Shown: one piece after another, positions 1-64,000 of the stretch
Layout: every line of letters begins with the position of its first letter
How positions within the stretch are numbered: the first letter of the stretch is position 1
Notes under the pieces: generated by a model
What the model was told of the DNA's origin: nothing
The model's input: the letters and a program-made list of their open reading frames with translations, nothing else
Databases searched by the model: none
Origin: Chitinophagales bacterium
Lineage (GTDB): Bacteria; Bacteroidota; Bacteroidia; Chitinophagales; Saprospiraceae
Direction: 5' to 3'
NCBI GenBank assembly: GCA_013299105.1
Contig: JAAFJY010000002.1
Coordinates: 310,001 to 374,000 of the forward strand
DNA length: 64,000 nucleotides
Made by a program: the position numbers and the translations under genes

Positions 1-201
1 AAGCAAGCCGAAGTGCACCTGCGCAACCTGCGCAACCTGAAAATAACCGAACCGATGCTGAGGGCTCAAGTAGATGAATTAGAAAAGGCCCTGAAGCAAA
101 ACAAAGGTGCCATCAGCACTTCTGCGCGCATGGGTTTTCGCGGCCAGGCAATGGCCAAAGGAGGAGGCAGTAGCAAGCGCCGTCGCCCACCGATGCGTTG
201 A
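1..201 (+). CDS. C-terminal fragment of an unknown protein
   Basis: The reading frame is open from the first base of the window and ends at TGA 199-201, so only the last 66 residues are visible. They begin with a charged, heptad-like helix (leucines spaced as in a coiled coil) and end in a Gly/Ser/Lys/Arg-rich basic tail. I do not recognise the family. A perfect hairpin followed by a T-rich stretch lies about 20 bases after the stop, which supports this as the true end of a gene. The start is upstream of the window. Confidence 0.6.
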   Translation, partial: KQAEVHLRNLRNLKITEPMLRAQVDELEKALKQNKGAISTSARMGFRGQAMAKGGGSSKRRRPPMR

Positions 202-221
202 TTTTTAATCCGTATAAGGAC

Positions 222-261
222 AAACCCGCATTCCAGGATTTTCAGGAGTGCGGGTTTGTTG
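222..261 (+). terminator. Rho-independent terminator after the partial gene
   Basis: Arms 222-234 and 245-257 pair over 13 bp (one G-T wobble) around a 10-nt loop and are followed by a T-rich stretch (TTTGTTGTTT). It lies just downstream of the partial gene on the same strand. Confidence 0.75.
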
Positions 262-334
262 TTTAGTGCTTTTCTCAAAGCGGATTCGTGGTCTTTGTAA
301 AGAACTGCGTCGTATTGTTTAAAAACCCAAACAA

Positions 335-1093
335 ATGCAAAATCCATTTTCACTCGATAATCAATTAGCGCTCATTACTGGCGGCGGTACTGGAATTGGG
401 CTTGCCATTGCCCAAAAAATGATTGAGGCCGGAGCGAAAGTTGTCATCACTGGCCGACGCAAGGACGTTCTGGAAGAAGCTTGTCAAAAATTAGGCGAAA
501 AAGCCAACTGGCGACAGCACGACATTGCAGACCTAGAAAGTACAGCAGGGGTAGTCGAAGAAATCGAAAAAAGCCTGGGGCCCATTGATATTCTGGTCAA
601 CAATGCAGGCATTAACAAGAAAAAAATCATCACGGAGGTAGAAACACCAGACTTTCTGCAAGTGATTCAAACCAATCTCAATGGCTTGTTCGTGATGACC
701 CGTGAAGTAGCCAAGTTCATGAAAGAACGCAATCACGGCTGCATCATCAGCATTAGTTCGATGGCGGCGATGTATGGCCTGCCTTATGTGTCGGCTTATG
801 CCATGTCCAAGTCTGCTGTTTTGGGAGTTACGCGTACCTGGGCCCAGGAGTTGGCTCCTTTTGGCATCCGGGTCAACTCGATTGCACCAGGTTTTATCTA
901 CTCCGAAATGACCAATGCGGCCCTCAATAGCGACCCAGAACGCAAAGCCAAAGTCTTTTCCCGCACCCCCATGGATCGCATGGGCAACCCCGAAGACATT
1001 GGTTATGGTGCTGTGTACCTGGCCAGCCCAGCGGCCAGTTTTGTTACGGGCATCAACCTGCCGATTGATGGTGGGAATTCGATTGGGTTTTAA
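335..1093 (+). CDS. SDR-family NAD(P)-dependent oxidoreductase (gluconate 5-dehydrogenase-like)
   Basis: This is a 252-residue classical short-chain dehydrogenase, the usual length for the family. The Rossmann dinucleotide site TGGGTGIG is at residues 15-22, NNAG at 89-92, the catalytic Ser at 141-142, and the YxxxK pair is Tyr155 and Lys159, so the enzyme should be active. The C-terminal segment ending in DGG is typical of the group. Overall it resembles the gluconate 5-dehydrogenase/2-deoxy-D-gluconate 3-dehydrogenase branch, but substrate cannot be fixed from sequence alone. It is a cytosolic single gene, convergent with the PQQ-type dehydrogenase, and the two share a hairpin terminator. 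Confidence 0.9.
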   Translation: MQNPFSLDNQLALITGGGTGIGLAIAQKMIEAGAKVVITGRRKDVLEEACQKLGEKANWRQHDIADLESTAGVVEEIEKSLGPIDILVNNAGINKKKIITEVETPDFLQVIQTNLNGLFVMTREVAKFMKERNHGCIISISSMAAMYGLPYVSAYAMSKSAVLGVTRTWAQELAPFGIRVNSIAPGFIYSEMTNAALNSDPERKAKVFSRTPMDRMGNPEDIGYGAVYLASPAASFVTGINLPIDGGNSIGF

Positions 1094-1103
1094 GCACAAA
1101 AAC

Positions 1104-1136
1104 TGAGGAGTTGAGTGCATCATTCTCAACTCCTCA
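1104..1136. terminator. Bidirectional hairpin terminator between convergent genes
   Basis: Perfect 12-bp inverted repeat TGAGGAGTTGAG (1104-1115) and its complement (1125-1136) with a 9-nt loop, between the stops of the SDR gene and the convergent dehydrogenase gene. Its arms belong to the heptameric GAGTTGA-type repeats seen elsewhere in the window. Confidence 0.7.
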
Positions 1137-1145
1137 AGCTCTCAA

Positions 1146-2288
1146 CTACTTCTCGTAGTAAATCCGGTAAATCGCATCGGCGTAATCATCGGATACCAGC
1201 ATCGAGCCATCTGGTAAAAATTCCATGTCTACTGGTCGACCCCATACATCGTCTTTGCTTTGGTCCAACCAACCCTGGGCAAAAGGCTGGTAATCGACGG
1301 CCTTTTGTTGATCGTCCAAGGTGACCATCACAATTCGATACCCGCTTTTTTTGCTGCGATTCCAGGAGCCGTGTTCGGCGATGAAAACCTGGTTTTTGTA
1401 TTTTTTGGGAAAATTATTGCCCGTGTAAAATTCGATACCCAGCGGAGCCACGTGCGCGCCTAATTTTTGAGCAGGGGCGACAAAATCGCTGCAATTCCTT
1501 TTTTTGCCAAACTCTGGATCGGCATAATCACCCTGGTGACAATAGGGATAACCAAAATGCTGCCCGTCGGCGCTAGCGTGGTTGAGCTCGCAGGCGGGTA
1601 AGTCGTCGCCTAACATATCACGGCCATTGTCGGTGAACCAAAGTTGCTTGTTGTCGGGATGCCAAGTGAAGCCTACGGTGTTCCGTACTCCTTTCTGCAC
1701 GATTTCCAAACCAGTGCCGTCGGGATTGATGCGGGTGATGCTATTGAAAATTTCGTTTTCCGATTCGCAAATATTGCAAGGGGCACCAACGGGTACATAC
1801 AATTTCCCGTCCGGCCCAAAGGCGATGTACTTCCAACCGTGGTGTTTTTCGCTGGGGTATTTATCATAAACCACTACAGGTGCAGGTGGTGATTCTAATT
1901 TCGACTCGATATTGACCAATTTAATGATCCTATTGACCTCTGCGATGTACAAATCTCCATCGCGGAAAGCCACTCCATTGGGCATGTTCAACCCTTTGGC
2001 CAACACGTAGGTCTTGTCCACTTTTAGGTCTCCATCGGTATCTTTTAAGGCATACACTTGCCCATTGTCGCGAGTACCCACAAACAAGACTCCGCTGGGC
2101 GAAAGGCACATGGAGCGCGCATTTTTTATCCCTTCGGCAAAGAGGTGAATTTTGAAACCTTCGGGCAGTTTGATTCGCTCCAAAGGCAAATTGCTGTTGT
2201 TCGTAAATACCCTTGGTTTGGGCGGGTTGATGTTGCCGCAAGCGCCAAGAGCGCAGCAAAGCACCAGTAGTAAAGACTTGAAAGGCAT
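1146..2288 (-). CDS. PQQ-dependent sugar dehydrogenase-like beta-propeller lipoprotein
   Basis: A 380-residue protein read from ATG 2288; an earlier frame extension exists, but this ATG directly precedes a lipoprotein signal peptide with a lipobox (LGAC, Cys17). The mature part has the repeated beta-propeller strands of soluble glucose/sorbosone dehydrogenases: a GVLFVGTRDNGQVYAL segment, an FGPDGKLYVPVG segment, a conserved HPD (residue about 207), WFTDNGRD, and EHGSWNRSKKSGYR near the C-terminus. The family oxidises sugars with pyrroloquinoline quinone at the cell surface or in the periplasm. The cofactor and substrate of this copy are inferred, as many Bacteroidota members are untested and no pqq genes are present in the window. 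Confidence 0.85.
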   Translation of the reverse strand: MPFKSLLLVLCCALGACGNINPPKPRVFTNNSNLPLERIKLPEGFKIHLFAEGIKNARSMCLSPSGVLFVGTRDNGQVYALKDTDGDLKVDKTYVLAKGLNMPNGVAFRDGDLYIAEVNRIIKLVNIESKLESPPAPVVVYDKYPSEKHHGWKYIAFGPDGKLYVPVGAPCNICESENEIFNSITRINPDGTGLEIVQKGVRNTVGFTWHPDNKQLWFTDNGRDMLGDDLPACELNHASADGQHFGYPYCHQGDYADPEFGKKRNCSDFVAPAQKLGAHVAPLGIEFYTGNNFPKKYKNQVFIAEHGSWNRSKKSGYRIVMVTLDDQQKAVDYQPFAQGWLDQSKDDVWGRPVDMEFLPDGSMLVSDDYADAIYRIYYEK

Positions 2289-2371
2289 AAGGCAATTTTT
2301 TACCCAATGTACAATCAATGGATTAAAGAAGTTTCAGAGAATCGACCATTGACCATTAATCTGCTGGATTT

Positions 2372-2411
2372 AACAAACAAGAGGACGTGGTTTTAGCTCT
2401 TGCTTGTTTTT
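2372..2411 (+). terminator. Terminator-like hairpin in the susC upstream region
   Basis: Arms 2372-2383 and 2397-2408 pair over 12 bp with one mismatch and run into TTTTT on the plus strand. No plus-strand gene ends just upstream, so it may act as an attenuator in the susC leader or end a small RNA. See findings. Confidence 0.5.
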
Positions 2412-2525
2412 CCAAAGAAGAATCTACGAATGCCGTTGATCATAAAATTTTATTGTTCGGTCAGGGTAGGTGAGCTAATTATCGTCTAAGTCTTGATATT
2501 TACAAATTCATCAATACTCATTGGC

Positions 2526-5500
2526 ATGAAACAGCTAGTACTTTTTTTTCTCTGCCTGTTTGCGCTAACGGGCCTATCCGGCGCAAATCCAGGGCCCAGT
2601 GGTAAAGCAAAAACCGCTTTTCCGGTCAGCGGTAAAGTAGTATCCAATACGGGAGAAACCTTGATTGGTGCAACTGTACTTGAAAAAGGAACTGCAAACG
2701 GGGTTACCACCGACGCCGAAGGCCAGTTCACTATCCAAGTCAAGGATGGAAACGCTGTATTGCAAATTTCTTATACGGGATTTACTCAACTTGAGGTTGC
2801 AGTGAACAACCGTAGCCAAATAGACATCACTTTGAGTTCGGATTTGGCTTTGGATGAAGTAATTGTGGTAGGCTACGGTACGCAAAGGAAAAGCCAAACC
2901 ACGGGTGCCATTTCTTCAATCACCAATCGCCAGATCAACGAATTGCCAATCATGAACGCTCGCCAAGCCCTACAAGGTCGTGCTGCGGGCGTGGATGTGG
3001 TACAGGCGGGTAGTAAGCCGGGTGCATCACCACAAATTCGCATCCGGGGCCGCCGCTCTTTCAATGCCAGCAACGACCCCTTGTTTGTAGTGGATGGGAT
3101 TCCTCTTTCAGGAGGCATTGACGACATCAACCCGCAGGACATTCAGTCGATGGAGGTCTTGAAAGACGCGTCTTCAACCGCTATTTACGGAGCTCGTGGT
3201 GCCAACGGGGTAGTACTGGTGACCACCAACCGGGGTAAAGCTGGGCGCACAACCATCAGTTGGAATACATGGGGTGGCCCTGCACAATCTTTGGGCAAAA
3301 TTGAAGTGTTCAATGGACCAGAATTCGCGGAATACAAACGCGAATCCCGCCGTGCAACGGGCGCTTATCCTGCGGGCCCTGCCACCGAAGCTGCCGATGC
3401 CAAAATTTTTGAAGCAGTTGAGTTAGAATCGATCAAAAACGGTCGTTCAACTGATTATGTCGATTACTTATTGCGCGAAGGTTTTGTACAATCTCACCAA
3501 TTGGACGCATCGGGGGGAAATGAAAAAACCCAATTTTTTATTTCTGGCAACCTGTTCAAAGACGTGGGAGTAGTAAAAAACCAGGATTTCACAAGGGGGA
3601 CTTTCCGTTTGAATTTGGATCACAAGATCAATGATAAAATAAAGTTTGGAACCTCTACCACCGCTGTTTATTCGATTCGCAATGGTGAAAACTTCAACCC
3701 GATCGGCGGTGCGATGCAGGAAAACCCACTGGGTAAACCTTTTGACGATGCTGGAGCCCTGATCTTTTTGCCCACTTCGGATGGTTTGCGCACCAACCCC
3801 ATTGCGGAGGTGGTTCCCGGAGCAATCATTGACCAAACCAAGCGTTATCGCATTTTTACGAGCTTGTATGGCGAATGGCAAATCATGAAGGGTTTGCAAT
3901 ACCGCGTTAATTTTGGCCCAGACATTACGATCCGTCGCCAAGGTAGATTTACAGGAAGCCAGACCAATGAGCGCCGTGGTGGCTTGCCTACGGCCAGTGT
4001 GAACAATCAGTTTGGCTTGAACTACACTTTGGAAAACATCCTGAATTACAATACGAAATTGGGGGAACGCCACAGCATCAACTTTACCGCTTTGCAATCC
4101 ATCCAGCGTGACAACTTTGAATCTTCTAACGTCAGTGTACTTGGTGTCCCCGCTGAACCTCAGGTTTTCCAAAACTTGGGCGCTTCCAGTCAAGTCACTG
4201 GGGTGGGATCAAACCTGGTGGAATGGACCCTTCTCTCCTACATGGGGCGACTCAATTACTCCTTTGACGATCGTTTCAACCTGACTGGTACAGTGCGTTC
4301 GGATGGTTCTTCTCGTTTTGGTGACAACACCAAATATGGGATTTTCCCCTCCGTAGCTGTAGCCTGGAACATCGCCAATGAGTCGTTCTTGAAAGGCGTA
4401 AGCTGGCTGGATCAACTGAAACTGCGGGTAAGCTATGGAGCCATCGGCAACCAAGCCATCAACCCTTACCAAACCCAAGCACTACTCGGCCGCACCTCTT
4501 ATGCCTGGGGTACCAATGCGGCCTTCGGCTACCGACCCAACACCATCGGCAACCCTGACTTGCGCTGGGAAACCTCTACCACTGGAAACGTGGGCTTGGA
4601 CTTTGAATTTTTCAATGGCCGTGTCAGTGGCAGCTTTGAAGTGTACAATACCATTACCACCGACTTGTTGGCCCCACAACCGCTGCCAACTTCTACTGGT
4701 TTTGGCGGATTCACCACCAATATTGGCAAAACCCGCAACCGCGGTGTAGAATTCACCATGAATACGATAAACGTTGACCGTGAAAAATTCCGCTGGAGCA
4801 CCGAATGGTCCTTCATGTCCAACCGCGAAGCCATCCTGGAATTGGCCAATGGCAAAGTGGACGACATTGCAGCAGGCCGCTTCATCGGTAAGCCTTTGAG
4901 CGTGTTTTATGACCTGCAAAAAATTGGTGTATGGCAAACCGCCGATAGGGACCTGGCTGCCAAGTATGTTTACAATGTGGGTGAAATCCGCATCAACGAC
5001 GTCAACAACGACGGCAAAATTGACGCCAACGACCGAACGATTTTGGGCAGCGCGGTTCCCGACTGGGCCGCTGGTTTGACCAACCGTATTGAGTTTGCTG
5101 GCTTTGACTTCAGCGCCTTCATTTTTGCAAGGGTAGGACAAATGATCCGCAGCCGTTTTCACGACAGCTTCAACTTGCTCTTCGGTCGATACAACAACCT
5201 GAAAGTGGATTACTGGACGCCCGACAATCCAACTAACGATTTTCCACGTCCGAACCAAAACCAGGAATTCCCACGCAACAACTCTTCGATGACTTATTTC
5301 GATGGCTCATTCCTGAAAGTGCGCAACATCAACTTGGGGTATACCTTTGATGATGAAATCGCTAGGAAATTAGGCCTGCAAAGCTTGCGGGTATATTCCA
5401 GTGTGCAGCAACCCTTTATCTTTGCTGAATACCGTACCCGCTTCAAAGGCATCGACCCTGAAACTCAAATCGACGGCGAGCAAGGTGTAGGTGGCGGCGA

Positions 5501-5564
5501 AATCAACGCCAACATCTCCCCAGCAGTACGCAACGTTACTTTTGGCATCAGCGCCAAATTTTAA
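2526..5564 (+). CDS. SusC/RagA-family TonB-linked outer-membrane transporter
   Basis: A 1012-residue TonB-dependent receptor, normal for the SusC family. I take ATG 2526 because the signal peptide (MKQLVLFFLCLFALTGLSG) follows directly. Order: signal peptide; carboxypeptidase-regulatory-like domain (about residues 35-110, VSGKVVSNTGE onward); TonB-box-like DEVIVVGYG (about 117-125); plug domain with a YGARGANGVVLVTT segment; 22-stranded barrel ending in a terminal Phe. It forms the channel of an outer-membrane import complex with the SusD lipoprotein encoded 22 bases downstream. The cargo is unknown; no glycoside hydrolase is directly linked, and the nearest sugar-oxidising gene is divergent upstream. 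Confidence 0.95.
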   Translation: MKQLVLFFLCLFALTGLSGANPGPSGKAKTAFPVSGKVVSNTGETLIGATVLEKGTANGVTTDAEGQFTIQVKDGNAVLQISYTGFTQLEVAVNNRSQIDITLSSDLALDEVIVVGYGTQRKSQTTGAISSITNRQINELPIMNARQALQGRAAGVDVVQAGSKPGASPQIRIRGRRSFNASNDPLFVVDGIPLSGGIDDINPQDIQSMEVLKDASSTAIYGARGANGVVLVTTNRGKAGRTTISWNTWGGPAQSLGKIEVFNGPEFAEYKRESRRATGAYPAGPATEAADAKIFEAVELESIKNGRSTDYVDYLLREGFVQSHQLDASGGNEKTQFFISGNLFKDVGVVKNQDFTRGTFRLNLDHKINDKIKFGTSTTAVYSIRNGENFNPIGGAMQENPLGKPFDDAGALIFLPTSDGLRTNPIAEVVPGAIIDQTKRYRIFTSLYGEWQIMKGLQYRVNFGPDITIRRQGRFTGSQTNERRGGLPTASVNNQFGLNYTLENILNYNTKLGERHSINFTALQSIQRDNFESSNVSVLGVPAEPQVFQNLGASSQVTGVGSNLVEWTLLSYMGRLNYSFDDRFNLTGTVRSDGSSRFGDNTKYGIFPSVAVAWNIANESFLKGVSWLDQLKLRVSYGAIGNQAINPYQTQALLGRTSYAWGTNAAFGYRPNTIGNPDLRWETSTTGNVGLDFEFFNGRVSGSFEVYNTITTDLLAPQPLPTSTGFGGFTTNIGKTRNRGVEFTMNTINVDREKFRWSTEWSFMSNREAILELANGKVDDIAAGRFIGKPLSVFYDLQKIGVWQTADRDLAAKYVYNVGEIRINDVNNDGKIDANDRTILGSAVPDWAAGLTNRIEFAGFDFSAFIFARVGQMIRSRFHDSFNLLFGRYNNLKVDYWTPDNPTNDFPRPNQNQEFPRNNSSMTYFDGSFLKVRNINLGYTFDDEIARKLGLQSLRVYSSVQQPFIFAEYRTRFKGIDPETQIDGEQGVGGGEINANISPAVRNVTFGISAKF

Positions 5565-5586
5565 TCACGATTAATTCTGTGAAAAC

Positions 5587-7260
5587 ATGAAAAAGCGTTT
5601 TCAATTTCAACATAAACTGGCTTATTTGGCCTTGTTTTTTGCCATGCTTCTGCCAATGGCTTGCGAGGATGTATTGAAAGAAGAAATCATCTCCAACGTG
5701 GGTAATGATTACCTCAATACGGGCAATGGCCTCAATGATGGGGTCAAGGCAGCTTACTCCTTCCTGCGCAGTTGGTACGGTACCGAACGTGGCCACAACT
5801 TTACCACCTTTGGCACCGATACCTATATGAACGGGGCCGACGGCAGTTGGAAGTTCATCAATACCTATGCCGCTCAATTTGACCCTCGGACGGGCCAGGT
5901 GCAGGAAATTTGGGACGATTATTACCGGGGCATCAATACTTGCAATGCCATCATTGATCGTGCTAGCAAAGTGACTGATTTGGCAGAAGCCGTTAAAAAG
6001 CAAAGAGTGGCGGAAGCCAAATTCCTACGAGCCAGTTTCTATTTTACCCTGACCCAATTGTTTGGCGGGGTGGACTTGCGCCTGAGCGAAACCTTGGCAC
6101 CTACCAAAGATGCCAAAAGGGCTACCATCGCCCAGATGTACACGGCCATCATCAAGGACCTGGAAGAAGCCATTGTGGACCTGGAGCCCAAGTTGCGCTC
6201 TACTGACTATGGCCGCGCCACCAAGCCTGCTGCCGAGCACCTGCTGGCCAAGGTGTATTTAACCAGGGCTACCTCGGAAGCCAAAGGAGCCGACGACTAC
6301 AACAAAGCCGCAACTTTGGCTGATAATGTGATCAAAAACTATGGATTCAAGCTGCTGCCGGATTTTGCCCAAGTGCACCAACAAGGGAACGAGATCAACG
6401 ATGAAGTGATTTTTGCCGTACAATATACTTATGATCCACTGACCAACGCTGGCGGAAATAACGCTCACGTGTTTTACCTCATGGAATACGACACCCAAGC
6501 TGGTATGCAACGCGACGTGGTCAATGGTCGCCCCTTCAAGCGTTACATGCCTACTACTTATACCTTGCAAACCGTGTTCGCGCCCGAAAATCGGGTAAAC
6601 GATAGCCGCTATTTCAAGACCTTTGTGAATGCTTACATCAGCAACCGGGCGGGTACATTCAATACCGCGTTCGATAACTCCAAAGCTACGATCACCACAG
6701 CGGTGGGCGATACCGCATTCTATCTACCAGGGGTAGAATGGACCCGCGAAGAGCGTGCCAAGAAGAAATACCAAGTCCTCACACCTTCGATGTACACCGA
6801 AAAACTGTTCCCCAGCCTGCGCAAGCACTTGGACGGCTTACGAGCTGACCGGACCGTGTTTGAAGGTGGTCGCGATTTTATCGCTTTCCGACTGGCCGAA
6901 ACGCATTTGATCAAGGCGGAAGCACTTTTGCAACAAGGCAAAAAGCAAGAAGCCGTGGACGCCATTAACGTGGTACGCCGCCGTGCAGCCTGGCCAGGCA
7001 AGGAAGCAGCCATGACCCTCACCGCCGATCAACTCAGCCTGGAGACCATCATTGAAGAGCGCGAGCGCGAATTAATTGGTGAACAGCACCGCTGGTTTGA
7101 CCTCAAGCGCTGGGGCTTGTTGGTAGAAAGGGTGAAAAAATACAATCCCCAAGCTGCCGCCAATATCAAGGACTATCACGTGTTGCGCCCCATTCCACAG
7201 GTGCAAATCGACCGAGTAGAAGGCGGCGCATCAGCTTTTCCGCAGAATACTGGGTATTGA
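5587..7260 (+). CDS. SusD/RagB-family nutrient-binding outer-membrane lipoprotein
   Basis: A 557-residue SusD-like protein. It has a lipoprotein signal peptide with lipobox PMAC (Cys26), then the helical SusD N-terminal region with TPR-like segments (for example AEAKFLRASFYFTLTQLFGG), and the typical C-terminal RagB/SusD block, including IIEERERELIGEQHRWFDLKRWG near residues 479-500. SusD proteins cap the SusC barrel and bind the substrate at the cell surface. It is transcribed with susC (22-bp gap) and followed by a strong hairpin, so the pair forms a two-gene operon. Confidence 0.95.
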   Translation: MKKRFQFQHKLAYLALFFAMLLPMACEDVLKEEIISNVGNDYLNTGNGLNDGVKAAYSFLRSWYGTERGHNFTTFGTDTYMNGADGSWKFINTYAAQFDPRTGQVQEIWDDYYRGINTCNAIIDRASKVTDLAEAVKKQRVAEAKFLRASFYFTLTQLFGGVDLRLSETLAPTKDAKRATIAQMYTAIIKDLEEAIVDLEPKLRSTDYGRATKPAAEHLLAKVYLTRATSEAKGADDYNKAATLADNVIKNYGFKLLPDFAQVHQQGNEINDEVIFAVQYTYDPLTNAGGNNAHVFYLMEYDTQAGMQRDVVNGRPFKRYMPTTYTLQTVFAPENRVNDSRYFKTFVNAYISNRAGTFNTAFDNSKATITTAVGDTAFYLPGVEWTREERAKKKYQVLTPSMYTEKLFPSLRKHLDGLRADRTVFEGGRDFIAFRLAETHLIKAEALLQQGKKQEAVDAINVVRRRAAWPGKEAAMTLTADQLSLETIIEERERELIGEQHRWFDLKRWGLLVERVKKYNPQAAANIKDYHVLRPIPQVQIDRVEGGASAFPQNTGY

Positions 7261-7284
7261 TGGTTTGATTTGATATTTTATAAG

Positions 7285-7333
7285 ACAGCGGGCGGGTCAA
7301 CAAGGATAAGTTGATTCGCCCGTTGTGCGTTTT
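7285..7333 (+). terminator. Terminator of the susC-susD operon
   Basis: A 17-bp stem (7285-7301 with 7310-7326, including G-T wobbles) around an 8-nt loop lies 25 bases after the susD stop. The following T-rich tract is weak, but stem length and position fit operon termination. Confidence 0.65.
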
Positions 7334-7387
7334 GCCCTTTCCATTTTGGCCCCAGTGGTTAAATGTAGGTTAAAGTGAAGCCAGGTG

Positions 7388-7439
7388 CCAGTGGATTACC
7401 TATTTTTGTAAGGTATAAAACTGAATCCACTGGATTTTT
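7388..7439 (+). promoter_or_regulatory. Inverted repeat flanking a -7 box upstream of the histidine kinase
   Basis: Perfect 10-bp arms CCAGTGGATT (7388-7397) and its complement (7424-7433) enclose TATTTTTG (7401-7408), an exact match to the Bacteroidota -7 consensus TAnnTTTG. The right arm is followed by ATTTTT. It could be an operator over the promoter or a terminator/attenuator; the sequence does not decide which. Confidence 0.45.
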
Positions 7440-7487
7440 AATAAAATTCAGCACTTTTGCACATGGGCCTGGCCCTAAGGAAAACAC

Positions 7488-8969
7488 ATGAATCAAAAAA
7501 CAATCGCACTGATCGTTGGTTTAATGGCCGCAGCGGTGATTGGGGTAATCTTGGTGCAGATTGACCTCATCCGGACGTCTATGGTCGAAAATAGGCAACG
7601 ATTTGATAATACTATTACTGATGCTTTGATCAAGGTTGCTAACCGCTTGGAAGAACAAGGTGTTAGTTTTTATAATGCCTCCTACAATGGTTATATGGAG
7701 CAATTTCTGAAAGAAGCAGAAATTGCCAAACTAGTACCAGAGCCGTCTAAAGTCTTGTATCCTCAAACGAACAAAGAAATTATAGACAGACAGCAGTTGA
7801 TCCTTAATCAAATGGCTAAAAACCCAAAACTTGCCTCGCTTTTTGGTCAAGGGGTTCCGCCTCCAATTGAGGAACGAATCATGCCAGATGAGTTGGCTCG
7901 TTTGATCAGGCAAGAGTTCAAAGATCGAAAAATCAACTTGGATAACCCTAAGTTTGATTATCATTTTGGCGTCTTCTCCACACAGAAATCGGCAATGGTG
8001 ATCATTGATGAGCACTTTGCCGTAGCTGCTGGACCAATACAAGCTTCCAATATCCAAACGGGAGAAAAAAGCCTTTATAATCCCGACTATCGGGTAGCTC
8101 TCTTTTCAGGTGAAAAACCAACACCTGGCGAGTTGAGGGTGTTTTTCCCTAATCGCAGCAACATCATTTTAAGTACTTTGTGGAAAAACTTTTTGGGTAC
8201 CTTGGTTTTTTCATTGTTGATTTTGTCTTGTTTTGCTTATACCATTAATGTCATTTGGCGGCAAAAAAAGGTCTCGGAAATGAAAACCGATTTCATCAAC
8301 AACATGACCCACGAGTTCAAAACGCCGATTGCGACCATTTCACTGGCTACTGATTCCATCATCAACCCCGGAATCCTTGGCCATCCAGAGAAGGTTCAGC
8401 GTTTTGTGAACATAATAAAACAAGAAAATAAACGTATGAATAGTCAGGTAGAAAAAGTGCTTCAGATGGCCCTCATCGACAAACGCGATTTCTCCCTTAA
8501 GCTAGTCCCCATTAACCTGCACGAAGTGATTCAAGCAGCGTTAGAAAACATCAATTTGCGTGTCGAAAAACGCGAAGGTAGTGCGAAGGCGGTGCTGGAT
8601 GCTACGAATCCAATTGTGGAAGGCGACCTTACTCACGTATCCAACATGATCAATAACTTGTTGGATAATGCTGAAAAATACTCAGCAGAAAAACCCGAGA
8701 TCACTATCTCCTCTCGCAATGTCCCCAATGGTGTGGAAATCACCGTGCAAGACAAGGGCATTGGAATGAGTAAAGAAGCCCGTAAGCAAATTTTCGACAA
8801 GTTCTACCGCGTGTCTACCGGAAACTTACATGATGTGAAAGGTTTCGGCTTGGGGCTAAGTTATGTAAAAGCCATGATGACGGCCCACAAAGGACAAGTG
8901 GAAGTAAAAAGTGAATTGGGAAAAGGCAGTAGTTTTATGCTAACTTTCCCCTTTCATGTTGAACCTTGA
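7488..8969 (+). CDS. Membrane-bound sensor histidine kinase
   Basis: A 493-residue kinase with two membrane segments (about residues 5-27 and 236-256) bounding a 205-residue extracytoplasmic sensor region of no recognised fold. The cytoplasmic part has the HisKA H-box HEFKTP with phospho-acceptor His275, then the ATPase N-box (INNLLDNAEKYS), the G1 box DKGIGMS and the G2 box GFGLGLS. All catalytic motifs are intact. No HAMP domain is evident between the second helix and the H-box. It autophosphorylates and should pass phosphate to the response regulator encoded 69 bases downstream. The signal is unknown. Confidence 0.93.
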   Translation: MNQKTIALIVGLMAAAVIGVILVQIDLIRTSMVENRQRFDNTITDALIKVANRLEEQGVSFYNASYNGYMEQFLKEAEIAKLVPEPSKVLYPQTNKEIIDRQQLILNQMAKNPKLASLFGQGVPPPIEERIMPDELARLIRQEFKDRKINLDNPKFDYHFGVFSTQKSAMVIIDEHFAVAAGPIQASNIQTGEKSLYNPDYRVALFSGEKPTPGELRVFFPNRSNIILSTLWKNFLGTLVFSLLILSCFAYTINVIWRQKKVSEMKTDFINNMTHEFKTPIATISLATDSIINPGILGHPEKVQRFVNIIKQENKRMNSQVEKVLQMALIDKRDFSLKLVPINLHEVIQAALENINLRVEKREGSAKAVLDATNPIVEGDLTHVSNMINNLLDNAEKYSAEKPEITISSRNVPNGVEITVQDKGIGMSKEARKQIFDKFYRVSTGNLHDVKGFGLGLSYVKAMMTAHKGQVEVKSELGKGSSFMLTFPFHVEP

Positions 8970-9038
8970 TCAAAACCCGGATAGTTGCAAGTGTAACGTT
9001 TTATGGTTGCTTGCATTCCGCTAAAAATAACGCTAGGT

Positions 9039-9755
9039 ATGGCAAATAAAATACTCCTGGTAGAAGACGATCAGAACTTTGGAGATGTATTGCGCTCCTA
9101 TCTGGAAATGCACGACTACGATGTAACCCTGGCCAAAGATGGCGTAGAAGGCCTGGAAAATTACAAAAAAGGAAACTACGACTTGTGCATTTTCGACGTG
9201 ATGATGCCCAAAAAAGACGGTTTCACCCTGGCCCGAGAAATCCGCGAGAAAGACCGCGACATGCCCATCATCTTCCTGACGGCCAAAACCATGAAGGAAG
9301 ACGTTTTGGAAGGGTTCAAAATCGGTGCTGACGATTATATCTCTAAGCCGTTCAATTCGGAGGAGTTGCTCTACCGCATCAATGCCATCCTGAAACGCAG
9401 CAAAGCCAAGGCTGACCCCAAGGATGAAATTAAGGAATTTTATATTGGAAAATACCACTTTAATTTTCCGTTAAGAGTTCTTACATTTGCAGAAAGTGGT
9501 GAGGAAGAGAAACATAAGCTGTCGCCGAAAGAAGCATCTCTGCTCCGCCTCTTCGCTGTTAATGTGAATGACATCCTCCCCAGGTCAGAAGCTTTGACCC
9601 AAATTTGGGGGGAAGACAACTACTTTACCGCACGCTCAATGGATGTGTTTGTGACCAAGTTGCGCAAATACCTGCGGCGGGACGAAAGAATCGAAATCGT
9701 GAACATTCACGGCAATGGTTTCCAGTTGCTCGTGAAGGCCGAAGAAGAAGCATAA
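9039..9755 (+). CDS. OmpR-type response regulator
   Basis: A 238-residue response regulator. I chose ATG 9039 over the upstream in-frame ATG at 9003 because the receiver fold starts there (MANKILLVEDD). Acidic pocket Asp10-Asp11, phospho-acceptor Asp53 (IFDVMMPKKDG) and the SKPF lysine near 103 are present. The C-terminal half is a winged helix (LSPKEASLLRLFAVN, then RSMDVFVTKLRKYL, GNGFQL). It acts with the adjacent kinase as a two-component system controlling transcription. A hairpin terminator follows. Confidence 0.93.
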   Translation: MANKILLVEDDQNFGDVLRSYLEMHDYDVTLAKDGVEGLENYKKGNYDLCIFDVMMPKKDGFTLAREIREKDRDMPIIFLTAKTMKEDVLEGFKIGADDYISKPFNSEELLYRINAILKRSKAKADPKDEIKEFYIGKYHFNFPLRVLTFAESGEEEKHKLSPKEASLLRLFAVNVNDILPRSEALTQIWGEDNYFTARSMDVFVTKLRKYLRRDERIEIVNIHGNGFQLLVKAEEEA

Positions 9756-9780
9756 AATAGTTTTTGGGATTATGATTACG

Positions 9781-9813
9781 GCTGGGAAGTTGCGACTTAC
9801 CCGGCTTTTTTTT
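9781..9813 (+). terminator. Rho-independent terminator after the response regulator
   Basis: Stem GCTGGGAAGT (9781-9790) with ACTT-A-CCCGGC (9795-9805; one bulged A, one G-T), loop TGCG, then eight T residues (9806-9813). A textbook terminator for the two-component operon. Confidence 0.85.
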
Positions 9814-9842
9814 GCAATTCAATTTTGTACGCCTTACTTTTG
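9811..9842 (+). promoter_or_regulatory. Promoter of the J-domain gene
   Basis: TTTG (9811-9814) and TACTTTTG (9835-9842) match the Bacteroidota -33/-7 boxes with a 20-bp spacer, the same spacing as the tRNA-like unit's promoter. The ATG of the next gene is only 4 bases past the -7 box, so the transcript would begin at or near the start codon. Confidence 0.55.
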
Positions 9843-9846
9843 CGCC

Positions 9847-11037
9847 ATGAAGAAACCCATCAGCATCAAGGTCAATACCAAGGACAATAGCCCACAAGCC
9901 AAACGTCACAAGCAGTTCAACAACCTGCTCAACAAGATCAATAAGCTAAAAGAAGAGCAGGAAACACTCAAAGCGCAAATCCAATCTGGTGTAGCCTTCT
10001 TTTACGAAAAAATCAAACCCTTGCACATCAAGCAACAAGACTTGAAAGTGGAGCAGATTTTGGCTTTGGATCGGGCTTATGGTGAAAAAATTTTCAAGAA
10101 AAAAGACAAAGAGAAAATTGTTTACCTGATCGAAACGGCTGCTATAGAACTATTTGGAGTAGAGGATCGGGAGTTTAAGGAAATCATCCCGATCTTCGAA
10201 AAATATTCGGAATATACCCACGAGGAAATCAAACAAGAACAAAAACAAGAGACCATCGACATGACCGAGGAAATGTTCAGGCAAATGGGCATGGACATCA
10301 AAATTGACGAGGAAGACGAACTCGGCGACATCATGGAAAAATTCCAGGATGCAGCGCAAAAGAAAATGCAGGAAGAAACCGAAAAAACCGAAGCCAAAAA
10401 CAAACGGCCTAAAACCGAAAAACAACAGCAAAAAGAAGACCTGGCCCGGCAAAAAGAAAAAGACATCCAGAAAGTTAGCAAAAATATTTACAACGAGCTG
10501 GTGCGTCTCTTGCACCCCGACCGCGAAAGCGACGAAGCCAAAAGAGCCGAAAAAACCGAAGCCATCCAACGCGTGAACGAGGCTTACGAGCGCAACGACC
10601 TCTATCAATTGCTCACCCTGCAAGCCGAATTCCTGAACAAAGATGGCCGCGAACTGGCCCTGATGCCGGAAAAAGAATTCAAATACTACCTTCAGGTGTT
10701 GAAAAACCAGCAAGCAGACTTGGAAGAGGAAATGATGTACATGGGCATGGTGCCAGGCGTAGAAGGATTTGTGGCGCAAAATTTGTGCAATCCCAATACT
10801 TACCTCATGGAACTGAGCCGCAAGCAGTTTTTGCAAGAGGAAAAAAAGACAATCAAAAATATTCAAAACAACCTGGACCTGGCCAAAGATCCAAAATCAC
10901 TTAAAATCGCACTGCAAGAATTTGAAATCGACGACGATGATGACGACGATGATCTAGATTTTGACAGCTTTTTGGAAATGCTGGGTAACTTAATCGAGGA
11001 CATGCCGAAGGGTGGCGGGAAGAAGAAAAAGAGGTGA
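9847..11037 (+). CDS. J-domain protein with acidic tail
   Basis: A 396-residue, strongly charged, mostly helical protein. ATG 9847 is preferred to an upstream in-frame start at 9772, because the upstream part is the terminator hairpin of the preceding gene. Residues about 20-60 form a coiled coil. A J-domain-like segment lies near residues 205-265 (KNIYNELVRLLHPDRESDEAK, with the HPD signature), preceded by a Lys/Glu/Gln-rich helix. Near the end is a run of eight Asp residues and a Lys-rich terminus. J domains stimulate Hsp70 (DnaK) ATPase; the client is unknown. No zinc-finger or Gly/Phe region is present, so it is not DnaJ itself. Confidence 0.7.
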   Translation: MKKPISIKVNTKDNSPQAKRHKQFNNLLNKINKLKEEQETLKAQIQSGVAFFYEKIKPLHIKQQDLKVEQILALDRAYGEKIFKKKDKEKIVYLIETAAIELFGVEDREFKEIIPIFEKYSEYTHEEIKQEQKQETIDMTEEMFRQMGMDIKIDEEDELGDIMEKFQDAAQKKMQEETEKTEAKNKRPKTEKQQQKEDLARQKEKDIQKVSKNIYNELVRLLHPDRESDEAKRAEKTEAIQRVNEAYERNDLYQLLTLQAEFLNKDGRELALMPEKEFKYYLQVLKNQQADLEEEMMYMGMVPGVEGFVAQNLCNPNTYLMELSRKQFLQEEKKTIKNIQNNLDLAKDPKSLKIALQEFEIDDDDDDDDLDFDSFLEMLGNLIEDMPKGGGKKKKR

Positions 11038-11115
11038 AATTGGGTTGGTGACCTTAAGAATCCGAAGTGCCTGCCCCGTTGGAGAGGATACTTTGTCAAA
11101 GAACCAAAAAGCCCC

Positions 11116-11397
11116 TCACACCATCCCCAAAAAACCACAAACGCTCAGCAACATCACCGCCACAACCACCAAGGCCACCCAAGGCGCTTTTTTGCTGACC
11201 AGGGCATTGACAACATACACAAGAAGCGCAATGCCGCCAAAAATGAGTGGGATTTGGGCGTGCAGGGGCCTTGATTTGGGGAATTGCTCCAGGCGAGGAT
11301 TGCTCAAAGACAATTGTTGAGCCAGGTATATCAATACCAGCAATACCAGCAAGCCTAAAAATTGCTGCACGCGGAGGTTTCGGAAATCAAATTTCAT
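11116..11397 (-). CDS. Small three-helix membrane protein
   Basis: A 93-residue protein with hydrophobic segments near residues 12-28, 49-65 and 70-90. I recognise no family. Its start overlaps the 3' end of the HD-PycTM gene by 11 bases, so the two are almost certainly co-transcribed and perhaps translationally coupled. That places it as a membrane partner of that protein, but this is inference from layout only. Confidence 0.6.
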   Translation of the reverse strand: MKFDFRNLRVQQFLGLLVLLVLIYLAQQLSLSNPRLEQFPKSRPLHAQIPLIFGGIALLVYVVNALVSKKAPWVALVVVAVMLLSVCGFLGMV

Positions 11398-12583
11398 AGA
11401 AATACAAGGCTACGCCAAAAGCCAATACGGCTGCGATCAAACCAAACATGAACACTTTGTAGCAAATGCGCAGGAAGCGGTATTTTTGCGCAAGGACCTT
11501 GCCCAGGTAGTAAATATCGCGGGTCATGGAGCTGTAAAGGAAATCGTTGTCTTTGATCATTTCATTCATGCCCCATTGAAAATCTTCGAGGGTCATGTTG
11601 AAAAAATTACCAAAGAACAGCAGATTCGAGCGCTTGTTTTCGATATCATCGCGGCTGAACATGCCCGTGGTGACTTTAGGCTGGGTAGATAAAATGGCAA
11701 AAACCAAAGCAGTAAGGCACACAAAAAGCAGGAGAAAAGTAGGCGCAATCAAAATCGGATGCATTTTGAATTGTGGCATCAAACTCGACACCACAATCGA
11801 AATAATGATGGCATTTACGCTGAGCATGATGTTGGCTTTGTTGTCTGCTATGGCGCTAAGATCTAGGTGAGTGCGGTAAATGTTGCGGTACATGGTCTCC
11901 ACCCCCCGGCCATGTGGGGTTTCCAGGCCGGGTACATTCCATTTTTTCTTTTTCTTTTTGCCGTTTTCGGTGCTTTCGTCGGGTGGCTGGATGCGCAGTT
12001 GGTACTTGCGCAATTGACGGATGTTTTGCTGCTTGCCATCTTCAAAATACTGCAAACCCAGGTCGGTATGGTAATGGTGGCGGGTCACAAAGTCGAGCTC
12101 AAACTCCACCCATTCCTCTTCGGTCATGAAATTCTGGCGAGTCATCAGCAGTTCCTGGCGGATGCGACTGCAACGGTCCCAATACAACTCCGAACCCAGG
12201 TGGCTGTAATCCGAATCCCGCAATATTTCCTCCAGCAAGTAACGGGGCTTGAAAACCATTTGGGTGGCTTCAATCAGGTTTTCAATTTTTTGAATGCGCT
12301 CCTCTGGATGCCCTTGTTCGCTCAAAAATAGACGGGCGTTTTTCTGGCTGCGCAGCTCATGCCCAGCGCCACCGCCATCAAAACCTGTATCATGAAACCA
12401 AGCCGCGACGATTAGGTCTTCCAAATCATCGTGTGATAGGGCATAACCCTGGCCCAAGCGGGCAGCTGCATCCCTTACATCGCGGGTGTGCTGGATGTTG
12501 TGGTAGAAGTATTTTTCGTCAATATGTTCTTGAAAATACTTGACTACGTGTTGCTCCGTGGCGTCAATCAGGGTGCTTTGCAT
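11387..12583 (-). CDS. HD-domain phosphohydrolase fused to a Pycsar-effector-like (PycTM) membrane domain
   Basis: Read from ATG 12583, a 398-residue protein. The N-terminal half is an HD hydrolase: His28/His32 (FYHNIQH), the HD pair at 64-65 (WFHDTGF) and a second Asp at 123 (RDSDYSHLG). After a Lys-rich linker (about 207-214) comes a segment of the type found in Pycsar effector membrane proteins: LDLSAIADNKANIML (about 239-253), two adjacent membrane helices, a cytosolic stretch and a final helix at the C-terminus. HD proteins often cleave nucleotides or phosphoesters. PycTM domains act in cyclic-pyrimidine anti-phage signalling, but no cyclase gene is visible here. It overlaps the small membrane gene downstream. 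See findings. Confidence 0.75.
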   Translation of the reverse strand: MQSTLIDATEQHVVKYFQEHIDEKYFYHNIQHTRDVRDAAARLGQGYALSHDDLEDLIVAAWFHDTGFDGGGAGHELRSQKNARLFLSEQGHPEERIQKIENLIEATQMVFKPRYLLEEILRDSDYSHLGSELYWDRCSRIRQELLMTRQNFMTEEEWVEFELDFVTRHHYHTDLGLQYFEDGKQQNIRQLRKYQLRIQPPDESTENGKKKKKKWNVPGLETPHGRGVETMYRNIYRTHLDLSAIADNKANIMLSVNAIIISIVVSSLMPQFKMHPILIAPTFLLLFVCLTALVFAILSTQPKVTTGMFSRDDIENKRSNLLFFGNFFNMTLEDFQWGMNEMIKDNDFLYSSMTRDIYYLGKVLAQKYRFLRICYKVFMFGLIAAVLAFGVALYFYEI

Positions 12584-12654
12584 GGAAAAGGCCTTCTTGG
12601 CCCTAAAATAATGGTAATTTGCGGAAATGATGTGAAATGGGAAGATTTTTGTAA

Positions 12655-12772
12655 AAGTTGAGGAGTTGAGCAATTGAGGAGTTGAGCAGATGGACTTGAG
12701 CTCAAGTTGGTGGCTGTCCATCTGATCCTCGTGCGCCTCTTTTCGACATTTCAACGCTTCAACTTTTCAAAC
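12655..12772. repeat. Heptameric TTGAGRR/TTCAACR repeats
   Basis: Short tandem repeats of the heptamer type GAGTTGA (12655-12689) and, inverted, TTCAACN (12749-12770), separated by a palindrome CTTGAGCTCAAG. The same family occurs in several other gaps of this window. No gene is present between the TPR gene and the HD-PycTM start. Confidence 0.5.
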
Positions 12773-14281
12773 CTATGAGCCCCCAATTCTATTCAGTCCC
12801 GCTTTGGCGGCTTGGTGCAGGCTGTTTTTGTACTCCCTTGGCTGTAGTTGAAGGCAGCGCTTGAAATAATGCCGTGCAGAATCGTATTGTTTCCTTTTTT
12901 CGCACAACAAGCCTGCTTGTAGGGCAGCATTACAAGCATAATATTCGCTGCTTTGGGCGCCCTGCTGAATGGTTTTTTGGTATTGTTGTAAGGCTTCAGG
13001 ATAGTGTTTCAGGCCGTGCATGATACGGCCTAGGCGGTAGTTGTACTCCAAGCGCATCCGCTCCGGCGAGAAGTCTTTTTCCTCTTTTTCCTTCAGTAAA
13101 TTATATGCTTTTTGGTAATAACCACCGTCAAAAAGCAAACGGGCTTTGAGCAGAGTTGTATTAGGTACTTGCCCAGTTTCTGCTTCGGCCTGGGCGTGTT
13201 CGTCGGCACCATAGGTACTTTGGCCTTTTTCGAGACAGCGTTTCATATAGGTTTGATAGGCGGTTCTGTCGCCTTGCAAGAGCTCAATCCAAGCCAGTTT
13301 TTGATAAGTTTCTTTGATGTAATTCTGTCCTTTGAACTGCTGTAGAAAGCGCTGAAAGAATTGGCTGGCCTCTACATCCAAACGGCGGATTTTGGCCAAG
13401 CCCAGTAAAAAATCGAGGTAGGGGAAGGCAGTCTCGCCGGGATTGATGTTCCGCTTGCTAAGGATTTGGATGGCCTCTTCGTTGCGTCCGCTGCGCAAGG
13501 CGATGGTAGCCTTAGTGAAACAATGAACGGGGTTAGAGCCTGGTTTAAGGTGATATTTTTCGCAGGCTAGCCAGGCCGCATCGGGCTCGTTGGCCAGGTA
13601 CAGCAGCAGCATGGAGTACATCACCACACTTTCTTCTGCAAAGAGGAAATTATCATTCTTCTCTGCATAAGCGAGCACTTTCTCCAGTTCGTGTTTACCT
13701 TGCTCAATGGTGCCGTTGAGCCCTCCCAGCAACTTAGCCCCCCAGCGGTATTGGTCAGGGATCGTGCCTGCCAAAGCGTGCAGCAAGCCTAGATTTTTGT
13801 AATTGGGCATGAAGGATGGGAATTTTTCCTGGTTTCGTTTGAGCAGGCGGTAGGCCCGGCCTGCTGAGTTGAAAGTGGCCAGGTAATCGCCAAACTTGAT
13901 CTTCAACAAGGCCCAATGGAGCAGCATATCGGCCTGAACATACAAGTAATAAGGCGAATCAGGACTGCCCTTTTGCAGGTTACTCAGGCGTTCGTCTAGG
14001 CGTTTTTTGTAAACACTGAGCTCATTCTCGTTCTCACTGAGGTAGAGGCGAAAGAAGTCCTGGTAATCTTCGAGGTGGGTGATGGCGAGGTTGTTGGGCT
14101 GGTTTTGGCGCAGGTTTTGTAAAAGTGTTGTGGCGTCATTGAGTTGCAGGTGCTGGATTTTTTCATAAGCCTCGCTGACCTTGGCATCGTATTGAAAAAC
14201 ACCAGAGGCAGATAGGTTTGTATTGCCTATTACAAGCAGTACAGAGAGATAAAAGATAGCCTTGGTTAGTTTTTGGTTCAT
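12773..14281 (-). CDS. Exported TPR-repeat protein
   Basis: A 502-residue protein with a Sec-type signal peptide (MNQKLTKAIFYLSVLLVIG, cleavage likely after ASG or LSA). The rest is helical with tetratricopeptide-like repeats, clearest near the C-terminus (YNYRLGRIMHGLKHYPEAL, then ARHYFKRCLQLQP). TPRs mediate protein contacts; with the signal peptide it should sit in the periplasm or on the outer membrane. No catalytic motif is visible and the partner is unknown. A terminator of the upstream zinc-ribbon gene separates the two, so it likely has its own promoter. Confidence 0.75.
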   Translation of the reverse strand: MNQKLTKAIFYLSVLLVIGNTNLSASGVFQYDAKVSEAYEKIQHLQLNDATTLLQNLRQNQPNNLAITHLEDYQDFFRLYLSENENELSVYKKRLDERLSNLQKGSPDSPYYLYVQADMLLHWALLKIKFGDYLATFNSAGRAYRLLKRNQEKFPSFMPNYKNLGLLHALAGTIPDQYRWGAKLLGGLNGTIEQGKHELEKVLAYAEKNDNFLFAEESVVMYSMLLLYLANEPDAAWLACEKYHLKPGSNPVHCFTKATIALRSGRNEEAIQILSKRNINPGETAFPYLDFLLGLAKIRRLDVEASQFFQRFLQQFKGQNYIKETYQKLAWIELLQGDRTAYQTYMKRCLEKGQSTYGADEHAQAEAETGQVPNTTLLKARLLFDGGYYQKAYNLLKEKEEKDFSPERMRLEYNYRLGRIMHGLKHYPEALQQYQKTIQQGAQSSEYYACNAALQAGLLCEKRKQYDSARHYFKRCLQLQPREYKNSLHQAAKAGLNRIGGS

Positions 14282-14303
14282 GGGAAGAAATGGGGCAGAA
14301 CAG

Positions 14304-14345
14304 ACAAAAAAAGCCTCAATGCACAGTTGGGCACATTGAGGCTTT
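14304..14345 (-). terminator. Terminator of the zinc-ribbon gene
   Basis: Perfect 12-bp stem (14310-14321 with 14334-14345). Read on the minus strand it is followed by seven T residues, 22 bases after the zinc-ribbon gene stop. Confidence 0.88.
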
Positions 14346-14367
14346 GGGTTTTTGCAAAGGCAAAGAA

Positions 14368-15135
14368 TCAGAAGTCTGCTTGCGCTTCTGCGATCTTGTC
14401 GCCGGTCAGGATGTAGTCGTCCACGAGGATGCGGCCACAGTGCTCACAAGCGATGATCTTTTTGCGCATTGAGATTTCCAATTGCAATTGTGGCGGAATC
14501 TTGTTGAAGCAACCACCACAAGCATCGCGTGCTACCGTTACCACAGCCAAACCATTGCGATAAGAAGTGCGAATTTTATCATACGCTTTTATCAAACGAT
14601 CTTCAATGCCAACACGGGCAGCATCAGACTCGCTGCGCAGCTCGCGCTCTTCGCTTTCTGTTTTGGAGATGATTTCGTTCAGTTCAACCCGTTTTACATC
14701 AAGGTCTTTGCGCTTTTTCATCAGGCGCTCCTCGGTGTTGAAACGGTTTTCTTCCTGTTTATCTTGGTCCATTTTGGATTGGCGGATTCTCTTCTCAGCC
14801 AACTGGATGTCCAAGCTTTGCATTTCCAATTCCTTGGTCAATGCTTCGAATTCACGGTTGTTCTTTACGTTGTCCAACTGCGTACGGTAGCGTTCGATGA
14901 GTGCTTCCGCTTCTTTGATTGCGCTCTGGTGTTTGGACAATTGAGCCTGAATCTCCTTGATTGCTCCATTGGTTTTGTCCAAACGGGTTTCCAGACCAGC
15001 AATGTCATCTTCCAAATCGCTCACTTCCATGGGCAATTCACCCTTCAACACCTCGATCTCATCGATTTTGGAGTCAACCATTTGAAGCTGATAAAGCTGT
15101 TTGAGTTTTTCTGCAACCGTTGTTTCTTGAGCCAT
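14368..15135 (-). CDS. Coiled-coil protein with C-terminal C4 zinc ribbon (CT398-like)
   Basis: A 255-residue protein with a long N-terminal coiled coil (about residues 10-180, rich in Glu/Lys/Leu heptads) and a C-terminal zinc ribbon with paired cysteines CGGC (about 202-205) and CEHCG (about 228-232). This is the architecture of the widespread family typified by chlamydial CT398, which binds other proteins (sigma-54 and secretion ATPase partners in Chlamydia) but has no settled function in Bacteroidota. The Bacteroidota-type -7 box on the minus strand at 15242-15249 lies about 105 bases upstream, inside the end of the Nif3 gene. Confidence 0.88.
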   Translation of the reverse strand: MAQETTVAEKLKQLYQLQMVDSKIDEIEVLKGELPMEVSDLEDDIAGLETRLDKTNGAIKEIQAQLSKHQSAIKEAEALIERYRTQLDNVKNNREFEALTKELEMQSLDIQLAEKRIRQSKMDQDKQEENRFNTEERLMKKRKDLDVKRVELNEIISKTESEERELRSESDAARVGIEDRLIKAYDKIRTSYRNGLAVVTVARDACGGCFNKIPPQLQLEISMRKKIIACEHCGRILVDDYILTGDKIAEAQADF

Positions 15136-15194
15136 ATTCGACGCTGGTTAATTTTTACCTTTTGATGCCAAAAAAGCCTATTTTCAAGGCGTTT

Positions 15195-16031
15195 TTAACA
15201 ATAGCTTACCGGATTTGTGTTTACCCTTGTGCATTGGACCGCAAAGGTACTATATTTTTTTGAAATTAAGTGCTGCAATAATTCACTTGTAAATTGCTCA
15301 GTTTCATAATGTCCAATGTCGGCAATGATGATTTGGCCATCGGCATCAAAGAATTCATGGTATTTGTAGTCGGCAGTCACAAATACCTGGGCACCAGCCT
15401 GAACGGCCTGTTTGAGCAAAAACCCCCCTGAGCCCCCACAAACAGCAACTTTTTCCACCATTCTACCTTGCAGAGCGGTGTGTTTGACCACCTCTGCATG
15501 CATGTGTTGTTTCAGGTACTGTAAAAACGCTAGTTCGGGCATTGCTTGGGGCAATGAGCCGATTAAACCTGAGCCCACGGGCAGGTCGTTGTAAAAAATC
15601 CCCGCTTTTGGGGCTAAAATTTGGGGGTTTACCAAGCCCAGGCGTTCCCCAATTTTGGCGTTCACCCCATCGCGGAAGACATTGTCGAGGTTGGTATGGA
15701 TGGCATACAAGGCTACGCCAGTCTTGATGGCCTTGATCACTACGCGCTCAACGTAGTGAAAACCATTTAAGCGTTTAAGCCCCCGAAAAATGATAGGATG
15801 ATGGGCCACAATGACGTTGCAACTCCTTTCCAGAGCATCATCAATCACTTCTTCGGTCATGTCCAATGAGGTGATGACACCAGTAATCGGTGTATCAGGA
15901 TGGCCGACCAAAAGGCCAGAATTGTCATAATCTTCTTGAAAATGGGCAGGTGCAATGGACTCTAAATAAGCTGCAAGCTGCCCTAAGGTAATCTGCTCCA
16001 GAGAAATTTGGATTGGTTCAACACAATACAA
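15195..16031 (-). CDS. Nif3-like dinuclear metal-centre protein
   Basis: A 278-residue Nif3/YbgI-type protein. Metal ligands are visible: His77-His78 (VAHHPIIF), Asp116 (IHTNLDN) and the C-terminal DIGHYETE His/Glu pair near 243-246. YDNSGLLVG (35-43) is the family N-terminal signature. It lacks the roughly 100-residue central insert common in Bacteroidota and Firmicutes members (about 365-370 aa), so it is the short form. The frame has no ATG before the conserved core: it must start at TTG 16031 or another rare codon, and the codon just upstream is TAG, itself preceded by ATG. Function: metal-dependent enzyme, possibly GTP cyclohydrolase-like, not settled. Confidence 0.85.
   Translation of the reverse strand: MYCVEPIQISLEQITLGQLAAYLESIAPAHFQEDYDNSGLLVGHPDTPITGVITSLDMTEEVIDDALERSCNVIVAHHPIIFRGLKRLNGFHYVERVVIKAIKTGVALYAIHTNLDNVFRDGVNAKIGERLGLVNPQILAPKAGIFYNDLPVGSGLIGSLPQAMPELAFLQYLKQHMHAEVVKHTALQGRMVEKVAVCGGSGGFLLKQAVQAGAQVFVTADYKYHEFFDADGQIIIADIGHYETEQFTSELLQHLISKKYSTFAVQCTRVNTNPVSYC
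15242..15249 (-). promoter_or_regulatory. -7 box TACCTTTG upstream of the zinc-ribbon gene
   Basis: Exact match to TAnnTTTG read on the minus strand. No clear -33 TTTG is seen at the usual distance. Confidence 0.4.
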
Positions 16032-16071
16032 CTACATTTGAACATTATTTAGCTGCCTTTTGTTGCATTCC

Positions 16072-17466
16072 TTACATTTTCATATGATAGCGGATCATTG
16101 CGATGACCTCAGCATCTTTTTCCAATTGAGGCATGAAACCGAATAAAGAATAGTAATAATCAGGTTCATCTTCAAGCGCAAAACCCAATTCTAGGAGCGC
16201 TTCTTGCCTTTGTCCTAACTCAAACAAGCAAGCGATGCGGCCATAGATCAGTTCAACGCCAACAGCTGTTTCTTCTGCCAAGTCAAAGATCTCGAGTGCC
16301 TCATTGGCGCGATCGGTCTCAATGAGCAATTGAGCAAGCATCAGCCAATATTTGCTTTCCTCAGGGGCCAGGTCAGTGGCTTCATTGAGATGAATTTCAG
16401 CCAGCTCCAAATCATTGCTGGCGATGTAAGCCTCAGCCAAGGCTGCATGGTATTCTTCTCTTTCAGTGTTGATTTTGATGGCTTGCGTAAAGAAATGCTG
16501 GGCATCAAACCACTTATTCTCCTGGAAAAAGAGCTGTCCAAGGGCAAAGAAGGCTTCATCTTGGTGTTGGTCCAGAGCGATGCATTTGCGTAAATGTGTG
16601 CGGGCGAGCTCGTGCTGCTCCATCTCCAAGTAACATTGCCCTAAGCGGAGTTGCAGTTCTGCGTCTTCAGCGGAGAAATGAGTAGCCATCTCCTCATAAA
16701 TCTCACGGGCCAATGCGAAACGCTGAAGTGCATATGCTAATTCCGCCCGTTCGCGGTAAGCTTTTTCAAACTGAGGATCGCTCAAATAGGCAAACTCCAG
16801 GGCTTCCAGCGCTTCTTCAAAATTGCCCAGGCAAATATGGGTCATGCCCAAGTTGTGCCACGCAACACTAGAATAAGGGTTTTCGTCAATCAGTTGCTCG
16901 TGCAGGCTGAGACTTTCAGAATAACGACGGGTATGCTGGACGCTGCTCCACAATTTTTCCATCCCACCCTTGAAATTGGGATCATGCTGTGCAGCCTGGC
17001 GTAGTGACTCAAACATCGCTTCATAGTCCTGGCTGTTTTCAAAGATCAGTGCACGTACAAAATGGACTTCGGCTTGGTTTGCATCATCCAGATCAAGCGG
17101 GGCTTTATTCAATTCTTCGTGGGCCTCGCTATGTAATTTTAGGTAAGAAAGTGCTTCGGCCCGCAAAAGGATGATGTCCAACTCTCCAGGAGCAAATGAT
17201 TCTGCGTATTCCAATATGTCCAATGCAGAATTCTCCCGATCAGTCTGAATGAGGATTTCAGCTTTGCGAATTAAAAAATCTGCCGAATAGCTATAGTGAC
17301 TTATCGCCTGGTCTGTGAGTTCCAAGGCCAAGTCAAAAGATTCTTGCAATAAATAATGCTCAATGAGCTGCCTGTACACATCTGCGTCGAAGCAGATGAA
17401 GTCTCCCAATTCGCGATTAGCCTCATAATTGGCTACCAGTTCCGTAATCTCCCTTTTGTCAAGCAT
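16072..17466 (-). CDS. Cytosolic TPR-repeat protein
   Basis: A 464-residue acidic protein with no signal peptide, made of about a dozen TPR units from residue 30 onward (for example SVAWHNLGMTHICLGNFEEA and EAFFALGQLFFQENKWFDAQ). Such proteins are protein-interaction scaffolds; nothing here identifies a partner. It ends 41 bases before the nif3-like gene on the same strand, so they may be co-transcribed. It starts with ATG 17466 downstream of a 0.5-kb gap with a nested inverted repeat. Confidence 0.8.
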   Translation of the reverse strand: MLDKREITELVANYEANRELGDFICFDADVYRQLIEHYLLQESFDLALELTDQAISHYSYSADFLIRKAEILIQTDRENSALDILEYAESFAPGELDIILLRAEALSYLKLHSEAHEELNKAPLDLDDANQAEVHFVRALIFENSQDYEAMFESLRQAAQHDPNFKGGMEKLWSSVQHTRRYSESLSLHEQLIDENPYSSVAWHNLGMTHICLGNFEEALEALEFAYLSDPQFEKAYRERAELAYALQRFALAREIYEEMATHFSAEDAELQLRLGQCYLEMEQHELARTHLRKCIALDQHQDEAFFALGQLFFQENKWFDAQHFFTQAIKINTEREEYHAALAEAYIASNDLELAEIHLNEATDLAPEESKYWLMLAQLLIETDRANEALEIFDLAEETAVGVELIYGRIACLFELGQRQEALLELGFALEDEPDYYYSLFGFMPQLEKDAEVIAMIRYHMKM

Positions 17467-17610
17467 ACAGCACGCTTAAAACATGAAAAACTGTATCAAT
17501 CATCTGAATATCGGTTTCGGAAGATGGGATGGGTGTAAACTTTTGTGGATTGCAGGATGGAGCCAGAAGCATTTACGCCACACATCCTGCCGAGTTTGGA
17601 AATTGGATGT

Positions 17611-17698
17611 GAAACCTTTGATAAAGTGCAATAAGGATTAGCATAGGTTGGTGCAATAGCCTGGACAAGCTAATCCTCACTTCAGTAGATAGGTTTCA
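17611..17698. repeat. Nested inverted repeat in a 507-bp gap
   Basis: Three pairs of arms nest in register: TGAAACCT (17610-17617) with 17691-17698, AAGTG (17624-17628) with 17678-17682, and AGGATTAGC (17634-17642) with 17669-17677, leaving a 26-nt loop. The gap 17467-17973 has no other gene I can support. It lies upstream of the TPR gene start, so it could be a leader structure. Confidence 0.5.
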
Positions 17699-17930
17699 AA
17701 CAAAGCGTTGCTAATGTAGATTTTTTGTCACGAACCTGCTAACAATATTCCAGCTAATTGAAAAGAATTGATGGAACGGTAGGTATTGAGAAGAAAACGG
17801 TATGTTTGTGTGTAATCAATTGTTAAATAGAAGGTTATGGCGGGATTTTATTTAAAAATATCGTATTTGAATCATGTGCACTTTGTATGTTTTTATCATC
17901 AAATCATGTATAAATCTAAAGTTTATATAA

Positions 17931-17968
17931 GGGCTTTGGGAGCCTTGCAACTAGCGACTCCCAAGCCC
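17931..17968 (-). terminator. Hairpin after the Spy-like gene
   Basis: Arms 17931-17942 and 17958-17968 pair over 11 bp with one bulged T, 6 bases past the stop of the sigma-factor operon's last gene. No long T tract follows on the minus strand. Confidence 0.55.
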
Positions 17969-17973
17969 GCTGA

Positions 17974-18390
17974 CTAATTTTTACTTTGTTGCAAGCGATT
18001 GATCAATTCGCGGTTGAACTCGCGCTCTGCTCGTCCCAGGAGAAAAATTTTGCGCACCGAAATCACCCCTTTGAGTTTGTGAAAGAGATCTCTTTTAAGT
18101 TTAATGACCTGCTCTTCCATCTCGAAGGCATCCAAAATGGAACGTTCTACCTCCTGGTCATTCAGGCTGTTGATGTCTTGGTCAACTTTATATTTTTGGC
18201 GCGTTTTTTTCAATTCGGCCTCATATTGGTTGTAAATTGGCCAGAATTTTTCTGATTCTTCAGGGGTCAGACTCAATTTGTTGGTAATGTAGCCAATGCG
18301 AATCGCACGAATATTTTTGCCGTCTCGCTCTTGAGCCAAGCCGTTAAAATACATTAAACACAGTGCCAGTACAAAAACCAGGCTTTTCAT
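17974..18390 (-). CDS. Small exported helical protein, Spy/CpxP-like
   Basis: A 138-residue protein read from ATG 18390, where a signal peptide starts (MKSLVFVLALCLMYFNGLAQ); the longer frame overlaps the anti-sigma gene and is rejected. The mature part is helical and basic with a segment LSLTPEESEKFWPIYNQYEAEL that resembles the LTxxQ-type repeats of Spy/CpxP periplasmic chaperones and heavy-metal sensors. It is the third gene after an ECF sigma factor and its anti-sigma candidate, 47 bases from the latter. In Bacteroidota this trio is common; the protein probably senses or buffers envelope stress, by inference. Confidence 0.75.
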   Translation of the reverse strand: MKSLVFVLALCLMYFNGLAQERDGKNIRAIRIGYITNKLSLTPEESEKFWPIYNQYEAELKKTRQKYKVDQDINSLNDQEVERSILDAFEMEEQVIKLKRDLFHKLKGVISVRKIFLLGRAEREFNRELINRLQQSKN

Positions 18391-18436
18391 AGACTTTGTT
18401 TTTATCATTCGGAACGGGGTCCGAGCATGTATATTA

Positions 18437-18931
18437 CTAAAAAACTTCTTCCAATAATTCTTCGTCCAGTTCATTGACGGCATCGTCAAGGTATTGCTGG
18501 ATTTCAGTTTTGGGCAATTCCGGCAGCATATCAACAGGGGATTGGACTTCTTTAACCGATTCCAGGATGCTTTCTTCATCAAACTCATCAATGTTTGACA
18601 AAACGTAGTTTTTAACACTTGTGCTATCCACCTCAGCCAACTGGTCCTGCACTGATCCTGTTGGATTTTTGAGCCAGAACAATGCGGCTATCAATAATAT
18701 AGCCAAAGAAGCCAAAGCCAAAGCGGGTTTAGGCAAAAACCAGGTGCCCAGCCACTGCTCTAAACGAATGCTCAAACTCGGGCTGACTGGTTCTGCTTCA
18801 ACTTGCGCTTGTTGGATTTTTTGCCAAACCTCATTTGAAAAGTTTTCAAAAAAACCTTCAGGTACTTTAAAACCACCAGTGGAGGTCTTTAAGTGTTTGA
18901 GCTTATCCGGGATGTCATCCTCTAGTTTCAT
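18437..18931 (-). CDS. Single-pass membrane protein, probable anti-sigma factor
   Basis: A 164-residue protein with one membrane helix (about residues 70-87), an N-terminal cytosolic part of about 68 residues and a very acidic C-terminal tail. It lies 8 bases after the ECF sigma gene, the usual place for the cognate anti-sigma factor. No zinc-containing HxxxCxxC motif is present, so it is not the ZAS type. The anti-sigma role is inferred from position and topology. Confidence 0.65.
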   Translation of the reverse strand: MKLEDDIPDKLKHLKTSTGGFKVPEGFFENFSNEVWQKIQQAQVEAEPVSPSLSIRLEQWLGTWFLPKPALALASLAILLIAALFWLKNPTGSVQDQLAEVDSTSVKNYVLSNIDEFDEESILESVKEVQSPVDMLPELPKTEIQQYLDDAVNELDEELLEEVF

Positions 18932-18939
18932 TTTGACAC

Positions 18940-19494
18940 CTATTTTTCTTCCAAAAAAGATTCAATTTTCTTCACTGCGTGGTGAAATGAAGCTTTTAGC
19001 GCACCCACCGAAGTGTCCAGCAAAGTGGACATTTCCTGGTAGCCCATTTCTTCGAAATAACGCAAATTGAACACTTGCCGTTGCTTTTCGGGCAAGGTGA
19101 CCAGTGCTTGTTGCAAGCGGATTTGTGCGGCATCTCCGTCAAAAAACTCATCTGCTTTTAGCTGCTTGCCGATTGCACTTACTTCATCATCCAGCGATGC
19201 TGAAGATTGTCGTTTCTTTTTCTCCAAAAAACTCAATGCTTCGTTGCAAGCAATGCGATACAGCCAAGTATATAGACCTGACTTGCCTTCGAACTTGTCA
19301 ATGTTGCGGTACACTTTTACCAAGCAGTTTTGCAAAACATCATTGGCATCCTCATGGTCCAACAGCATGCGGCGAACCTGCCAATACAAGCGCTCTTGGT
19401 ACATGCCCACCAAAAGCCGAAACCCTTGCTCCAGGGTTTGCGGACGGCTGATCAAACGCAGGATTTGTTCATCGCTTGTTTCTGCCTGAGGCAT
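18940..19494 (-). CDS. ECF-type RNA polymerase sigma factor
   Basis: A 184-residue sigma-70 family protein of ECF size, from ATG 19494 (an in-frame GTG lies at 19548). Region 2 is visible as DHEDANDVLQNCLVKVYRN followed by GLYTWLYRIACNEAL, and region 4 as LPEKQRQVFNLRYFEEMGYQ with a helix-turn-helix ALKASFHHAVKKI. Regions 1 and 3 are absent, as expected. It heads a three-gene operon with a probable anti-sigma factor and a Spy-like exported protein, suggesting control of an envelope-stress or similar regulon. Confidence 0.92.
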   Translation of the reverse strand: MPQAETSDEQILRLISRPQTLEQGFRLLVGMYQERLYWQVRRMLLDHEDANDVLQNCLVKVYRNIDKFEGKSGLYTWLYRIACNEALSFLEKKKRQSSASLDDEVSAIGKQLKADEFFDGDAAQIRLQQALVTLPEKQRQVFNLRYFEEMGYQEMSTLLDTSVGALKASFHHAVKKIESFLEEK

Positions 19495-19570
19495 GGTGTT
19501 TTGGCTTGTTGATGAATTAGACTGCCAATCAGCAGGATGGTTTAACACCAGCTAAAATAATAGTTGTTTT

Positions 19571-20572
19571 TCACAAGTTCGCCGCTACTTCTGCATAGAG
19601 GGCTTCATATTGCCGGGCCACTTCGGCTGCTGAAAATCGTTCGATATTCTTCAATCCTTTTTCAATCAATTCATTTCTATAAGCTGCATCGGCTAAAATT
19701 TTTTCCACACCAGCCCGAATTGATTGTGTGTCATAGGGATCAACAAGACAAGCTGCATCACCTGCTACATAAGGCATCGAAGAAATATTGGAGGTCACAA
19801 CGGGCCGGCCCACTGCCTGGGCCTCCAAAATGGGCATACCAAAGCCTTCAAGGGTAGAAGAAAAAAGCACCAGAGAGCTTTTTTTGTATAGTTGATGAAG
19901 TGCATCATCACTCAAGTTAAAATCATGCTGATAATCTATTTGGTGTTGCTCGAGCAGGCTCAATTGTGGAGGATTTAATTTACCTACGATGTACAATTGT
20001 ATCGGCAAACCAGCCAATGCTTTGATATGTCTTTCGAGATTTTTGTTTTCAGCGGTACCGATGTGCAAAATCACTGGTCGCTCAGTTCTTGGAACGACAG
20101 GGCTGTAAACAAAATGAGTAGAAATAATGGTTGGAATAACCCTGATTTTGTCTGCTGGACAATCGGTGTATTTGATGATTTCTTGTTTGGTGGCTTCTGA
20201 CACAGCAGTGATGTACTTGCAATGCCGAACGGGTAATTTCAACCAAAACCATTTCAACAACCCCCTTCGCCAGCCCGTATAAAGGTGCATGAACCCACAA
20301 TCATGGATTGTCAGAATGGTGCGTTTGGAAGGGAGCCCAAGAGCCAAGAAATTTACATCCCCTGTTATGTGGTTGATGTCACTTTTTTGTTTTCGAGCTT
20401 CAAGAATTGCCTTTACCCTTGGCCAAAAACCATTGCTAAAATAAGATGAAACGATTTTTTTGAGAGAAAAAGGACTGTTTTTAGGGAAAGCACCCATCAA
20501 AGTATCGAAAGAAGTTTCAATGCTGAAATTCCCAATGGGGCGCGATTTTCGATAGAATAAGTGTACAATCAT
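19571..20572 (-). CDS. GT4-family glycosyltransferase
   Basis: A 333-residue GT-B fold glycosyltransferase read from ATG 20572 (a TTG lies 12 bases upstream). The C-terminal donor-binding domain has the EX7E-type motif EGFGMPILEAQAVGRPVVTS (about residues 245-264) and GDAACLVDP; the N-terminal half includes HDCGFMH and SEATKQEII. It is shorter than most family members (about 370 aa), mainly in the N-terminal domain, but looks intact. It probably transfers a sugar from a nucleotide donor in surface glycan synthesis. It stands alone, just after the sigma-factor gene on the same strand. Confidence 0.85.
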   Translation of the reverse strand: MIVHLFYRKSRPIGNFSIETSFDTLMGAFPKNSPFSLKKIVSSYFSNGFWPRVKAILEARKQKSDINHITGDVNFLALGLPSKRTILTIHDCGFMHLYTGWRRGLLKWFWLKLPVRHCKYITAVSEATKQEIIKYTDCPADKIRVIPTIISTHFVYSPVVPRTERPVILHIGTAENKNLERHIKALAGLPIQLYIVGKLNPPQLSLLEQHQIDYQHDFNLSDDALHQLYKKSSLVLFSSTLEGFGMPILEAQAVGRPVVTSNISSMPYVAGDAACLVDPYDTQSIRAGVEKILADAAYRNELIEKGLKNIERFSAAEVARQYEALYAEVAANL

Positions 20573-20651
20573 GGAACGAAACAAGCAGAGTAGTAGAAAA
20601 GAAGATGCCGATTGTACTGGGGATTTGGCTGATTTGGATTAGGATGGAACA

Positions 20652-20659
20652 CAAAGGTA
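20652..20659 (-). promoter_or_regulatory. -7 box TACCTTTG upstream of the glycosyltransferase
   Basis: Exact TAnnTTTG match on the minus strand, 80 bases before ATG 20572. Confidence 0.4.
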
Positions 20660-20761
20660 GCGTGTAAACGAATAAATTGACTTTTTTGTGATGGGTTTTC
20701 TAAAAATATAGACCAAGTCCATTGTTGTGATGCCTAATGCAGGGTTTTGCTGGCCTATATA

Positions 20762-20779
20762 CCAGGCCTTGAAGCCTGG
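20762..20779. repeat. Small palindrome CCAGGC-N6-GCCTGG
   Basis: Perfect 6-bp arms around a 6-nt loop, in the gap between the glycosyltransferase and the Nudix locus. Probably an intergenic hairpin of the CCTGGACTTCAGTCCAGG type; another is at about 52981-53001. Confidence 0.35.
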
Positions 20780-20788
20780 ATTATTTGA

Positions 20789-21052
20789 TCAAAACCCCCA
20801 ATCTAGTGGTGTAAATTGTAAATCTGCCCCAAGTTCCACGGGCTCTTTGTCTCCGTAGCTGCGTTGTTCGTCGGTCAAATAATCCACTATTTTCCCTCCT
20901 CTCGCCTTGCTACAAAGCCAAATAGCCTGCCTGCAACCTAGGGGGTATTTGTAATTCGTACCACTAGTCAAAGTATACAATCCTTGCATACTGGCTATCA
21001 GGATTCTCTGGAGGAACTTTTTAAACAAGGTCATTATGTGAAAACCACGCAT
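20789..21052 (-). other. Doubtful 87-codon ORF, possibly part of an intergenic repeat
   Basis: An ATG-started frame of 87 codons with no recognisable domain. The first third is moderately hydrophobic; the last half reads as low-quality protein (CRQAIWLCSKARGGK, then YLTDEQRSYGDKEP). Base composition of about 20810-20960 differs from the AT-rich surroundings. I think this is more likely a dispersed repeat or decayed fragment than a gene. Confidence 0.2.
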
Positions 21053-21073
21053 TGTTGTCTGGTCATTTAGCCC

Positions 21074-21232
21074 ATGACTGATGAAAAATTAAGGGCAGTT
21101 ATGGAAATCTTACTTGAGCGAGTCATGCCAGGTATCTCGCTGGGCTGCATAACTTTTGTATTTCAAGACCAAGCACTCAAAGTGCGCTTTATTGGTGTCG
21201 AAAGTTTTTTACTAGACTTAATAGAAAAATAA
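21074..21232 (+). pseudogene. Truncated copy of the Nudix-regulator N-terminus
   Basis: A 52-codon frame (ATG 21074, TAA 21230) whose middle, RVMPGISLGCITFVFQDQAL, aligns without gaps to residues 15-34 of the intact Nudix regulator just downstream (STMPGLSIDCIVFGFHDSAI). It stops before the Nudix box, so it cannot be a full regulator. It is either the remnant of a tandem duplication or a small protein derived from one. Confidence 0.6.
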
Positions 21233-21247
21233 TGAATATTCACTATC

Positions 21248-21268
21248 ATTGTGTCAAGGCGACACAAT
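21248..21268 (+). promoter_or_regulatory. Candidate operator ATTGTGTC-N5-GACACAAT
   Basis: Perfect 8-bp inverted repeat with a 5-bp spacer (21-bp span), 74 bases upstream of the Nudix regulator's ATG. Size and symmetry fit a dimeric winged-helix operator, so autoregulation by the neighbouring protein is the simplest reading. Confidence 0.55.
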
Positions 21269-21341
21269 CAATGGTTCACCATTTGCCTGGCCCTCAGGTA
21301 TTGTGTTGCTTCGCAAGACGCAATTAATCTTCCTCCGTTTT

Positions 21342-22088
21342 ATGAACATTGAAGAATTAGAAGACCTTGTCCGCCAAATGTACGCAAGCACCATGCCGGG
21401 GCTTTCGATTGATTGTATTGTTTTTGGGTTTCACGATAGCGCAATCAAAATCCTCAGTTTGCGCTTCAACAACGCTGACGCTTGGATGTTGCCCAATGGT
21501 CTTATTTTCCATAAGGAGTCCATTCAACAGGCTGCCCAGCGGATTTTGTTGGAAAGAACCAGCCTCAAGGACATCTTTCTCAAACAGTTTTACACATTTG
21601 GAGACCTTGATCGCACAAATATCGAGGATATGAAAACCATGATGCCCTTTCCCAGCATCCTGGAAATGGTGCCTAAAAGAGCCATTTCAATTGGCTACTA
21701 TGCGCTGGTTGAACACTCAAAAGTGCAGCCCCAATTGGATTTTATGACTGCTGAATGTCGCTGGTTTGGGGTGGATGAATTGCCTAAGATGATTTTTGAC
21801 CACAATAAGATTGTAGAAATTGGCCTCAAATCGCTTCGTGCACAAATTGATCACCTGCCCATTGGGTACCATCTCATGCCCGAAACTTTCACTATGCCTG
21901 AACTCCAAAAATTGCACGAGGCCATTTTAGGAGAACCGCTTGATCGGGCCAATTTTCAAAAACGGATTCTCAGTTATGACATCTTGGAGCGCTTGGAAGA
22001 GCGCCGCACAGGAGGTGCGCACAAGTCGCCTTATGTTTATCGCTTCATTCCTGAAAAATATGAGGCGTTTTTGCAGCGAGAGTTTTGA
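21342..22088 (+). CDS. NrtR-like Nudix-domain transcriptional regulator
   Basis: A 248-residue protein from ATG 21342; the longer frame from 21249 would translate the operator palindrome. The N-terminal Nudix fold (about residues 12-150) carries a degenerate Nudix box: Gly, five residues, Glu, seven residues, Arg, but the usual REUXEE is RILLER, so two catalytic acids are lost. The C-terminal part (about 165-240: MPELQKLHEAILGEPLDRANFQKRIL, SPYVYRF) is a winged helix of the NrtR/AraR type. Proteins of this kind bind a nucleotide-sugar or ADP-ribose-like ligand rather than hydrolyse it and repress nearby genes. It is followed in the same direction by tryptophanase. Confidence 0.85.
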   Translation: MNIEELEDLVRQMYASTMPGLSIDCIVFGFHDSAIKILSLRFNNADAWMLPNGLIFHKESIQQAAQRILLERTSLKDIFLKQFYTFGDLDRTNIEDMKTMMPFPSILEMVPKRAISIGYYALVEHSKVQPQLDFMTAECRWFGVDELPKMIFDHNKIVEIGLKSLRAQIDHLPIGYHLMPETFTMPELQKLHEAILGEPLDRANFQKRILSYDILERLEERRTGGAHKSPYVYRFIPEKYEAFLQREF

Positions 22089-22323
22089 TAAACCTTATTT
22101 TTGTGGCGCACAAGCGATGCCATGACCAACTGCTTTACATCCATTCATCGCGGTTATTCACCCATCTTCATTCCATTGCTCACCTTGGATTGTAAGCGCT
22201 TTATTCCCGACGAAGCCTTGCCTTTGGCTTTCTAATCTCATTCCTTTTTTCCTTTTCTGATTTTTTAATTCACTTTTTGCCTGGTGATATGATATCGATC
22301 ACTCCGGGTTCAATGCTATTTTT

Positions 22324-23688
22324 ATGAAAACCATTATCGAACCTTTTCGCATAAAGGCCGTCGAGCCTATTCGCATGACTACCCGTGAAGAACGCGCGCA
22401 ACTGATTCAGGCCGCTCACCTGAACACTTTTCGATTGCGCGCTGAAGATGTGATGATCGACTTTTTGACCGATTCCGGTACTTCAGCCATGAGCGCGGCC
22501 CAGTGGGCTGGTATCATGATTGGTGATGAGAGTTATGCTGGAAGCCCCTCCTTCTATCGTTTTGAAGCAGCAGTCAGGGAATTGATGCCATTTCAACACA
22601 TCATCCCCACCCACCAGGGCCGGGCGGCTGAAAAAATTCTGTTTTCCATCATTGGCGGGCCAGGTAAAATGATACCAAACAATGCCCATTTCGATACCAC
22701 GCGAGCCAATGTTGAATTTTCAGGAGCAAGTGCCCACGACTTAGTTATTGAGGAAGGCAAAAACCCCAGCTCTCTACATCCGTTTAAAGGCAACATAGAC
22801 CTGGAAAAACTTCGCCGATTTCTGGAACAGTTTCACGAACAGGTCCCTTTGGTGATGCTTACTTTGACCAACAACTCCGGGGGTGGCCAACCTGTTTCGA
22901 TGGCCAATGTACGAGCGGTAAAAGCCATTTGTAAGGAGTATGGCAAGCCTTTGTTTTTTGACAGTTGCCGCTTTGCTGAAAACGCTTACTTTATCAAACT
23001 GCGTGAACAGGAATTCAAGGATCACAGTGTAAAAAGTATTGTGCAGGAGCTGTTTTCCCATGCCGATGGCATGACCATGAGTGCCAAAAAAGATGCTTTG
23101 GTGAACATTGGAGGCTGGCTGGCACTCAACGACAAAACATGGGCCCAGCAAGCCCGCAATTTATTGATCATTACCGAAGGCTTTCCAACTTATGGTGGTT
23201 TAGCGGGGCGTGATTTAGAGGCCATCGCCATTGGATTACAGGAAATCGTCCAGGAAGATTACCTGCAATACCGCATTCGATCAGCGCAGTACGTTGGAGA
23301 AGCTTTGCTTAAGCTTGGCGTTCCAATTGTACAACCTGTAGGTGGTCACGCGGTGTATGTCGATGCCAAGGCGTTTTTACCCCATATTCCAGCTTTGCAA
23401 TATCCAGCCCAATCGCTAGCCATTGCCATGTATGAAATTGGTGGTATTCGCTGTAGTGAAATTGGCTCAGTGATGTTTGGTCGTCAAAGTGATGGCAGCG
23501 AAAAAGCAGCAGCGATGGAACTGGTGCGTTTGGCTTTCCCGCGCAGGGTTTACACCCAAAGTCACATGGATTACGTAATCGAATGTTTTGAGCGCATTGT
23601 TGCAGAAAAATCAAAGTTGCGAGGACTTAAAATCGTGGAGGAACCAGCTGCCTTGCGTCATTTTACTGCAAAATTTGCATGGGTGTAA
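22324..23688 (+). CDS. tnaA: Tryptophanase (tryptophan indole-lyase)
   Basis: A 454-residue PLP enzyme of the tryptophanase/tyrosine phenol-lyase family, close to the usual 455-475 aa. The PLP lysine is Lys256 in MTMSAKKDALV; SGTSAMS (51-57), FDSCRFAEN (212-220) and TEGFPTYGGLAGRDLEA are family blocks. Tryptophanase is favoured over tyrosine phenol-lyase because the segment IRCSEIGSVMFGR matches the tryptophanase version, which lacks the Arg of the lyase's MERG motif, and the end reads LRHFTAKF. It converts tryptophan to indole, pyruvate and ammonia in the cytosol. The Nudix regulator is 235 bases upstream; an NrtR-tnaA link is not established. Confidence 0.9.
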   Translation: MKTIIEPFRIKAVEPIRMTTREERAQLIQAAHLNTFRLRAEDVMIDFLTDSGTSAMSAAQWAGIMIGDESYAGSPSFYRFEAAVRELMPFQHIIPTHQGRAAEKILFSIIGGPGKMIPNNAHFDTTRANVEFSGASAHDLVIEEGKNPSSLHPFKGNIDLEKLRRFLEQFHEQVPLVMLTLTNNSGGGQPVSMANVRAVKAICKEYGKPLFFDSCRFAENAYFIKLREQEFKDHSVKSIVQELFSHADGMTMSAKKDALVNIGGWLALNDKTWAQQARNLLIITEGFPTYGGLAGRDLEAIAIGLQEIVQEDYLQYRIRSAQYVGEALLKLGVPIVQPVGGHAVYVDAKAFLPHIPALQYPAQSLAIAMYEIGGIRCSEIGSVMFGRQSDGSEKAAAMELVRLAFPRRVYTQSHMDYVIECFERIVAEKSKLRGLKIVEEPAALRHFTAKFAWV

Positions 23689-23773
23689 GTTTTTTTATGG
23701 GGTTAAAAGAGACTTGCTTTTTATCGCCTGGAACCAATTCCGTTGATTATTTAATACATACTTAGTCAACTGT

Positions 23774-23877
23774 TTATCAAAAGCTCTAGCGCAAGAGAAG
23801 AGGGTTATCCACACTTGTGTTTTTGAACTGTGGATAACCCTCCTGCAAAGTGTTGATAATCAAGCTATTTTTCCACA
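23774..23877. other. oriC-like cluster of DnaA boxes
   Basis: Within 104 bp lie two perfect consensus DnaA boxes TTATCCACA in opposite orientation (23805-23813 and complement 23829-23837), plus TTATCAACA (complement, 23851-23859), TTTTCCACA (23869-23877) and a weaker TTATCAAAA (23774-23782). The two consensus boxes are embedded in a perfect 14-bp inverted repeat (23800-23813 with 23829-23842). An AT-rich stretch (about 23740-23762) flanks the cluster. This suggests a replication origin or a DnaA-binding regulatory site; see findings. Confidence 0.6.
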
Positions 23878-24085
23878 TGGTGTGCAAGTATGAAATTCTT
23901 TGCTACTTTTACAATCCGGCTTGTTCAGAAAAGTTGGCTCAAAGGAGCAACCTCAAGCATGGTTTACCCGTAAAAAGCATGGAGAAAAACCATTTTCACT
24001 ATGTTTAGAGCTTACCGATTTTTGCAGCCAATGCAGTGAATCGAGGGTTCAAAGTGGTAAAATTTTTAAACAAAATTCAAAGCTG

Positions 24086-25531
24086 ATGGAATCGTCAAGG
24101 CAGATTTATTCGCTGACGGCGCTATTGATTTTTTTCCTCGTTAGCCCGCTTCTTTTTGCAAAAACCCCAACCCCCAACCCCACTACCCCTCCCGAAGAAA
24201 TTGACGAAGACCTGCTGATCCGCAGGCTGCAATCGATGGAAAACCGTGTGGTAAAGCCGCGTTACGACATCGTTGTGAAAGGTTACTTGAATACCTATCT
24301 GGTACGTGGTCGAGCCCGTACCGAAGAAATCCTGGGAAAGCGGTTCATTTATTTCCCAATCTTTGAAGATGCGCTGTTCAGCGCAGAACTTCCCGATGAA
24401 CTCAAGGCACTCTCTATTGTTGAATCCGCTTTGTCCAACCGTGCTGTTTCGCGGGTTGGCGCGATGGGGCTTTGGCAGTTCATGGCCCCCACCGCCCGCG
24501 AATTGGGCCTAAGGGTGGATGAGGTGGTAGATGAGCGCCGTGATGCACGTCGGGCTTCCGCTGCTGCCGCAGTTTATTTGAAGAAACTACACAAGCAATT
24601 TTCTGACTGGGAATTGGCCATCGCGGCTTACAACAGTGGCAGTGGCAGGGTAGTAAGGGCTATGAAGCGCGGTCGCGGCACTTCTTACTGGGACATTCGC
24701 CCTGATTTACCACGCGAAACCAGCAATTATGTGCCCGCTTTTATCGCTGTGTCGTACTTGCTTGAATATTATGATGAGCACGGGCTTAACCCTCAATACC
24801 CGATCGAAGAATACATGCTCACCACTACCAAGCTGGTACACCAAGACCTTAGTTTCGAGCAAATTCAAAAATTGACGGGCTTGGACCTGGAGAAAATCGA
24901 GTTCCTGAATCCCGCGTTTAACCTGAAAAAAATCCCCGCCAGCGACAAGGGCTACAACCTTACACTACCCACTAAGTACATGGAGAAAGTAAGTGCCTGG
25001 CTAGACGCAAACCGGCCTGATACCGAAGACAAGCTGGCTGAGCCTACTCCAATCATCACTTTGGCACCCAAGCCCAAAGAAGTCGATGCGTACCACAATT
25101 TTGATGAAATCACCCACGAAATGGCACAAGGAGAGACCTTGGAAGCCCTCGGTCAACTTTATGCTACCAGTGTGGGAAAAATTGTGGAGTGGAATAAATT
25201 GGGTGCTGAAAAACCCAAGGTGGGCGAAAAAATCACCATTCTGGTGCCTAAAAACTTTGAACGCCCTAAAGTAGAGCGCCTAGGTCTTTTGGCTCGTTTA
25301 CCTGCGGAAAGACTGAAAACCGTTTTGGCCATTAAACTCGAAGGGAACAACAAAGTGCCCGAAACGGTCAAAGCCGAAGATTTTCTCTACCACACTACCA
25401 ATCGTCTGGAAAGCATTTTTGACATTGCTGCCAAGTATAAAGTTGATCCGCAGGCCATTCTCAAGTTGAATGAATTGCCACTCACCAAGGTTTTCAAGCC
25501 AGGAGTGAAGTTGAAGATCAAAAAATTGTAG
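24086..25531 (+). CDS. LysM lytic transglycosylase (MltD-like)
   Basis: A 481-residue exported murein hydrolase from ATG 24086, where a signal peptide begins (MESSRQIYSLTALLIFFLV). A Pro/Thr-rich linker leads to a transglycosylase SLT domain (about residues 95-235) with catalytic Glu113 in LSIVESALSNRA and the AMGLWQFM and AAYNSGSGRV motifs. Two LysM peptidoglycan-binding modules follow (about 350-405 and 430-481). It should cleave the glycan backbone of peptidoglycan in the periplasm. It is convergent with the GH113-like gene and shares a hairpin terminator with it. Confidence 0.92.
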   Translation: MESSRQIYSLTALLIFFLVSPLLFAKTPTPNPTTPPEEIDEDLLIRRLQSMENRVVKPRYDIVVKGYLNTYLVRGRARTEEILGKRFIYFPIFEDALFSAELPDELKALSIVESALSNRAVSRVGAMGLWQFMAPTARELGLRVDEVVDERRDARRASAAAAVYLKKLHKQFSDWELAIAAYNSGSGRVVRAMKRGRGTSYWDIRPDLPRETSNYVPAFIAVSYLLEYYDEHGLNPQYPIEEYMLTTTKLVHQDLSFEQIQKLTGLDLEKIEFLNPAFNLKKIPASDKGYNLTLPTKYMEKVSAWLDANRPDTEDKLAEPTPIITLAPKPKEVDAYHNFDEITHEMAQGETLEALGQLYATSVGKIVEWNKLGAEKPKVGEKITILVPKNFERPKVERLGLLARLPAERLKTVLAIKLEGNNKVPETVKAEDFLYHTTNRLESIFDIAAKYKVDPQAILKLNELPLTKVFKPGVKLKIKKL

Positions 25532-25557
25532 TTTGTAGCTCGCTTCATGCTCGCTTC

Positions 25558-25594
25558 AAAGGGCCTTAATCACCGTTCGTGGTTAAGGCCCTTT
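25558..25594. terminator. Bidirectional terminator between mltD-like and GH113-like genes
   Basis: A 16-bp stem (25558-25573 with 25579-25594, one G-T) with loop CGTTC; AAA and TTT at the outer ends suit both directions. It lies between two convergent stops. Confidence 0.85.
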
Positions 25595-25607
25595 GTATGT
25601 GAAAAAT

Positions 25608-26660
25608 TCAATGCAAAGCAGCCTGACAATACCATTTTTCCAATACTTTTTCGGCCATTTTATCTTGGGGGGTGTAGTCTTTTTCCAGGTATCCCTCATG
25701 GCCATGCATGTTGGGAAACCACTTCCAGATGAAACCACCCTGCCACCAATCTCGCTCGGAACAAGCGTGCAAAAGCGCGTCCAGGGCATGGGCTTGAGCC
25801 AACTCATTGACCTTTAATTGTTGGATGTTTTGCTCTAATTTCCAGGTTTTACCCGCGCAACCATCTACGCTCAGGTAACCAAATTCCGTAAATGCAACTG
25901 GCCTTTCCTGGGTTTTAGCGTAGTTTTCGATCCGACGGAGGTAGGGTTGCCATGCTTCCAGTAAATCGTGAGGGCTGGGTGTTTTACTTTTTTTGAGCGG
26001 GAAATAAGCGTTGATGCCAATGAAATCCAATTTCCGCCAAAAAGGCACGGCGTCGAAGTCGTCCCAGTTGGCAGCATAGGTCACTTGCCCTTTGTATTGT
26101 GCTTGTACTTTGTCGATGAGTTGGGGCCAAAATGAAGGTCTTTTTTTGATGTGATTTCTGAATTCGGTGCCCACGCAAAAAACTTCGACATCCAGGTCTG
26201 TTGCCAATTTGGCGAAAGTGAGGATATAGTGTTCGTAGTCTTTCTCCCAATTTCCCCAAGCCTCATCAGTAGAAAAATCCAAGTCGCCAGTCCAGGCACC
26301 AGGTACGTATAACTGGGGCTTGAGCATCACTTTGATGCCTGCCAACCTGGCCTTTTGGATGGTTGCTGTGACACCCTCGATGCTTTCACCCCACCATTGT
26401 TTGCTACTTGAGTAGTGTACCTTGGGTTCGCCCCGGCGGGTGAATGCATAGGGGATGACGCTGATCCAACCTACGCCATTTTTTTTCAAAGAGGGCATGG
26501 GGTCCTGAGGAAAAGGTTTTGGAGGGGCCACAAAACTTACCCCAGTAAAAATGAATGGCCTTTTTTCTTTCGGAAAATCAAGGGCTCGGATGGATTGATT
26601 TGGCTCGCGGCAGGACCATAGGTAGCTACACAAAAGGCTTAGAAGCAGCAATTTTCGCAT
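25608..26660 (-). CDS. GH113-like glycoside hydrolase lipoprotein
   Basis: A 350-residue protein with a lipoprotein signal peptide (MRKLLLLSLLCSYLWSC, Cys17) and a TIM-barrel glycosidase fold like family GH113 (beta-mannanase-type). Probable acid/base Glu166 in FCVGTEFRNH and nucleophile Glu259 in VAFTEFGY sit at the ends of strands 4 and 7 as in clan GH-A; aromatic residues for sugar stacking are frequent (WWGESIEG, WGNWEKDY). It likely acts on a beta-linked oligosaccharide at the cell surface; substrate is not fixed by sequence. A minus-strand -7 box lies 32 bases upstream of the ATG. Confidence 0.8.
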   Translation of the reverse strand: MRKLLLLSLLCSYLWSCREPNQSIRALDFPKEKRPFIFTGVSFVAPPKPFPQDPMPSLKKNGVGWISVIPYAFTRRGEPKVHYSSSKQWWGESIEGVTATIQKARLAGIKVMLKPQLYVPGAWTGDLDFSTDEAWGNWEKDYEHYILTFAKLATDLDVEVFCVGTEFRNHIKKRPSFWPQLIDKVQAQYKGQVTYAANWDDFDAVPFWRKLDFIGINAYFPLKKSKTPSPHDLLEAWQPYLRRIENYAKTQERPVAFTEFGYLSVDGCAGKTWKLEQNIQQLKVNELAQAHALDALLHACSERDWWQGGFIWKWFPNMHGHEGYLEKDYTPQDKMAEKVLEKWYCQAALH

Positions 26661-26691
26661 AATCAGAAGGATTTAAGACGCTGGAATCTTT

Positions 26692-26699
26692 CAAAGTTA
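26692..26699 (-). promoter_or_regulatory. -7 box TAACTTTG of the GH113-like gene
   Basis: Exact TAnnTTTG match on the minus strand, 32 bases from the ATG. No good -33 box at standard spacing. Confidence 0.45.
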
Positions 26700-26842
26700 A
26701 GTGTTGTCAAAGTGGAAACAATGCGATTGAGCTTGCTAAATTTTGAAAAACAAGGTGACAGCAATATCTATTTTTGCAATTTTTGAAAGAAAAGTGATTT
26801 AGGTTGAAGAAAATCTAAATTTTTATAAAATTCGTTAAAATA

Positions 26843-26874
26843 TTTGTAAGAAATGGCGAAGTATTTTATCTTTG
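26843..26874 (+). promoter_or_regulatory. Promoter of the tRNA-like RNA
   Basis: TTTG (26843-26846), 20-bp spacer, TATCTTTG (26867-26874): exact Bacteroidota -33/-7 boxes, about 70 bases before the tRNA-like acceptor stem. Confidence 0.65.
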
Positions 26875-26943
26875 CAATATCAAAGCAAATGAGCGATGAA
26901 CAATATGGGCTGCAAAAATGCACAAAAGCCTGTAAAATAACAA

Positions 26944-27106
26944 TGTGAGGTGATGAAATTTTTGGCAGCCATGCCCTCTTGTCTCGGGGGTGGGGAGTTC
27001 GGAATAAACGTAGCGTAGGATTGGCAACAATCCAGGGGTTGACCACCAGGTTTCTCAATGTGCTATGGCTAACCGCCCCGTGGAGGTTCGAGTCCTTCTC
27101 TCACAG
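26944..27106 (+). ncRNA. tRNA-like RNA with a 91-nt variable region
   Basis: All tRNA helices can be drawn with correct spacing. Acceptor 7 bp: 26944-26950 with 27099-27105. Two-base spacer. D stem ATG/CAT (26953-26955 with 26970-26972), loop containing GG. One base, then a 5-bp anticodon stem (26974-26978 with 26986-26990) and 7-nt loop TTGTCTC (formal anticodon GTC). T stem 27082-27086 with 27094-27098, loop TTCGAGT. The region between anticodon and T stems is 91 nt (26991-27081); it can close on itself (TGGGG 26991-26995 with 27076-27080) and holds a perfect GGATTG-GCAA-CAATCC hairpin with a GNRA loop. D- and T-arm sequence resembles tRNA-Leu, but base 37 is T and no CCA is encoded. Not an ordinary tRNA. 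Confidence 0.65.
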
Positions 27107-27120
27107 CAGAGTTTTTTCGT

Positions 27121-27161
27121 AAAGCCTTGTAGTCCTTAGTTGGATTTGCAAGGCTTTTTTT
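27121..27161 (+). terminator. Terminator of the tRNA-like RNA
   Basis: Perfect 9-bp stem AAAGCCTTG (27121-27129) with 27149-27157, followed by TTTT, 15 bases after the discriminator base of the tRNA-like RNA. Confidence 0.85.
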
Positions 27162-27319
27162 ATTCAGTAATTGAATTTATGCGTTTGCTTTTTCGCATAT
27201 AAAAAGATGGAGAACAAATATTTTTGTGAAAATCAAAGTAAATTTATTGGATCCTAAAAGTAAATAATTGTTTGATTATCATGATTTTAATTTTACTAAC
27301 CAGTCAAAAATAATAAAAC

Positions 27320-27381
27320 CTGACCTGTTATTTCAACTGTAATTCCGTGATTGAATCTGGCACTAACCCAGCGTATGTTTG
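27320..27381 (+). promoter_or_regulatory. Conserved promoter, copy A
   Basis: Box CTGACCTGTTATTT from 27320, then TATGTTTG (-7 type) at 27374-27381, 54 bases on. A small dyad CTGG/CCAG (27357-27371) sits just before the -7 box. It points toward the 3' end of the minus-strand helical gene, so any transcript would be antisense to it. Same design as copies B and C. Confidence 0.5.
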
Positions 27382-27439
27382 TGTTGTCAACAAACGAGTT
27401 GGTCAATCTCTGGGAAGTTAAGTGGATATTTTACTTGCT

Positions 27440-28900
27440 TCAATTCAAACTCTCACATATGAATTCGTACAAGGTTTCGTATGGGATGGTTTCTATTTCG
27501 GGTGCCTGTTGGGCTTTGCTCAGTGGGACAGCAAGTAGTTTTTGGTAAAAAGGCAGTGCTTTGCGCTCAAATGCCACCCGCTTGTGATAGGAATTTGGCA
27601 ATTGCAGCAGCATTTTGATGAAGCAATTGCTCCGATAAGTACTATCCTGTTGCAAGTGGCGGTAAGCGTATTGTTTTAAGCTGTCAACGCGGTCAATGAT
27701 TTGGTCGTAGTCTTTGCTATGCAAAAGGTACAACATCTGGATGACAATCAAGGTGATGTTGCGTCCGCGTTTGTCTTTGGCATAAGCGGGTACCTCGTTC
27801 AAAAATCGTTTGATGCGGAAGTCACGCGTGGGCAGTGCTTCTTTGTTTAGTTTGCCTCGTAAAACGAGGTAATGGAATAAGGCTTCATTGATTTTCCACT
27901 GTTCAGCTACAACAGGAGTTTGTTTTGACAAGTTGGGGCTATTGAGCGCCTGAGAGGCCAGTTCGGCAGCGGTGTCGTAGTTTTTACAATGCAGATACAA
28001 TACTGTGGCACGATTCAAGGCTTGGTACCAGTTATTGGTGTCTTTTTCGGTGAAGCCAATTGATTGATGAACAATCTCTTTTCCTTTTTCGTATTCTTGA
28101 AGAATGATATAAGCCAATAGTTGCTTGTGTAAAAAGAGGTGATTTGCTGATCTGTGTAATCGATAATGTTTTTGGCCAAGTTTATTGAGTACCTCCTCAC
28201 AAACACGGATGACGCTTGGGAAATCTAGAATCATTATATAGTAATCAATATAAACATTGAAGGCAAAACTAAGTAATCGCATGGACTCATAACGATCCGT
28301 GTAATACCTAAGTTCTTTAATGTATCCTTCAACTTTTTGGTAATACGAAGGATCAAGCGTTTTTTCATGCTCTTTTCTACTGAGAAGTTCTGAGAAGTAA
28401 CGTTCGGCAAGAATTTCACCTCTCACAATGATGTAGCATTGGTCAACGAGCTCATTGTATGTTTTGAATTTCTTTTTGTCCTGGTCAAATCCGCCGTAAT
28501 GATTGGCTAGGTGACGGGCCAAGAGTAAAGTGACATCGGTAAGTTGGTTTTTGATGGCGATTTTGATGGTTTCTTCGGCTAATTCTATCGCTGCTTTCCT
28601 GAGAAATTTTTGCAGCATGATGTTGACCGCTGCGGCATTTTTGAAACACAAATGTGCTTCTTTATGAAGTTGGGTGGTTGAGTCATTGAATTCAACAATG
28701 AACAATAAATTGACCAAGCGTTCGCGCAATTGCTTTTTCAAACGCGAATAATAAATGCTTCGATAAGGGTGAACGCCAAAAAAATGTTCGGCTGCTTCCT
28801 CGTCCGATTTGAATTTTTTTGCACGGACTGCCTCGAAGAATTCTTTGAGTCGGGAATTGTCTTTGAATACCTCAAGGTGACGGATTTTATTCTTGTCCAT
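27440..28900 (-). CDS. Large helical protein of unknown function
   Basis: A 486-residue, almost entirely helical protein from ATG 28900 (an in-frame GTG is at 28954). It has no signal peptide or membrane helix. N-terminal residues 1-70 resemble a small charged domain (VFKDNSRLKEFFEAVRAKKF, HPYRSIYYSRLKKQL); the rest reads like degenerate TPR or alpha-solenoid repeats (for example NWYQALNRATVLYLHCKNYDTAAEL). I do not recognise a named family. It is divergent from the small 54-codon gene and its conserved promoter, and a second conserved promoter faces its 3' end. A regulatory or scaffolding role is possible but unsupported. Confidence 0.8.
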   Translation of the reverse strand: MDKNKIRHLEVFKDNSRLKEFFEAVRAKKFKSDEEAAEHFFGVHPYRSIYYSRLKKQLRERLVNLLFIVEFNDSTTQLHKEAHLCFKNAAAVNIMLQKFLRKAAIELAEETIKIAIKNQLTDVTLLLARHLANHYGGFDQDKKKFKTYNELVDQCYIIVRGEILAERYFSELLSRKEHEKTLDPSYYQKVEGYIKELRYYTDRYESMRLLSFAFNVYIDYYIMILDFPSVIRVCEEVLNKLGQKHYRLHRSANHLFLHKQLLAYIILQEYEKGKEIVHQSIGFTEKDTNNWYQALNRATVLYLHCKNYDTAAELASQALNSPNLSKQTPVVAEQWKINEALFHYLVLRGKLNKEALPTRDFRIKRFLNEVPAYAKDKRGRNITLIVIQMLYLLHSKDYDQIIDRVDSLKQYAYRHLQQDSTYRSNCFIKMLLQLPNSYHKRVAFERKALPFYQKLLAVPLSKAQQAPEIETIPYETLYEFICESLN

Positions 28901-28978
28901 AAAATTGACCAGTTGGTAAATTTCTTCCACAATATCCCAAATTAAAAATTTCACAATAGGTTGAAAATCAAGTTATAT

Positions 28979-29103
28979 TAAAAAGATATAAGCTTGCTTT
29001 TCATTTTTTTACAAGTGCAAATTAAGTAAAAACAACAAAATCTGGCCTGTAATTTCTACCAATTGACTGAAACATTCCAGGGGTGCTGAGGCACCTACCT
29101 TTG
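28979..29103 (+). promoter_or_regulatory. Conserved promoter, copy B
   Basis: CTGGCCTGTAATTT from 29042, then TACCTTTG at 29096-29103 (54 bases on), with a perfect dyad GGTGC-TGAG-GCACC (29082-29095) before the -7 box. The upstream 60 bp (AAAAAGATATAAGC, then a T run) is also shared with copy C. The ATG of the 54-codon gene is 20 bases past the -7 box. Confidence 0.65.
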
Positions 29104-29123
29104 TTTTATCAAAAACAATTGAC

Positions 29124-29288
29124 ATGGAAGCACTTATCATCGCATTTTGGATGTTTTTATCTGGAGCAAGCCCTGAAGAATACAATGTTGTACCTACCTC
29201 AGACGAGACTGAGATTCAGGATTTTACCATAGAACCTCTGTCTGCGGGAGGAGGTAATGTAAAGTCTGCGGATCTTGAAGGGATTTAG
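29124..29288 (+). CDS. 54-residue peptide gene with signal-like N-terminus
   Basis: ATG 29124 to TAG 29286, below the usual size cut-off. The N-terminus ALIIAFWMFLSGA is hydrophobic, followed by an acidic stretch (PEEYNVVPTSDETEIQD) and a tail with SAGGG. There are no cysteines. Support for being a gene is positional: promoter copy B 20 bases upstream and a hairpin with six T residues 28 bases after the stop. It could be a secreted or membrane-bound peptide; no family recognised. Confidence 0.5.
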   Translation: MEALIIAFWMFLSGASPEEYNVVPTSDETEIQDFTIEPLSAGGGNVKSADLEGI

Positions 29289-29316
29289 TCGACCTCAATA
29301 CATTGAATCAACAGCA

Positions 29317-29345
29317 CCCGTTCAATTAATGGGAGTAGCTTTTTT
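29317..29345 (+). terminator. Terminator after the 54-codon gene
   Basis: CCCGTT (29317-29322) pairs with AATGGG (29328-29333) over 6 bp (one G-T) with a 5-nt loop; TTTTTT follows at 29340-29345. Confidence 0.6.
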
Positions 29346-29668
29346 GAGTCGTCCTTACTTTAGGTTCAATCCAAAATTGATCTGTTGTTGTCATGTCAGC
29401 ATTAAGCATTATACCTTACACATCATGTACAATTCACTCTACATGTTGTAGGTGCCGCTTCAGCATTCTAATGTTCCGGGGGCTATTCAGTTGGTATGTT
29501 GGTATGGTATTCCGTAAGTACTCCTTAAAATGGTAATTTTGAGTGCTCAATAGTCGGGGTATGATTCGGCTATATGAGATTTTCTGGTCTAGAACCTGCA
29601 AATGAGCATAATCTTTCTTGATTGTGCAGGTCTGATTTTTGAAAAAAAAGTTATTAATCAGTAGCGAC

Positions 29669-29792
29669 TAAAAAGCTATAAGCCTGGTTTCTATTTTTTT
29701 ATACATTAGATCGCCATAAAAATACCAAAAACTGACCTGTAATTTTATTCAAGTAAACGATACTTTTGAAGGCTCGACTGCGCCTACCTTTG
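29669..29792 (+). promoter_or_regulatory. Conserved promoter, copy C
   Basis: CTGACCTGTAATTT from 29732, then TACCTTTG at 29785-29792 (53 bases on), with a GGC/GCC dyad before the -7 box. About 140 bp is alignable with copy B, through the ATCAAAAnCAAT segment after the -7 box. The ATG that follows copy B is not conserved here. Confidence 0.6.
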
Positions 29793-29798
29793 TAATAT

Positions 29799-30229
29799 CA
29801 AAAGCAATCGCACTTTGGCATAAACATTCTTAATGTTACTGACGAGTGAGTTGCCTTTGTACCAGTAGGCCCCAACAATAACACACTGTAGTACACAAAA
29901 CCTCAAGGGCAACTGTATGCAAGCTTGAGCCCCCCTTTACTCAAGCTATTCAATGAAAATTGTGTTAATCAGGCCCTCTGGGCGCCGGCAGTATTGCGTC
30001 GGCGCTCCTGTTTGATTCCTTTATTTACTCCTTTGTTTTTACGAAGGCTGTTCCCGAAATCCTTATAGCCATGGGTAAGTCCTCCCTGCGTGTGCTGATT
30101 TTTTTCATTGGCTCCCTTGGGACACTTTCTCCCCACCAGCTTTTCTCTCCATCTAAGTTTGTAAAAGCATGCTAGCTAGCGTGAGGGCGTCCATTTGCAC
30201 GAATGTGTGAGTGGCGCCCGTCACTTTTT
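29799..30229 (+). ncRNA. Possible structured transcript from promoter C
   Basis: The DNA after promoter C has no convincing gene but carries strong hairpins: AGCTTGAG/CTCAAGCT (29922-29947), a 9-bp stem 29980-29988 with 29999-30007, and a terminator-like stem 30181-30189 with 30215-30224 followed by five T residues. A 34-codon frame (30071-30175) ends 5 bases before the last stem. A noncoding or leader RNA of about 430 nt is one reading. Confidence 0.35.
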
Positions 30230-30235
30230 GAGCCA

Positions 30236-30408
30236 CAAGGGTTTTCTCCCCGAGATCGCAGCACAGGAAATGAAATACAACCCTTGCCTTGACAAAAGGT
30301 GGATGGAATTGTAATCAACTTGAAAGATTGGGAAAAAGCAGGCAACCTCAGGCTGAAGCAAATAGAGGAATGGCTTAAGTAAAACTAGTGAGTGCAGCCG
30401 AGGTTGCC
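30236..30408. repeat. Two further inverted repeats in the 28.9-30.7 kb gap
   Basis: CAAGGGTT (30236-30243) with its complement 30279-30286; and a 14-bp near-perfect pair, GGCAACCTCAGGCTG (30341-30355) with 30395-30408, one bulged A, enclosing 39 nt. The remaining gap up to lemA at 30710 shows nothing else I can name. Confidence 0.45.
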
Positions 30409-30709
30409 CAAAGAATGTAACCTTAACTGATATTTATACGTATGGGCTTTGCGATCCGCTGCCTGAAAAGTCAGAAAAAAGTAAAAAAAAATCGCCCTTC
30501 CTCAAACTTCTTTCAGCTTTGTTGAATTATTGAAATAGATTAACGGATGTGTACATGAGTAGGCGGCTAAAAATCCCTTTGATAGATTCGACGTTAAAAA
30601 AGCCACATTACTCGATATTTTGTGTACATTCGGGAGAATTATTTTCAGCGGTGGGCTAAAGGCGTGTATTTTAGCACCCGAATTCACAAACCAAAAAACT
30701 AATTAAACA

Positions 30710-31300
30710 ATGGGTAAGCTTTCTGGATCAGTCATTCTAATCGTACTCGGCCTTTTGCTGCTCTTTGGTGGCTGTAATACCTACAACTCAATGGTAGGCT
30801 CAGAAGAAGACGTTGAAAACTCCTGGAGCAAGGTGCAATCGGCCTATCAACGCCGTGCTGACCTGATCCCTAACCTGGTCAATACCGTTAAAGGGGTGGC
30901 TAATTTTGAAAAATCGACTTTGCAAGCGGTAGTGGAAGCTCGTTCAAAAGCTACCAGTATCAATATTGATCCCGCTAATGCTACACCAGAGCAATTACAG
31001 TCTTTCCAAAATGCACAAACGGGTTTGTCCCAATCTTTGGGTCGCTTGCTGATGATTTCTGAAAACTATCCTGAACTGAAAGCCAATCAATCGTTTTTGG
31101 AATTGCAAAGCCAATTGGAAGGTACCGAAAACCGCATCAAAGTAGCCCGTGATGACTACAACGATCAAGCCACAGCCTACAACAAAAAAGTGCGCCGTTT
31201 TCCCAATAGCGTTTTCGCGGGCATGTTCGGATTCAAGCAAAAATCCCAGTTCCAGGCCCAGGAAGGCTCTGACAAGGCACCTAGCGTGAATTTTGAATAA
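30710..31300 (+). CDS. lemA: LemA family protein
   Basis: A 196-residue protein with one N-terminal membrane helix or lipoprotein signal (SVILIVLGLLLLFGGC, Cys22) and the LemA core: NSWSKVQSAYQRRADLIPNLVNTVKG (about 38-63), VVEARSKA and LMISENYPELKANQSFLELQ near 120-140. LemA proteins are anchored helical bundles of unclear function, often next to TPM-domain genes, as here. It heads a three-gene group with two TPM genes on the same strand. Confidence 0.93.
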   Translation: MGKLSGSVILIVLGLLLLFGGCNTYNSMVGSEEDVENSWSKVQSAYQRRADLIPNLVNTVKGVANFEKSTLQAVVEARSKATSINIDPANATPEQLQSFQNAQTGLSQSLGRLLMISENYPELKANQSFLELQSQLEGTENRIKVARDDYNDQATAYNKKVRRFPNSVFAGMFGFKQKSQFQAQEGSDKAPSVNFE

Positions 31301-31316
31301 TTGGTAAAGAACCAAC

Positions 31317-31357
31317 TTGAGTTGCGCCGCGTTGTTTATGATGGTGGCGCAACTCAA
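31317..31357. repeat. Perfect 12-bp inverted repeat between lemA and the first TPM gene
   Basis: TTGAGTTGCGCC (31317-31328) and its complement (31346-31357). No T tract follows, so it may modulate expression between the genes rather than end transcription fully. Confidence 0.5.
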
Positions 31358-31377
31358 AATGCGAGCCTAGTTTTGAG

Positions 31378-31815
31378 ATGGTCAAACTCCTTTCGCCAGA
31401 GCAAGAAAAGAATGTCATTGCGGCTATCCAGGAAGCCGAGACCCTGACTACGGGGGAAATTCGCATACATTTGCAGAGCAAGCTCAAGCATACTGCCTGG
31501 GAAGATGCACTGGAGATGTTTGACAAACTGAATATGCACCAAACCGTGCAGCGCAATGGCGTTTTGATTTTTCTAGCTACCGCAGATCAAAAACTGGTCA
31601 TTGTTGGTGATAAGGGAATCCATGAAAAAGTACTCAACCACTTTTGGGTGGAAGTACGCGATTTGATCCTGACCCATTTCCGCGATCAACAATACGATGT
31701 TGGGCTAGTGGCTGGCATCCGCTTGATCGGAAAAAAATTGCAAAAATATTTTCCTGTGGAAGGTGAAGGAGGCAATGAAAACGAGCTTTCTGATGATATT
31801 TCCTATGACCTCTGA
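31378..31815 (+). CDS. Cytosolic TPM-domain protein
   Basis: A 145-residue protein made up of one TPM (TLP18.3/Psb32/MOLO-1) domain: TTGEIRIHLQSK, RNGVLIFLATADQKLVIVGDKG and LILTHFRDQQYDVGLVAGI follow the family order. It has no signal peptide or membrane helix, unlike the next gene. It lies between lemA and an exported TPM protein; the three probably act together at the membrane. Function of the domain in bacteria is unsettled. Confidence 0.85.
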   Translation: MVKLLSPEQEKNVIAAIQEAETLTTGEIRIHLQSKLKHTAWEDALEMFDKLNMHQTVQRNGVLIFLATADQKLVIVGDKGIHEKVLNHFWVEVRDLILTHFRDQQYDVGLVAGIRLIGKKLQKYFPVEGEGGNENELSDDISYDL

Positions 31816-31901
31816 CGCAAAAACCATCTATTTGTAAAGTCTATTGAGGTCTTACCCCAACCCATAGTCGTTTGATTCATCTCACCAATCATTTTACCAA
31901 C

Positions 31902-32699
31902 ATGCGACTATTTACCCGGCTATTGCTCCTGATTGGATTTTGTGGATTGCCCTTTTTTGCCTTGGCCAAAAAAGAAGTGCCATCAAAACCCGCTCAATTG
32001 GTCAGCGATTACGCCAACTTACTCAGCCCCGAACAAAAAATGAGCCTGGAGCGCAAACTCCGTGCTTACACCGATTCTACCTCCAATCAAATTGCAGTAG
32101 TACTTGATGGCTCTTTGGAAGGGGAAGACGTTTTTGACTACGCCCTGAAACTGGCTCGTAGTTGGGGCATTGGTCAGAAAGACAAAGACAATGGTATTCT
32201 GATTTATGTAGCCGCAGCAGACCGCAAGATCCAGATTTTAATTGGAAAAGGTTTGCAAGGCGTCTTGCCAGATAACATCACCGACCGCATCATCCGGCAG
32301 GAAATCGCGCCAGCATTTGGGCAAAAACGTTATTACGAGGGCTTAGACCAGGCCACCAGCACCATGATCAAGCGTGCTACTGGCGAGTTCAAAGCCGAAC
32401 CCAAGGAAGACAACAGCGCCATGAACGCCCTTTTCATCGTTTTAGCCATCGTTTTACTGATCCTGTTGTACTTCTATTTCACCCGCAATCGCGGCGGTGG
32501 CGGCAACAATGGTGGCGGTGGTTACTACCGTGGTGGGAGTTATGAATACGATTCGGGTCGTGGTGGCTGGATTTTTTTGCCAGGTGGCGGTGGCTTCAGC
32601 GGAAATGACAACAGCGGCGGTGGCGGCTGGGACATGGGCGACTTTGGTGGCTTCGGCGGCGGTGATTTCGACGGGGGTGGTGCAGATGGTGACTGGTAG
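31902..32699 (+). CDS. Exported TPM-domain protein with Gly-rich tail (YgcG-like)
   Basis: A 265-residue protein from ATG 31902, where a signal peptide starts (MRLFTRLLLLIGFCGLPFFALA). A TPM domain follows (about 33-165: DYANLLSPEQKMSLERKL, NQIAVVLDGSLEG, DNGILIYVAAADRKIQI, YYEGLDQATSTMI). A membrane helix (about 178-196) precedes a tail of Gly, Ser, Asn and Asp that is over half glycine. This is the YgcG/methanol-dehydrogenase-associated type seen beside lemA in many bacteria. Confidence 0.9.
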   Translation: MRLFTRLLLLIGFCGLPFFALAKKEVPSKPAQLVSDYANLLSPEQKMSLERKLRAYTDSTSNQIAVVLDGSLEGEDVFDYALKLARSWGIGQKDKDNGILIYVAAADRKIQILIGKGLQGVLPDNITDRIIRQEIAPAFGQKRYYEGLDQATSTMIKRATGEFKAEPKEDNSAMNALFIVLAIVLLILLYFYFTRNRGGGGNNGGGGYYRGGSYEYDSGRGGWIFLPGGGGFSGNDNSGGGGWDMGDFGGFGGGDFDGGGADGDW

Positions 32700-32703
32700 T
32701 TTT

Positions 32704-32790
32704 AGTTGAAAAGTTGAAGGGTTGAAAAGAGGGGGCATCTCAACTTTCGCATCGGCTCTTCTTCTCCACTTCTCCACTCCTCCACTTTTA
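32704..32790. repeat. Heptameric TTGAARR and CTCCACT repeats
   Basis: GTTGAAAAGTTGAAGGG-type tandem heptamers (32704-32730) and, 30 bases on, CTCCACT heptamers (about 32763-32789). Related tracts occur at 12655, 48011, 48174 and 55240. Confidence 0.5.
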
Positions 32791-32811
32791 CAAAAACTAC
32801 CAGATTTCGAT

Positions 32812-32819
32812 TATCTTTG
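32812..32819 (+). promoter_or_regulatory. -7 box TATCTTTG upstream of ruvA
   Basis: Exact TAnnTTTG match. A transcript from it would carry palindromic repeat copy 1 in its leader before ruvA at 32982. Confidence 0.45.
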
Positions 32820-32832
32820 CGGGCTCTAAGTT

Positions 32833-32966
32833 TTTGAGCTAAAATAAGGCAAACCAATTTTCTTTGAGGTTTAGCAAAAAAAGAACACAAGTTCCTTATC
32901 CAGTCTCTTGTTTTTCTTTTTTTGCTAAACCAAAATTGGCCCACCTTATTTTTTTACGCTCCCTAA
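32833..32966 (+). repeat. 133-bp palindromic repeat, copy 1
   Basis: Starts TTTGAGCTAAAATAAG and ends CTTATTTTTTTACGCTCCCTAA. Inner arms GGTTTAGCAAAAAAAGAA and TTCTTTTTTTGCTAAACC pair, as do CCAATTTT and AAAATTGG. Copies 2 and 3 have different bases in the last pair of arms, but still pair. No coding capacity. Confidence 0.75.
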
Positions 32967-32981
32967 AAAAGTGGCGCTCCC

Positions 32982-33572
32982 ATGATCAGTTATCTTCGCG
33001 GTGAAATTACACACAAATCGCCTACCTATATTTTGGTGGAAGCTGCTGGCGTAGGCTACCATGTCAACATTAGCCTCAATACTTATTCCAAAATAGAAAA
33101 AATGGAGCAGGTGAAGATCCTGACCCATTTGCACATCAAAGAAGACAGCCATACGCTATTTGGTTTTGCCGAGGAAATTGAGCGCAATCTTTTTCGGCAC
33201 CTCATTTCGGTAAGTGGCATTGGCCCTACTACCGCTCAAATCCTCCTTTCTTCTCTCAATCCTGAGGACCTCCGGGCAGCCATCATTGGCGAGCAGGAAC
33301 ATGTATTCAAACAAGTCAAAGGCATTGGCCCTAAAACAGCCAAACGCCTCATCCTCGACCTAAAAGACAAACTCGTAAAAGATGGCGGCGAGATGCCATT
33401 AACGTTTACTACCCTGAACAATACAATTCGGGAAGAGGCGTTATCTGCATTGGTAGCGTTAGGTTTTCAGAAGATTGCGGTTCAAAAGGCCCTCAATCAA
33501 ATTTTGAAAGACGCCTCCGTTACCCAAGTAGAGCAGCTCATCAAGCTGGCTCTGCGTGAGCTATCTGCATGA
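32982..33572 (+). CDS. ruvA: Holliday junction branch-migration protein RuvA
   Basis: A 196-residue RuvA, the standard length. N-terminal OB fold (MISYLRGEITHKSPTYILVE, GYHVNISLNTY), two helix-hairpin-helix motifs (LISVSGIGPTTAQILL and VKGIGPKTAKRLILDLKDKL), and the C-terminal RuvB-binding domain III (REEALSALVALGFQ, ALNQILKD). It binds four-way junctions and loads the RuvB motor during recombination repair. ruvB is not in the window. It is followed 21-175 bases later by sprA. Confidence 0.97.
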   Translation: MISYLRGEITHKSPTYILVEAAGVGYHVNISLNTYSKIEKMEQVKILTHLHIKEDSHTLFGFAEEIERNLFRHLISVSGIGPTTAQILLSSLNPEDLRAAIIGEQEHVFKQVKGIGPKTAKRLILDLKDKLVKDGGEMPLTFTTLNNTIREEALSALVALGFQKIAVQKALNQILKDASVTQVEQLIKLALRELSA

Positions 33573-33746
33573 GAGAATTTTGATATTGCTACTTTGTCCG
33601 TTCGGTTAGAGTCCGTTTATTATTTTCTCTCACTCCCAAAGACGACCGCCGGCATCCACCGGTCAAACCGATTTACCCGTATTTATTGCATGATATTGCC
33701 TCATCTGCCTGCACACACGGGCAGAGCAAGTTGGAGTATTTGTAGT

Positions 33747-36700
33747 ATGATGAAGAAGACATTTTTACCATTCGGATTGTTGTGCTTAGTTGCCATGACT
33801 TTGAGTGCCTTGGATAAAACCGATGGCCGATTGTATGTACGTCCAGTTCGCAAGGCCAGTCCTGTGGATACTGCTGTGATTGACACCGTTCCGCTCAAGG
33901 ACCGCAAGGAGAATTTCATCCTCAATCCCAAGCGCAATCCATTTGACCTGCCCGATCCTAAAACGATCGATAAAAAGGTGGAGTACAACCCAGCGTCCGA
34001 CAGTTACCTGATCGAAGAACGCATTGGGGAAGATTACTACCGTCCACCCAGTGAAATGGGCTTCGAAGAATACCTCAAATACCGTCAGAAAGAAGACGAA
34101 AATCGCTATTTCCGCGAGTTGGCCAGCAAAGCCCGTGGTAAAGATGGTAAAAATCCACTGGACCCTTTCAGCAAAATCGACGTCAAAAAAGACCTCATCG
34201 ACCGCCTTTTTGGCGGCAATACCATCAGTATCAACCCGCAAGGTAATGTGGACCTTTTGTTTGGCTACAACTATCAGAAACTAGACAACCCTGTCCTCAA
34301 CCTCCGCTCGCGTAATCTGGTCCAACCAGATTTCAACATGAACATCCAGATGAACCTGGAGGGCAAAATCGGCGAAAAACTCAATATTAATACCAACTAC
34401 AATACCCAAGCAACGTTTGACTTCGATCAAATTTTCAAAATCAACTACAACAGCGACCTCTTCAGCGAAGACGAAATCCTGAAAAAAATCGAAGCGGGCA
34501 ACGTGACGCTACCTTTGCGTGGATCATTGATTCAAGGGGTGCAAAACCTCTTTGGTCTGAAAACCGAATTGCAGTTTGGTCACCTTCGCCTTACGGGTTT
34601 GGTGGCCTCGCAGCGCTCGCAGCGCAAAGATGTGCGCCTGCAAGGGGGGAGCCAAGTCCAAGAGTTCGAAATTCGCGCCACCGACTACGAAGAAGACCGC
34701 CACTTCCTGCTTTCGCACTACAACCGCGAAGCATTTGATGGCGCGATGACCAACTTACCCCAGATCCGTTCGCTCTTCAAACTCGAATACCTAGACGTGT
34801 GGGTGACCAACACCCGTGGTGAAACCGAAAACGTGCGTGAAATCGTTGCCCTGGCGGACTTGGGTGAAGGTGCTCGCGATTGGATGGTTGACAAAAGTGG
34901 TGCATTGCAAATCAACAACAATGCCCGTAAAGACGTTAGCCAGCGATATATCCTGCCTGATAACCGGGCCAACGATCTTTATCAAAAATTGACAGTAGAT
35001 TCCACTGCTCGGGAAAGCGGAAAAGTGACCACATTGGTAGAGCGTACCCTGGGCCTTGACCGGGGCAATGCCAACAAGGCCGATGCTTATATCAAGGTCA
35101 ATGCAAGGCGTTTGCGCCCCTCGGAATACACTTTTCACCCAGAACTGGGTTTCATCTCTATGAAAGTCAACCTCCAAGCAGATGACATTGTGGGGGTTTC
35201 TTACCAGTATACTTACAATGGTAAAACTTTTACGGTAGGAGAACCAGCTTTTGGGATTTCCAATACCCGCTCGGATACGGCCCGTTCTACCCAGGTTTTG
35301 TTTGTAAAAATGTTGAAAGGCATCAATAACAACGTCAAAATTCCGACTTGGGACTTGATGATGAAAAACTTCTACTCCACGGGAGCTTCCCAGGTTGACC
35401 CAAAGGAGTTTCGATTCGATATTGTTTATGACGATCCTGGCAAAGGCGACAAGCGCTTTTTGCCCAAAGAATTATTGACCGCCGAAAACCAGGTCAAGGT
35501 AGGTGGCCGCCCTTTGCTGCGTCTTTTTAACCTGGACACCCTCAACGTCCAGGGCGACCCTTTTCCCGATGGGGTTTTTGACTTTGTGCCAGATTTAACC
35601 ATCTATCCTACTACGGGCCGGGTAATGTTTCCGGTATTGGAACCTTTTGGCCGCAGTTTGACCGCCAAGCTAGGTGGGGTACAAGAAGATGTTGACCGAT
35701 TTGTATTTGGAGAGCTCTACCGTGAAGCGAAACTGACTGCAGAACAATTTCCTGAAAAAAACCGCTTTTTGCTCAAAGGCCGTTACAAAGGCACCAACAG
35801 CCGCGAAATTTACCTGGGCTTCAATGTTCCACCCGGTTCGGTACGGGTAACAGCGGGCGGGCAATTACTGTTGGAAGGAGCCGATTACACCGTAGACTAC
35901 GGGATTGGCAAAGTAACTGTATTGAACGATGCTATCCTGAGTTCGGGCACACCAGTCAATGTTTCTTTTGAAGACAATGCTTTGTTTGGCTTCCAAAACC
36001 GCACCATGCTGGGTTTGCGGGCTGATTACCAGGTGAACAAAGACTTTAATATTGGGGCTACTGCCTTGCGCTTGTATGAGCGCCCCTTTACCCAAAAAGT
36101 AAACATCGGCGAGGACCCGATCAACAATGCCGTATATGGTCTGGATGTGAACTTCAAAAAAGATTTACCATTCCTGACCAAAATGGTCAATGCCTTGCCT
36201 GGGATTTCTACCAAAGCCACTTCCAGCATTGCGTTCGCCGGTGAGGTGGCAGCCGTGCGGCCTGGTCATGCTCGTGCCATCAACCAAAATCGCCTCGACG
36301 ATGGAGGGGTAGTTTACGTTGATGACTTTGAAGGTGCCAACAACACCTTCGACATGCGCCAACCTGTCAACCAATGGTTTTTGGCTAGCGTACCACAAGG
36401 CAACCCTTTGTTCTTGGAAGGTAACTTGGTCAATAACCTGGCCTCCGGTGCCAACCGCGCCAAAATGAGCTGGTATCGTATTGACAACTTTGGTGTACGC
36501 AATGCCAACGACAACAACAATCCTTATACCAGGGTGATTCAAAACCTGGAAGTATTCCGCAACCAGCAGTTGCAGCCTACTGATTTGCCCAATATCCAGA
36601 CACTGGACATGGTTTTCAATCCCAGCTTGCGCGGCCCTTACAACTTCGACCTGCCGGGTGGGTACCGCGATTCTACAGGCCGCAGATTGAGCGCAGGCTT

Positions 36701-39700
36701 GGACGTTAGTTCTGGTGACATTCGCCTGTTGAACCCCGCTTCTCGTTGGGGGGGGATCATGCGATCCATGAATACAACTGACTTTTTGACTGCGAACATT
36801 GAATACCTGGAATTTTGGATGCTCAGCCCTTTTTTGGATGAAAATGGGACCAACCAGCCTAGTTCCAAAGCGGATCGCAAACAAGGTAAACTGCTGATCC
36901 ATTTGGGCAGTGTATCCGAAGACATCCTGCGCGATTCCAAGAAATTTTTTGAAAATGGGATGCCGAGCCGTTTCAACCCTAACCGTGAAACCGAACGGAC
37001 CAATTGGGGCTTGATTCCACGTGCCCAGCAAATCACCAACTCCTTTGACAACGACGAAGAGTCAAGGGTGCTACAAGATGTGGGCTTGGATGGTATGGCT
37101 GACGAGCAGGAGCGAGAAAAATTTGCCCCATACCTTACGGCATTGAACCAAGTTAATTCCAATGCAGCCAATGCAGCAAGATTAGACCCCTCTGCGGATA
37201 ACTTCCGCTTTTTTAACGATCCTAGTTTTCCAGAAGGAACCGGGGTGATCGAACGTTACCGCGATTTCAATAACCCGCAGAATAATTCGCAAACCAATAC
37301 CACCCGCAACCAGTTTACCTCCGGTACCAACATCCCCGATGCAGAGGACCTGGACTTGGACAATACCCTGAACGAAGCGGAATCTTACTACGAATACGAA
37401 ATTCCAATTCGTAGAGCCCGAGGCAATAGTCGTGAGTTAGACCCCACTACTCCTTACATAACGGATACCATCGTGTCCAGTGATGGTCGCCGCATTTGGT
37501 ACCGCATTAGGGTTCCGCTGCAAGACAATAACCGCAAGAGTTTTGGTGGAATCAATGGCTTCCGAGCCATTCGATTCATGCGTTTGGTCATGACTGGTTT
37601 CGAAGAAGAAACGGTTTTGCGTTTTGCCCGCATGGAATTCGTACGCAACCAGTGGCTGACTTACAAGCAGGACCTTTCAGATTCTTTACAAATTTGTAGT
37701 GAAGACGGCAAAGACATCGTAGTGGATGCGGTTAATATTGAGGAAAATAGCTCGCGCAAGCCTTTCAATTATGTGCTACCTGTAGGTATCCAGCGCGAAC
37801 AACAAATTGGAGGAGTTATTCAAGCTTTCCAAAACGAACAATCGCTTACCTTGACTGCGAAAAGCGTTTGCGATGGCAAAGAAAAAGCCGTTTTCAAAAC
37901 TGTAAACATGGACATGCGGGTGTATGATCGCCTGAAAATGTTTGTCCACGCCGAGCGGTTCATTCAGGATGGCCAGCCTGTTCCTTTGGAAGATAAGGAA
38001 ACCAAGTTATTCGTAAGAATTGGCAGTGATTTCAAAAACAACTACTACGAATACGAAATCCCCTTGACTTTGTCCGAGGTAGATCGACTCCCAGCCCCTC
38101 AGCCAGGTGGAAGGCCGGTGAATGGCGCAGCATCCGATGAGTATAAATTGGAGGTCTGGAAACCAGAAAACAATGTGGATATTCCACTCGACACATTGAT
38201 TGAGATCAAGAAGCAACGCAATCTTCAAGGTATTTCGAGTGATCGAGAGTTCGTCGTCAATTTTAGTCGCACTTTGGCCAGTGGAGTGGTGGTGCCTTAC
38301 CAAATGAAAGTAAGGGGCAATCCTAACCTGGGTAACGCCAAGACCATCATGGTGGGTATTCGCAACCCCAGAAAAGATGAAACAGACCCTACTTCGACTG
38401 ATGATGGCCGCAACAAGAGCGTAGTAGTCTGGATCAATGAGCTTCGACTTACTGGATTAGATGAACGGGGCGGTATCGCGGCAATTGGTCGTTTGGACGT
38501 GCAATTGGCCGATTTTGGCAACATCACCGTTGCTGGCAACTATGGCGGCATTGGTTATGGCTCGATTGAGCAAAAGGTTCAACAACGCAGCCGTCGTGCG
38601 GACTCAGGCATTGACTTGGCAGCCAATTTTGAGTTAGGCCAAATGCTGCCCGAAAAATGGCGCATCAGATTGCCGTTTTATGCCCAATACTCCAAGCAAA
38701 CCAGCACGCCTGAATTTGACCCTTATGACAAGGATTTGAACTTGCGGGAAAAAATTCGCAGCACCAGTGCTGCTGACCGGGATTCAGTTGCTCGCCAAAC
38801 CCAGGAAATCCGCGAATCCTCCAGCATCAACTTTACCAATGTGGGCAAGGAGCGCAACCCTGAAAAGCAGTCAAAACCCGCACCTTGGGACATTTCAAAC
38901 TTCACTGCCAACTATGGTGTAACCACCGAAACCCGTAGCGATCCGATGATCGGCTCGGATGAAAATCGACGCCAGTCTGGGGGCTTGAATTATACCTACT
39001 CGCGCAATGAAGAACCGATCAAACCCTTCAAAAATTTGAAAGGGAATTGGCTGAAACTCATATCCGAGCTCAATTTCAACCCCTTGCCGGGTAGTTTTAT
39101 GGCCAGTACTTTGCTTGATCGCCGATTCCAACGCACGAGCTACCGCTTCACTGGTCTGGATGAAACAGGAAACACCTTCTTCAACAAGCGCTTTACTTGG
39201 GATCGCAACTACAACTTGCAATGGGGCCTCACCCAAGGCCTGAAATTGGTATTCAATGCCAATAATGCTGCCGTTATTGATGAACCAAATGAGGTCTTAT
39301 TGCTTGAGCGTTTCCCTGATAATCCAGTGGCATTGAAGCAGTATCGTCAAGATAGTGTTTGGAACAACATCCGCGATTTTGGCCGTACCAAAAACTACAC
39401 CCACGATTTTACCTTGACCTACACTGCTCCTACCAAACTTTTACCCATCCTGGAATGGATTCAGGCCAGGGGAACACTGCGAGGTGAATACGGCTGGACG
39501 GCTGCTGCTCTGAACATGCAATCATTGGGCAATGTGATCCAAAACGGCCAGGTCTGGCAAGCCAACATCGACTTCAACTTTGACCAATTGTATGGCAAAG
39601 TGCCTTATCTGCGCAAAATCGATCAGGCCAGGCCCAGTGCGCCCAAGAAAAAAGGCGAACGCCCAGCCAGCGACCGCGTGATCGACCCCAATGAAGACGA

Positions 39701-41210
39701 TGGTGAGAAGAAGGACAAGAAAAAAGGCTCCAGCGAGCCTAGTTTGGCTGAACGCATGCTGATCCGCCCTTTCTTGCTCTTGCGCAAAGCCCGCTTCAAT
39801 TACACCGAAAACCGAGGGACAGTAGTACCCGGTTTTACACCACAAGCCCGTATGTTTGGGATGCAGGATTTCAAAGCACCAGGTTGGGACTTCATTGCAG
39901 GCTGGCAGCCCCGCATCCGTGAATTGCAGCAAAATGAGGAATACACCAGTGCGGACTGGCTTCATCAAAACTCCTTGAGAGGTTGGATGAGTGCCGATAT
40001 TTTCCAAAACCAGGAAGTAGTGCAGAATTTCTCTCAGGATTACGATGCTCGCTTGACGGTAGAACCTTTCCGCGACTTCCGGGTAGATTTTGAACTGAAA
40101 CGCAACTATGTAAATAACCACAACCGCTTTTTCAAAGACACCCTTGATGATGGTAACGCGAACTTGGTTCACGCAGTACCTACCTATTTCGGCTCCATGA
40201 GTACGTCTTTTATGGCGGTCAACACGCTTTTTGGTACTGATTTGGACCAACTCAAGTCTTTGTTCCAAGTGTACGAAGCCAATCGGGTCATCATTTCGCA
40301 GCGCTTGGCCACGAGCCCAGAGCTACACAGCAATCCTTTCTTGGCGCGTCAGGGTTATCGTTATGGTTATGGCGAAAACCAGGCCCAGGTGACCATTCCA
40401 GCCTTCATTGCTGCTTACACGGGCCGCGACGCCCGTGGGGTAGACCTGAACGTGTTTGACCTGATGCCGATGGTCAACTGGCGCATGACTTACAATGGCT
40501 TGTCGCGTTTGCCTTTTTTCCGCGATTTCTTGCAAAGTTTCAGCTTGAGCCACGGTTACAAGTCGACCTTAACCATCAATAGTTACAGCCCCAACTTGCA
40601 GTTTTTCAGCGAACCGCTGGACCGCGAGCAGAATTTCCAGACCCGTCTGATCATCCCTGAGGTGCAGATTCAGGAAGGTTTCGCACCATTGGTGGCTTTC
40701 AATGCGGTATTCCAAAATGGCATGGGCTTCAACTTTGACTACAAGTTTACCCGCAACCTGGCCTTCAGTACCCTCAATAGCCAGTTGCAGGAGAACCGGG
40801 TCAAGGATGTTACCTTTGGTTTCAACCACACCATCAAGGATTTTGACATCAGCAAAGTACTAGGTGGCAAAAAACGCAAACCGAAAAAACCTACCAAGCC
40901 TGCGAACCCTCAGCCTGGTGGCTTGAACCAAAATGGCAACAATACCATTTCACCCAGGTCGCTGGTGCTGGCCTTCAACTTCAGTTTGCGCGACGACATT
41001 ACCATCGTTCACCAAACGGACTTGAATCAAGTGGAACCCACCCGTGGGTCTTATAACCTGCGTTTTTCACCAACTGCGGAATATAAACTCAACCAGCGCT
41101 TGTCGCTGCGTTTTGCATTCGACTACACCAAAATTTTACCCAAAACCTCGGCCAGTTTCCCACAAATTCAGCACAGTGGTAACGTGACCTTGCGTTTCTC
41201 TTTGAATTAA
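33747..41210 (+). CDS. sprA: SprA, type IX secretion outer-membrane translocon/gliding protein
   Basis: A 2487-residue protein read from ATG 33747 (a second ATG follows at 33750), where the signal peptide begins (KKTFLPFGLLCLVAMTLSAL); the open frame extends to 33594 without a plausible signal. Size and sequence fit SprA (Sov), the giant 36-strand barrel through which type IX secretion substrates cross the outer membrane. Recognisable blocks include NLLFGYNYQKLDNPVLN-like early strands, GVVYVDDFEGANNTFDMR, FWMLSPF, and repeated WINELRLTGLDE. The C-terminus ends in barrel strands (LRFSLN). Position just after ruvA is common in Bacteroidota. It implies the host has a T9SS and perhaps gliding motility. 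Confidence 0.96.
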   Translation: MMKKTFLPFGLLCLVAMTLSALDKTDGRLYVRPVRKASPVDTAVIDTVPLKDRKENFILNPKRNPFDLPDPKTIDKKVEYNPASDSYLIEERIGEDYYRPPSEMGFEEYLKYRQKEDENRYFRELASKARGKDGKNPLDPFSKIDVKKDLIDRLFGGNTISINPQGNVDLLFGYNYQKLDNPVLNLRSRNLVQPDFNMNIQMNLEGKIGEKLNINTNYNTQATFDFDQIFKINYNSDLFSEDEILKKIEAGNVTLPLRGSLIQGVQNLFGLKTELQFGHLRLTGLVASQRSQRKDVRLQGGSQVQEFEIRATDYEEDRHFLLSHYNREAFDGAMTNLPQIRSLFKLEYLDVWVTNTRGETENVREIVALADLGEGARDWMVDKSGALQINNNARKDVSQRYILPDNRANDLYQKLTVDSTARESGKVTTLVERTLGLDRGNANKADAYIKVNARRLRPSEYTFHPELGFISMKVNLQADDIVGVSYQYTYNGKTFTVGEPAFGISNTRSDTARSTQVLFVKMLKGINNNVKIPTWDLMMKNFYSTGASQVDPKEFRFDIVYDDPGKGDKRFLPKELLTAENQVKVGGRPLLRLFNLDTLNVQGDPFPDGVFDFVPDLTIYPTTGRVMFPVLEPFGRSLTAKLGGVQEDVDRFVFGELYREAKLTAEQFPEKNRFLLKGRYKGTNSREIYLGFNVPPGSVRVTAGGQLLLEGADYTVDYGIGKVTVLNDAILSSGTPVNVSFEDNALFGFQNRTMLGLRADYQVNKDFNIGATALRLYERPFTQKVNIGEDPINNAVYGLDVNFKKDLPFLTKMVNALPGISTKATSSIAFAGEVAAVRPGHARAINQNRLDDGGVVYVDDFEGANNTFDMRQPVNQWFLASVPQGNPLFLEGNLVNNLASGANRAKMSWYRIDNFGVRNANDNNNPYTRVIQNLEVFRNQQLQPTDLPNIQTLDMVFNPSLRGPYNFDLPGGYRDSTGRRLSAGLDVSSGDIRLLNPASRWGGIMRSMNTTDFLTANIEYLEFWMLSPFLDENGTNQPSSKADRKQGKLLIHLGSVSEDILRDSKKFFENGMPSRFNPNRETERTNWGLIPRAQQITNSFDNDEESRVLQDVGLDGMADEQEREKFAPYLTALNQVNSNAANAARLDPSADNFRFFNDPSFPEGTGVIERYRDFNNPQNNSQTNTTRNQFTSGTNIPDAEDLDLDNTLNEAESYYEYEIPIRRARGNSRELDPTTPYITDTIVSSDGRRIWYRIRVPLQDNNRKSFGGINGFRAIRFMRLVMTGFEEETVLRFARMEFVRNQWLTYKQDLSDSLQICSEDGKDIVVDAVNIEENSSRKPFNYVLPVGIQREQQIGGVIQAFQNEQSLTLTAKSVCDGKEKAVFKTVNMDMRVYDRLKMFVHAERFIQDGQPVPLEDKETKLFVRIGSDFKNNYYEYEIPLTLSEVDRLPAPQPGGRPVNGAASDEYKLEVWKPENNVDIPLDTLIEIKKQRNLQGISSDREFVVNFSRTLASGVVVPYQMKVRGNPNLGNAKTIMVGIRNPRKDETDPTSTDDGRNKSVVVWINELRLTGLDERGGIAAIGRLDVQLADFGNITVAGNYGGIGYGSIEQKVQQRSRRADSGIDLAANFELGQMLPEKWRIRLPFYAQYSKQTSTPEFDPYDKDLNLREKIRSTSAADRDSVARQTQEIRESSSINFTNVGKERNPEKQSKPAPWDISNFTANYGVTTETRSDPMIGSDENRRQSGGLNYTYSRNEEPIKPFKNLKGNWLKLISELNFNPLPGSFMASTLLDRRFQRTSYRFTGLDETGNTFFNKRFTWDRNYNLQWGLTQGLKLVFNANNAAVIDEPNEVLLLERFPDNPVALKQYRQDSVWNNIRDFGRTKNYTHDFTLTYTAPTKLLPILEWIQARGTLRGEYGWTAAALNMQSLGNVIQNGQVWQANIDFNFDQLYGKVPYLRKIDQARPSAPKKKGERPASDRVIDPNEDDGEKKDKKKGSSEPSLAERMLIRPFLLLRKARFNYTENRGTVVPGFTPQARMFGMQDFKAPGWDFIAGWQPRIRELQQNEEYTSADWLHQNSLRGWMSADIFQNQEVVQNFSQDYDARLTVEPFRDFRVDFELKRNYVNNHNRFFKDTLDDGNANLVHAVPTYFGSMSTSFMAVNTLFGTDLDQLKSLFQVYEANRVIISQRLATSPELHSNPFLARQGYRYGYGENQAQVTIPAFIAAYTGRDARGVDLNVFDLMPMVNWRMTYNGLSRLPFFRDFLQSFSLSHGYKSTLTINSYSPNLQFFSEPLDREQNFQTRLIIPEVQIQEGFAPLVAFNAVFQNGMGFNFDYKFTRNLAFSTLNSQLQENRVKDVTFGFNHTIKDFDISKVLGGKKRKPKKPTKPANPQPGGLNQNGNNTISPRSLVLAFNFSLRDDITIVHQTDLNQVEPTRGSYNLRFSPTAEYKLNQRLSLRFAFDYTKILPKTSASFPQIQHSGNVTLRFSLN

Positions 41211-41227
41211 AAGGGCTTGCAGCTGTA

Positions 41228-41269
41228 AAAACCCGATTGTCAGGATGATCCGGGCAATCGGGGTTTTTC
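41228..41269 (+). terminator. sprA terminator
   Basis: AAAAACCCGATTG (41228-41240) pairs with CAATCGGGGTTTTT (41256-41269; one extra G), ending in T5, 18 bases after the sprA stop. Confidence 0.88.
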
Positions 41270-41327
41270 GGGTAGTTATGTTTACATGTTTCAGGAGTTG
41301 GTTGAAAAACCGGCTACCAAAAGAGGT

Positions 41328-41460
41328 TAAGGGAGCGTAAAATAATAAGATGGACAGGTTTGGGTTTAGTGAAAAAAGATAAACAACTGGATGAAAGGAA
41401 GTTGTGTTCTTTTTTTGCTAAACCTCAAAAACAAAGATGTCCATCTTATTTTAGCTCAAA
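41328..41460 (-). repeat. 133-bp palindromic repeat, copy 2 (inverted)
   Basis: Reverse complement of copy 3 with only a handful of differences; both share the TGGACA/TGTCCA arm pair. Its TTTGAGCTAAAATAA end supplies the last codons and stop of a small minus-strand frame (41446-41604). Confidence 0.8.
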
Positions 41461-41604
41461 TACTAAGTGATGATTTTGATCCATGAATACGACAAATCCA
41501 TCATTGACTATGTTTGTTTCACTGGAATAGGTTTCGTGCAAATGATTGGACATTGAGGGGGAGCAAAGTTCTAATTTCTCGCCTGGTTTGTAGGGCATGA
41601 TCAT
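41446..41604 (-). CDS. 52-codon ORF ending inside the palindromic repeat
   Basis: ATG 41604 to TAA 41446. Residues such as PYKPGEKLELCSPSMSNH and VFMDQNHHLVFELK read like a plausible small protein, but the last four codons and stop come from the repeat edge. It may be a gene shortened by the repeat or a chance frame. Confidence 0.3.
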   Translation of the reverse strand: MIMPYKPGEKLELCSPSMSNHLHETYSSETNIVNDGFVVFMDQNHHLVFELK

Positions 41605-41711
41605 TGTAACCTAGTCGCTTCAAACTTTTGCATCAGATTCACTGGCGGCCCCAAGTATTCGTTGGACAACTCGTCCTTTCTGATCTGTTGCCGGTATAAA
41701 CAGGGTGGTTG

Positions 41712-42770
41712 TCAGTCTTTTTTCATGGTGTTTAACCAGTTCTCCATCTGCTGAAAAGCCGATTGGCGGGCATCCTGCTGCGACAAAAAGACGTCGTGAA
41801 CAGCGCCTTTGACCACACTGATTCTCACGTCTTTGCCCAATTTCAGGGCTTGCCTACGGATGTCTGCTACATCGAGCACCACATCGCTATGCAGGGCGGC
41901 ATCGTTCAACTCCTGCTCCCGGTAAGTTTTGTCAGAACACAGCACCAGCACCGGGCATAGAATGTCCAGGCCCTGGTCTACTGCTTCATGGCCTTTAAGA
42001 ATCGCATTCACCCAACTTTGATAAAAAGGGAAACCAACTTCAGGTTTCCAGGCAAAATTGTAATTAAAATCACCTTTGAACTTTTTGTGGATGGTGTAGC
42101 CGTACAAGGGGCTGCCACCTACGGGCAAGACCGCGTTGTGATTGAACCGGCCCAGGAAACCATAAAATTTGATTGCGTTCATCGTGACACCATCCGCGTT
42201 GAAACTTAGGAAGGGGCTGTTGAGCACCATGCCATCAATTTTTTGGCGAAGCTGGCCTTTGTTTGCGTACAAAGACGCCGTTAAGCCCCCGGTGGAATGG
42301 CAATTCATGATGAGGGTTTGATTGCTGTCACGCAGGGTGATGCGGCGGATTGCTTCGTCGATTTCTGGGAAATACTCCTCCATTTTGCGGCAATAATTGG
42401 GTTTTTGCGTTGGGCTGAGCGAACGGCCGTATTTGCGCAAGTCAAGGGCATAAAAGTTATAGCCCCGCTCATTGAACCAACGCGCCAGGTGGTCATGGAA
42501 AAAATAATCCGCAAAACCGTGGATAAACAACACTGCCTGACGACTGGGGTTAACGGCTTGGTGCCTGATTAAGGTGGCCTTTACTTGGCCATCATAGTCA
42601 TCGGGCAAAGGGATGTTTTCGATTAGGTAATTGTCAGAAATGATGCTGTCGAGCTGACTCAACTGAAAGGATTGTTGAAACCGCAAGGGCTTGGAAGAAG
42701 GCAAGCCGGAGAAATAAACCAAAACCGCGAAAATGGGAAGAAGCAAGAGTAACCAACGCAGCTTTTTCAT
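41712..42770 (-). CDS. Alpha/beta hydrolase, lysophospholipase-like
   Basis: A 352-residue protein from ATG 42770, where a signal anchor starts (MKKLRWLLLLLPIFAVLVYFSG). The serine-hydrolase fold is visible: oxyanion-region HGFADYFFHDH (about 83-93), nucleophile Ser in NCHSTGG (about 152-158), Asp in LVLCSDK (about 275-281) and His in VKGAVHDVF near 324. It matches the serine aminopeptidase/monoglyceride lipase type. The nucleophile elbow reads H-S-T-G rather than the classic GxSxG first Gly. It likely hydrolyses a lipid or ester at the membrane. Confidence 0.85.
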   Translation of the reverse strand: MKKLRWLLLLLPIFAVLVYFSGLPSSKPLRFQQSFQLSQLDSIISDNYLIENIPLPDDYDGQVKATLIRHQAVNPSRQAVLFIHGFADYFFHDHLARWFNERGYNFYALDLRKYGRSLSPTQKPNYCRKMEEYFPEIDEAIRRITLRDSNQTLIMNCHSTGGLTASLYANKGQLRQKIDGMVLNSPFLSFNADGVTMNAIKFYGFLGRFNHNAVLPVGGSPLYGYTIHKKFKGDFNYNFAWKPEVGFPFYQSWVNAILKGHEAVDQGLDILCPVLVLCSDKTYREQELNDAALHSDVVLDVADIRRQALKLGKDVRISVVKGAVHDVFLSQQDARQSAFQQMENWLNTMKKD

Positions 42771-42817
42771 ATCAGATATGTTTTGCCGCGAAGATAATGG
42801 CTTTACGGGAAACAAAG

Positions 42818-42839
42818 CAGGGCGGTAAAATCCGCCCTG
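42818..42839. repeat. 8-bp hairpin upstream of the hydrolase gene
   Basis: CAGGGCGG (42818-42825) pairs with CCGCCCTG (42832-42839) over 8 bp with a 6-nt loop. It is 48 bases before ATG 42770, so it could sit in the leader or block read-through from radA's side. Confidence 0.45.
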
Positions 42840-43055
42840 AATAACCCCAAAAAACCAAATGAAAACAATCTACATAAAAATCTTTGGACCAGGGAAAAGT
42901 TACCAGAGGTTAGGAATGCAAATAAAGCATTCTTTATTGTGAAAAGCAAATTTTTCATTCAAACAAGCCACAATTGGCTGCAAATGTTTGGACTGTTTGA
43001 AGTTGATTGGAATAGGTGTATTGTGAATGGTATAAATTCCAAACACAGGTAAGTA

Positions 43056-43188
43056 TTTGAGCTAAAATAAGATGGACATCTTTGTTTTCGAGGTTTAGCA
43101 AAAAAAGAACACAACTTCCTTTCATCCAGTTGCTTTTCTTTTTTCACTAAACCCAAACCTGTCCAACTTATTTTTTTACGCTCCCTAA
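43056..43188 (+). repeat. 133-bp palindromic repeat, copy 3
   Basis: Same ends as copy 1 (TTTGAGCTAAAATAAG, CGCTCCCTAA) and close to identical to copy 2 in inverse orientation. It lies in the 0.8-kb gap between the hydrolase and radA; the rest of that gap is AT-rich and shows only the 42818 hairpin and the radA -7 box. Confidence 0.8.
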
Positions 43189-43514
43189 GCTGAATAGAAA
43201 AAGTAAAAGTTTTTTACAGTGCTGAAAAAGAGATATGAGAAAGGACAAGTATTGCGAAGGCTAAATTGTTTTACTTTATGGTGTTTTAGTCAAAGTTTGG
43301 ACATTCACAAAAATAATGCATTTCATCCCTGTTGTCCAGGAAAACTGATCTTTATTTACGTTGTCAGACTTCATTTTTAGATTGTAAATAATTGATTAAC
43401 AGTTATTAAAGTAAGTTTTTTATTATTTGTAAATTTTTATAAAAAACACAGCGAAAGTGCGCACTAAATTCGGTGCCTATTCAATAAAAATGTAGTAAAA
43501 AATTGAAAAAATCA

Positions 43515-43522
43515 TACTTTTG
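43515..43522 (+). promoter_or_regulatory. -7 box TACTTTTG of radA
   Basis: Exact TAnnTTTG match, 80 bases before the TTG start; gives a leader of about 70 nt. Confidence 0.5.
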
Positions 43523-43602
43523 TGTTTGAAGGCAATTACTTGGCGTGTTGCTCAGTTTGGTATACATACCAGACAAATGATACCATTTAAAATCTAAAGC
43601 CA

Positions 43603-44985
43603 TTGGCCAAAGTTAAAAAAATCTTCGCGTGTTCAGAATGTGGGGCTACCTCGCCCAAATGGCTGGGCAAATGCCCTTCCTGCGAGCAATGGAATACCTA
43701 TCAGGAAGAAATCATCTTCAAGGAAACACCCCAGGAAGAGGCGCGTAGCGCATTTAAATCCACCAAACAAGGCCCTTTGGATGGTCCCAGGCCAGTGCTG
43801 CTGCCAGAAATTCAAGCAGGAGATATCACCCGCTTGGTGGCACCGGACCAAGAGCTCAATCGGGTCTTAGGTGGTGGAATAGTACCTGGTTCATTGGTAC
43901 TCATCGGTGGTCAGCCTGGCATCGGCAAGTCGACCCTTTTGCTGCAAGTGACTTTACAGCTGAACAAGAAGGTGCTCTATGTTTCAGGCGAAGAAAGCGA
44001 AGAGCAAATCAAAATGCGGGCCGATCGCTTGGCGCACAAAAACCAGTCGTGTTACATCCTCACCGAGACCAACGTGAGTAAAATCACGGCTTTTGCCGAG
44101 GAATTGCAGCCCGATCTGGTCATCATCGACTCAATCCAGACCTTGCAATCACCCTTTATTGAGTCCACACCAGGCAGCATCTCGCAAGTGAGAGAGTGCG
44201 CAGGTGATTTAATGCGTTTTGCCAAAACGAGCAATATCCCGGTTTTCATCATTGGCCACATTACCAAGGATGGCTCAATTGCCGGGCCCAAATTACTAGA
44301 GCATATCGTGGACGCCGTTTTGCAGTTTGAGGGCGACCAGCACTATACATATCGCATCCTACGCACCCTCAAAAACCGCTTTGGCTCTACTGATGAGTTG
44401 GGTATTTACGAAATGCAAGCCAATGGCCTGCGCGAGGTAAGCAACCCCTCCGAATTGCTGCTTTCTCAGCGCGATGAAGACTTGAGCGGCAATGCTGTAG
44501 CCGCTACCATCGAAGGGATGCGACCCATGTTGATCGAGACCCAGGCCTTGGTCACCAAAGCCGTGTACGGTACTCCTCAGCGCTCAGCTACGGGTTTTGA
44601 CCTACGCCGCTTGAGCATGTTGTTGGCAGTTTTGGAAAAACGCGGCGGCTTACCTTATGGGATGCAAGACGTTTTTCTGAACATCGCAGGCGGCATTCGG
44701 GTCGATGATCCAGCGATGGACTTGGCGGTGGTTAGCGCCTTGTTGTCGTCTCTGCAAGATGTGGCAGTACCCAGTCATGTGTGTTTTGCCGCCGAGGTAG
44801 GCCTCTCCGGTGAAATTCGGGCCGTAAACCGCATTGAGCAGCGCATTCAAGAGGCCGAAAGATTGGGCTTCAAGGAAATTTATTTTTCTAAGTACAACCT
44901 CAAAGGACTGGATCAAAAACGATTTGGCATCAAATTGCACCCCATCGCCAAGGTGGAGGAATTGTACCAGGCTTTGTTTGTGTGA
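43603..44985 (+). CDS. radA: DNA repair protein RadA
   Basis: A 460-residue RadA (Sms). It starts with TTG at 43603: the first residues AKVKKIFACSECG match the universal RadA N-terminus and an in-frame TAA lies 15 bases upstream, so no ATG start is possible. Four-cysteine zinc finger at Cys10, 13, 24 and 27; Walker A GGQPGIGKST (about 103-112); Walker B LVIIDSI; the RadA KNRFG motif; and a Lon-protease-like C-terminal domain (VFLNIAGGIRVDDPAMDLAV). It is a hexameric helicase that aids branch migration in recombination. Confidence 0.97.
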   Translation: MAKVKKIFACSECGATSPKWLGKCPSCEQWNTYQEEIIFKETPQEEARSAFKSTKQGPLDGPRPVLLPEIQAGDITRLVAPDQELNRVLGGGIVPGSLVLIGGQPGIGKSTLLLQVTLQLNKKVLYVSGEESEEQIKMRADRLAHKNQSCYILTETNVSKITAFAEELQPDLVIIDSIQTLQSPFIESTPGSISQVRECAGDLMRFAKTSNIPVFIIGHITKDGSIAGPKLLEHIVDAVLQFEGDQHYTYRILRTLKNRFGSTDELGIYEMQANGLREVSNPSELLLSQRDEDLSGNAVAATIEGMRPMLIETQALVTKAVYGTPQRSATGFDLRRLSMLLAVLEKRGGLPYGMQDVFLNIAGGIRVDDPAMDLAVVSALLSSLQDVAVPSHVCFAAEVGLSGEIRAVNRIEQRIQEAERLGFKEIYFSKYNLKGLDQKRFGIKLHPIAKVEELYQALFV

Positions 44986-45059
44986 TTTTCAGCACCCAAT
45001 GTAAGCATCAGGGCAACAATACAGTAATCTGACTTGTTTTATCTAAAACCTATTGAAAA

Positions 45060-45464
45060 ATGGACTTCCCAGCCAAGCCTACAATTTTCTTTGATGGGGT
45101 GTGCAACCTCTGTAGCGGCTTTGTTCAATTCATGATTGGCATCGACCCTGGTGCTAAATTTCAGTATGCTTCCTTGCAATCTGAGGCCGGGCAGGCCATG
45201 TTGAAACAGTTCAACATGCCCACCCAGGAGATCAATACTGTGGTTTTGCTTCACCAGGGCCAAATCTATACCCATGCCGACGTGGCGCTCCAAATTGCGC
45301 GTTTGTTGGGGGGCTGGTACCGTTTGTTTTTGGTGTTTTCTATTTTTCCACGCCCACTACGCAATGTGATTTACAATTGGATTGCCCGTAATCGTTACCG
45401 CTGGTTTGGCAAAAGCGAAAGCTGCATGATCCCTACTCCTGAACTGAAAAGTAGGTTTTTATAA
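45060..45464 (+). CDS. DCC-family thiol-disulfide oxidoreductase
   Basis: A 134-residue DUF393 protein with the DxxCxxC motif DGVCNLC (Asp12, Cys15, Cys18) at the N-terminus and the family pattern FQYASLQS, VLLHQGQIYTHADVALQIARLLG. Such proteins are thought to be thioredoxin-like redox proteins. It lies 74 bases after radA on the same strand and overlaps the end of the convergent DUF4173 gene by 6 bases. Confidence 0.9.
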   Translation: MDFPAKPTIFFDGVCNLCSGFVQFMIGIDPGAKFQYASLQSEAGQAMLKQFNMPTQEINTVVLLHQGQIYTHADVALQIARLLGGWYRLFLVFSIFPRPLRNVIYNWIARNRYRWFGKSESCMIPTPELKSRFL

Positions 45465-46904
45465 GCGCTTGCGGCCTTGCGACCAATCTTTCCAATTCCA
45501 GCCCCGCCAATCAGCACTTTTGAACCTGGCTTCGCGGCTGGCCCGCTTTTTTTCCAGATGTCGATCCAATTCATCAGCTTGTAGGCTACCATTTTTTACC
45601 AAAAAATCGTATTTCGCCTCCAATTGGTTCAGGTTTTTATCCGACACCTCGTACCCCAAAAACAGGGTGTCAATCGTACCCTTGCGCGAAAGGTTGTAAG
45701 CCGTGATGGCCTCGTCCCAGGGCACAAAACTGCCGATCAAAAGGCTTGCGTACCAATACCAGGTATTGCGGGTCAAGAGGGCCACGATGGTGTGCCGTTT
45801 GTACAACATGCCCCAAAGCGAAGCCAAGCCCAAGCCGACCAAGATCAAAAACCAAAACACCCCAATGCGCAGGTAAGCCAGCCCGAACTCGGTCACGTAC
45901 TCCAGGTTGCGCAACATGACCATGAGGGCCAGGATGCCATTTTGCACGATCCAAATCGTGGCCAGGGTCCGGAGTCGACCTTTGTCTTTGAGAAACTGCA
46001 AATTGCCTTGAAAAAAATAGGCCACCAAAAGCATTGCCAAAAGCAAGGCCGCGATGAGCAAATAAGTGCCTTCGTGTACAAAATCGCTCAATTCGGGGGC
46101 GCTGCGCTCGGTTTGGGCTTTGAAAACCTGACTCAGGTCACTCACATTGAGCCCCAGCAACAAGACATTGGCCAAAGCCAGGGTCATTAGAGCCGAGTAG
46201 TAGTGGTTTTTTAAGGCCAGGGTACCAAAAGTTCTTTTTATTCTCCAGCGGCGGCGTTCCAACGTTAGGGGGAACTTCTTTTCCATTTGGTCAAACCAGT
46301 CGGCCCACATTGAGGGCCAGGCGAGCAAGCTAAAAATCAGCAAACCTACGATGAAAGCACCCGTTTGGGGTAAGGGCTCCCAATCAGGTAAGTTTATAAA
46401 AATGGAATCTATCACTCGGGCAAAGGCTTTACTGGCATTGTAATAAATTGCAAAGAAGATCAGTAAAACCACCAGTGGTAAAATGCTACGATAGGCCCAA
46501 GTCAGGGTTTGTTTCCAATAACCCTTTGAACCACTTTCGATGCGTTTCCACCAGTTGAGCGGTACTGCCAATACCCCACTCAGCGCGAGCGCAATGGCCA
46601 ATCCTACAAAGCGCACCTCCCGCGCCTGCGCCAGACCCAAGAGAATGATGATGCTGAATACATGGGTCACCACGGCCATTGCCGAATGTTGAATAACCAC
46701 TGCAAGGGCGCTCAAAATGACCCCTACCGGCACCAGAAACCAATATTTTCGCTCCTTGAACTCCGGATGCAGTTGCAACAGAGCAGTACAAAGTAAAATA
46801 CTGAACAGCAAGGAATTGATGCCCATCGGTGCGCGCCAGTAGAGCACCACATATCCGATGGCACCCAATAAAACCAAGAGGTTGTGGCCGAGTTCTTTTT
46901 TCAT
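45459..46904 (-). CDS. Multi-pass membrane protein, DUF4153/DUF4173-type
   Basis: A 481-residue protein with about 11-12 predicted membrane helices (GHNLLVLLGAIGYVVLYW at the start through the YASLLIGSFVP region) and a charged cytosolic C-terminus ending in Arg/Lys/Trp-rich sequence. The EFGLAYLRIGVFWFLILVG segment is typical of DUF4173. Function unknown. It is the last gene of a probable minus-strand group with a winged-helix regulator and a six-helix membrane protein, 66 bases from the regulator. Confidence 0.8.
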   Translation of the reverse strand: MKKELGHNLLVLLGAIGYVVLYWRAPMGINSLLFSILLCTALLQLHPEFKERKYWFLVPVGVILSALAVVIQHSAMAVVTHVFSIIILLGLAQAREVRFVGLAIALALSGVLAVPLNWWKRIESGSKGYWKQTLTWAYRSILPLVVLLIFFAIYYNASKAFARVIDSIFINLPDWEPLPQTGAFIVGLLIFSLLAWPSMWADWFDQMEKKFPLTLERRRWRIKRTFGTLALKNHYYSALMTLALANVLLLGLNVSDLSQVFKAQTERSAPELSDFVHEGTYLLIAALLLAMLLVAYFFQGNLQFLKDKGRLRTLATIWIVQNGILALMVMLRNLEYVTEFGLAYLRIGVFWFLILVGLGLASLWGMLYKRHTIVALLTRNTWYWYASLLIGSFVPWDEAITAYNLSRKGTIDTLFLGYEVSDKNLNQLEAKYDFLVKNGSLQADELDRHLEKKRASREARFKSADWRGWNWKDWSQGRKRL

Positions 46905-46970
46905 GGTTGTTCTGAAACGGTTAAAAAATTAAAAGTGCTTTGTTTTTCAAAGTGAAAGAACAAAAAAAAT

Positions 46971-47306
46971 TCAAACTCCATCCATCGGAGGAGGAGCGTC
47001 TGGTGTAGCATTGTGCATTTTAAGCAATTTCTCCAAGGCATCTAAGTGTGCATTAAAGGCCTCACGGCCCAAGTCTGTCACTCGATAAGTGGTATTGGGC
47101 TTGCGGTTCACGAATTGCTTGCGGACTTCGATGTATTGGGCGCTTTCCAATACTTTGAGGTGGCTGGCCAGTCGGCCATCCGTAAGGTCAAGCATGGATT
47201 TGAAAGTGTTGAACTCCACCCAATCGTTGACCAGGAGCATGGACATCATGCCCAACCTGACGCGGTTGTCGAATACCTCGCTTAAGTCCTCGATGAGTTG
47301 TTTCAT
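46971..47306 (-). CDS. Winged-helix transcriptional regulator
   Basis: A 111-residue DNA-binding protein. Helix-turn-helix and wing: RVRLGMMSMLLVNDWVEFN, FKSMLDLTDGRLASHLKVLESAQYIEV, KPNTTYRVTDLGREAFNAHL. It matches the short MarR/PadR-related single-domain regulators found in Bacteroidota. Its ATG overlaps the stop of the upstream membrane-protein gene as ATGA, implying translational coupling, and it probably regulates its own operon. Confidence 0.88.
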   Translation of the reverse strand: MKQLIEDLSEVFDNRVRLGMMSMLLVNDWVEFNTFKSMLDLTDGRLASHLKVLESAQYIEVRKQFVNRKPNTTYRVTDLGREAFNAHLDALEKLLKMHNATPDAPPPMDGV

Positions 47307-47941
47307 GCCTTTTCGTATTTCCAGTACATGATCAGGCCATACACGATGTGAAAAACCCCAAAGCCCAGGGCCCAGATCTCGAGCCCATAGCCGATGTTGA
47401 AACAGCCGAAAAGCCCCAAAGCTACTTGCAAGTAACCCAGAGTCTTGATGTCATTCAGGGTGAATTTGCTGGCATTGACCAGTCCCAAACCGTAAAAAAT
47501 GAGGGTAGAAGGTGCTACCAAGCCAATTTCGTGGTGGTACAGCAAAGCCAGTACAAAAACCCCTCCAGTAATCAGCGGTACGGCCAAACTTACACTCAGT
47601 CGGCGAGCCAGTGGATCCCATAGCGATTGGCCACTGCGATTGGCCTTGCGGCGGGTGAAGTAAAAGGCTGAAACCAATGCCCCAATAAACACCAACACCG
47701 CGTCGAGCAGGAAAAACTGCCAGGCTTTCAGCCCCCAACGCTCCAGCAAATAAAGCTTGGAGTAGCTTACCAAGCTGTCAAATCGGCCCATGTACAAAGC
47801 ACCTACAAATGCTCCTGCCAAAGCAAACAAGCCAGCACTCACCCCTGACAATCCACTCAAGGAGATGAACCTGGAAGATCGCTCCATTAATGCCCGGATG
47901 TCCTGCAATGCTTCCAGAGATGATTGGTGTTGTTGCGTCAT
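47303..47941 (-). CDS. Six-helix membrane protein of unknown function
   Basis: A 212-residue protein with membrane helices near residues 29-50, 74-92, 112-130, 138-152, 166-180 and 187-205. It is first in an operon with a winged-helix regulator (4-bp overlap) and a DUF4173 protein. In Bacteroidota such membrane-protein/regulator pairs recur, but I cannot name a function. Confidence 0.75.
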   Translation of the reverse strand: MTQQHQSSLEALQDIRALMERSSRFISLSGLSGVSAGLFALAGAFVGALYMGRFDSLVSYSKLYLLERWGLKAWQFFLLDAVLVFIGALVSAFYFTRRKANRSGQSLWDPLARRLSVSLAVPLITGGVFVLALLYHHEIGLVAPSTLIFYGLGLVNASKFTLNDIKTLGYLQVALGLFGCFNIGYGLEIWALGFGVFHIVYGLIMYWKYEKA

Positions 47942-47960
47942 AAAGAAGTACTTTGAAAAA

Positions 47961-47968
47961 CAAAGTTA
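47961..47968 (-). promoter_or_regulatory. -7 box TAACTTTG of the membrane-protein/regulator operon
   Basis: Exact TAnnTTTG match on the minus strand, 19 bases before the ATG; CTTG 20 bases further upstream is a one-mismatch -33 box. Confidence 0.5.
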
Positions 47969-48010
47969 ATGAGACTTTTTGAGCTTGTCAAGTAAAAAGG
48001 CTTTTTTTAG

Positions 48011-48210
48011 TTGAAATGTTGAAGGGTTGAAAAGTTGAAAAGAGGGGACAGCAACAAAAAAATGGTCCAGTGGTCTCTCATTTAGACCACTGAACCATTT
48101 TTTATGCTTCGAACACTAAAGAAGTAGTCGAGGAGAAAAAAGCGATTGAAAATCTGGACCCCAATCAGCGCCCCTCTTTTCAACTCTTTAACATTTCAAC
48201 CCTTCAACTA
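48011..48210. repeat. Inverted pair of TTGAARR heptamer tracts
   Basis: TTTAGTTGAA... to GAAAAGAGGGG (48009-48048) and a near-complementary tract (48168-48208), 120 bases apart, bracket the serA terminator. Each tract is five to six heptamers of the TTGAARR type. Confidence 0.6.
48057..48103. terminator. Strong hairpin terminator of serA (bidirectional)
   Basis: Arms 48057-48076 and 48084-48103 pair at 19 of 20 positions with a 7-nt loop and end in A/T runs on both sides. It lies between serA and the next minus-strand operon. Confidence 0.9.
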
Positions 48211-48213
48211 AAC

Positions 48214-49179
48214 TTACTTGTCGTCGCCGAAGAAAGATAAAATGCGATCAGCCAATTCCAAACCGATGTTGGTTTGGGCTTCCATGGTTGAAGCACCAAT
48301 GTGAGGCGTCATAGAGATGCGAGGGTGGTTGAGAATTTCGGCACGCGGCTTGGGTTCAAAGTCGAACACGTCCAGGCCAGCGCCGAATACTTTGCGGCTT
48401 TCCAAGGCTTCGAGGAGGGCCACTTCGTCCACGATGCCACCACGAGAAGTATTGATCAGGCAAACGCCTTTTTTCATTTTGGCAAATTCTTCGCGGCCAA
48501 TGAGGGGCTTGTCGCCGCTGAAAGGTACGTGCAAAGTGATGAAATCTGCCTTGGCCAAGAGGGTGTCCATCGAAACGGTTTCGACTTTAATGGCCATGCT
48601 CACGTTGTTGCTGTTGTAAGGCTTGATTTCGATGATGGCCTCGTCCACATAGGGGTCCATCGCCAATATATTCATGCCCATGCCGATGCCAATGCGGGCT
48701 GCCTCCTGGCCAATGCGACCAAAACCAACCACGCCCAAAGTGCGGCCACGCACCTGGATGCCTTCGGAGTAAATTTTCTTCAATTTGTCATACTCGCTGT
48801 CGCCTTTCACAGGCATGGCGCGGTTCGATTCGTGCAGGAAACGAGACAAAGAGAACATGTGGGCAAAAGCCAACTCTGCCACTGACTGTGAAGAAGCTGC
48901 GGGCGTGTTGAATACGGTGATGCCTTTGGAGCGGGCGTGTTCGGTGTCAACGTTGTCCAATCCCACTCCACCACGGGCAATGATTTTCAGGTTAAGGCCC
49001 GCATCAATTACCGCTTTGGTAACTTTGGTGGCGCTGCGCACGATGAGTACATCATACTCACCGATCTTGGAGGGCAATTCATCCTGTGGGATCCGGGTGG
49101 TTTCTACTTCGTAGCCCGCTTCTTCAAGCAAGGTTTGACCATCCGGGTGAATGCCATCGTTGGCAAGAATCTTAATCAT
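48214..49179 (-). CDS. serA: D-3-phosphoglycerate dehydrogenase (short form)
   Basis: A 321-residue D-2-hydroxyacid dehydrogenase from ATG 49179 (the frame extends upstream without support). Nucleotide site GVVGFGRIGQEA (about 146-157), catalytic Arg in NTSRGGIVDE, Glu in the following helix and His in TPHIGASTMEAQ. The ARGGVGLDNVD and PAASSQSVAELAF blocks are those of phosphoglycerate dehydrogenase, first step of serine synthesis. It lacks the C-terminal ACT domain of the E. coli enzyme, so no serine feedback by that route. No serC is nearby. Confidence 0.88.
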   Translation of the reverse strand: MIKILANDGIHPDGQTLLEEAGYEVETTRIPQDELPSKIGEYDVLIVRSATKVTKAVIDAGLNLKIIARGGVGLDNVDTEHARSKGITVFNTPAASSQSVAELAFAHMFSLSRFLHESNRAMPVKGDSEYDKLKKIYSEGIQVRGRTLGVVGFGRIGQEAARIGIGMGMNILAMDPYVDEAIIEIKPYNSNNVSMAIKVETVSMDTLLAKADFITLHVPFSGDKPLIGREEFAKMKKGVCLINTSRGGIVDEVALLEALESRKVFGAGLDVFDFEPKPRAEILNHPRISMTPHIGASTMEAQTNIGLELADRILSFFGDDK

Positions 49180-49485
49180 TTTGCAGGCGTTTTTGTTTGG
49201 GTGCTTGCAAAATTGAAGCAGCGAAACCGCTACCCAATTTTCCGATACAAGCGATAAATGTTCGTAACAACGAAGGTTCGTCAAAAAACATCACCATCGT
49301 ATTACATGCTCTTCTTCAAAAAGTACTTGTTTGATGAGGGATCATGAAAAACATTACCCGCCTCAACAAAAAAGCATTGCAAAGAAACGTAATTGCAGTT
49401 AGTTTTTAAGCAGTTGCGACACAAAATCTTGTTTGGTGTCGTCGCACAGGGTCCTTTAGTCTTGTTGAAAGCACCTGGAAAGGGT
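49180..49485. other. Gap between serA and the next minus-strand gene
   Basis: About 300 bases with no gene I can support. The only structure is a 6-bp hairpin CGACAC/GTGTCG (49417-49441), a possible weak terminator of the gene at 49486. Confidence 0.4.
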
Positions 49486-50160
49486 TTACAAGCTTTCCAC
49501 GGTCCGATTGACCATTTCAAAAATGGCCAGGGCCAAAAGAATCGCCTCCTCTTCTTTTGTTAAATCGTTGCGCACAAAATCAAAGCATCGCTGGCTCAAT
49601 ACATCTTTCGCATTGCTTTGCGGGCGTATGATATTGCCCACGGCCTTGCCTTGGATGCTCAGGGGCATTTTGTCAGGATTGGTTTTATCGAGTTGGGCGA
49701 TCATTTTCTGGCTGCGACTGCCGATCAGGATCCCTGATTCGTATTGGTAAACCCCTACGGCCTGTTCATCAATGACCAAATTGGCGTCTTTACCTTTGAT
49801 CCAGAAATAGTATTCGTGGTGGTAGGTTTTGGCAAAAAGGAGTGAGTCGCGACTGTTTGAAAGGTACTTGCGGTAGTGGTAAACTACTGCGGGCTCTTCA
49901 AAGATAGTCACAAAAGTACCGCGCACATTGTTGGTGATTTTCTTCTTGACCGTGCGATCTACCTGACGAGTTGAAAGGACTTCCAAGTCTTCCGTGCGCA
50001 GGGGAGCCAGGTCCTGGGCACTGTTCAAGACCTCCTCTCGAATTTGCTTCAGGTCTTCGAGGATTTTTTTATGATTGGGTCGAAAATTGACCAAGCTACG
50101 GGTGAACAAATAAAACCCCGTGCCTGCCATGACCAATGCTGAAAGCGCTATGATGCCCAT
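49486..50160 (-). CDS. Membrane-anchored protein of unknown function
   Basis: A 224-residue protein with one N-terminal membrane helix (IIALSALVMAGTGFYLFT) and a soluble domain of mixed alpha/beta (VTIFEEPAVVYHYRKYL, DANLVIDEQAVGVYQYESGILIGS). No family recognised. It lies 10 bases downstream of the lipoprotein gene at 50171, so the two are co-transcribed and may work together at the envelope. Confidence 0.75.
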   Translation of the reverse strand: MGIIALSALVMAGTGFYLFTRSLVNFRPNHKKILEDLKQIREEVLNSAQDLAPLRTEDLEVLSTRQVDRTVKKKITNNVRGTFVTIFEEPAVVYHYRKYLSNSRDSLLFAKTYHHEYYFWIKGKDANLVIDEQAVGVYQYESGILIGSRSQKMIAQLDKTNPDKMPLSIQGKAVGNIIRPQSNAKDVLSQRCFDFVRNDLTKEEEAILLALAIFEMVNRTVESL

Positions 50161-50170
50161 GTTTTTTTAA

Positions 50171-51001
50171 TTAATATGCTCTACCCGATTGCCAGTCCAC
50201 ACTGATCCCATACTTTTCAGGGGCTTTCAATTGCTCCAATCGGGTTTGTAGTGCAATGTTATCCGCTTTGTTTAAGATGGCCAAATTAGCGGCCAGTATT
50301 TCGCTCAGTTCGTGCTGGATTCTTGTATTTTCTTCCCAAAAAGTGGCTTTCGGCAGTAAAATATCTTCCACGCAGCGGTTCTTGAGCAAAAAGTACTCGT
50401 TTTGGTAAATTGGATATTTGACGAGCAAAGTATCCCAATCTCGCAAGTGGGCCAGGTGAAATCCCCGACCTAAAAGACTGTGAGCACGTCCTGCATTCAC
50501 TTCGATGCGGTATCGAGGTTGTAAATATTCTATGCTGTCTTGGGGGTACAAGCGGATTTGTGCTTGAAAAAATTGCTCATCTGCATCTCCCGTTGTTCGT
50601 TTTGCTTGTTGCCAACACCAACCATAATGAATGAAAAAAGCATAACGCTTGGGGTTTTCCAGCAATTCAGGCACCAGCCCCGGTACCAGTTCTTTTATCC
50701 AAAACAAATCAAGCAAGTAAGAAGTTTGCTGTTTGGCCTGGTTAAAATCAAAGTGCAATTGAATGGAATCGCGGAGTGCGCGTAATTGATGATAAGCGTT
50801 TAGCAGCTTTTGAGGATCACCAGCTTGCTCCCATTGTTTTTGCACTTGCTGCGCTTTTTTAGTAAGTGAGGCACCGAATGTGCTTTGGAATTGCCCATAA
50901 AGTTGGGTTTGGGCATCCTGGATTTTGGATTGCTGCTTGATACAAGCCGACAACAGCAGTCCCAGACACCATAAAATCAAAGTCGACCCTGCATTTTTCA
51001 T
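50171..51001 (-). CDS. Lipoprotein of unknown function
   Basis: A 276-residue protein with a lipoprotein signal peptide (TLILWCLGLLLSAC, Cys20). The mature part is helical and Gln-rich (QQSKIQDAQTQLYGQFQ, KKAQQVQKQWEQ) with an aromatic middle (FFIHYGWCWQQ). Not a family I know. It is the first gene of a two-gene unit with the membrane-anchored protein 10 bases downstream. Confidence 0.75.
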   Translation of the reverse strand: MKNAGSTLILWCLGLLLSACIKQQSKIQDAQTQLYGQFQSTFGASLTKKAQQVQKQWEQAGDPQKLLNAYHQLRALRDSIQLHFDFNQAKQQTSYLLDLFWIKELVPGLVPELLENPKRYAFFIHYGWCWQQAKRTTGDADEQFFQAQIRLYPQDSIEYLQPRYRIEVNAGRAHSLLGRGFHLAHLRDWDTLLVKYPIYQNEYFLLKNRCVEDILLPKATFWEENTRIQHELSEILAANLAILNKADNIALQTRLEQLKAPEKYGISVDWQSGRAY

Positions 51002-51080
51002 AAAGGAATTGTAAAAGTTTCAAGGTAAGGCCTCTGTTGTAGCTGTGAAAGTTAGTGATTTTAAAAATTAGTATGTGCCT

Positions 51081-51168
51081 AGAAATACAAAAGGCCTACT
51101 CCAAACAATTTCAGAGCACGCCTTTTTTATTCTTTGTCTTCGGAGCAATTACTTCTTGTCCTTGAAAT
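51081..51168 (-). repeat. Degenerate duplicate of the accC 3' end and terminator
   Basis: About 88 bp aligns with 53177-53264 at roughly three-quarters identity: ATACAAAAGGCC, then ACTCC, GCCTTT, TTATTCT and CTTGTCCTTGAAAT. In the accC frame it reads Asn-Phe-Lys-Asp-Lys-Lys-stop, against Asp-Phe-Lys-Asp-Lys-Glu-stop in accC. It marks the far edge of a 2-kb accessory segment. Confidence 0.6.
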
Positions 51169-51203
51169 TACATGCGCAGATGGACTTTTTTAAAGAAGCT
51201 AAT

Positions 51204-51612
51204 TCATGGGTATCGGCCTACTTCGGATAGCAGCTTTCGCAAAATAAGTAAATCTGGATTATTGAATTGGAGCAGTTTGATCGTTGCCTCTCCTATTTTA
51301 GTTTTTGCAATAATTTCTCCTTCGAGTGTAGTAAAATGTTCTTCCCAAATAGCTGTTCTGGGATTGAACAAAGGAATATACTCTTTTGAGCCTTCGAGAA
51401 TAGTAACCAAATCTGATCCTTTGTGCTGATTGCAATGTGCGCAAGCATAAGCCAAATTGTCTAATTCGTCTGAACCTCCATGTTTTTGGGCAAATGATAT
51501 GGTCTAGTCCAAAAGAAAGAAACATATCATCTTCATGCAAACGGCAATATTCACAGCGCCCATTCGCACGTTTGGCCACGATGGCCCTTTGAGATTTTGC
51601 AATTTTACTCAT
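51204..51612 (-). pseudogene. HNH endonuclease interrupted by a frameshift
   Basis: The N-terminal frame (ATG 51612) encodes SKIAKSQRAIVAKRANGRCEYC and DHIICPK; the matching C-terminal part (HGGSDELDNLAYACAHCNQHKG to SEVGRYP) is in another frame ending at 51204. Removing one base in an A5 run (plus-strand T5, 51483-51487) joins them into one HNH protein of about 135 residues with both zinc-binding CxxC motifs and the catalytic His. Either the gene is decayed, the run is slipped by the ribosome, or the base is a sequencing error. The start overlaps the upstream small gene as ATGA. Confidence 0.8.
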
Positions 51613-51845
51613 TTTGCAAGCAAAATCTGCGCCCTGGCTTTGGTCAAACTGATGAACAGGTCCAAGGCCAGGAAACGCTCTAATTCGCTAGCCTCTTCAC
51701 TGGTAAGCAATCCCTCTTTTTTCTTATCCATCAATTCATCGACCCGATCCGACATTTGCTGGGGTGCCTTCAAGCCAATGACTTGCTGGGGGTTCATTCG
51801 AGCAATCAGCTCGGCAATATCGCTGAATATTTCTACAAGACTCAT
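51609..51845 (-). CDS. Small helical protein paired with the HNH gene
   Basis: A 78-residue acidic, all-helical protein from ATG 51845 (VEIFSDIAELIARMNPQQVIGLKA, RVDELMDKKKEGLLTSEEASELERFL). It overlaps the HNH start by 4 bases. From memory, the same small-protein/HNH order recurs in Bacteroidota and cyanobacteria, which would suggest a functional pair; not checked here. It resembles short antitoxin-like or adaptor proteins but has no DNA-binding motif. Confidence 0.7.
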   Translation of the reverse strand: MSLVEIFSDIAELIARMNPQQVIGLKAPQQMSDRVDELMDKKKEGLLTSEEASELERFLALDLFISLTKARAQILLAK

Positions 51846-51955
51846 TGCTGTTGATTTTACCACAAGTTAAGCCAGCTTGTTGAAAGAATCAAGTGCTTTC
51901 GCTTATTGCGCCAAATCAGCTGGATTAGCATAAGCTTTTTGTTGGAGTTGATTGT

Positions 51956-52834
51956 TCACCAGTATTCTATTTTGCGTTCGCTGATAGTGGTTTTGGGGCC
52001 GGTTTCAATTCTTTTGATCCAGTTTTTGTGCTTATCGTAGGTGTATTGGTAGGTGGTTCGTTCTTCACCTTTATCATATATTTCCACTTGTTTTACTTTG
52101 TCTTTGTTTTTGTTGTACTCCCATTTGAACGAAAAATTATAACTTGAGTTTTCGTATGAAATATAACTACGGTGAATTAAAATATTTTTATCATATTATT
52201 GCTTTGTAGTTTCCTTTTTATTTCCAGATGGATCATATTTAGTGCATTCAATTTCATTCCCTTGCTTGTCATAAGTAAACTTCTCATTGGATAACAATTT
52301 ACCTTGTCCATCATAAGAATTACCAACTGTAGGACGATGGTTTTTGAAGTTAGCGTAAACAGTTTTAGTTCCTAGCGCCCCTGTTTCGTAGTAAATAAGA
52401 TGTTCAGTGCTATTTGAATTGTCATCGTACATGAATATGTGTTTATATTTTATTTGATTCGTTTTTGCATTTCTTTCAATCATTTCAGTCAATAATTGTT
52501 TAGAATTATAAGCATATAGGTAAACACGAGAATCATCTGCTACTGATTGGTCACTATACTCAGTAGTCCATTTTTTTAAACTACCGTTCTCTTCAAAAAA
52601 ATGAGCCTCTTTATCAACCCACCCTCCATCTTTCTGAATCTCCCCAAACTTATCAACCCCATTAAACCTAGTTTCCTCTACAGACCGCACCTTACCTTTC
52701 AAATTCAAGGTCTCCCAATTGTTCTTATAATGCTGCAATTCATCCTTGCCTAAATTTTTGCAAGCCCGAAAAAGAAAAAGAATGGCAAGCAGTATTCCAA
52801 ACACACCAAGGAGTAAAAAGGACCGGGTTTTTAT
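51956..52834 (-). pseudogene. Decayed lipoprotein with YD/Rhs-like strands
   Basis: One frame runs from 52834 to a TGA at 51956 but is broken by TAA at 52196-52198. Both sides are similar: YDKQGNEIECTKYDPSG before it and YTYDKHKNWIKRIETG after, a short beta-strand repeat found in MORN/Rhs-like lipoproteins. The expected start codon is ATA (52832-52834), followed by KTRSFLLLGVFGILLAILFLF and lipobox FRAC, so the ATG seems lost too; only a GTG inside the signal remains. Total about 290 codons. Confidence 0.7.
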
Positions 52835-53093
52835 CGATTATTATTTTTGAGGTGAAAAGAATTACCCAAGCAAAATAACATGAATATTGCAAAAAACACC
52901 TGGATAAGGACCAAAAACAAGATAAATTTTTGACAAAAAGCCCAAACCTGAAACCGAAATCCCATCTAAAATCGTGTAACCCTGGACTTCAGTCCGGGGA
53001 CAAAACGCCTCCCCTGATCCCCATCTATCATCAATCCAACAGTTGCATCAATTGACTCTTGTCTTTGGAAAACGCTTCAGCCAGCGTCACGTT

Positions 53094-53113
53094 AGACAGG
53101 CCATGGCCTGTCT
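53094..53113. repeat. Perfect 20-bp palindrome
   Basis: AGACAGGCCATGGCCTGTCT is fully self-complementary and is followed by CTAC. It sits in the gap 52835-53244 with a second hairpin near 52981-53001 (TGGACTTCAGTCC type). Both look like common dispersed intergenic palindromes. Confidence 0.6.
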
Positions 53114-53176
53114 CTACAGGGCCAATGTGCGGGCTTTTTGGCGTAAATGTTGATTTTCAATGAATAAAAATGCACC

Positions 53177-53244
53177 AAAATACAAAAGGCCCACTCCGAA
53201 TCTCGAAGCAGGCCTTTATTATTCTCTAATCCTAGCAGTAAAAA

Positions 53245-53264
<20 letters not shown>
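53177..53264 (-). repeat. accC 3' end and terminator, original copy
   Basis: The last six accC codons plus the terminator stem AAAGGCC/GGCCTTT (53185-53191 with 53211-53217, followed by T on the minus strand). It is the intact partner of the degenerate copy at 51081-51168. Confidence 0.6.
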
Positions 53265-54591
<1,327 letters not shown>

Positions 54592-54666
54592 AGAATTGAC
54601 GTTCCTACATAAATAGGCGTGATTGACTGCATTTTTATAGCTAAAAAGCAGCAATACCGCTGCAAA

Positions 54667-55185
54667 TTAACCCTTAGGATCGATCAAGTAAAGCACTTGA
54701 TCGTACTCCACTGGCGAACCATCTTCTATCAGCGCTTTGACCACAGTACCTGTGATGTCGGCTTCGATTTCGTTAAACAGCTTCATGGCTTCTACAATGC
54801 AAACCACCATTCCGGGGCTTACTTTGTCGCCAACTTTAACGAAAACAGGCTTGTCAGGGCCAGGTGAACGGTAGAAAGTACCCACGATTGGCGACTTGAT
54901 GGCCACGTAACGGCTATCGTCACTAGCAGCGGTAGCTGTAGCAGCAGGCGTGACGGCGGGGGCAGTTGCCGCAGGAGCAGGAGCCGCCGCAAAAGGGGCC
55001 GCCGCAGGAACAGCAGATGGCGCCGTAGTGACCTGAGTAGGCACGCCAGAGAGCACCACTTGTTGGCCTTGGTTATAGTGTTTCCCACGAACAGTGAGGC
55101 GAAAATCACCTTCCCGCATCGAAAATTCAGAAAACTCGAGGCGACTGATCAGTTTGAGCAATTCTTGTAAATCCTTAGCATCCAT
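54667..55185 (-). CDS. accB: Acetyl-CoA carboxylase biotin carboxyl carrier protein
   Basis: A 172-residue BCCP. Helical N-terminus, an Ala/Pro-rich flexible linker (about 48-88) and the biotinyl domain with the biotinylated Lys135 in VEAMKLFNE. The thumb-like YRSPGPDKPVFVKVGD segment is present. It carries biotin between AccC and the carboxyltransferase. Co-directional with accC downstream and efp upstream. Confidence 0.97.
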   Translation of the reverse strand: MDAKDLQELLKLISRLEFSEFSMREGDFRLTVRGKHYNQGQQVVLSGVPTQVTTAPSAVPAAAPFAAAPAPAATAPAVTPAATATAASDDSRYVAIKSPIVGTFYRSPGPDKPVFVKVGDKVSPGMVVCIVEAMKLFNEIEADITGTVVKALIEDGSPVEYDQVLYLIDPKG

Positions 55186-55239
55186 GAATACAGATTTGTT
55201 GGAACCTGAAAAAGTTAGGATAATGGGCTGTGTGGAGGG

Positions 55240-55275
55240 AAAGTTGAAGGGTTGAAAGGCTGAAATGTTGAAAAG
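55240..55275. repeat. TTGAARR heptamer tract
   Basis: Five tandem heptamers of the GTTGAAGG / GCTGAAAT / GTTGAAAA type in the 314-bp gap between accB and efp; same family as at 48011 and 32704. Confidence 0.5.
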
Positions 55276-55436
55276 AACAGATCACTTGCCTATGCATATT
55301 TTGATTCAATGAATCGACAATGGCTCAACGCTTTTACATACTATGCCAAACAGCTGTTTTTTTTCGTACGAAAGGTACAAAGAGAATCGAATTTGAAAAG
55401 GCAAAATATTTTTGATCCTTCCAAGCCAAGAGCCTC

Positions 55437-55484
55437 CAAGCACAAGGCCCTGTTTCAAAAAAGTGAAAGAGGGCCTTGTGCTTG
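55437..55484. terminator. Long perfect hairpin after efp
   Basis: A 15-bp perfect stem CAAGCACAAGGCCCT (55437-55451) with 55470-55484, loop 18 nt, starting 16 bases after the efp stop. The T tract is poor, so it may be a processing or pausing signal rather than a full stop before accB. Confidence 0.7.
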
Positions 55485-55499
55485 AAAAGACTAATTTAA

Positions 55500-56066
55500 T
55501 CAACGCTTGATGCGCTCCAGGTATGCACCCGTAGACACGTCAATTTTGATCAGGTCACCTTCGTTGATGAACAGCGGTACGCGTACATCAGCACCAGTTT
55601 CCACCTTGGCAGGCTTCAGTGTGTTGGTGGCGGTATCACCTTTCAAACCTGGTTCGGTGTAAGTCACTTCCAGGATGATGTTTTGAGGCATCTCTAGGGT
55701 GAGCGGAGTGTTTTTTGCTGCGTGGAACAGGATGTCAACTTCAGTGCCTTCTTTGAGCAGTTTCGGGCTTTCGATGAAGTCTTCGTCCATCGTGATTTGC
55801 TCGTAATCTTCGTTGTTCATGAAGTTGTAGCCCGTTTCATCCTGGTACAGGTACTGAAATTTACGGCGCTCAACCCGCACTTCATCCAATTTAGTGCCCG
55901 ATGGGAAAGTGTTTTCCAACACCCGGCCATCCGCTACACTCTTCAACTTGGTCCGTACAAACGCAGCACCACGGGCCGGTTTTACGTGTTGGAATTCAAT
56001 GATGGCAAAAATGTCATTGTTCCACTCGATGCACATTCCTTTGCGGATATCAGAAGTACTTGCCAT
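55500..56066 (-). CDS. efp: Translation elongation factor P
   Basis: A 188-residue EF-P with the three beta-barrel domains (ASTSDIRKGMCIEWNND; DEVRVERRKFQYLYQDE; TYTEPGLKGDTATNTLKPA in the middle; SEG-like C-terminal VPLFINEGDLIKIDVSTGAY). It helps the ribosome pass polyproline stretches. The tip of the domain I loop reads KPARGAAF with Arg32, where lysine-type EF-Ps have a modified Lys at position 34; see findings. In operon-like order after fabH. Confidence 0.96.
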   Translation of the reverse strand: MASTSDIRKGMCIEWNNDIFAIIEFQHVKPARGAAFVRTKLKSVADGRVLENTFPSGTKLDEVRVERRKFQYLYQDETGYNFMNNEDYEQITMDEDFIESPKLLKEGTEVDILFHAAKNTPLTLEMPQNIILEVTYTEPGLKGDTATNTLKPAKVETGADVRVPLFINEGDLIKIDVSTGAYLERIKR

Positions 56067-56150
56067 GTCGGTTTATTGCTTTAAAGACTGGTTTTTAAAA
56101 AGATGCGCGAAGATAGGTAAAGTGTTTTGAAATTTTCCACATCCGTGCAA

Positions 56151-57140
56151 TCAATATGCCCATTTCAGCCAGATCGAGCCCCAAGTGAAGCCCCCGCCAA
56201 AGGCTGTGAGGATCACATTGTCGCCTTTTTTGAGCTGCGATTCCCACTCCCACAAGCACAGCGGAATGGTACCGGAAGTGGTGTTTCCATACTTGTGGAT
56301 GTTGATCATTACTTTTTCGAGGGGGAAATCGGCCATGCTCGACACCGTCTCAATGATGCGGCGATTGGCCTGGTGTGGTGCCAACCAAGCGATGTCATCA
56401 GCGCTGAGATTATTGCGCTCCATGATCTTTTTCACCACGTCCGACATGCCTGATACAGCGGCTTTGAACACTGGCTGGCCATTTTGATAGATGAAGTGAT
56501 CACCAGCAGCCACTGTTGCTGCAGTAGGAGGATAGCGTGATCCCCCCGCTTTTTGGTACAAGTAATTTTGGCCTGAGCCATCACTTTTTAGGATGGAATC
56601 CATGATGCCAATGCCCTCCGTGCTGGGTTCGAGCAAAACCGCACCTCCACCGTCACCAAACAGGATGCAGGTGCTGCGGTCGGTGTAGTCCACGATCGAA
56701 GACATCTTGTCAGCCCCCACCACGATTACTTTCTTGTGTGTACCCGACTCTACAAACTTTGAGGCCGTCACCAAAGCAAAAATAAAGCCTGAGCAAGCCG
56801 CATTGAGGTCGTAGCAAAAAGCATTGCGAATATCCAGGGCATCGGCAATGATGTTAGCGGTATCCGGAAAATGCATATCGCCAGTGACGGTGGCACAAAT
56901 CAGCATGTCCACATCTTCCGCCCGGGTATTGGTTTTTTCTAAAAGCCCTTTAACCGCTTGGATGCCGATGTGCGAAGTACCCATCGCCTCGCCTTTTAGA
57001 ATATGTCGTTCTTTGATGCCAGTGCGAGAGACAATCCACTCGTCATTGGTCTCTACCATTTTTTCCAGGTCTTTGTTGGTCAGCACATCGGCTGGTACCC
57101 AGGCATGAATGCCAGTAATCGCCGCTTGTAGTTTAGACAT
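56151..57140 (-). CDS. fabH: Beta-ketoacyl-ACP synthase III
   Basis: A 329-residue FabH with the catalytic triad Cys116 (NAACSGF), His256 (APHQANRR) and Asn286 (KYGNTTSGT). GIKERHI near 41-47 and the ILFGDGGGAVLLEP block are characteristic. It starts fatty-acid chains by condensing an acyl-CoA with malonyl-ACP. First of the fabH-efp-accB-accC series; a minus-strand promoter (TAATTTTG with CTTG 19 bp upstream) is at 57224-57254. Confidence 0.96.
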   Translation of the reverse strand: MSKLQAAITGIHAWVPADVLTNKDLEKMVETNDEWIVSRTGIKERHILKGEAMGTSHIGIQAVKGLLEKTNTRAEDVDMLICATVTGDMHFPDTANIIADALDIRNAFCYDLNAACSGFIFALVTASKFVESGTHKKVIVVGADKMSSIVDYTDRSTCILFGDGGGAVLLEPSTEGIGIMDSILKSDGSGQNYLYQKAGGSRYPPTAATVAAGDHFIYQNGQPVFKAAVSGMSDVVKKIMERNNLSADDIAWLAPHQANRRIIETVSSMADFPLEKVMINIHKYGNTTSGTIPLCLWEWESQLKKGDNVILTAFGGGFTWGSIWLKWAY

Positions 57141-57223
57141 ATAGCATTGATTTTGGCTTGTTTATGGATCATCTTTGGCTTAGAAATTAAGTCCAAAAGC
57201 TCCTCAAGCCGTTTTTTGCGTTG

Positions 57224-57254
57224 CAAAATTACCAATAATTTGCGCTTGTACAAG
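57224..57254 (-). promoter_or_regulatory. Promoter of the fabH operon
   Basis: On the minus strand CTTG (near 57254) then 19 bases then TAATTTTG (57224-57231), 84 bases upstream of the fabH ATG. The rest of the gap 57141-57440 shows nothing else I can support. Confidence 0.55.
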
Positions 57255-57440
57255 TAATTCCAGTAGACATCAAAGGCAGGGCTAATGTGAAGCCTGGTGA
57301 TGAGTTCGATTTTTGAACAGCAGACCTGAGTTTCTGGTAAACTCTAAAAAATGGTATTTTGACCCCCTAATCAATAATGGTTCTTGGCAAAACTGCCTTG
57401 AGTCCCAAACCTATCGTCCACATCCAAAACACCACCAATC

Positions 57441-58994
57441 ATGAAAACACCAGCCATCCTGCTGTTGCTCTGTCTCTCCGCTGCATTTTTAGTGGCCCAA
57501 AATACTGCCAAATTGGGCACCAAAATCAAAATCGAAACGGGCCTAATCGAAGGCCTGAAAAATGCCAAAGGCGATTTGCACATCTACAAAGGCATCCCTT
57601 TTGCCAAGCCTCCGGTTGGTGAGCTGCGCTGGAAAGCACCGCAAGCCCTGGAGAAATGGTCAGGTGTTAAAACTTGTACCAATTTTGGTGCCAGCCCGAT
57701 GCAGGGTAGTCCGCAACCTTTTTTTTGCTGGTCTGAGCCTTTTTTGATTCCCGCAGAACCGATCAGCGAGGATTGTTTGTACCTCAATGTATGGACTGGG
57801 GCCAAAAAAAGCAGCGAAAAACGGGCGGTTTTGGTCTACATTTATGGCGGTGGTTTCATGAGTGGTGGCAGCGCATGCCCGATTTACGACGGCGAAGCGA
57901 TGGCCCAAAAAGGGGTGGTTTTTGTAAGCATCAACTACCGGGTAGGCAACTTTGGTTTTTTCACCCATCCCGAATTGTCGCAGGAAGCAGCTTCCAAAAC
58001 ATCTGGCAATTACGCCCTGCTCGACATGATTGCAGCCTTGCAATGGATCCAAAAAAACATTGCCCAATTCGGTGGCGACCCCCAGCAAGTAACCATTGCG
58101 GGGCAGTCGGCAGGGGCTTTTGGCATCAATTTCTTGTGTGCTTCGCCCTTGACCAAGGGCTTGTTCCAGCGGGCCATCGCCCAAAGTGGAGGTAGTTTTT
58201 ACGAAAGCCCCTTGCGCCGCAATACTACGTTGAAAGAAGCGGAAGAACGTGGTTTGCAATTTGCCAAAAACCTGAATTGCCAGTCCTTGGTTGAATTGCG
58301 CAAGCAACCCGCCGCAAGTATTTTGAAGGCTCAAGGTGGTTTTGGTCCCGTGCTTGACGGCCATGTTTTGCCTGAAAAAATCATGGACACCTACCTTGCC
58401 AATCGCCAAAATGATGTGCCCATCCTGCTAGGCTGGAACGCCGACGACGTAGTAATGGTGCCTCCGCCGAGCAGCCCAGAGGTTCATCGCACCCTGATGC
58501 AAACGCGCTATGGAAATCTTGCCAATGAAGCCCTTAGCGCTTACCCTGCCAATAATCCCGAGCAAATCAAAGCCGCCCAATTGGCCATGGGGCGCGATGA
58601 AACCTTTGGCACCCAAGTGTACGCCTGGGCCAAAATCCAGGCCAGCAAGGGCAAATCGCCAGTTTACCTGTACAATTTCAACCGCAAACTGCCCTTCGCC
58701 AAACCTGAAGAGGACTTCGGAGCCTTTCACTCTGGCGAGATCGTGTATGCCTATCAAAACCTCCATACCATCAATCGCCCCTGGCAGCCTGCAGATCATC
58801 AACTGGCAGCAACGATGTCGACTTATTGGACCAATTTTGCAAAAACGGGTAATCCCAATGGAAAAGGTCTACCCATTTGGAGTCCGTATAAGGTGGACAG
58901 CGAGCAAGTGATGATTTTGGACGAAAAATGCCAATCGGTAGTCTTTCCTGGTAAAGCGCAAATGGCATTTTGGGAAAAAATTTATGCCCGGTAG
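57441..58994 (+). CDS. Type-B carboxylesterase
   Basis: A 517-residue exported carboxylesterase. Signal peptide MKTPAILLLLCLSAAFLVAQ; oxyanion-hole YGGGFMSGG (135-143); nucleophile elbow GQSAG with Ser223; FGGDPQQVTIAGQSAG is the family hallmark. A Glu in the GRDETFGTQVY region (about 395) and His in FGAFHSGEI (about 432) can complete the triad. Likely hydrolyses esters in the periplasm or outside the cell; substrate not determined. Confidence 0.92.
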   Translation: MKTPAILLLLCLSAAFLVAQNTAKLGTKIKIETGLIEGLKNAKGDLHIYKGIPFAKPPVGELRWKAPQALEKWSGVKTCTNFGASPMQGSPQPFFCWSEPFLIPAEPISEDCLYLNVWTGAKKSSEKRAVLVYIYGGGFMSGGSACPIYDGEAMAQKGVVFVSINYRVGNFGFFTHPELSQEAASKTSGNYALLDMIAALQWIQKNIAQFGGDPQQVTIAGQSAGAFGINFLCASPLTKGLFQRAIAQSGGSFYESPLRRNTTLKEAEERGLQFAKNLNCQSLVELRKQPAASILKAQGGFGPVLDGHVLPEKIMDTYLANRQNDVPILLGWNADDVVMVPPPSSPEVHRTLMQTRYGNLANEALSAYPANNPEQIKAAQLAMGRDETFGTQVYAWAKIQASKGKSPVYLYNFNRKLPFAKPEEDFGAFHSGEIVYAYQNLHTINRPWQPADHQLAATMSTYWTNFAKTGNPNGKGLPIWSPYKVDSEQVMILDEKCQSVVFPGKAQMAFWEKIYAR

Positions 58995-59057
58995 AAGCGA
59001 TTTTACAGCTCGAGGGTGTTTTAAAACAGTTTCTAAACCAATCTCAGGGCTAGTCCT

Positions 59058-59065
59058 TATCTTTG
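59058..59065 (+). promoter_or_regulatory. -7 box TATCTTTG right before the AAA-ATPase gene
   Basis: Exact TAnnTTTG match ending 4 bases before ATG 59070, so the transcript would begin at or just inside the start codon. Confidence 0.45.
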
Positions 59066-59069
59066 ATCC

Positions 59070-60608
59070 ATGAAAAACTTACCACTAGGCATTCAGCATT
59101 TTGATCAATTGATTTCACGAGGAGCTATCTACGTGGACAAAACCCCTTTGATTTGTGAGATGCTCAACCAGTATCAGGCTGTTTTTCTAGCCCGCCCCCG
59201 CCGTTTTGGCAAGTCTTTGCTTTTGTCCACCATTGCCCAGTTGTTTGCTGGGCGGAAAGACTTGTTCCAAGGTCTTTGGGCGGAGAACAACTGGGATTGG
59301 AATCGGGTGCATCCGGTGATCCATTTTTACATGGACCTTACGGGGTTCCAAGACCTGGGCTTAAACCTAGGCTTGATGCAACACCTGGACGGTATTGCGA
59401 GTAAAGATGGATTGACTTTGAGCGCTGAAACGCCTGGCCTGCGCTTGAAAGAATTGATTGAAAAGTTACACGAAAAATACGGGAAAAGAGTCGTGATGTT
59501 GGTGGATGAATACGACAAACCCATTGTGGACGTCCTTACCCAACCCGAACAGGCGGAAGAAAACCGCAAGATTTTAGGTGATTTTTATGGTGTACTCAAA
59601 CCGATTGGCGACAAGCTGGAGTTTTTGATGCTCACGGGCATTTCCAAATTTAGCCAGGTAAGTGTATTCTCCAAGCTCAATCAACTGGAGGACATTAGTC
59701 TGGTTAGTCATTGTTCGACTTTATTGGGCTATACCGAAACAGAATTGACCCAGTATTTTGATGATTATTTGGCGCGAGCGCGGCAAGAACTGGGCTATGA
59801 ATCAGATGCTTTTGCCGCTCAGATCAAACATTGGTACAATGGTTATTCCTGGGATGCTAAAAATCTGGTGTATAACCCGGTTTCGTTCATGCGTTTCTTG
59901 CGCGACCGTCGTTTTAGCAACTACTGGTTTGCTACGGCTACACCTGGCTTTTTGATCGAACAATTGCGGCAGAGGGCCTTTTACAACATTGATGAACTGG
60001 AAGTATCTGAAGAAGTTTTTGAAAGCTATACCTTGCAAAACCTAGATGTGAGGGTGCTGCTGTTCCAAACTGGCTACCTGACCATCAAGTCAATTTTAAG
60101 ACACAATACCTACGTTTTAGGCTACCCCAACTACGAGGTCGAATCTTCTTTGACCCGCCATTTGATGAGTGCGGTGGGCCATTTGGACAGTACCGTGCCG
60201 GGCCCTACCGTGTTTCGCTTAAGAGAAGCTTTTTATCAAAACGACCTGGAGAAGGCCATCTCGATCATCAACACCCTTTTTGAGAACATCCCCGGCACCC
60301 TGAATCGCAAGAAGGTAGAAGCGGATTACCACGCCATGCTCTACCTGGTCTTCAAGTACATGGGCCTGGAGGCTGATGCAGAAGTACCTGGCCTGCGGGG
60401 CCGCTCGGATGCGGTGCTCAAAACGCCAAGCCATGTTTATGTGATCGAGTTCAAACTGGACCAAAGTGCCCGCGCCGCCCTGGATTACCTGCGTGAGAAA
60501 GGCTACGCCGAAAAACATCGGTATGATGGGCGGCCAGTGCTGCTGTTGGGGATCAATTTTAGTCGGAAGAAGAGGGTAGTGGATGATTGGGTGGTGGAGG
60601 GACTGTAA
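59070..60608 (+). CDS. AAA-ATPase-like/PD-(D/E)XK nuclease family protein
   Basis: A 512-residue protein of the AAA-ATPase_like/DUF1703 type that occurs in many paralogues in Bacteroidota. N-terminal IQHFDQLISRGAIYVDKT, P-loop-like ARPRRFGKSLL with Lys48, VVMLVDEYDKPI (Walker-B-like), and a C-terminal PD-(D/E)XK-like core (SDAVLKTPSHVYVIEFKLDQSARAALDYL with Asp and Glu-Phe-Lys). Function is unsettled; a role in DNA or nucleotide processing or as a selfish or defence element has been suggested. It is a lone gene before a polysaccharide cluster. Confidence 0.85.
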   Translation: MKNLPLGIQHFDQLISRGAIYVDKTPLICEMLNQYQAVFLARPRRFGKSLLLSTIAQLFAGRKDLFQGLWAENNWDWNRVHPVIHFYMDLTGFQDLGLNLGLMQHLDGIASKDGLTLSAETPGLRLKELIEKLHEKYGKRVVMLVDEYDKPIVDVLTQPEQAEENRKILGDFYGVLKPIGDKLEFLMLTGISKFSQVSVFSKLNQLEDISLVSHCSTLLGYTETELTQYFDDYLARARQELGYESDAFAAQIKHWYNGYSWDAKNLVYNPVSFMRFLRDRRFSNYWFATATPGFLIEQLRQRAFYNIDELEVSEEVFESYTLQNLDVRVLLFQTGYLTIKSILRHNTYVLGYPNYEVESSLTRHLMSAVGHLDSTVPGPTVFRLREAFYQNDLEKAISIINTLFENIPGTLNRKKVEADYHAMLYLVFKYMGLEADAEVPGLRGRSDAVLKTPSHVYVIEFKLDQSARAALDYLREKGYAEKHRYDGRPVLLLGINFSRKKRVVDDWVVEGL

Positions 60609-60685
60609 CAAGATCGAGTAAAAAAACTACTCATTCTATCTATAAAAATATACCCTCCTCTGTTTTTTTCTCGCCTCCTTTGCCT

Positions 60686-60693
60686 TAACTTTG
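60686..60693 (+). promoter_or_regulatory. -7 box TAACTTTG of the polysaccharide-cluster regulator
   Basis: Exact TAnnTTTG match, 35 bases before the ATG at 60729. Confidence 0.45.
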
Positions 60694-60728
60694 CGGGCGC
60701 ATCCATTCATCCCAAAACCAAAGCGCAC

Positions 60729-61274
60729 ATGATCGAAGCGCTGATTTCGTCCAAAACCCGCATCAAATTGCTGTTGAAATTTTTTCTCAACAGCGACACT
60801 ACCGCCTATTTGCGTGGGCTGGAGGCGGAATTTGGCGAATCCAGCAATGCCATTCGCTTGGAATTGAACAAGCTGGAAAACGCTGGGATGCTGCTGACCG
60901 AGCAAATCGGCAATAAAAAACTCTTCCGGGCCAACACTGGCCATCCCTTGTTTCGGGAAATCAACAACATTGTGATCAAGCACCTGGGTTTGGATCAGGT
61001 CATCGAGCAGGTAGCCCAGCGTTTGGGCGACCTGGAGCAGGTTTTTCTGACGGGCGACTTCGCACAAGGCAGCGATGGGCCAATCATTGACCTCATCTTA
61101 CTGGGCGAAGTGGACAGGGCTTATCTTTTGCAATTGGTGGAAAAAACCGAAAAACTGGTCAAACGCAAAATCCGCTACCTCATTTGTGAATCACAGGAAT
61201 TTGAGACCCAGATCAAACCCCAATTGGACGACAAACCCCTGCTCCTTTGGTCGCGGGACGAAAATAAAATGTGA
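60729..61274 (+). CDS. Winged-helix/nucleotidyltransferase-like regulator
   Basis: A 181-residue protein: N-terminal winged helix (TRIKLLLKFFLNSDTTAYLRGLEAEF, SSNAIRLELNKLENAGMLL) and a C-terminal degenerate nucleotidyltransferase fold (VFLTGDFAQGSDGPIIDLILLGEVD). In place of the catalytic GSxxxGxxxxxSDxD it has GDFAQGSDGPIID, so activity is doubtful. Proteins of this build commonly open Bacteroidota polysaccharide clusters. The stop shares one base with the next ATG (TGATG), implying coupling to the oxidase. Confidence 0.8.
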   Translation: MIEALISSKTRIKLLLKFFLNSDTTAYLRGLEAEFGESSNAIRLELNKLENAGMLLTEQIGNKKLFRANTGHPLFREINNIVIKHLGLDQVIEQVAQRLGDLEQVFLTGDFAQGSDGPIIDLILLGEVDRAYLLQLVEKTEKLVKRKIRYLICESQEFETQIKPQLDDKPLLLWSRDENKM

Positions 61275-62473
61275 TGCAGAAGGACGTAATCATCATCGGC
61301 GGAGGAATCGTTGGCCTGGCTACTGCCTGGCGGCTGCTGGAAGCACGCCCGGAGCTGAGCATCACCGTCCTCGAAAAAGAGCAGGACATCGCCGCCCACC
61401 AAACTGGGCACAACAGCGGCGTCATCCATTCTGGTATCTACTATCGACCAGGCACCTTGCGGGCGCGAAACTGCCGCGAAGGTTATGCCGAGCTCTTGCA
61501 ATTTTGCCAAAAACACGAGATCGCGCACGAGATCTGTGGCAAGGTCATCGTAGCCACCCGACCGGAAGAACTACCCCAGTTGGATAAAATCATGGACCAC
61601 GGTTGGCGCAATGGCCTGATCGGCATTCGCCGCATTGGTCCCGAAGAAACCCGCGAAAAAGAACCCCATGTGCAAGCCCTGGAGTCGATCTGGGTGCCAC
61701 AGGCGGGCATCATCAAGTACCGTCGGGTAGCCGAAACTTATGTCAAACTCCTGCGAGCAGGTGGTGCCGAAGTCAGAACGGGTTTCAAAGTGGTCAATAT
61801 CCTGCGCAAGGGTGGCGAAATCATCGCCCAAAGCGAAAAAGACGAAGTGCGAGGCCGAATTTTGGTCAATTGTGCGGGCTTGTATTCTGACAAAGTAGCC
61901 CAAATGACGGGTCAAAACCTCGACGGCATTCAAATTCTCCCCTTTCGCGGAGAGTATTATGTGCTGAAAAAAGAAAAACAATACCTGGTCAATAACCTAA
62001 TTTACCCCACACCCAATCCCAACTTTCCTTTCTTGGGGGTGCATTTTACCCGCATGATCGAAGGGGGGATTGAAGCTGGCCCCAACGCCGTTTTGGCCTT
62101 CCGCCGCGAAGGATACAGCCGTTGGGATTGGCAAGTAGGCGAGTTGATGGAAACTTTGGCGCATCCTGGTTTCCGACAATTAGCCGTTAAACATTGGCGC
62201 GAAGGCATGGATGAGATGCAACGTTCGTTTTTCAAAAGTGCTTTTGTCAAAGCCTTGCAAAAACTAGTGCCAGCAGTACAGGCCGATGACCTGGAACGCG
62301 GCGGCGCTGGTGTGCGTGCCATGGCCTGCGACCGAGAAGGCAAGCTGATCGACGAGTTTTTGATCCTCGAAAACGACCGGGTAGTCAATGTGTGCAATGC
62401 CCCTTCGCCAGCGGCAACTGCTTCATTGGCCATCGGCAAAACGATTGCTGAGCGTACTTTGAGCAAACTATAG
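61274..62473 (+). CDS. lhgO: L-2-hydroxyglutarate oxidase
   Basis: A 399-residue FAD-dependent oxidoreductase from ATG 61274 (the preceding GTG is less likely). FAD-binding VIIIGGGIVGLATAW (about 5-19), EKEQDIAAHQTGHNSGVIHSGIYY (about 37-60) and the C-terminal VCNAPSPAATASLAIGK. This matches LhgO/YgaF, which oxidises L-2-hydroxyglutarate to 2-oxoglutarate and passes electrons to the membrane quinone pool. Overlaps the regulator by one base and is co-directional with the aminotransferase 42 bases on. Its presence in a sugar cluster is unusual. Confidence 0.9.
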   Translation: MQKDVIIIGGGIVGLATAWRLLEARPELSITVLEKEQDIAAHQTGHNSGVIHSGIYYRPGTLRARNCREGYAELLQFCQKHEIAHEICGKVIVATRPEELPQLDKIMDHGWRNGLIGIRRIGPEETREKEPHVQALESIWVPQAGIIKYRRVAETYVKLLRAGGAEVRTGFKVVNILRKGGEIIAQSEKDEVRGRILVNCAGLYSDKVAQMTGQNLDGIQILPFRGEYYVLKKEKQYLVNNLIYPTPNPNFPFLGVHFTRMIEGGIEAGPNAVLAFRREGYSRWDWQVGELMETLAHPGFRQLAVKHWREGMDEMQRSFFKSAFVKALQKLVPAVQADDLERGGAGVRAMACDREGKLIDEFLILENDRVVNVCNAPSPAATASLAIGKTIAERTLSKL

Positions 62474-62515
62474 ACCTCAAAATGTAAACCACGAACCACC
62501 CGTATCCAAAGTTTT

Positions 62516-63640
62516 ATGGAAAAAATACAAATGGTTGACCTCAAACGACAGTACCTGCGCCTCAAAGACGAGATCGACGCAGGTATTCATGCCGTTTTGG
62601 ACAATACCGCTTACATCAACGGCCCACAAGTCAAAGCTTTTCAAGAACACCTGGAAAAATACCTGGGCGTAAAAGCCGTGATTCCTTGTGCCAATGGTAC
62701 CGATGCCTTGCAAATTGCGATGATGGCCCTGGACCTCAAGCCCGGAGACGAGGTCATCGTGCCCGCCTTCACCTATGTGGCCACCGCTGAAGTAATCGCT
62801 CTGCTCGGACTCACCCCAGTGATGGTTGATGTAGATTACGATACCTTCAACGTGACGGTAGGTCAGATCGCCGCAGCGATTACCCCCCGCACCAAGGCTA
62901 TTGTGCCCGTCAATCTTTTTGGCCAAAGCTGCGACTTGGAGCCCATCATGGCCCTGGCCAGAGAACAAGGCATCTGGGTAATTGAAGACAATGCCCAGGC
63001 CATCGGTGCCGATTTTACCTTCAACAATGGTACAAGCGTCAAAACCGGAGCCATCGGCCACATTGGCTGTACCTCGTTTTACCCTTCCAAAAACCTGGGC
63101 GCTTACGGCGACGGAGGTGCCATTTATACCAACGACGAAAACCTGGCCGCCAAAATGCGCATGATCGCCAATCACGGCCAAGTGAGGCGTTATTACCACG
63201 ATGTAGTAGGTGTCAATTCACGTTTGGACGGCATTCAAGCGGCGATTTTGAACGTAAAATTGGCCCGTTTGGACGAATTTGCTGCGGCCCGCCAGAAAGC
63301 TGCGACTTTTTACGACGCGCAACTGGCGGGTATTCCAGACTTGCTTCTGCCTAAAACCCACCCCAAATCCACCCACGTTTATCACCAATATACCTTACGG
63401 GTGAAAAATGGCAAACGGGGCGCTTTGGAAACGCATTTGCAGCAAGCCGGAATCCCCAGCATGATTTATTATCCAGTTCCACTTTATAACCAGGAGGCAT
63501 TCAAAGCGAGCACTACACCGAAAGCCCTGCCCGTAACCGAGCAGTTGTGTGAGGAAGTTTTGTCTTTGCCGATGCACACGGAGTTGGATGATGAGCAACT
63601 GAGTTACATCGTAAAAACCATCCAGAATTTCTTTGCTTAA
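62516..63640 (+). CDS. DegT/DnrJ/EryC1/StrS aminotransferase
   Basis: A 374-residue PLP-dependent sugar aminotransferase. PLP lysine Lys192 in TSFYPSKNLGAYGDGG; NGTDAL (60-65), PAFTYVAT (83-90) and EDNAQAIGA (157-165) are the family blocks. It makes amino sugars for surface glycans (WbpE-like). Together with the nucleotide-sugar dehydrogenase downstream it suggests a diaminouronic or similar acid. 32 bases separate its stop from the next start. Confidence 0.92.
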   Translation: MEKIQMVDLKRQYLRLKDEIDAGIHAVLDNTAYINGPQVKAFQEHLEKYLGVKAVIPCANGTDALQIAMMALDLKPGDEVIVPAFTYVATAEVIALLGLTPVMVDVDYDTFNVTVGQIAAAITPRTKAIVPVNLFGQSCDLEPIMALAREQGIWVIEDNAQAIGADFTFNNGTSVKTGAIGHIGCTSFYPSKNLGAYGDGGAIYTNDENLAAKMRMIANHGQVRRYYHDVVGVNSRLDGIQAAILNVKLARLDEFAAARQKAATFYDAQLAGIPDLLLPKTHPKSTHVYHQYTLRVKNGKRGALETHLQQAGIPSMIYYPVPLYNQEAFKASTTPKALPVTEQLCEEVLSLPMHTELDDEQLSYIVKTIQNFFA

Positions 63641-63671
63641 ACCCAGCTAATTTCCACCCAAAAACCATCAA

Positions 63672-64000
63672 GTGTACCAAAAACTGTTGAACAAATCATT
63701 GAAAATCTCGGTCCTGGGCCTTGGCTATGTGGGTTTGCCCCTGGCTTTGGCTTTGGCGAAGCGTTTTTCGGTGATTGGTTTCGACATCAACCACGAGCGC
63801 ATCCGCCTCATGCAGGCGGGAGTTGACCCGGCCAAGGAACTCTTACCGGATGATTTTGAGGGGGTGGACATCCTGTTTACCGCCGAGGAAGCTGATTTGG
63901 GAAAAGCCCATTTCCACATCGTGGCCGTACCAACCCCAATTGACGAGCACAAAAACCCCGACTTAGGGCCGCTGCTATTGGCCGCAAAGGTTTTATCCAA
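63672..64000 (+). CDS. Nucleotide-sugar dehydrogenase, 5' part (WbpO/TviB-like)
   Basis: An open frame runs off the window edge. It starts at GTG 63672 (upstream in-frame TAA at 63648; alternative TTG codons at 63687 and 63699). The visible 109 codons contain the Rossmann motif SVLGLGYVGLPLALALAKRF (about residues 13-32), FDINHERI and HIVAVPTPIDEHKNPDL, typical of UDP-N-acetyl-D-galactosamine/glucosamine dehydrogenases that make uronic acids for O-antigen or exopolysaccharide. Confidence 0.88.
   Translation, partial: MYQKLLNKSLKISVLGLGYVGLPLALALAKRFSVIGFDINHERIRLMQAGVDPAKELLPDDFEGVDILFTAEEADLGKAHFHIVAVPTPIDEHKNPDLGPLLLAAKVLS

Follow-up and report, generated by a model that had tools for sequence, protein, structure and literature searches.

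In E. coli, the asparagine synthetase gene asnA is controlled by AsnC, whose own gene, asnC, lies divergent from it. Synthesis of asparagine in a tRNA-dependent manner is likewise known, as are the class II tRNAs. According to the parts of PMC4206432 drawn on here, bacterial GatCAB reads U1-A72, and the known proposal for the retention of GatCAB is the synthesis of asparagine on tRNA-Asn. The bacterial determinants for aspartate, as given in the portion of PMC9976931 considered, are G73, G10, G34, U35, C36 and C38, and that for leucine is A73; the same portion describes G1-C72 and G2-C71 as strictly conserved in bacterial tRNA-Asp. The portion of PMC2864571 consulted, which deals with 104 structured RNA candidates, names no tRNA-like or AsnC-linked motif. 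In a literature search with subscription journals mostly outside its scope, no title or abstract start described the tRNA-like RNA reported below.

The locus lies in a window of 64,000 nt (the whole stretch of DNA analysed) from the genome of a Chitinophagales bacterium of the Saprospiraceae. On the (+) strand, a promoter occupies 26843-26874, followed by a tRNA-like RNA at 26944-27107 and by a terminator at 27121-27162; the earlier note on this DNA had proposed this order, and direct reading of the sequence gives the same. Measured against what we take to be the Bacteroidota consensus, the promoter is of the type found in that phylum: TTTG at 26843-26846 is followed after 20 nt by TATCTTTG at 26867-26874. 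The pattern TTTG-N18-22-TAnnTTTG occurs no more than 120 nt upstream of the first RNA copy at 52 of 117 loci, and 50 dinucleotide shuffles yield a mean of 0.46 and a maximum of 2. The terminator is intrinsic and consists of a hairpin followed by a T-run. In the window, the RNA is flanked by two genes on the (-) strand, one for a GH113 glycoside hydrolase (25608-26660) and the other for a 504-aa protein without a Pfam match (27440-28954). Farther along, the window also holds a very large open frame of 2538 aa on the (+) strand (33594-41210), whose product appears to resemble the gliding/secretion protein SprA.

The RNA extends over 164 nt on the (+) strand, from acceptor position 1 to C74, and is recognised by the covariance model R1 with 153.5 bits, the copy being itself among the 26 sequences from which the model was built. 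Its cloverleaf is canonical, as had been described before, and each of its elements can be read directly. The 7-bp acceptor stem is formed by TGTGAGG (26944-26950) and TCTCACA (27099-27105); the 3' strand continues with G73 (27106) and C74 (27107), both also seen in the family counts. In the alignment, the D arm (26953-26972) has a 3-bp stem and GG in its loop and is tRNA-Leu-like. The anticodon arm (26974-26990) has a 5-bp stem and the 7-nt loop UUGUCUC (26979-26985), with the formal anticodon GUC at 26981-26983, U33, U37 and C38, and the T arm (27082-27098) has a 5-bp stem and the 7-nt loop TTCGAGT. The earlier observation that CCA is not encoded is correct; it is not an abnormality, since most ordinary tRNA genes of the window's genome are also without CCA and continue with C74 only.

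Between the anticodon and T arms lies a variable region of 91 nt (26991-27081), the length given by the earlier note. It opens with a two-part helix, VA (26992-26995 with 27076-27079) and VB (27000-27002 with 27073-27075), followed by an internal loop conserved in the family, AATAAA on the 5' side (27003-27008) and CTAA on the 3' side (27069-27072). Beyond this loop stands helix P2, in which 27010-27017 pair with 27059-27066, with a bulged base at 27067 and an additional pair 27009-27068. This second helix with its one bulge had been noticed before; the 3' coordinates first given for it were a few bases off. The sequence further contains a GCAA-capped hairpin of 6 bp, P3 (27018-27033), and a small hairpin, GGGTTGACCAC (27036-27046), of the form GG-UUGA-CC with a bulged A, which belongs to a long form of the RNA. 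Of the two, it was the GNRA-capped hairpin that had drawn attention at first. It is real in the window; in homologues it is altered or missing, being a variable part of the family, and the conserved hairpin is GGGTTGACCAC.

The gene finders applied here mostly pass over this RNA. Neither the window nor 24 RNA-bearing loci yield a tRNA call from ARAGORN, although it does call a short relative, L254; its tmRNA search, which covered 25 loci besides the window, is empty throughout. Against Rfam release 15, the window and six further sources produced no family at threshold, and four permissive matches (E 3.9-9.9) were discarded as being at chance level. A tmRNA was rejected as well, an anticodon arm being present and the tmRNA finder giving none. 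Folded by itself, the sequence does no better than its shuffled versions (z -0.51; -1.70 for the longer transcript), so that folding alone would not have revealed the RNA.

Homologues are nevertheless widespread. In 43 of 100 related genomes, a set to which the window's own belongs, BLASTN found matches with E 1e-9 or better, often in tandem arrays. The covariance model, applied to 395 genomes of the phylum, identified 40 carriers, of which 37 are among the 98 Bacteroidia sampled and three belong to group f68; members score at least 83 bits and other matches at most 62.3 bits. The window's genome has one copy, and the next matches there reach no more than 56.1 bits. A pattern scan of named genomes returned at least 120 stretches, 80 of which were analysed for the RNA; among the stretches listed are records of Pedobacter, Mucilaginibacter, Chitinophaga, Terrimonas, Dyadobacter, Spirosoma, Hymenobacter, Pontibacter, Algoriphagus, Cyclobacterium, Echinicola, Neolewinella and Portibacter and of an Ignavibacteriales MAG. 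Within families, presence is patchy. The covariance model found 68 copies in 41 sources (set A2) and 106 copies in 80 sources (set A3). With a partial copy (L112:11806-11985) and a match of 26.8 bits (L181:304-415) left out of the counts, 172 copies were kept, representing 164 distinct sequences, of which 163 were parsed in the main count; the remaining one, unparsed there, was parsed in the count of 66 copies used below.

The proposed structure was examined by covariation on an alignment of 26 long forms, on which 39 pairs had been drawn by hand. In this alignment 98.5% of cells are paired, compared with 47-58% in slid controls, a comparison that leans toward structure because the structure was drawn on the same alignment. 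Pairs changed on both sides number 18 of 39 (10.3 in shuffles), pair types 51 (36.5 in shuffles) and cells changed on both sides 93, against 22.0 (sd 3.9) in shuffles, none of 500 shuffles reaching 93. Kinship among sequences can lift an alignment above its shuffles even where there is no structure, and the safer measures are therefore the counts of pairs (18) and of pair types (51). Compensatory changes occur at acceptor pairs 4-69, 5-68 and 6-67, at three of four pairs of VA (100% paired), at all three pairs of VB (94.9% paired) and at seven of nine pairs of P2 (97% paired), and in the T arm, 100% paired, one pair is changed on both sides. These changes support both the cloverleaf and the helices of the variable arm. 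The earlier note had proposed a search for homologues with compensating changes; they were found, so the objection that there might be none falls away. It is nearly certain that the RNA exists and forms a conserved family.

The variable region ranges from 39 to 149 nt, with a median of 72, in 163 distinct copies, most of which share the two-part helix VA/VB, the internal loop and the distal helix P2; in 142 of the 163, the variable region contains AxAAA as well as CTAA. The long form, defined with at most one mismatch, accounts for 58 of the 163 and adds the hairpin GGGTTGACCAC together with variable hairpins; GGGTTGACCAC is near-invariant in the 26 aligned long forms, which were themselves chosen as long forms. 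At the other extreme, L254 (genome G168) is only 77 nt long and has an ordinary short variable loop. It retains U1-A72, G2-C71, G73 and C74 as well as the loop CTATCTC, a loop shared with longer-armed copies from Hymenobacter and Pontibacter records, and these shared bases make it a probable true relative. No AsnC-type gene (see below) was found in the 3 kb around it. Since the ends and the anticodon loop of L254 are kept without the variable domain, this domain can evidently be lost. The suggested fusion of a tRNA with a regulatory domain is only weakly favoured, the variable domain being as short as 39 nt in some copies and absent in L254.

Two further observations concern the variable region. 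A repeat-like palindrome, CCGATAGCTATCGG, lies in that region in two RNA copies (L098:5696-5833 and 6252-6401) and illustrates how much the region tolerates; the same element is found in the leader of L165. Separately, L022:1713-1909 / L122:5983-6179 combines the loop CTGTCAC, identical to that of tRNA-Asp in the window's genome, with an unrelated long variable region and may be a decaying copy.

Fixed bases stand at both ends of the acceptor stem and in the anticodon loop. The loci of set A3 were found by a pattern requiring U35, C36, Y37 and C38, and for this reason statements on invariance are based on set A2, whose 66 distinct copies were obtained with BLASTN and the covariance model and were not chosen by those bases. 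U1-A72, G2-C71, U3-A70, U35, C36, C38 and G73 are present in all 66, U33 in 57, G34 in 63 and U37 in 62. Over the 163 distinct parsed copies, G73 and C74 are found in all and U1-A72 in 162; G34 is found in 147, the other 16 having A, C or U; position 10 is A in 100, G in 33 and T in 30; U33 is found in 140 and replaced in 23, having been lost in several clades; and position 37 is a pyrimidine in 158 and a purine in five. Formal anticodons other than the usual one include CUC (5 of 171 parsed copies) and UUC (3 of 171).

Comparison with the cited determinants indicates that the RNA has the anticodon-loop and discriminator bases of an aspartate tRNA, lacks the A73 of leucine, and carries the GatCAB mark in place of G1-C72. 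Of the bases expected of an AspRS substrate, G73, U35, C36 and C38 are present in 66 of 66 copies; G1-C72 and, in most copies, G10 are missing. AsnRS should not charge the RNA, C36 not being an asparagine anticodon base. The intact cloverleaf and the formal anticodon GUC are features to be expected also of an unusual tRNA that simply decodes aspartate codons. We find this reading very improbable: the window's genome has normal tRNA-Asp genes, its copy carries a 91-nt variable region, the family is patchy within families of hosts, and U33 and a purine at position 37 are not kept. Indeed, the loss of U33 in some clades and the rarity of a purine at 37 make the reading of codons by this RNA unlikely, as far as can be judged from its bases. 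Among the interpretations offered by the earlier note, that of an atypical charged RNA is the one favoured by this pattern, in which charging bases and U1-A72 are fixed and U33 and purine 37 are not.

The end pair U1-A72 sets the RNA apart in its own genome. None of 46 distinct tRNA sequences called there by ARAGORN and read with U8 in place, a set that may be incomplete, has U1-A72; a tRNA-Lys printed with U-A is a call starting one base early, for which the Rfam ends give G1-C72. The one tRNA-Asn found has G1-C72 and the usual tRNA-Gln has A1-U72. Genes for tRNAs with five leucine anticodons and a normal tRNA-Asp are present. Two other tRNA loci outside the window were noted in passing. A second kind of tRNA-Asp(GUC) gene, with the acceptor GGTAGTG, lies at G000:C7:77598-77669 (L266), besides the usual one. 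At G000:C32:24905-25406 (L261) there is a tight cluster of unusual tRNAs called as His, Ile, Pro, Gln, Leu-like and Arg, which are extra to the normal set, some with imperfect acceptor stems, and which perhaps represent a mobile or phage tRNA cluster.

GatB was searched in the same 395 genomes, the presence of GatCAB being judged by GatB alone. Among the 98 Bacteroidia, RNA and GatB occur together in 37 genomes, RNA without GatB in none, GatB without RNA in four, and neither in 57 (Fisher p 7.5e-23, without correction for kinship); GatB is present in 40 of 40 carriers, including the three of f68. Outside the Bacteroidia, GatB is found in most genomes and the RNA only in f68, GatB without the RNA being there in its classical use. 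As for the four exceptions, G137 and G168 are without GlnRS and so need GatCAB for Gln-tRNA anyway, and G168 also bears the short relative L254; G250 and G297, both of family f25, have a weaker GatB match (E about 1e-105), possess AsnRS and GlnRS, and are without the RNA. Fifteen non-carriers were re-searched permissively for the RNA. Of 16 loci from G137, G250, G297 and four other genomes, three are without an ARAGORN tRNA call, and the core of the family was not found in these three.

Kinship limits how much these counts can say. On an AsnRS tree of 80 genomes, in which G168 is scored as having the RNA (it is scored as lacking it in the table of 98 and in the sets of 40), the RNA changes at least five times and GatB eight times. 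Well-supported branches provide four independent contrasts (five on all branches), of which 3.8 of 4 agree with GatB on average; a sign test on four contrasts gives p 0.125, four being too few to reach 0.05. RNA and GatB are absent together in separate families, in G092 and G211 (f20) and in G101, G218 and G454 (f23). The link between RNA and GatB is large in number and recurs across families, and it rests on few independent events.

Searches for asparagine enzymes and GlnRS covered 80 genomes: the complete set of 40 carriers, together with 40 of the 61 non-carriers among the Bacteroidia. AsnRS is over the cut-off in all 80 and GlnRS in 72, comprising 34 of the carriers and 38 of the non-carriers; GlnRS is missing in G262, G482, G168, G368, G137, G370, G378 and G436. 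Most carriers therefore need no GatCAB for ordinary Gln- or Asn-tRNA. In the table of PMC4206432, as far as that source was drawn on, tRNA-Asn has U1-A72 in 67 of 67 genera with AsnRS, GlnRS and GatCAB. This suggests that elsewhere tRNA-Asn itself could be the substrate of GatCAB; here, tRNA-Asn was read in the window's genome only.

The supply of asparagine by synthetases was also compared. AsnA is found in three of 40 carriers and nine of 40 non-carriers. Among the matches listed, 35 carriers and 37 non-carriers, out of 40 each, have an AsnB-like protein over the model cut-off; a general rule that carriers lack asparagine synthetase was considered and fails, AsnB-like presence being alike in the two sets. 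The type of protein differs. Again among the matches listed, an AsnB match that breaks off near profile position 385, which we take to denote an E. coli-like AsnB, is seen in none of 40 carriers and in 31 of 40 non-carriers, and neither AsnA nor AsnB is over the cut-off in the carriers G246, G285, G344, G364 and G415 and in the non-carrier G092. The longer AsnB-like proteins of the carriers may make asparagine or may act in other pathways. The difference in AsnB type and the five carriers without a synthetase fit, and do not prove, a need for another source of asparagine.

At 63 of 120 loci, which include some duplicate records, a gene for an AsnC-type regulator lies divergent from the RNA at a distance of 122-377 nt; seven of the loci had less than 300 nt upstream, with no neighbour visible. 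In the sequence around each of the 120 loci, no such gene was found in the other orientation. At first described broadly as of the Lrp/AsnC family, the neighbour was narrowed to the AsnC type by comparison with PDB and NCBIfam. Both neighbour proteins tried have the Pfam AsnC domains. The nearest solved structure to the protein of L105 is AsnC (2cg4, E 7e-32; Lrp, 1e-10), as it is for the AsnC-like homologue of the window's genome (2cg4, E 4e-36), 2cg4 being E. coli AsnC. In NCBIfam, the AsnC model is the best for five of five proteins tried, at 156-182 bits, which is below the equivalog cut-off of 227 bits. In the window's own genome, the homologue is on another contig (C22), not beside the RNA, and none of 19 loci of the window's family has an AsnC-type gene beside it. 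The connection of the RNA to the AsnC-type gene is strong. Among the neighbour proteins, the AsnC type forms the largest cluster.

This setting would also suit an RNA that acts as a regulator. An AsnC-type protein could control a base-pairing or protein-binding small RNA whose tRNA shape serves only processing and stability, much as E. coli GcvA controls the divergent gcvB RNA. The adjoining divergent regulator gene, tandem copies with differing variable regions, and the unpaired AxAAA and CTAA motifs conserved in the variable arms speak for this reading, which we nonetheless hold to be rather unlikely. It does not account for the fixation of bases read by charging and amidating enzymes at the acceptor ends and in the anticodon loop, nor for their persistence where the variable region shrinks to 39 nt or, in L254, is lost, and it leaves the GatB link unexplained. 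Alternatively, the RNA might be a sensor whose charged and uncharged states signal the supply of aspartate or asparagine, through the variable domain, to AsnC or to translation. Such a sensor would bring together the charging determinants, a separate structured domain and an adjoining amino-acid regulator; with the domain dispensable in some members, and several tandem copies in some genomes better suited to a carrier, it appears unlikely.

A carrier need not be one for asparagine. Non-decoding tRNAs that serve other aminoacyl-tRNA-dependent transfers exist, such as the staphylococcal cell-wall tRNA-Gly, and the RNA could hold unamidated aspartate, or glutamate as the occasional CUC and UUC anticodons would allow, for transfer to envelope, lipid or peptide. 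We think this quite improbable: among 41 neighbourhoods, in which the AsnC type accounts for 16 and the next clusters for six each, no transferase gene recurs beside the RNA, and neither U1-A72 nor the GatB link would be explained. The tandem arrays, for their part, could be read as the mark of a selfish or decoy RNA, a bait for anticodon nucleases or a relic of a mobile element. In 50,697 phage and 72,556 plasmid records, however, coverage of the query stays at or below 9% at any one place and only 27-base matches occur. The stable place beside AsnC across distant groups and the pairing kept through compensatory changes also argue against this origin, to which we give hardly any credence; the earlier idea of a decoy has found nothing in its favour.

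The reading that we prefer, with about an even chance of being right, is that the RNA has the dedicated task of carrying the amino acid while AspRS and GatCAB make asparagine on it, that it takes no part in decoding, and that AsnC controls the process. The RNA would descend from a tRNA-Leu-like body. AspRS would load it with aspartate by way of G73, U35, C36, C38 and usually G34, and the end pair U1-A72 would mark it for GatCAB, which would amidate the bound aspartate to asparagine. The loss of U33 in several clades, the pyrimidine at position 37 and the large variable arm could keep the resulting Asn-RNA away from aspartate codons. Asparagine might then be freed by deacylation or handed on, and AsnRS would use it for ordinary tRNA-Asn. 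In many lineages, the window's own family not among them, the gene of the RNA lies divergent from an AsnC-type gene as asnA does from asnC, so that a shortage of asparagine would lead to production of the RNA. The variable domain may keep out the ribosome or elongation factor, offer a binding site for a partner enzyme, or act in sensing. We infer aspartylation and amidation from the bases of the RNA and from its co-occurrence with GatB, and control by AsnC is likewise deduced; the release of asparagine is a guess. Several facts weigh against this scheme: G1-C72 and mostly G10, which aid aspartate identity, are missing, 16 of 163 copies are without G34, an AsnB-like protein is present in most carriers, G250 and G297 have GatB and GlnRS and no RNA, the GatB association comes down to four well-supported contrasts, and at none of the 19 loci of the window's family is the AsnC-type gene beside the RNA. 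Nor does the scheme account for the large variable domain.

More broadly, and only tentatively, the family may constitute a new RNA class, a tRNA-shaped cofactor outside translation that serves as a platform for making asparagine, with a level set by AsnC and a variable domain for control or release. Were this true, the gene in the usual place of an asparagine synthetase would encode an RNA, and that RNA would be a reusable biosynthetic carrier of a free amino acid, a part that early RNA has often been imagined to play. The literature searched offered no precedent for a non-decoding carrier that is dedicated to such a use and has a domain and a regulator of its own. The proposal also offers a testable answer to the question of why many Bacteroidota retain GatCAB despite having AsnRS and GlnRS; in the window's genome, the tRNA-Asn found is without the GatCAB mark and the tRNA-like RNA has it. 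Moreover, the family is conserved and widespread, was missed by ARAGORN and Rfam in the loci tried, and occurs in culturable genera.

Among known systems, tRNA-Leu is nearest in body, as the earlier note rightly held: the 3-bp D stem and the D loop are those of the tRNA-Leu genes of the window's genome, and the next matches of the covariance model in that genome are three tRNA-Leu genes. Unlike tRNA-Leu, the RNA has G73 rather than A73, U1-A72, an NUC anticodon with C38, extra helices and a conserved internal loop, and its variable region measures 39-149 nt, whereas the tRNA-Leu genes of the window's genome are 83-87 nt in all. The E. coli asnC-asnA pair offers the parallel of an AsnC-type regulator divergent from a would-be unit of asparagine supply; here the partner of the regulator is an RNA and not an enzyme gene. 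With tmRNA and other Rfam families the RNA shares tRNA-like ends, but it has a full anticodon arm. In allo-tRNAs and tRNA-Sec the acceptor/T arms are 8/4 or 9/3 and the identity is that of serine, whereas the RNA described here has 7/5 arms and aspartate-type bases. In the portion of PMC7609411 considered, allo-tRNAs and tRNA-Sec resemble it in their unusual, class II-like build, and GUC occurs among allo-tRNA anticodons. Finally, the AspRS-GatCAB route on tRNA-Asp and tRNA-Asn of Bdellovibrio and others, as presented in the parts of PMC4206432 drawn on, shares with the RNA the bases G73, U35, C36 and C38 and the pair U1-A72. The RNA differs from the substrates of that route in being separate from tRNA-Asp and tRNA-Asn, in being unfit for decoding, and in missing G1-C72 and mostly G10.
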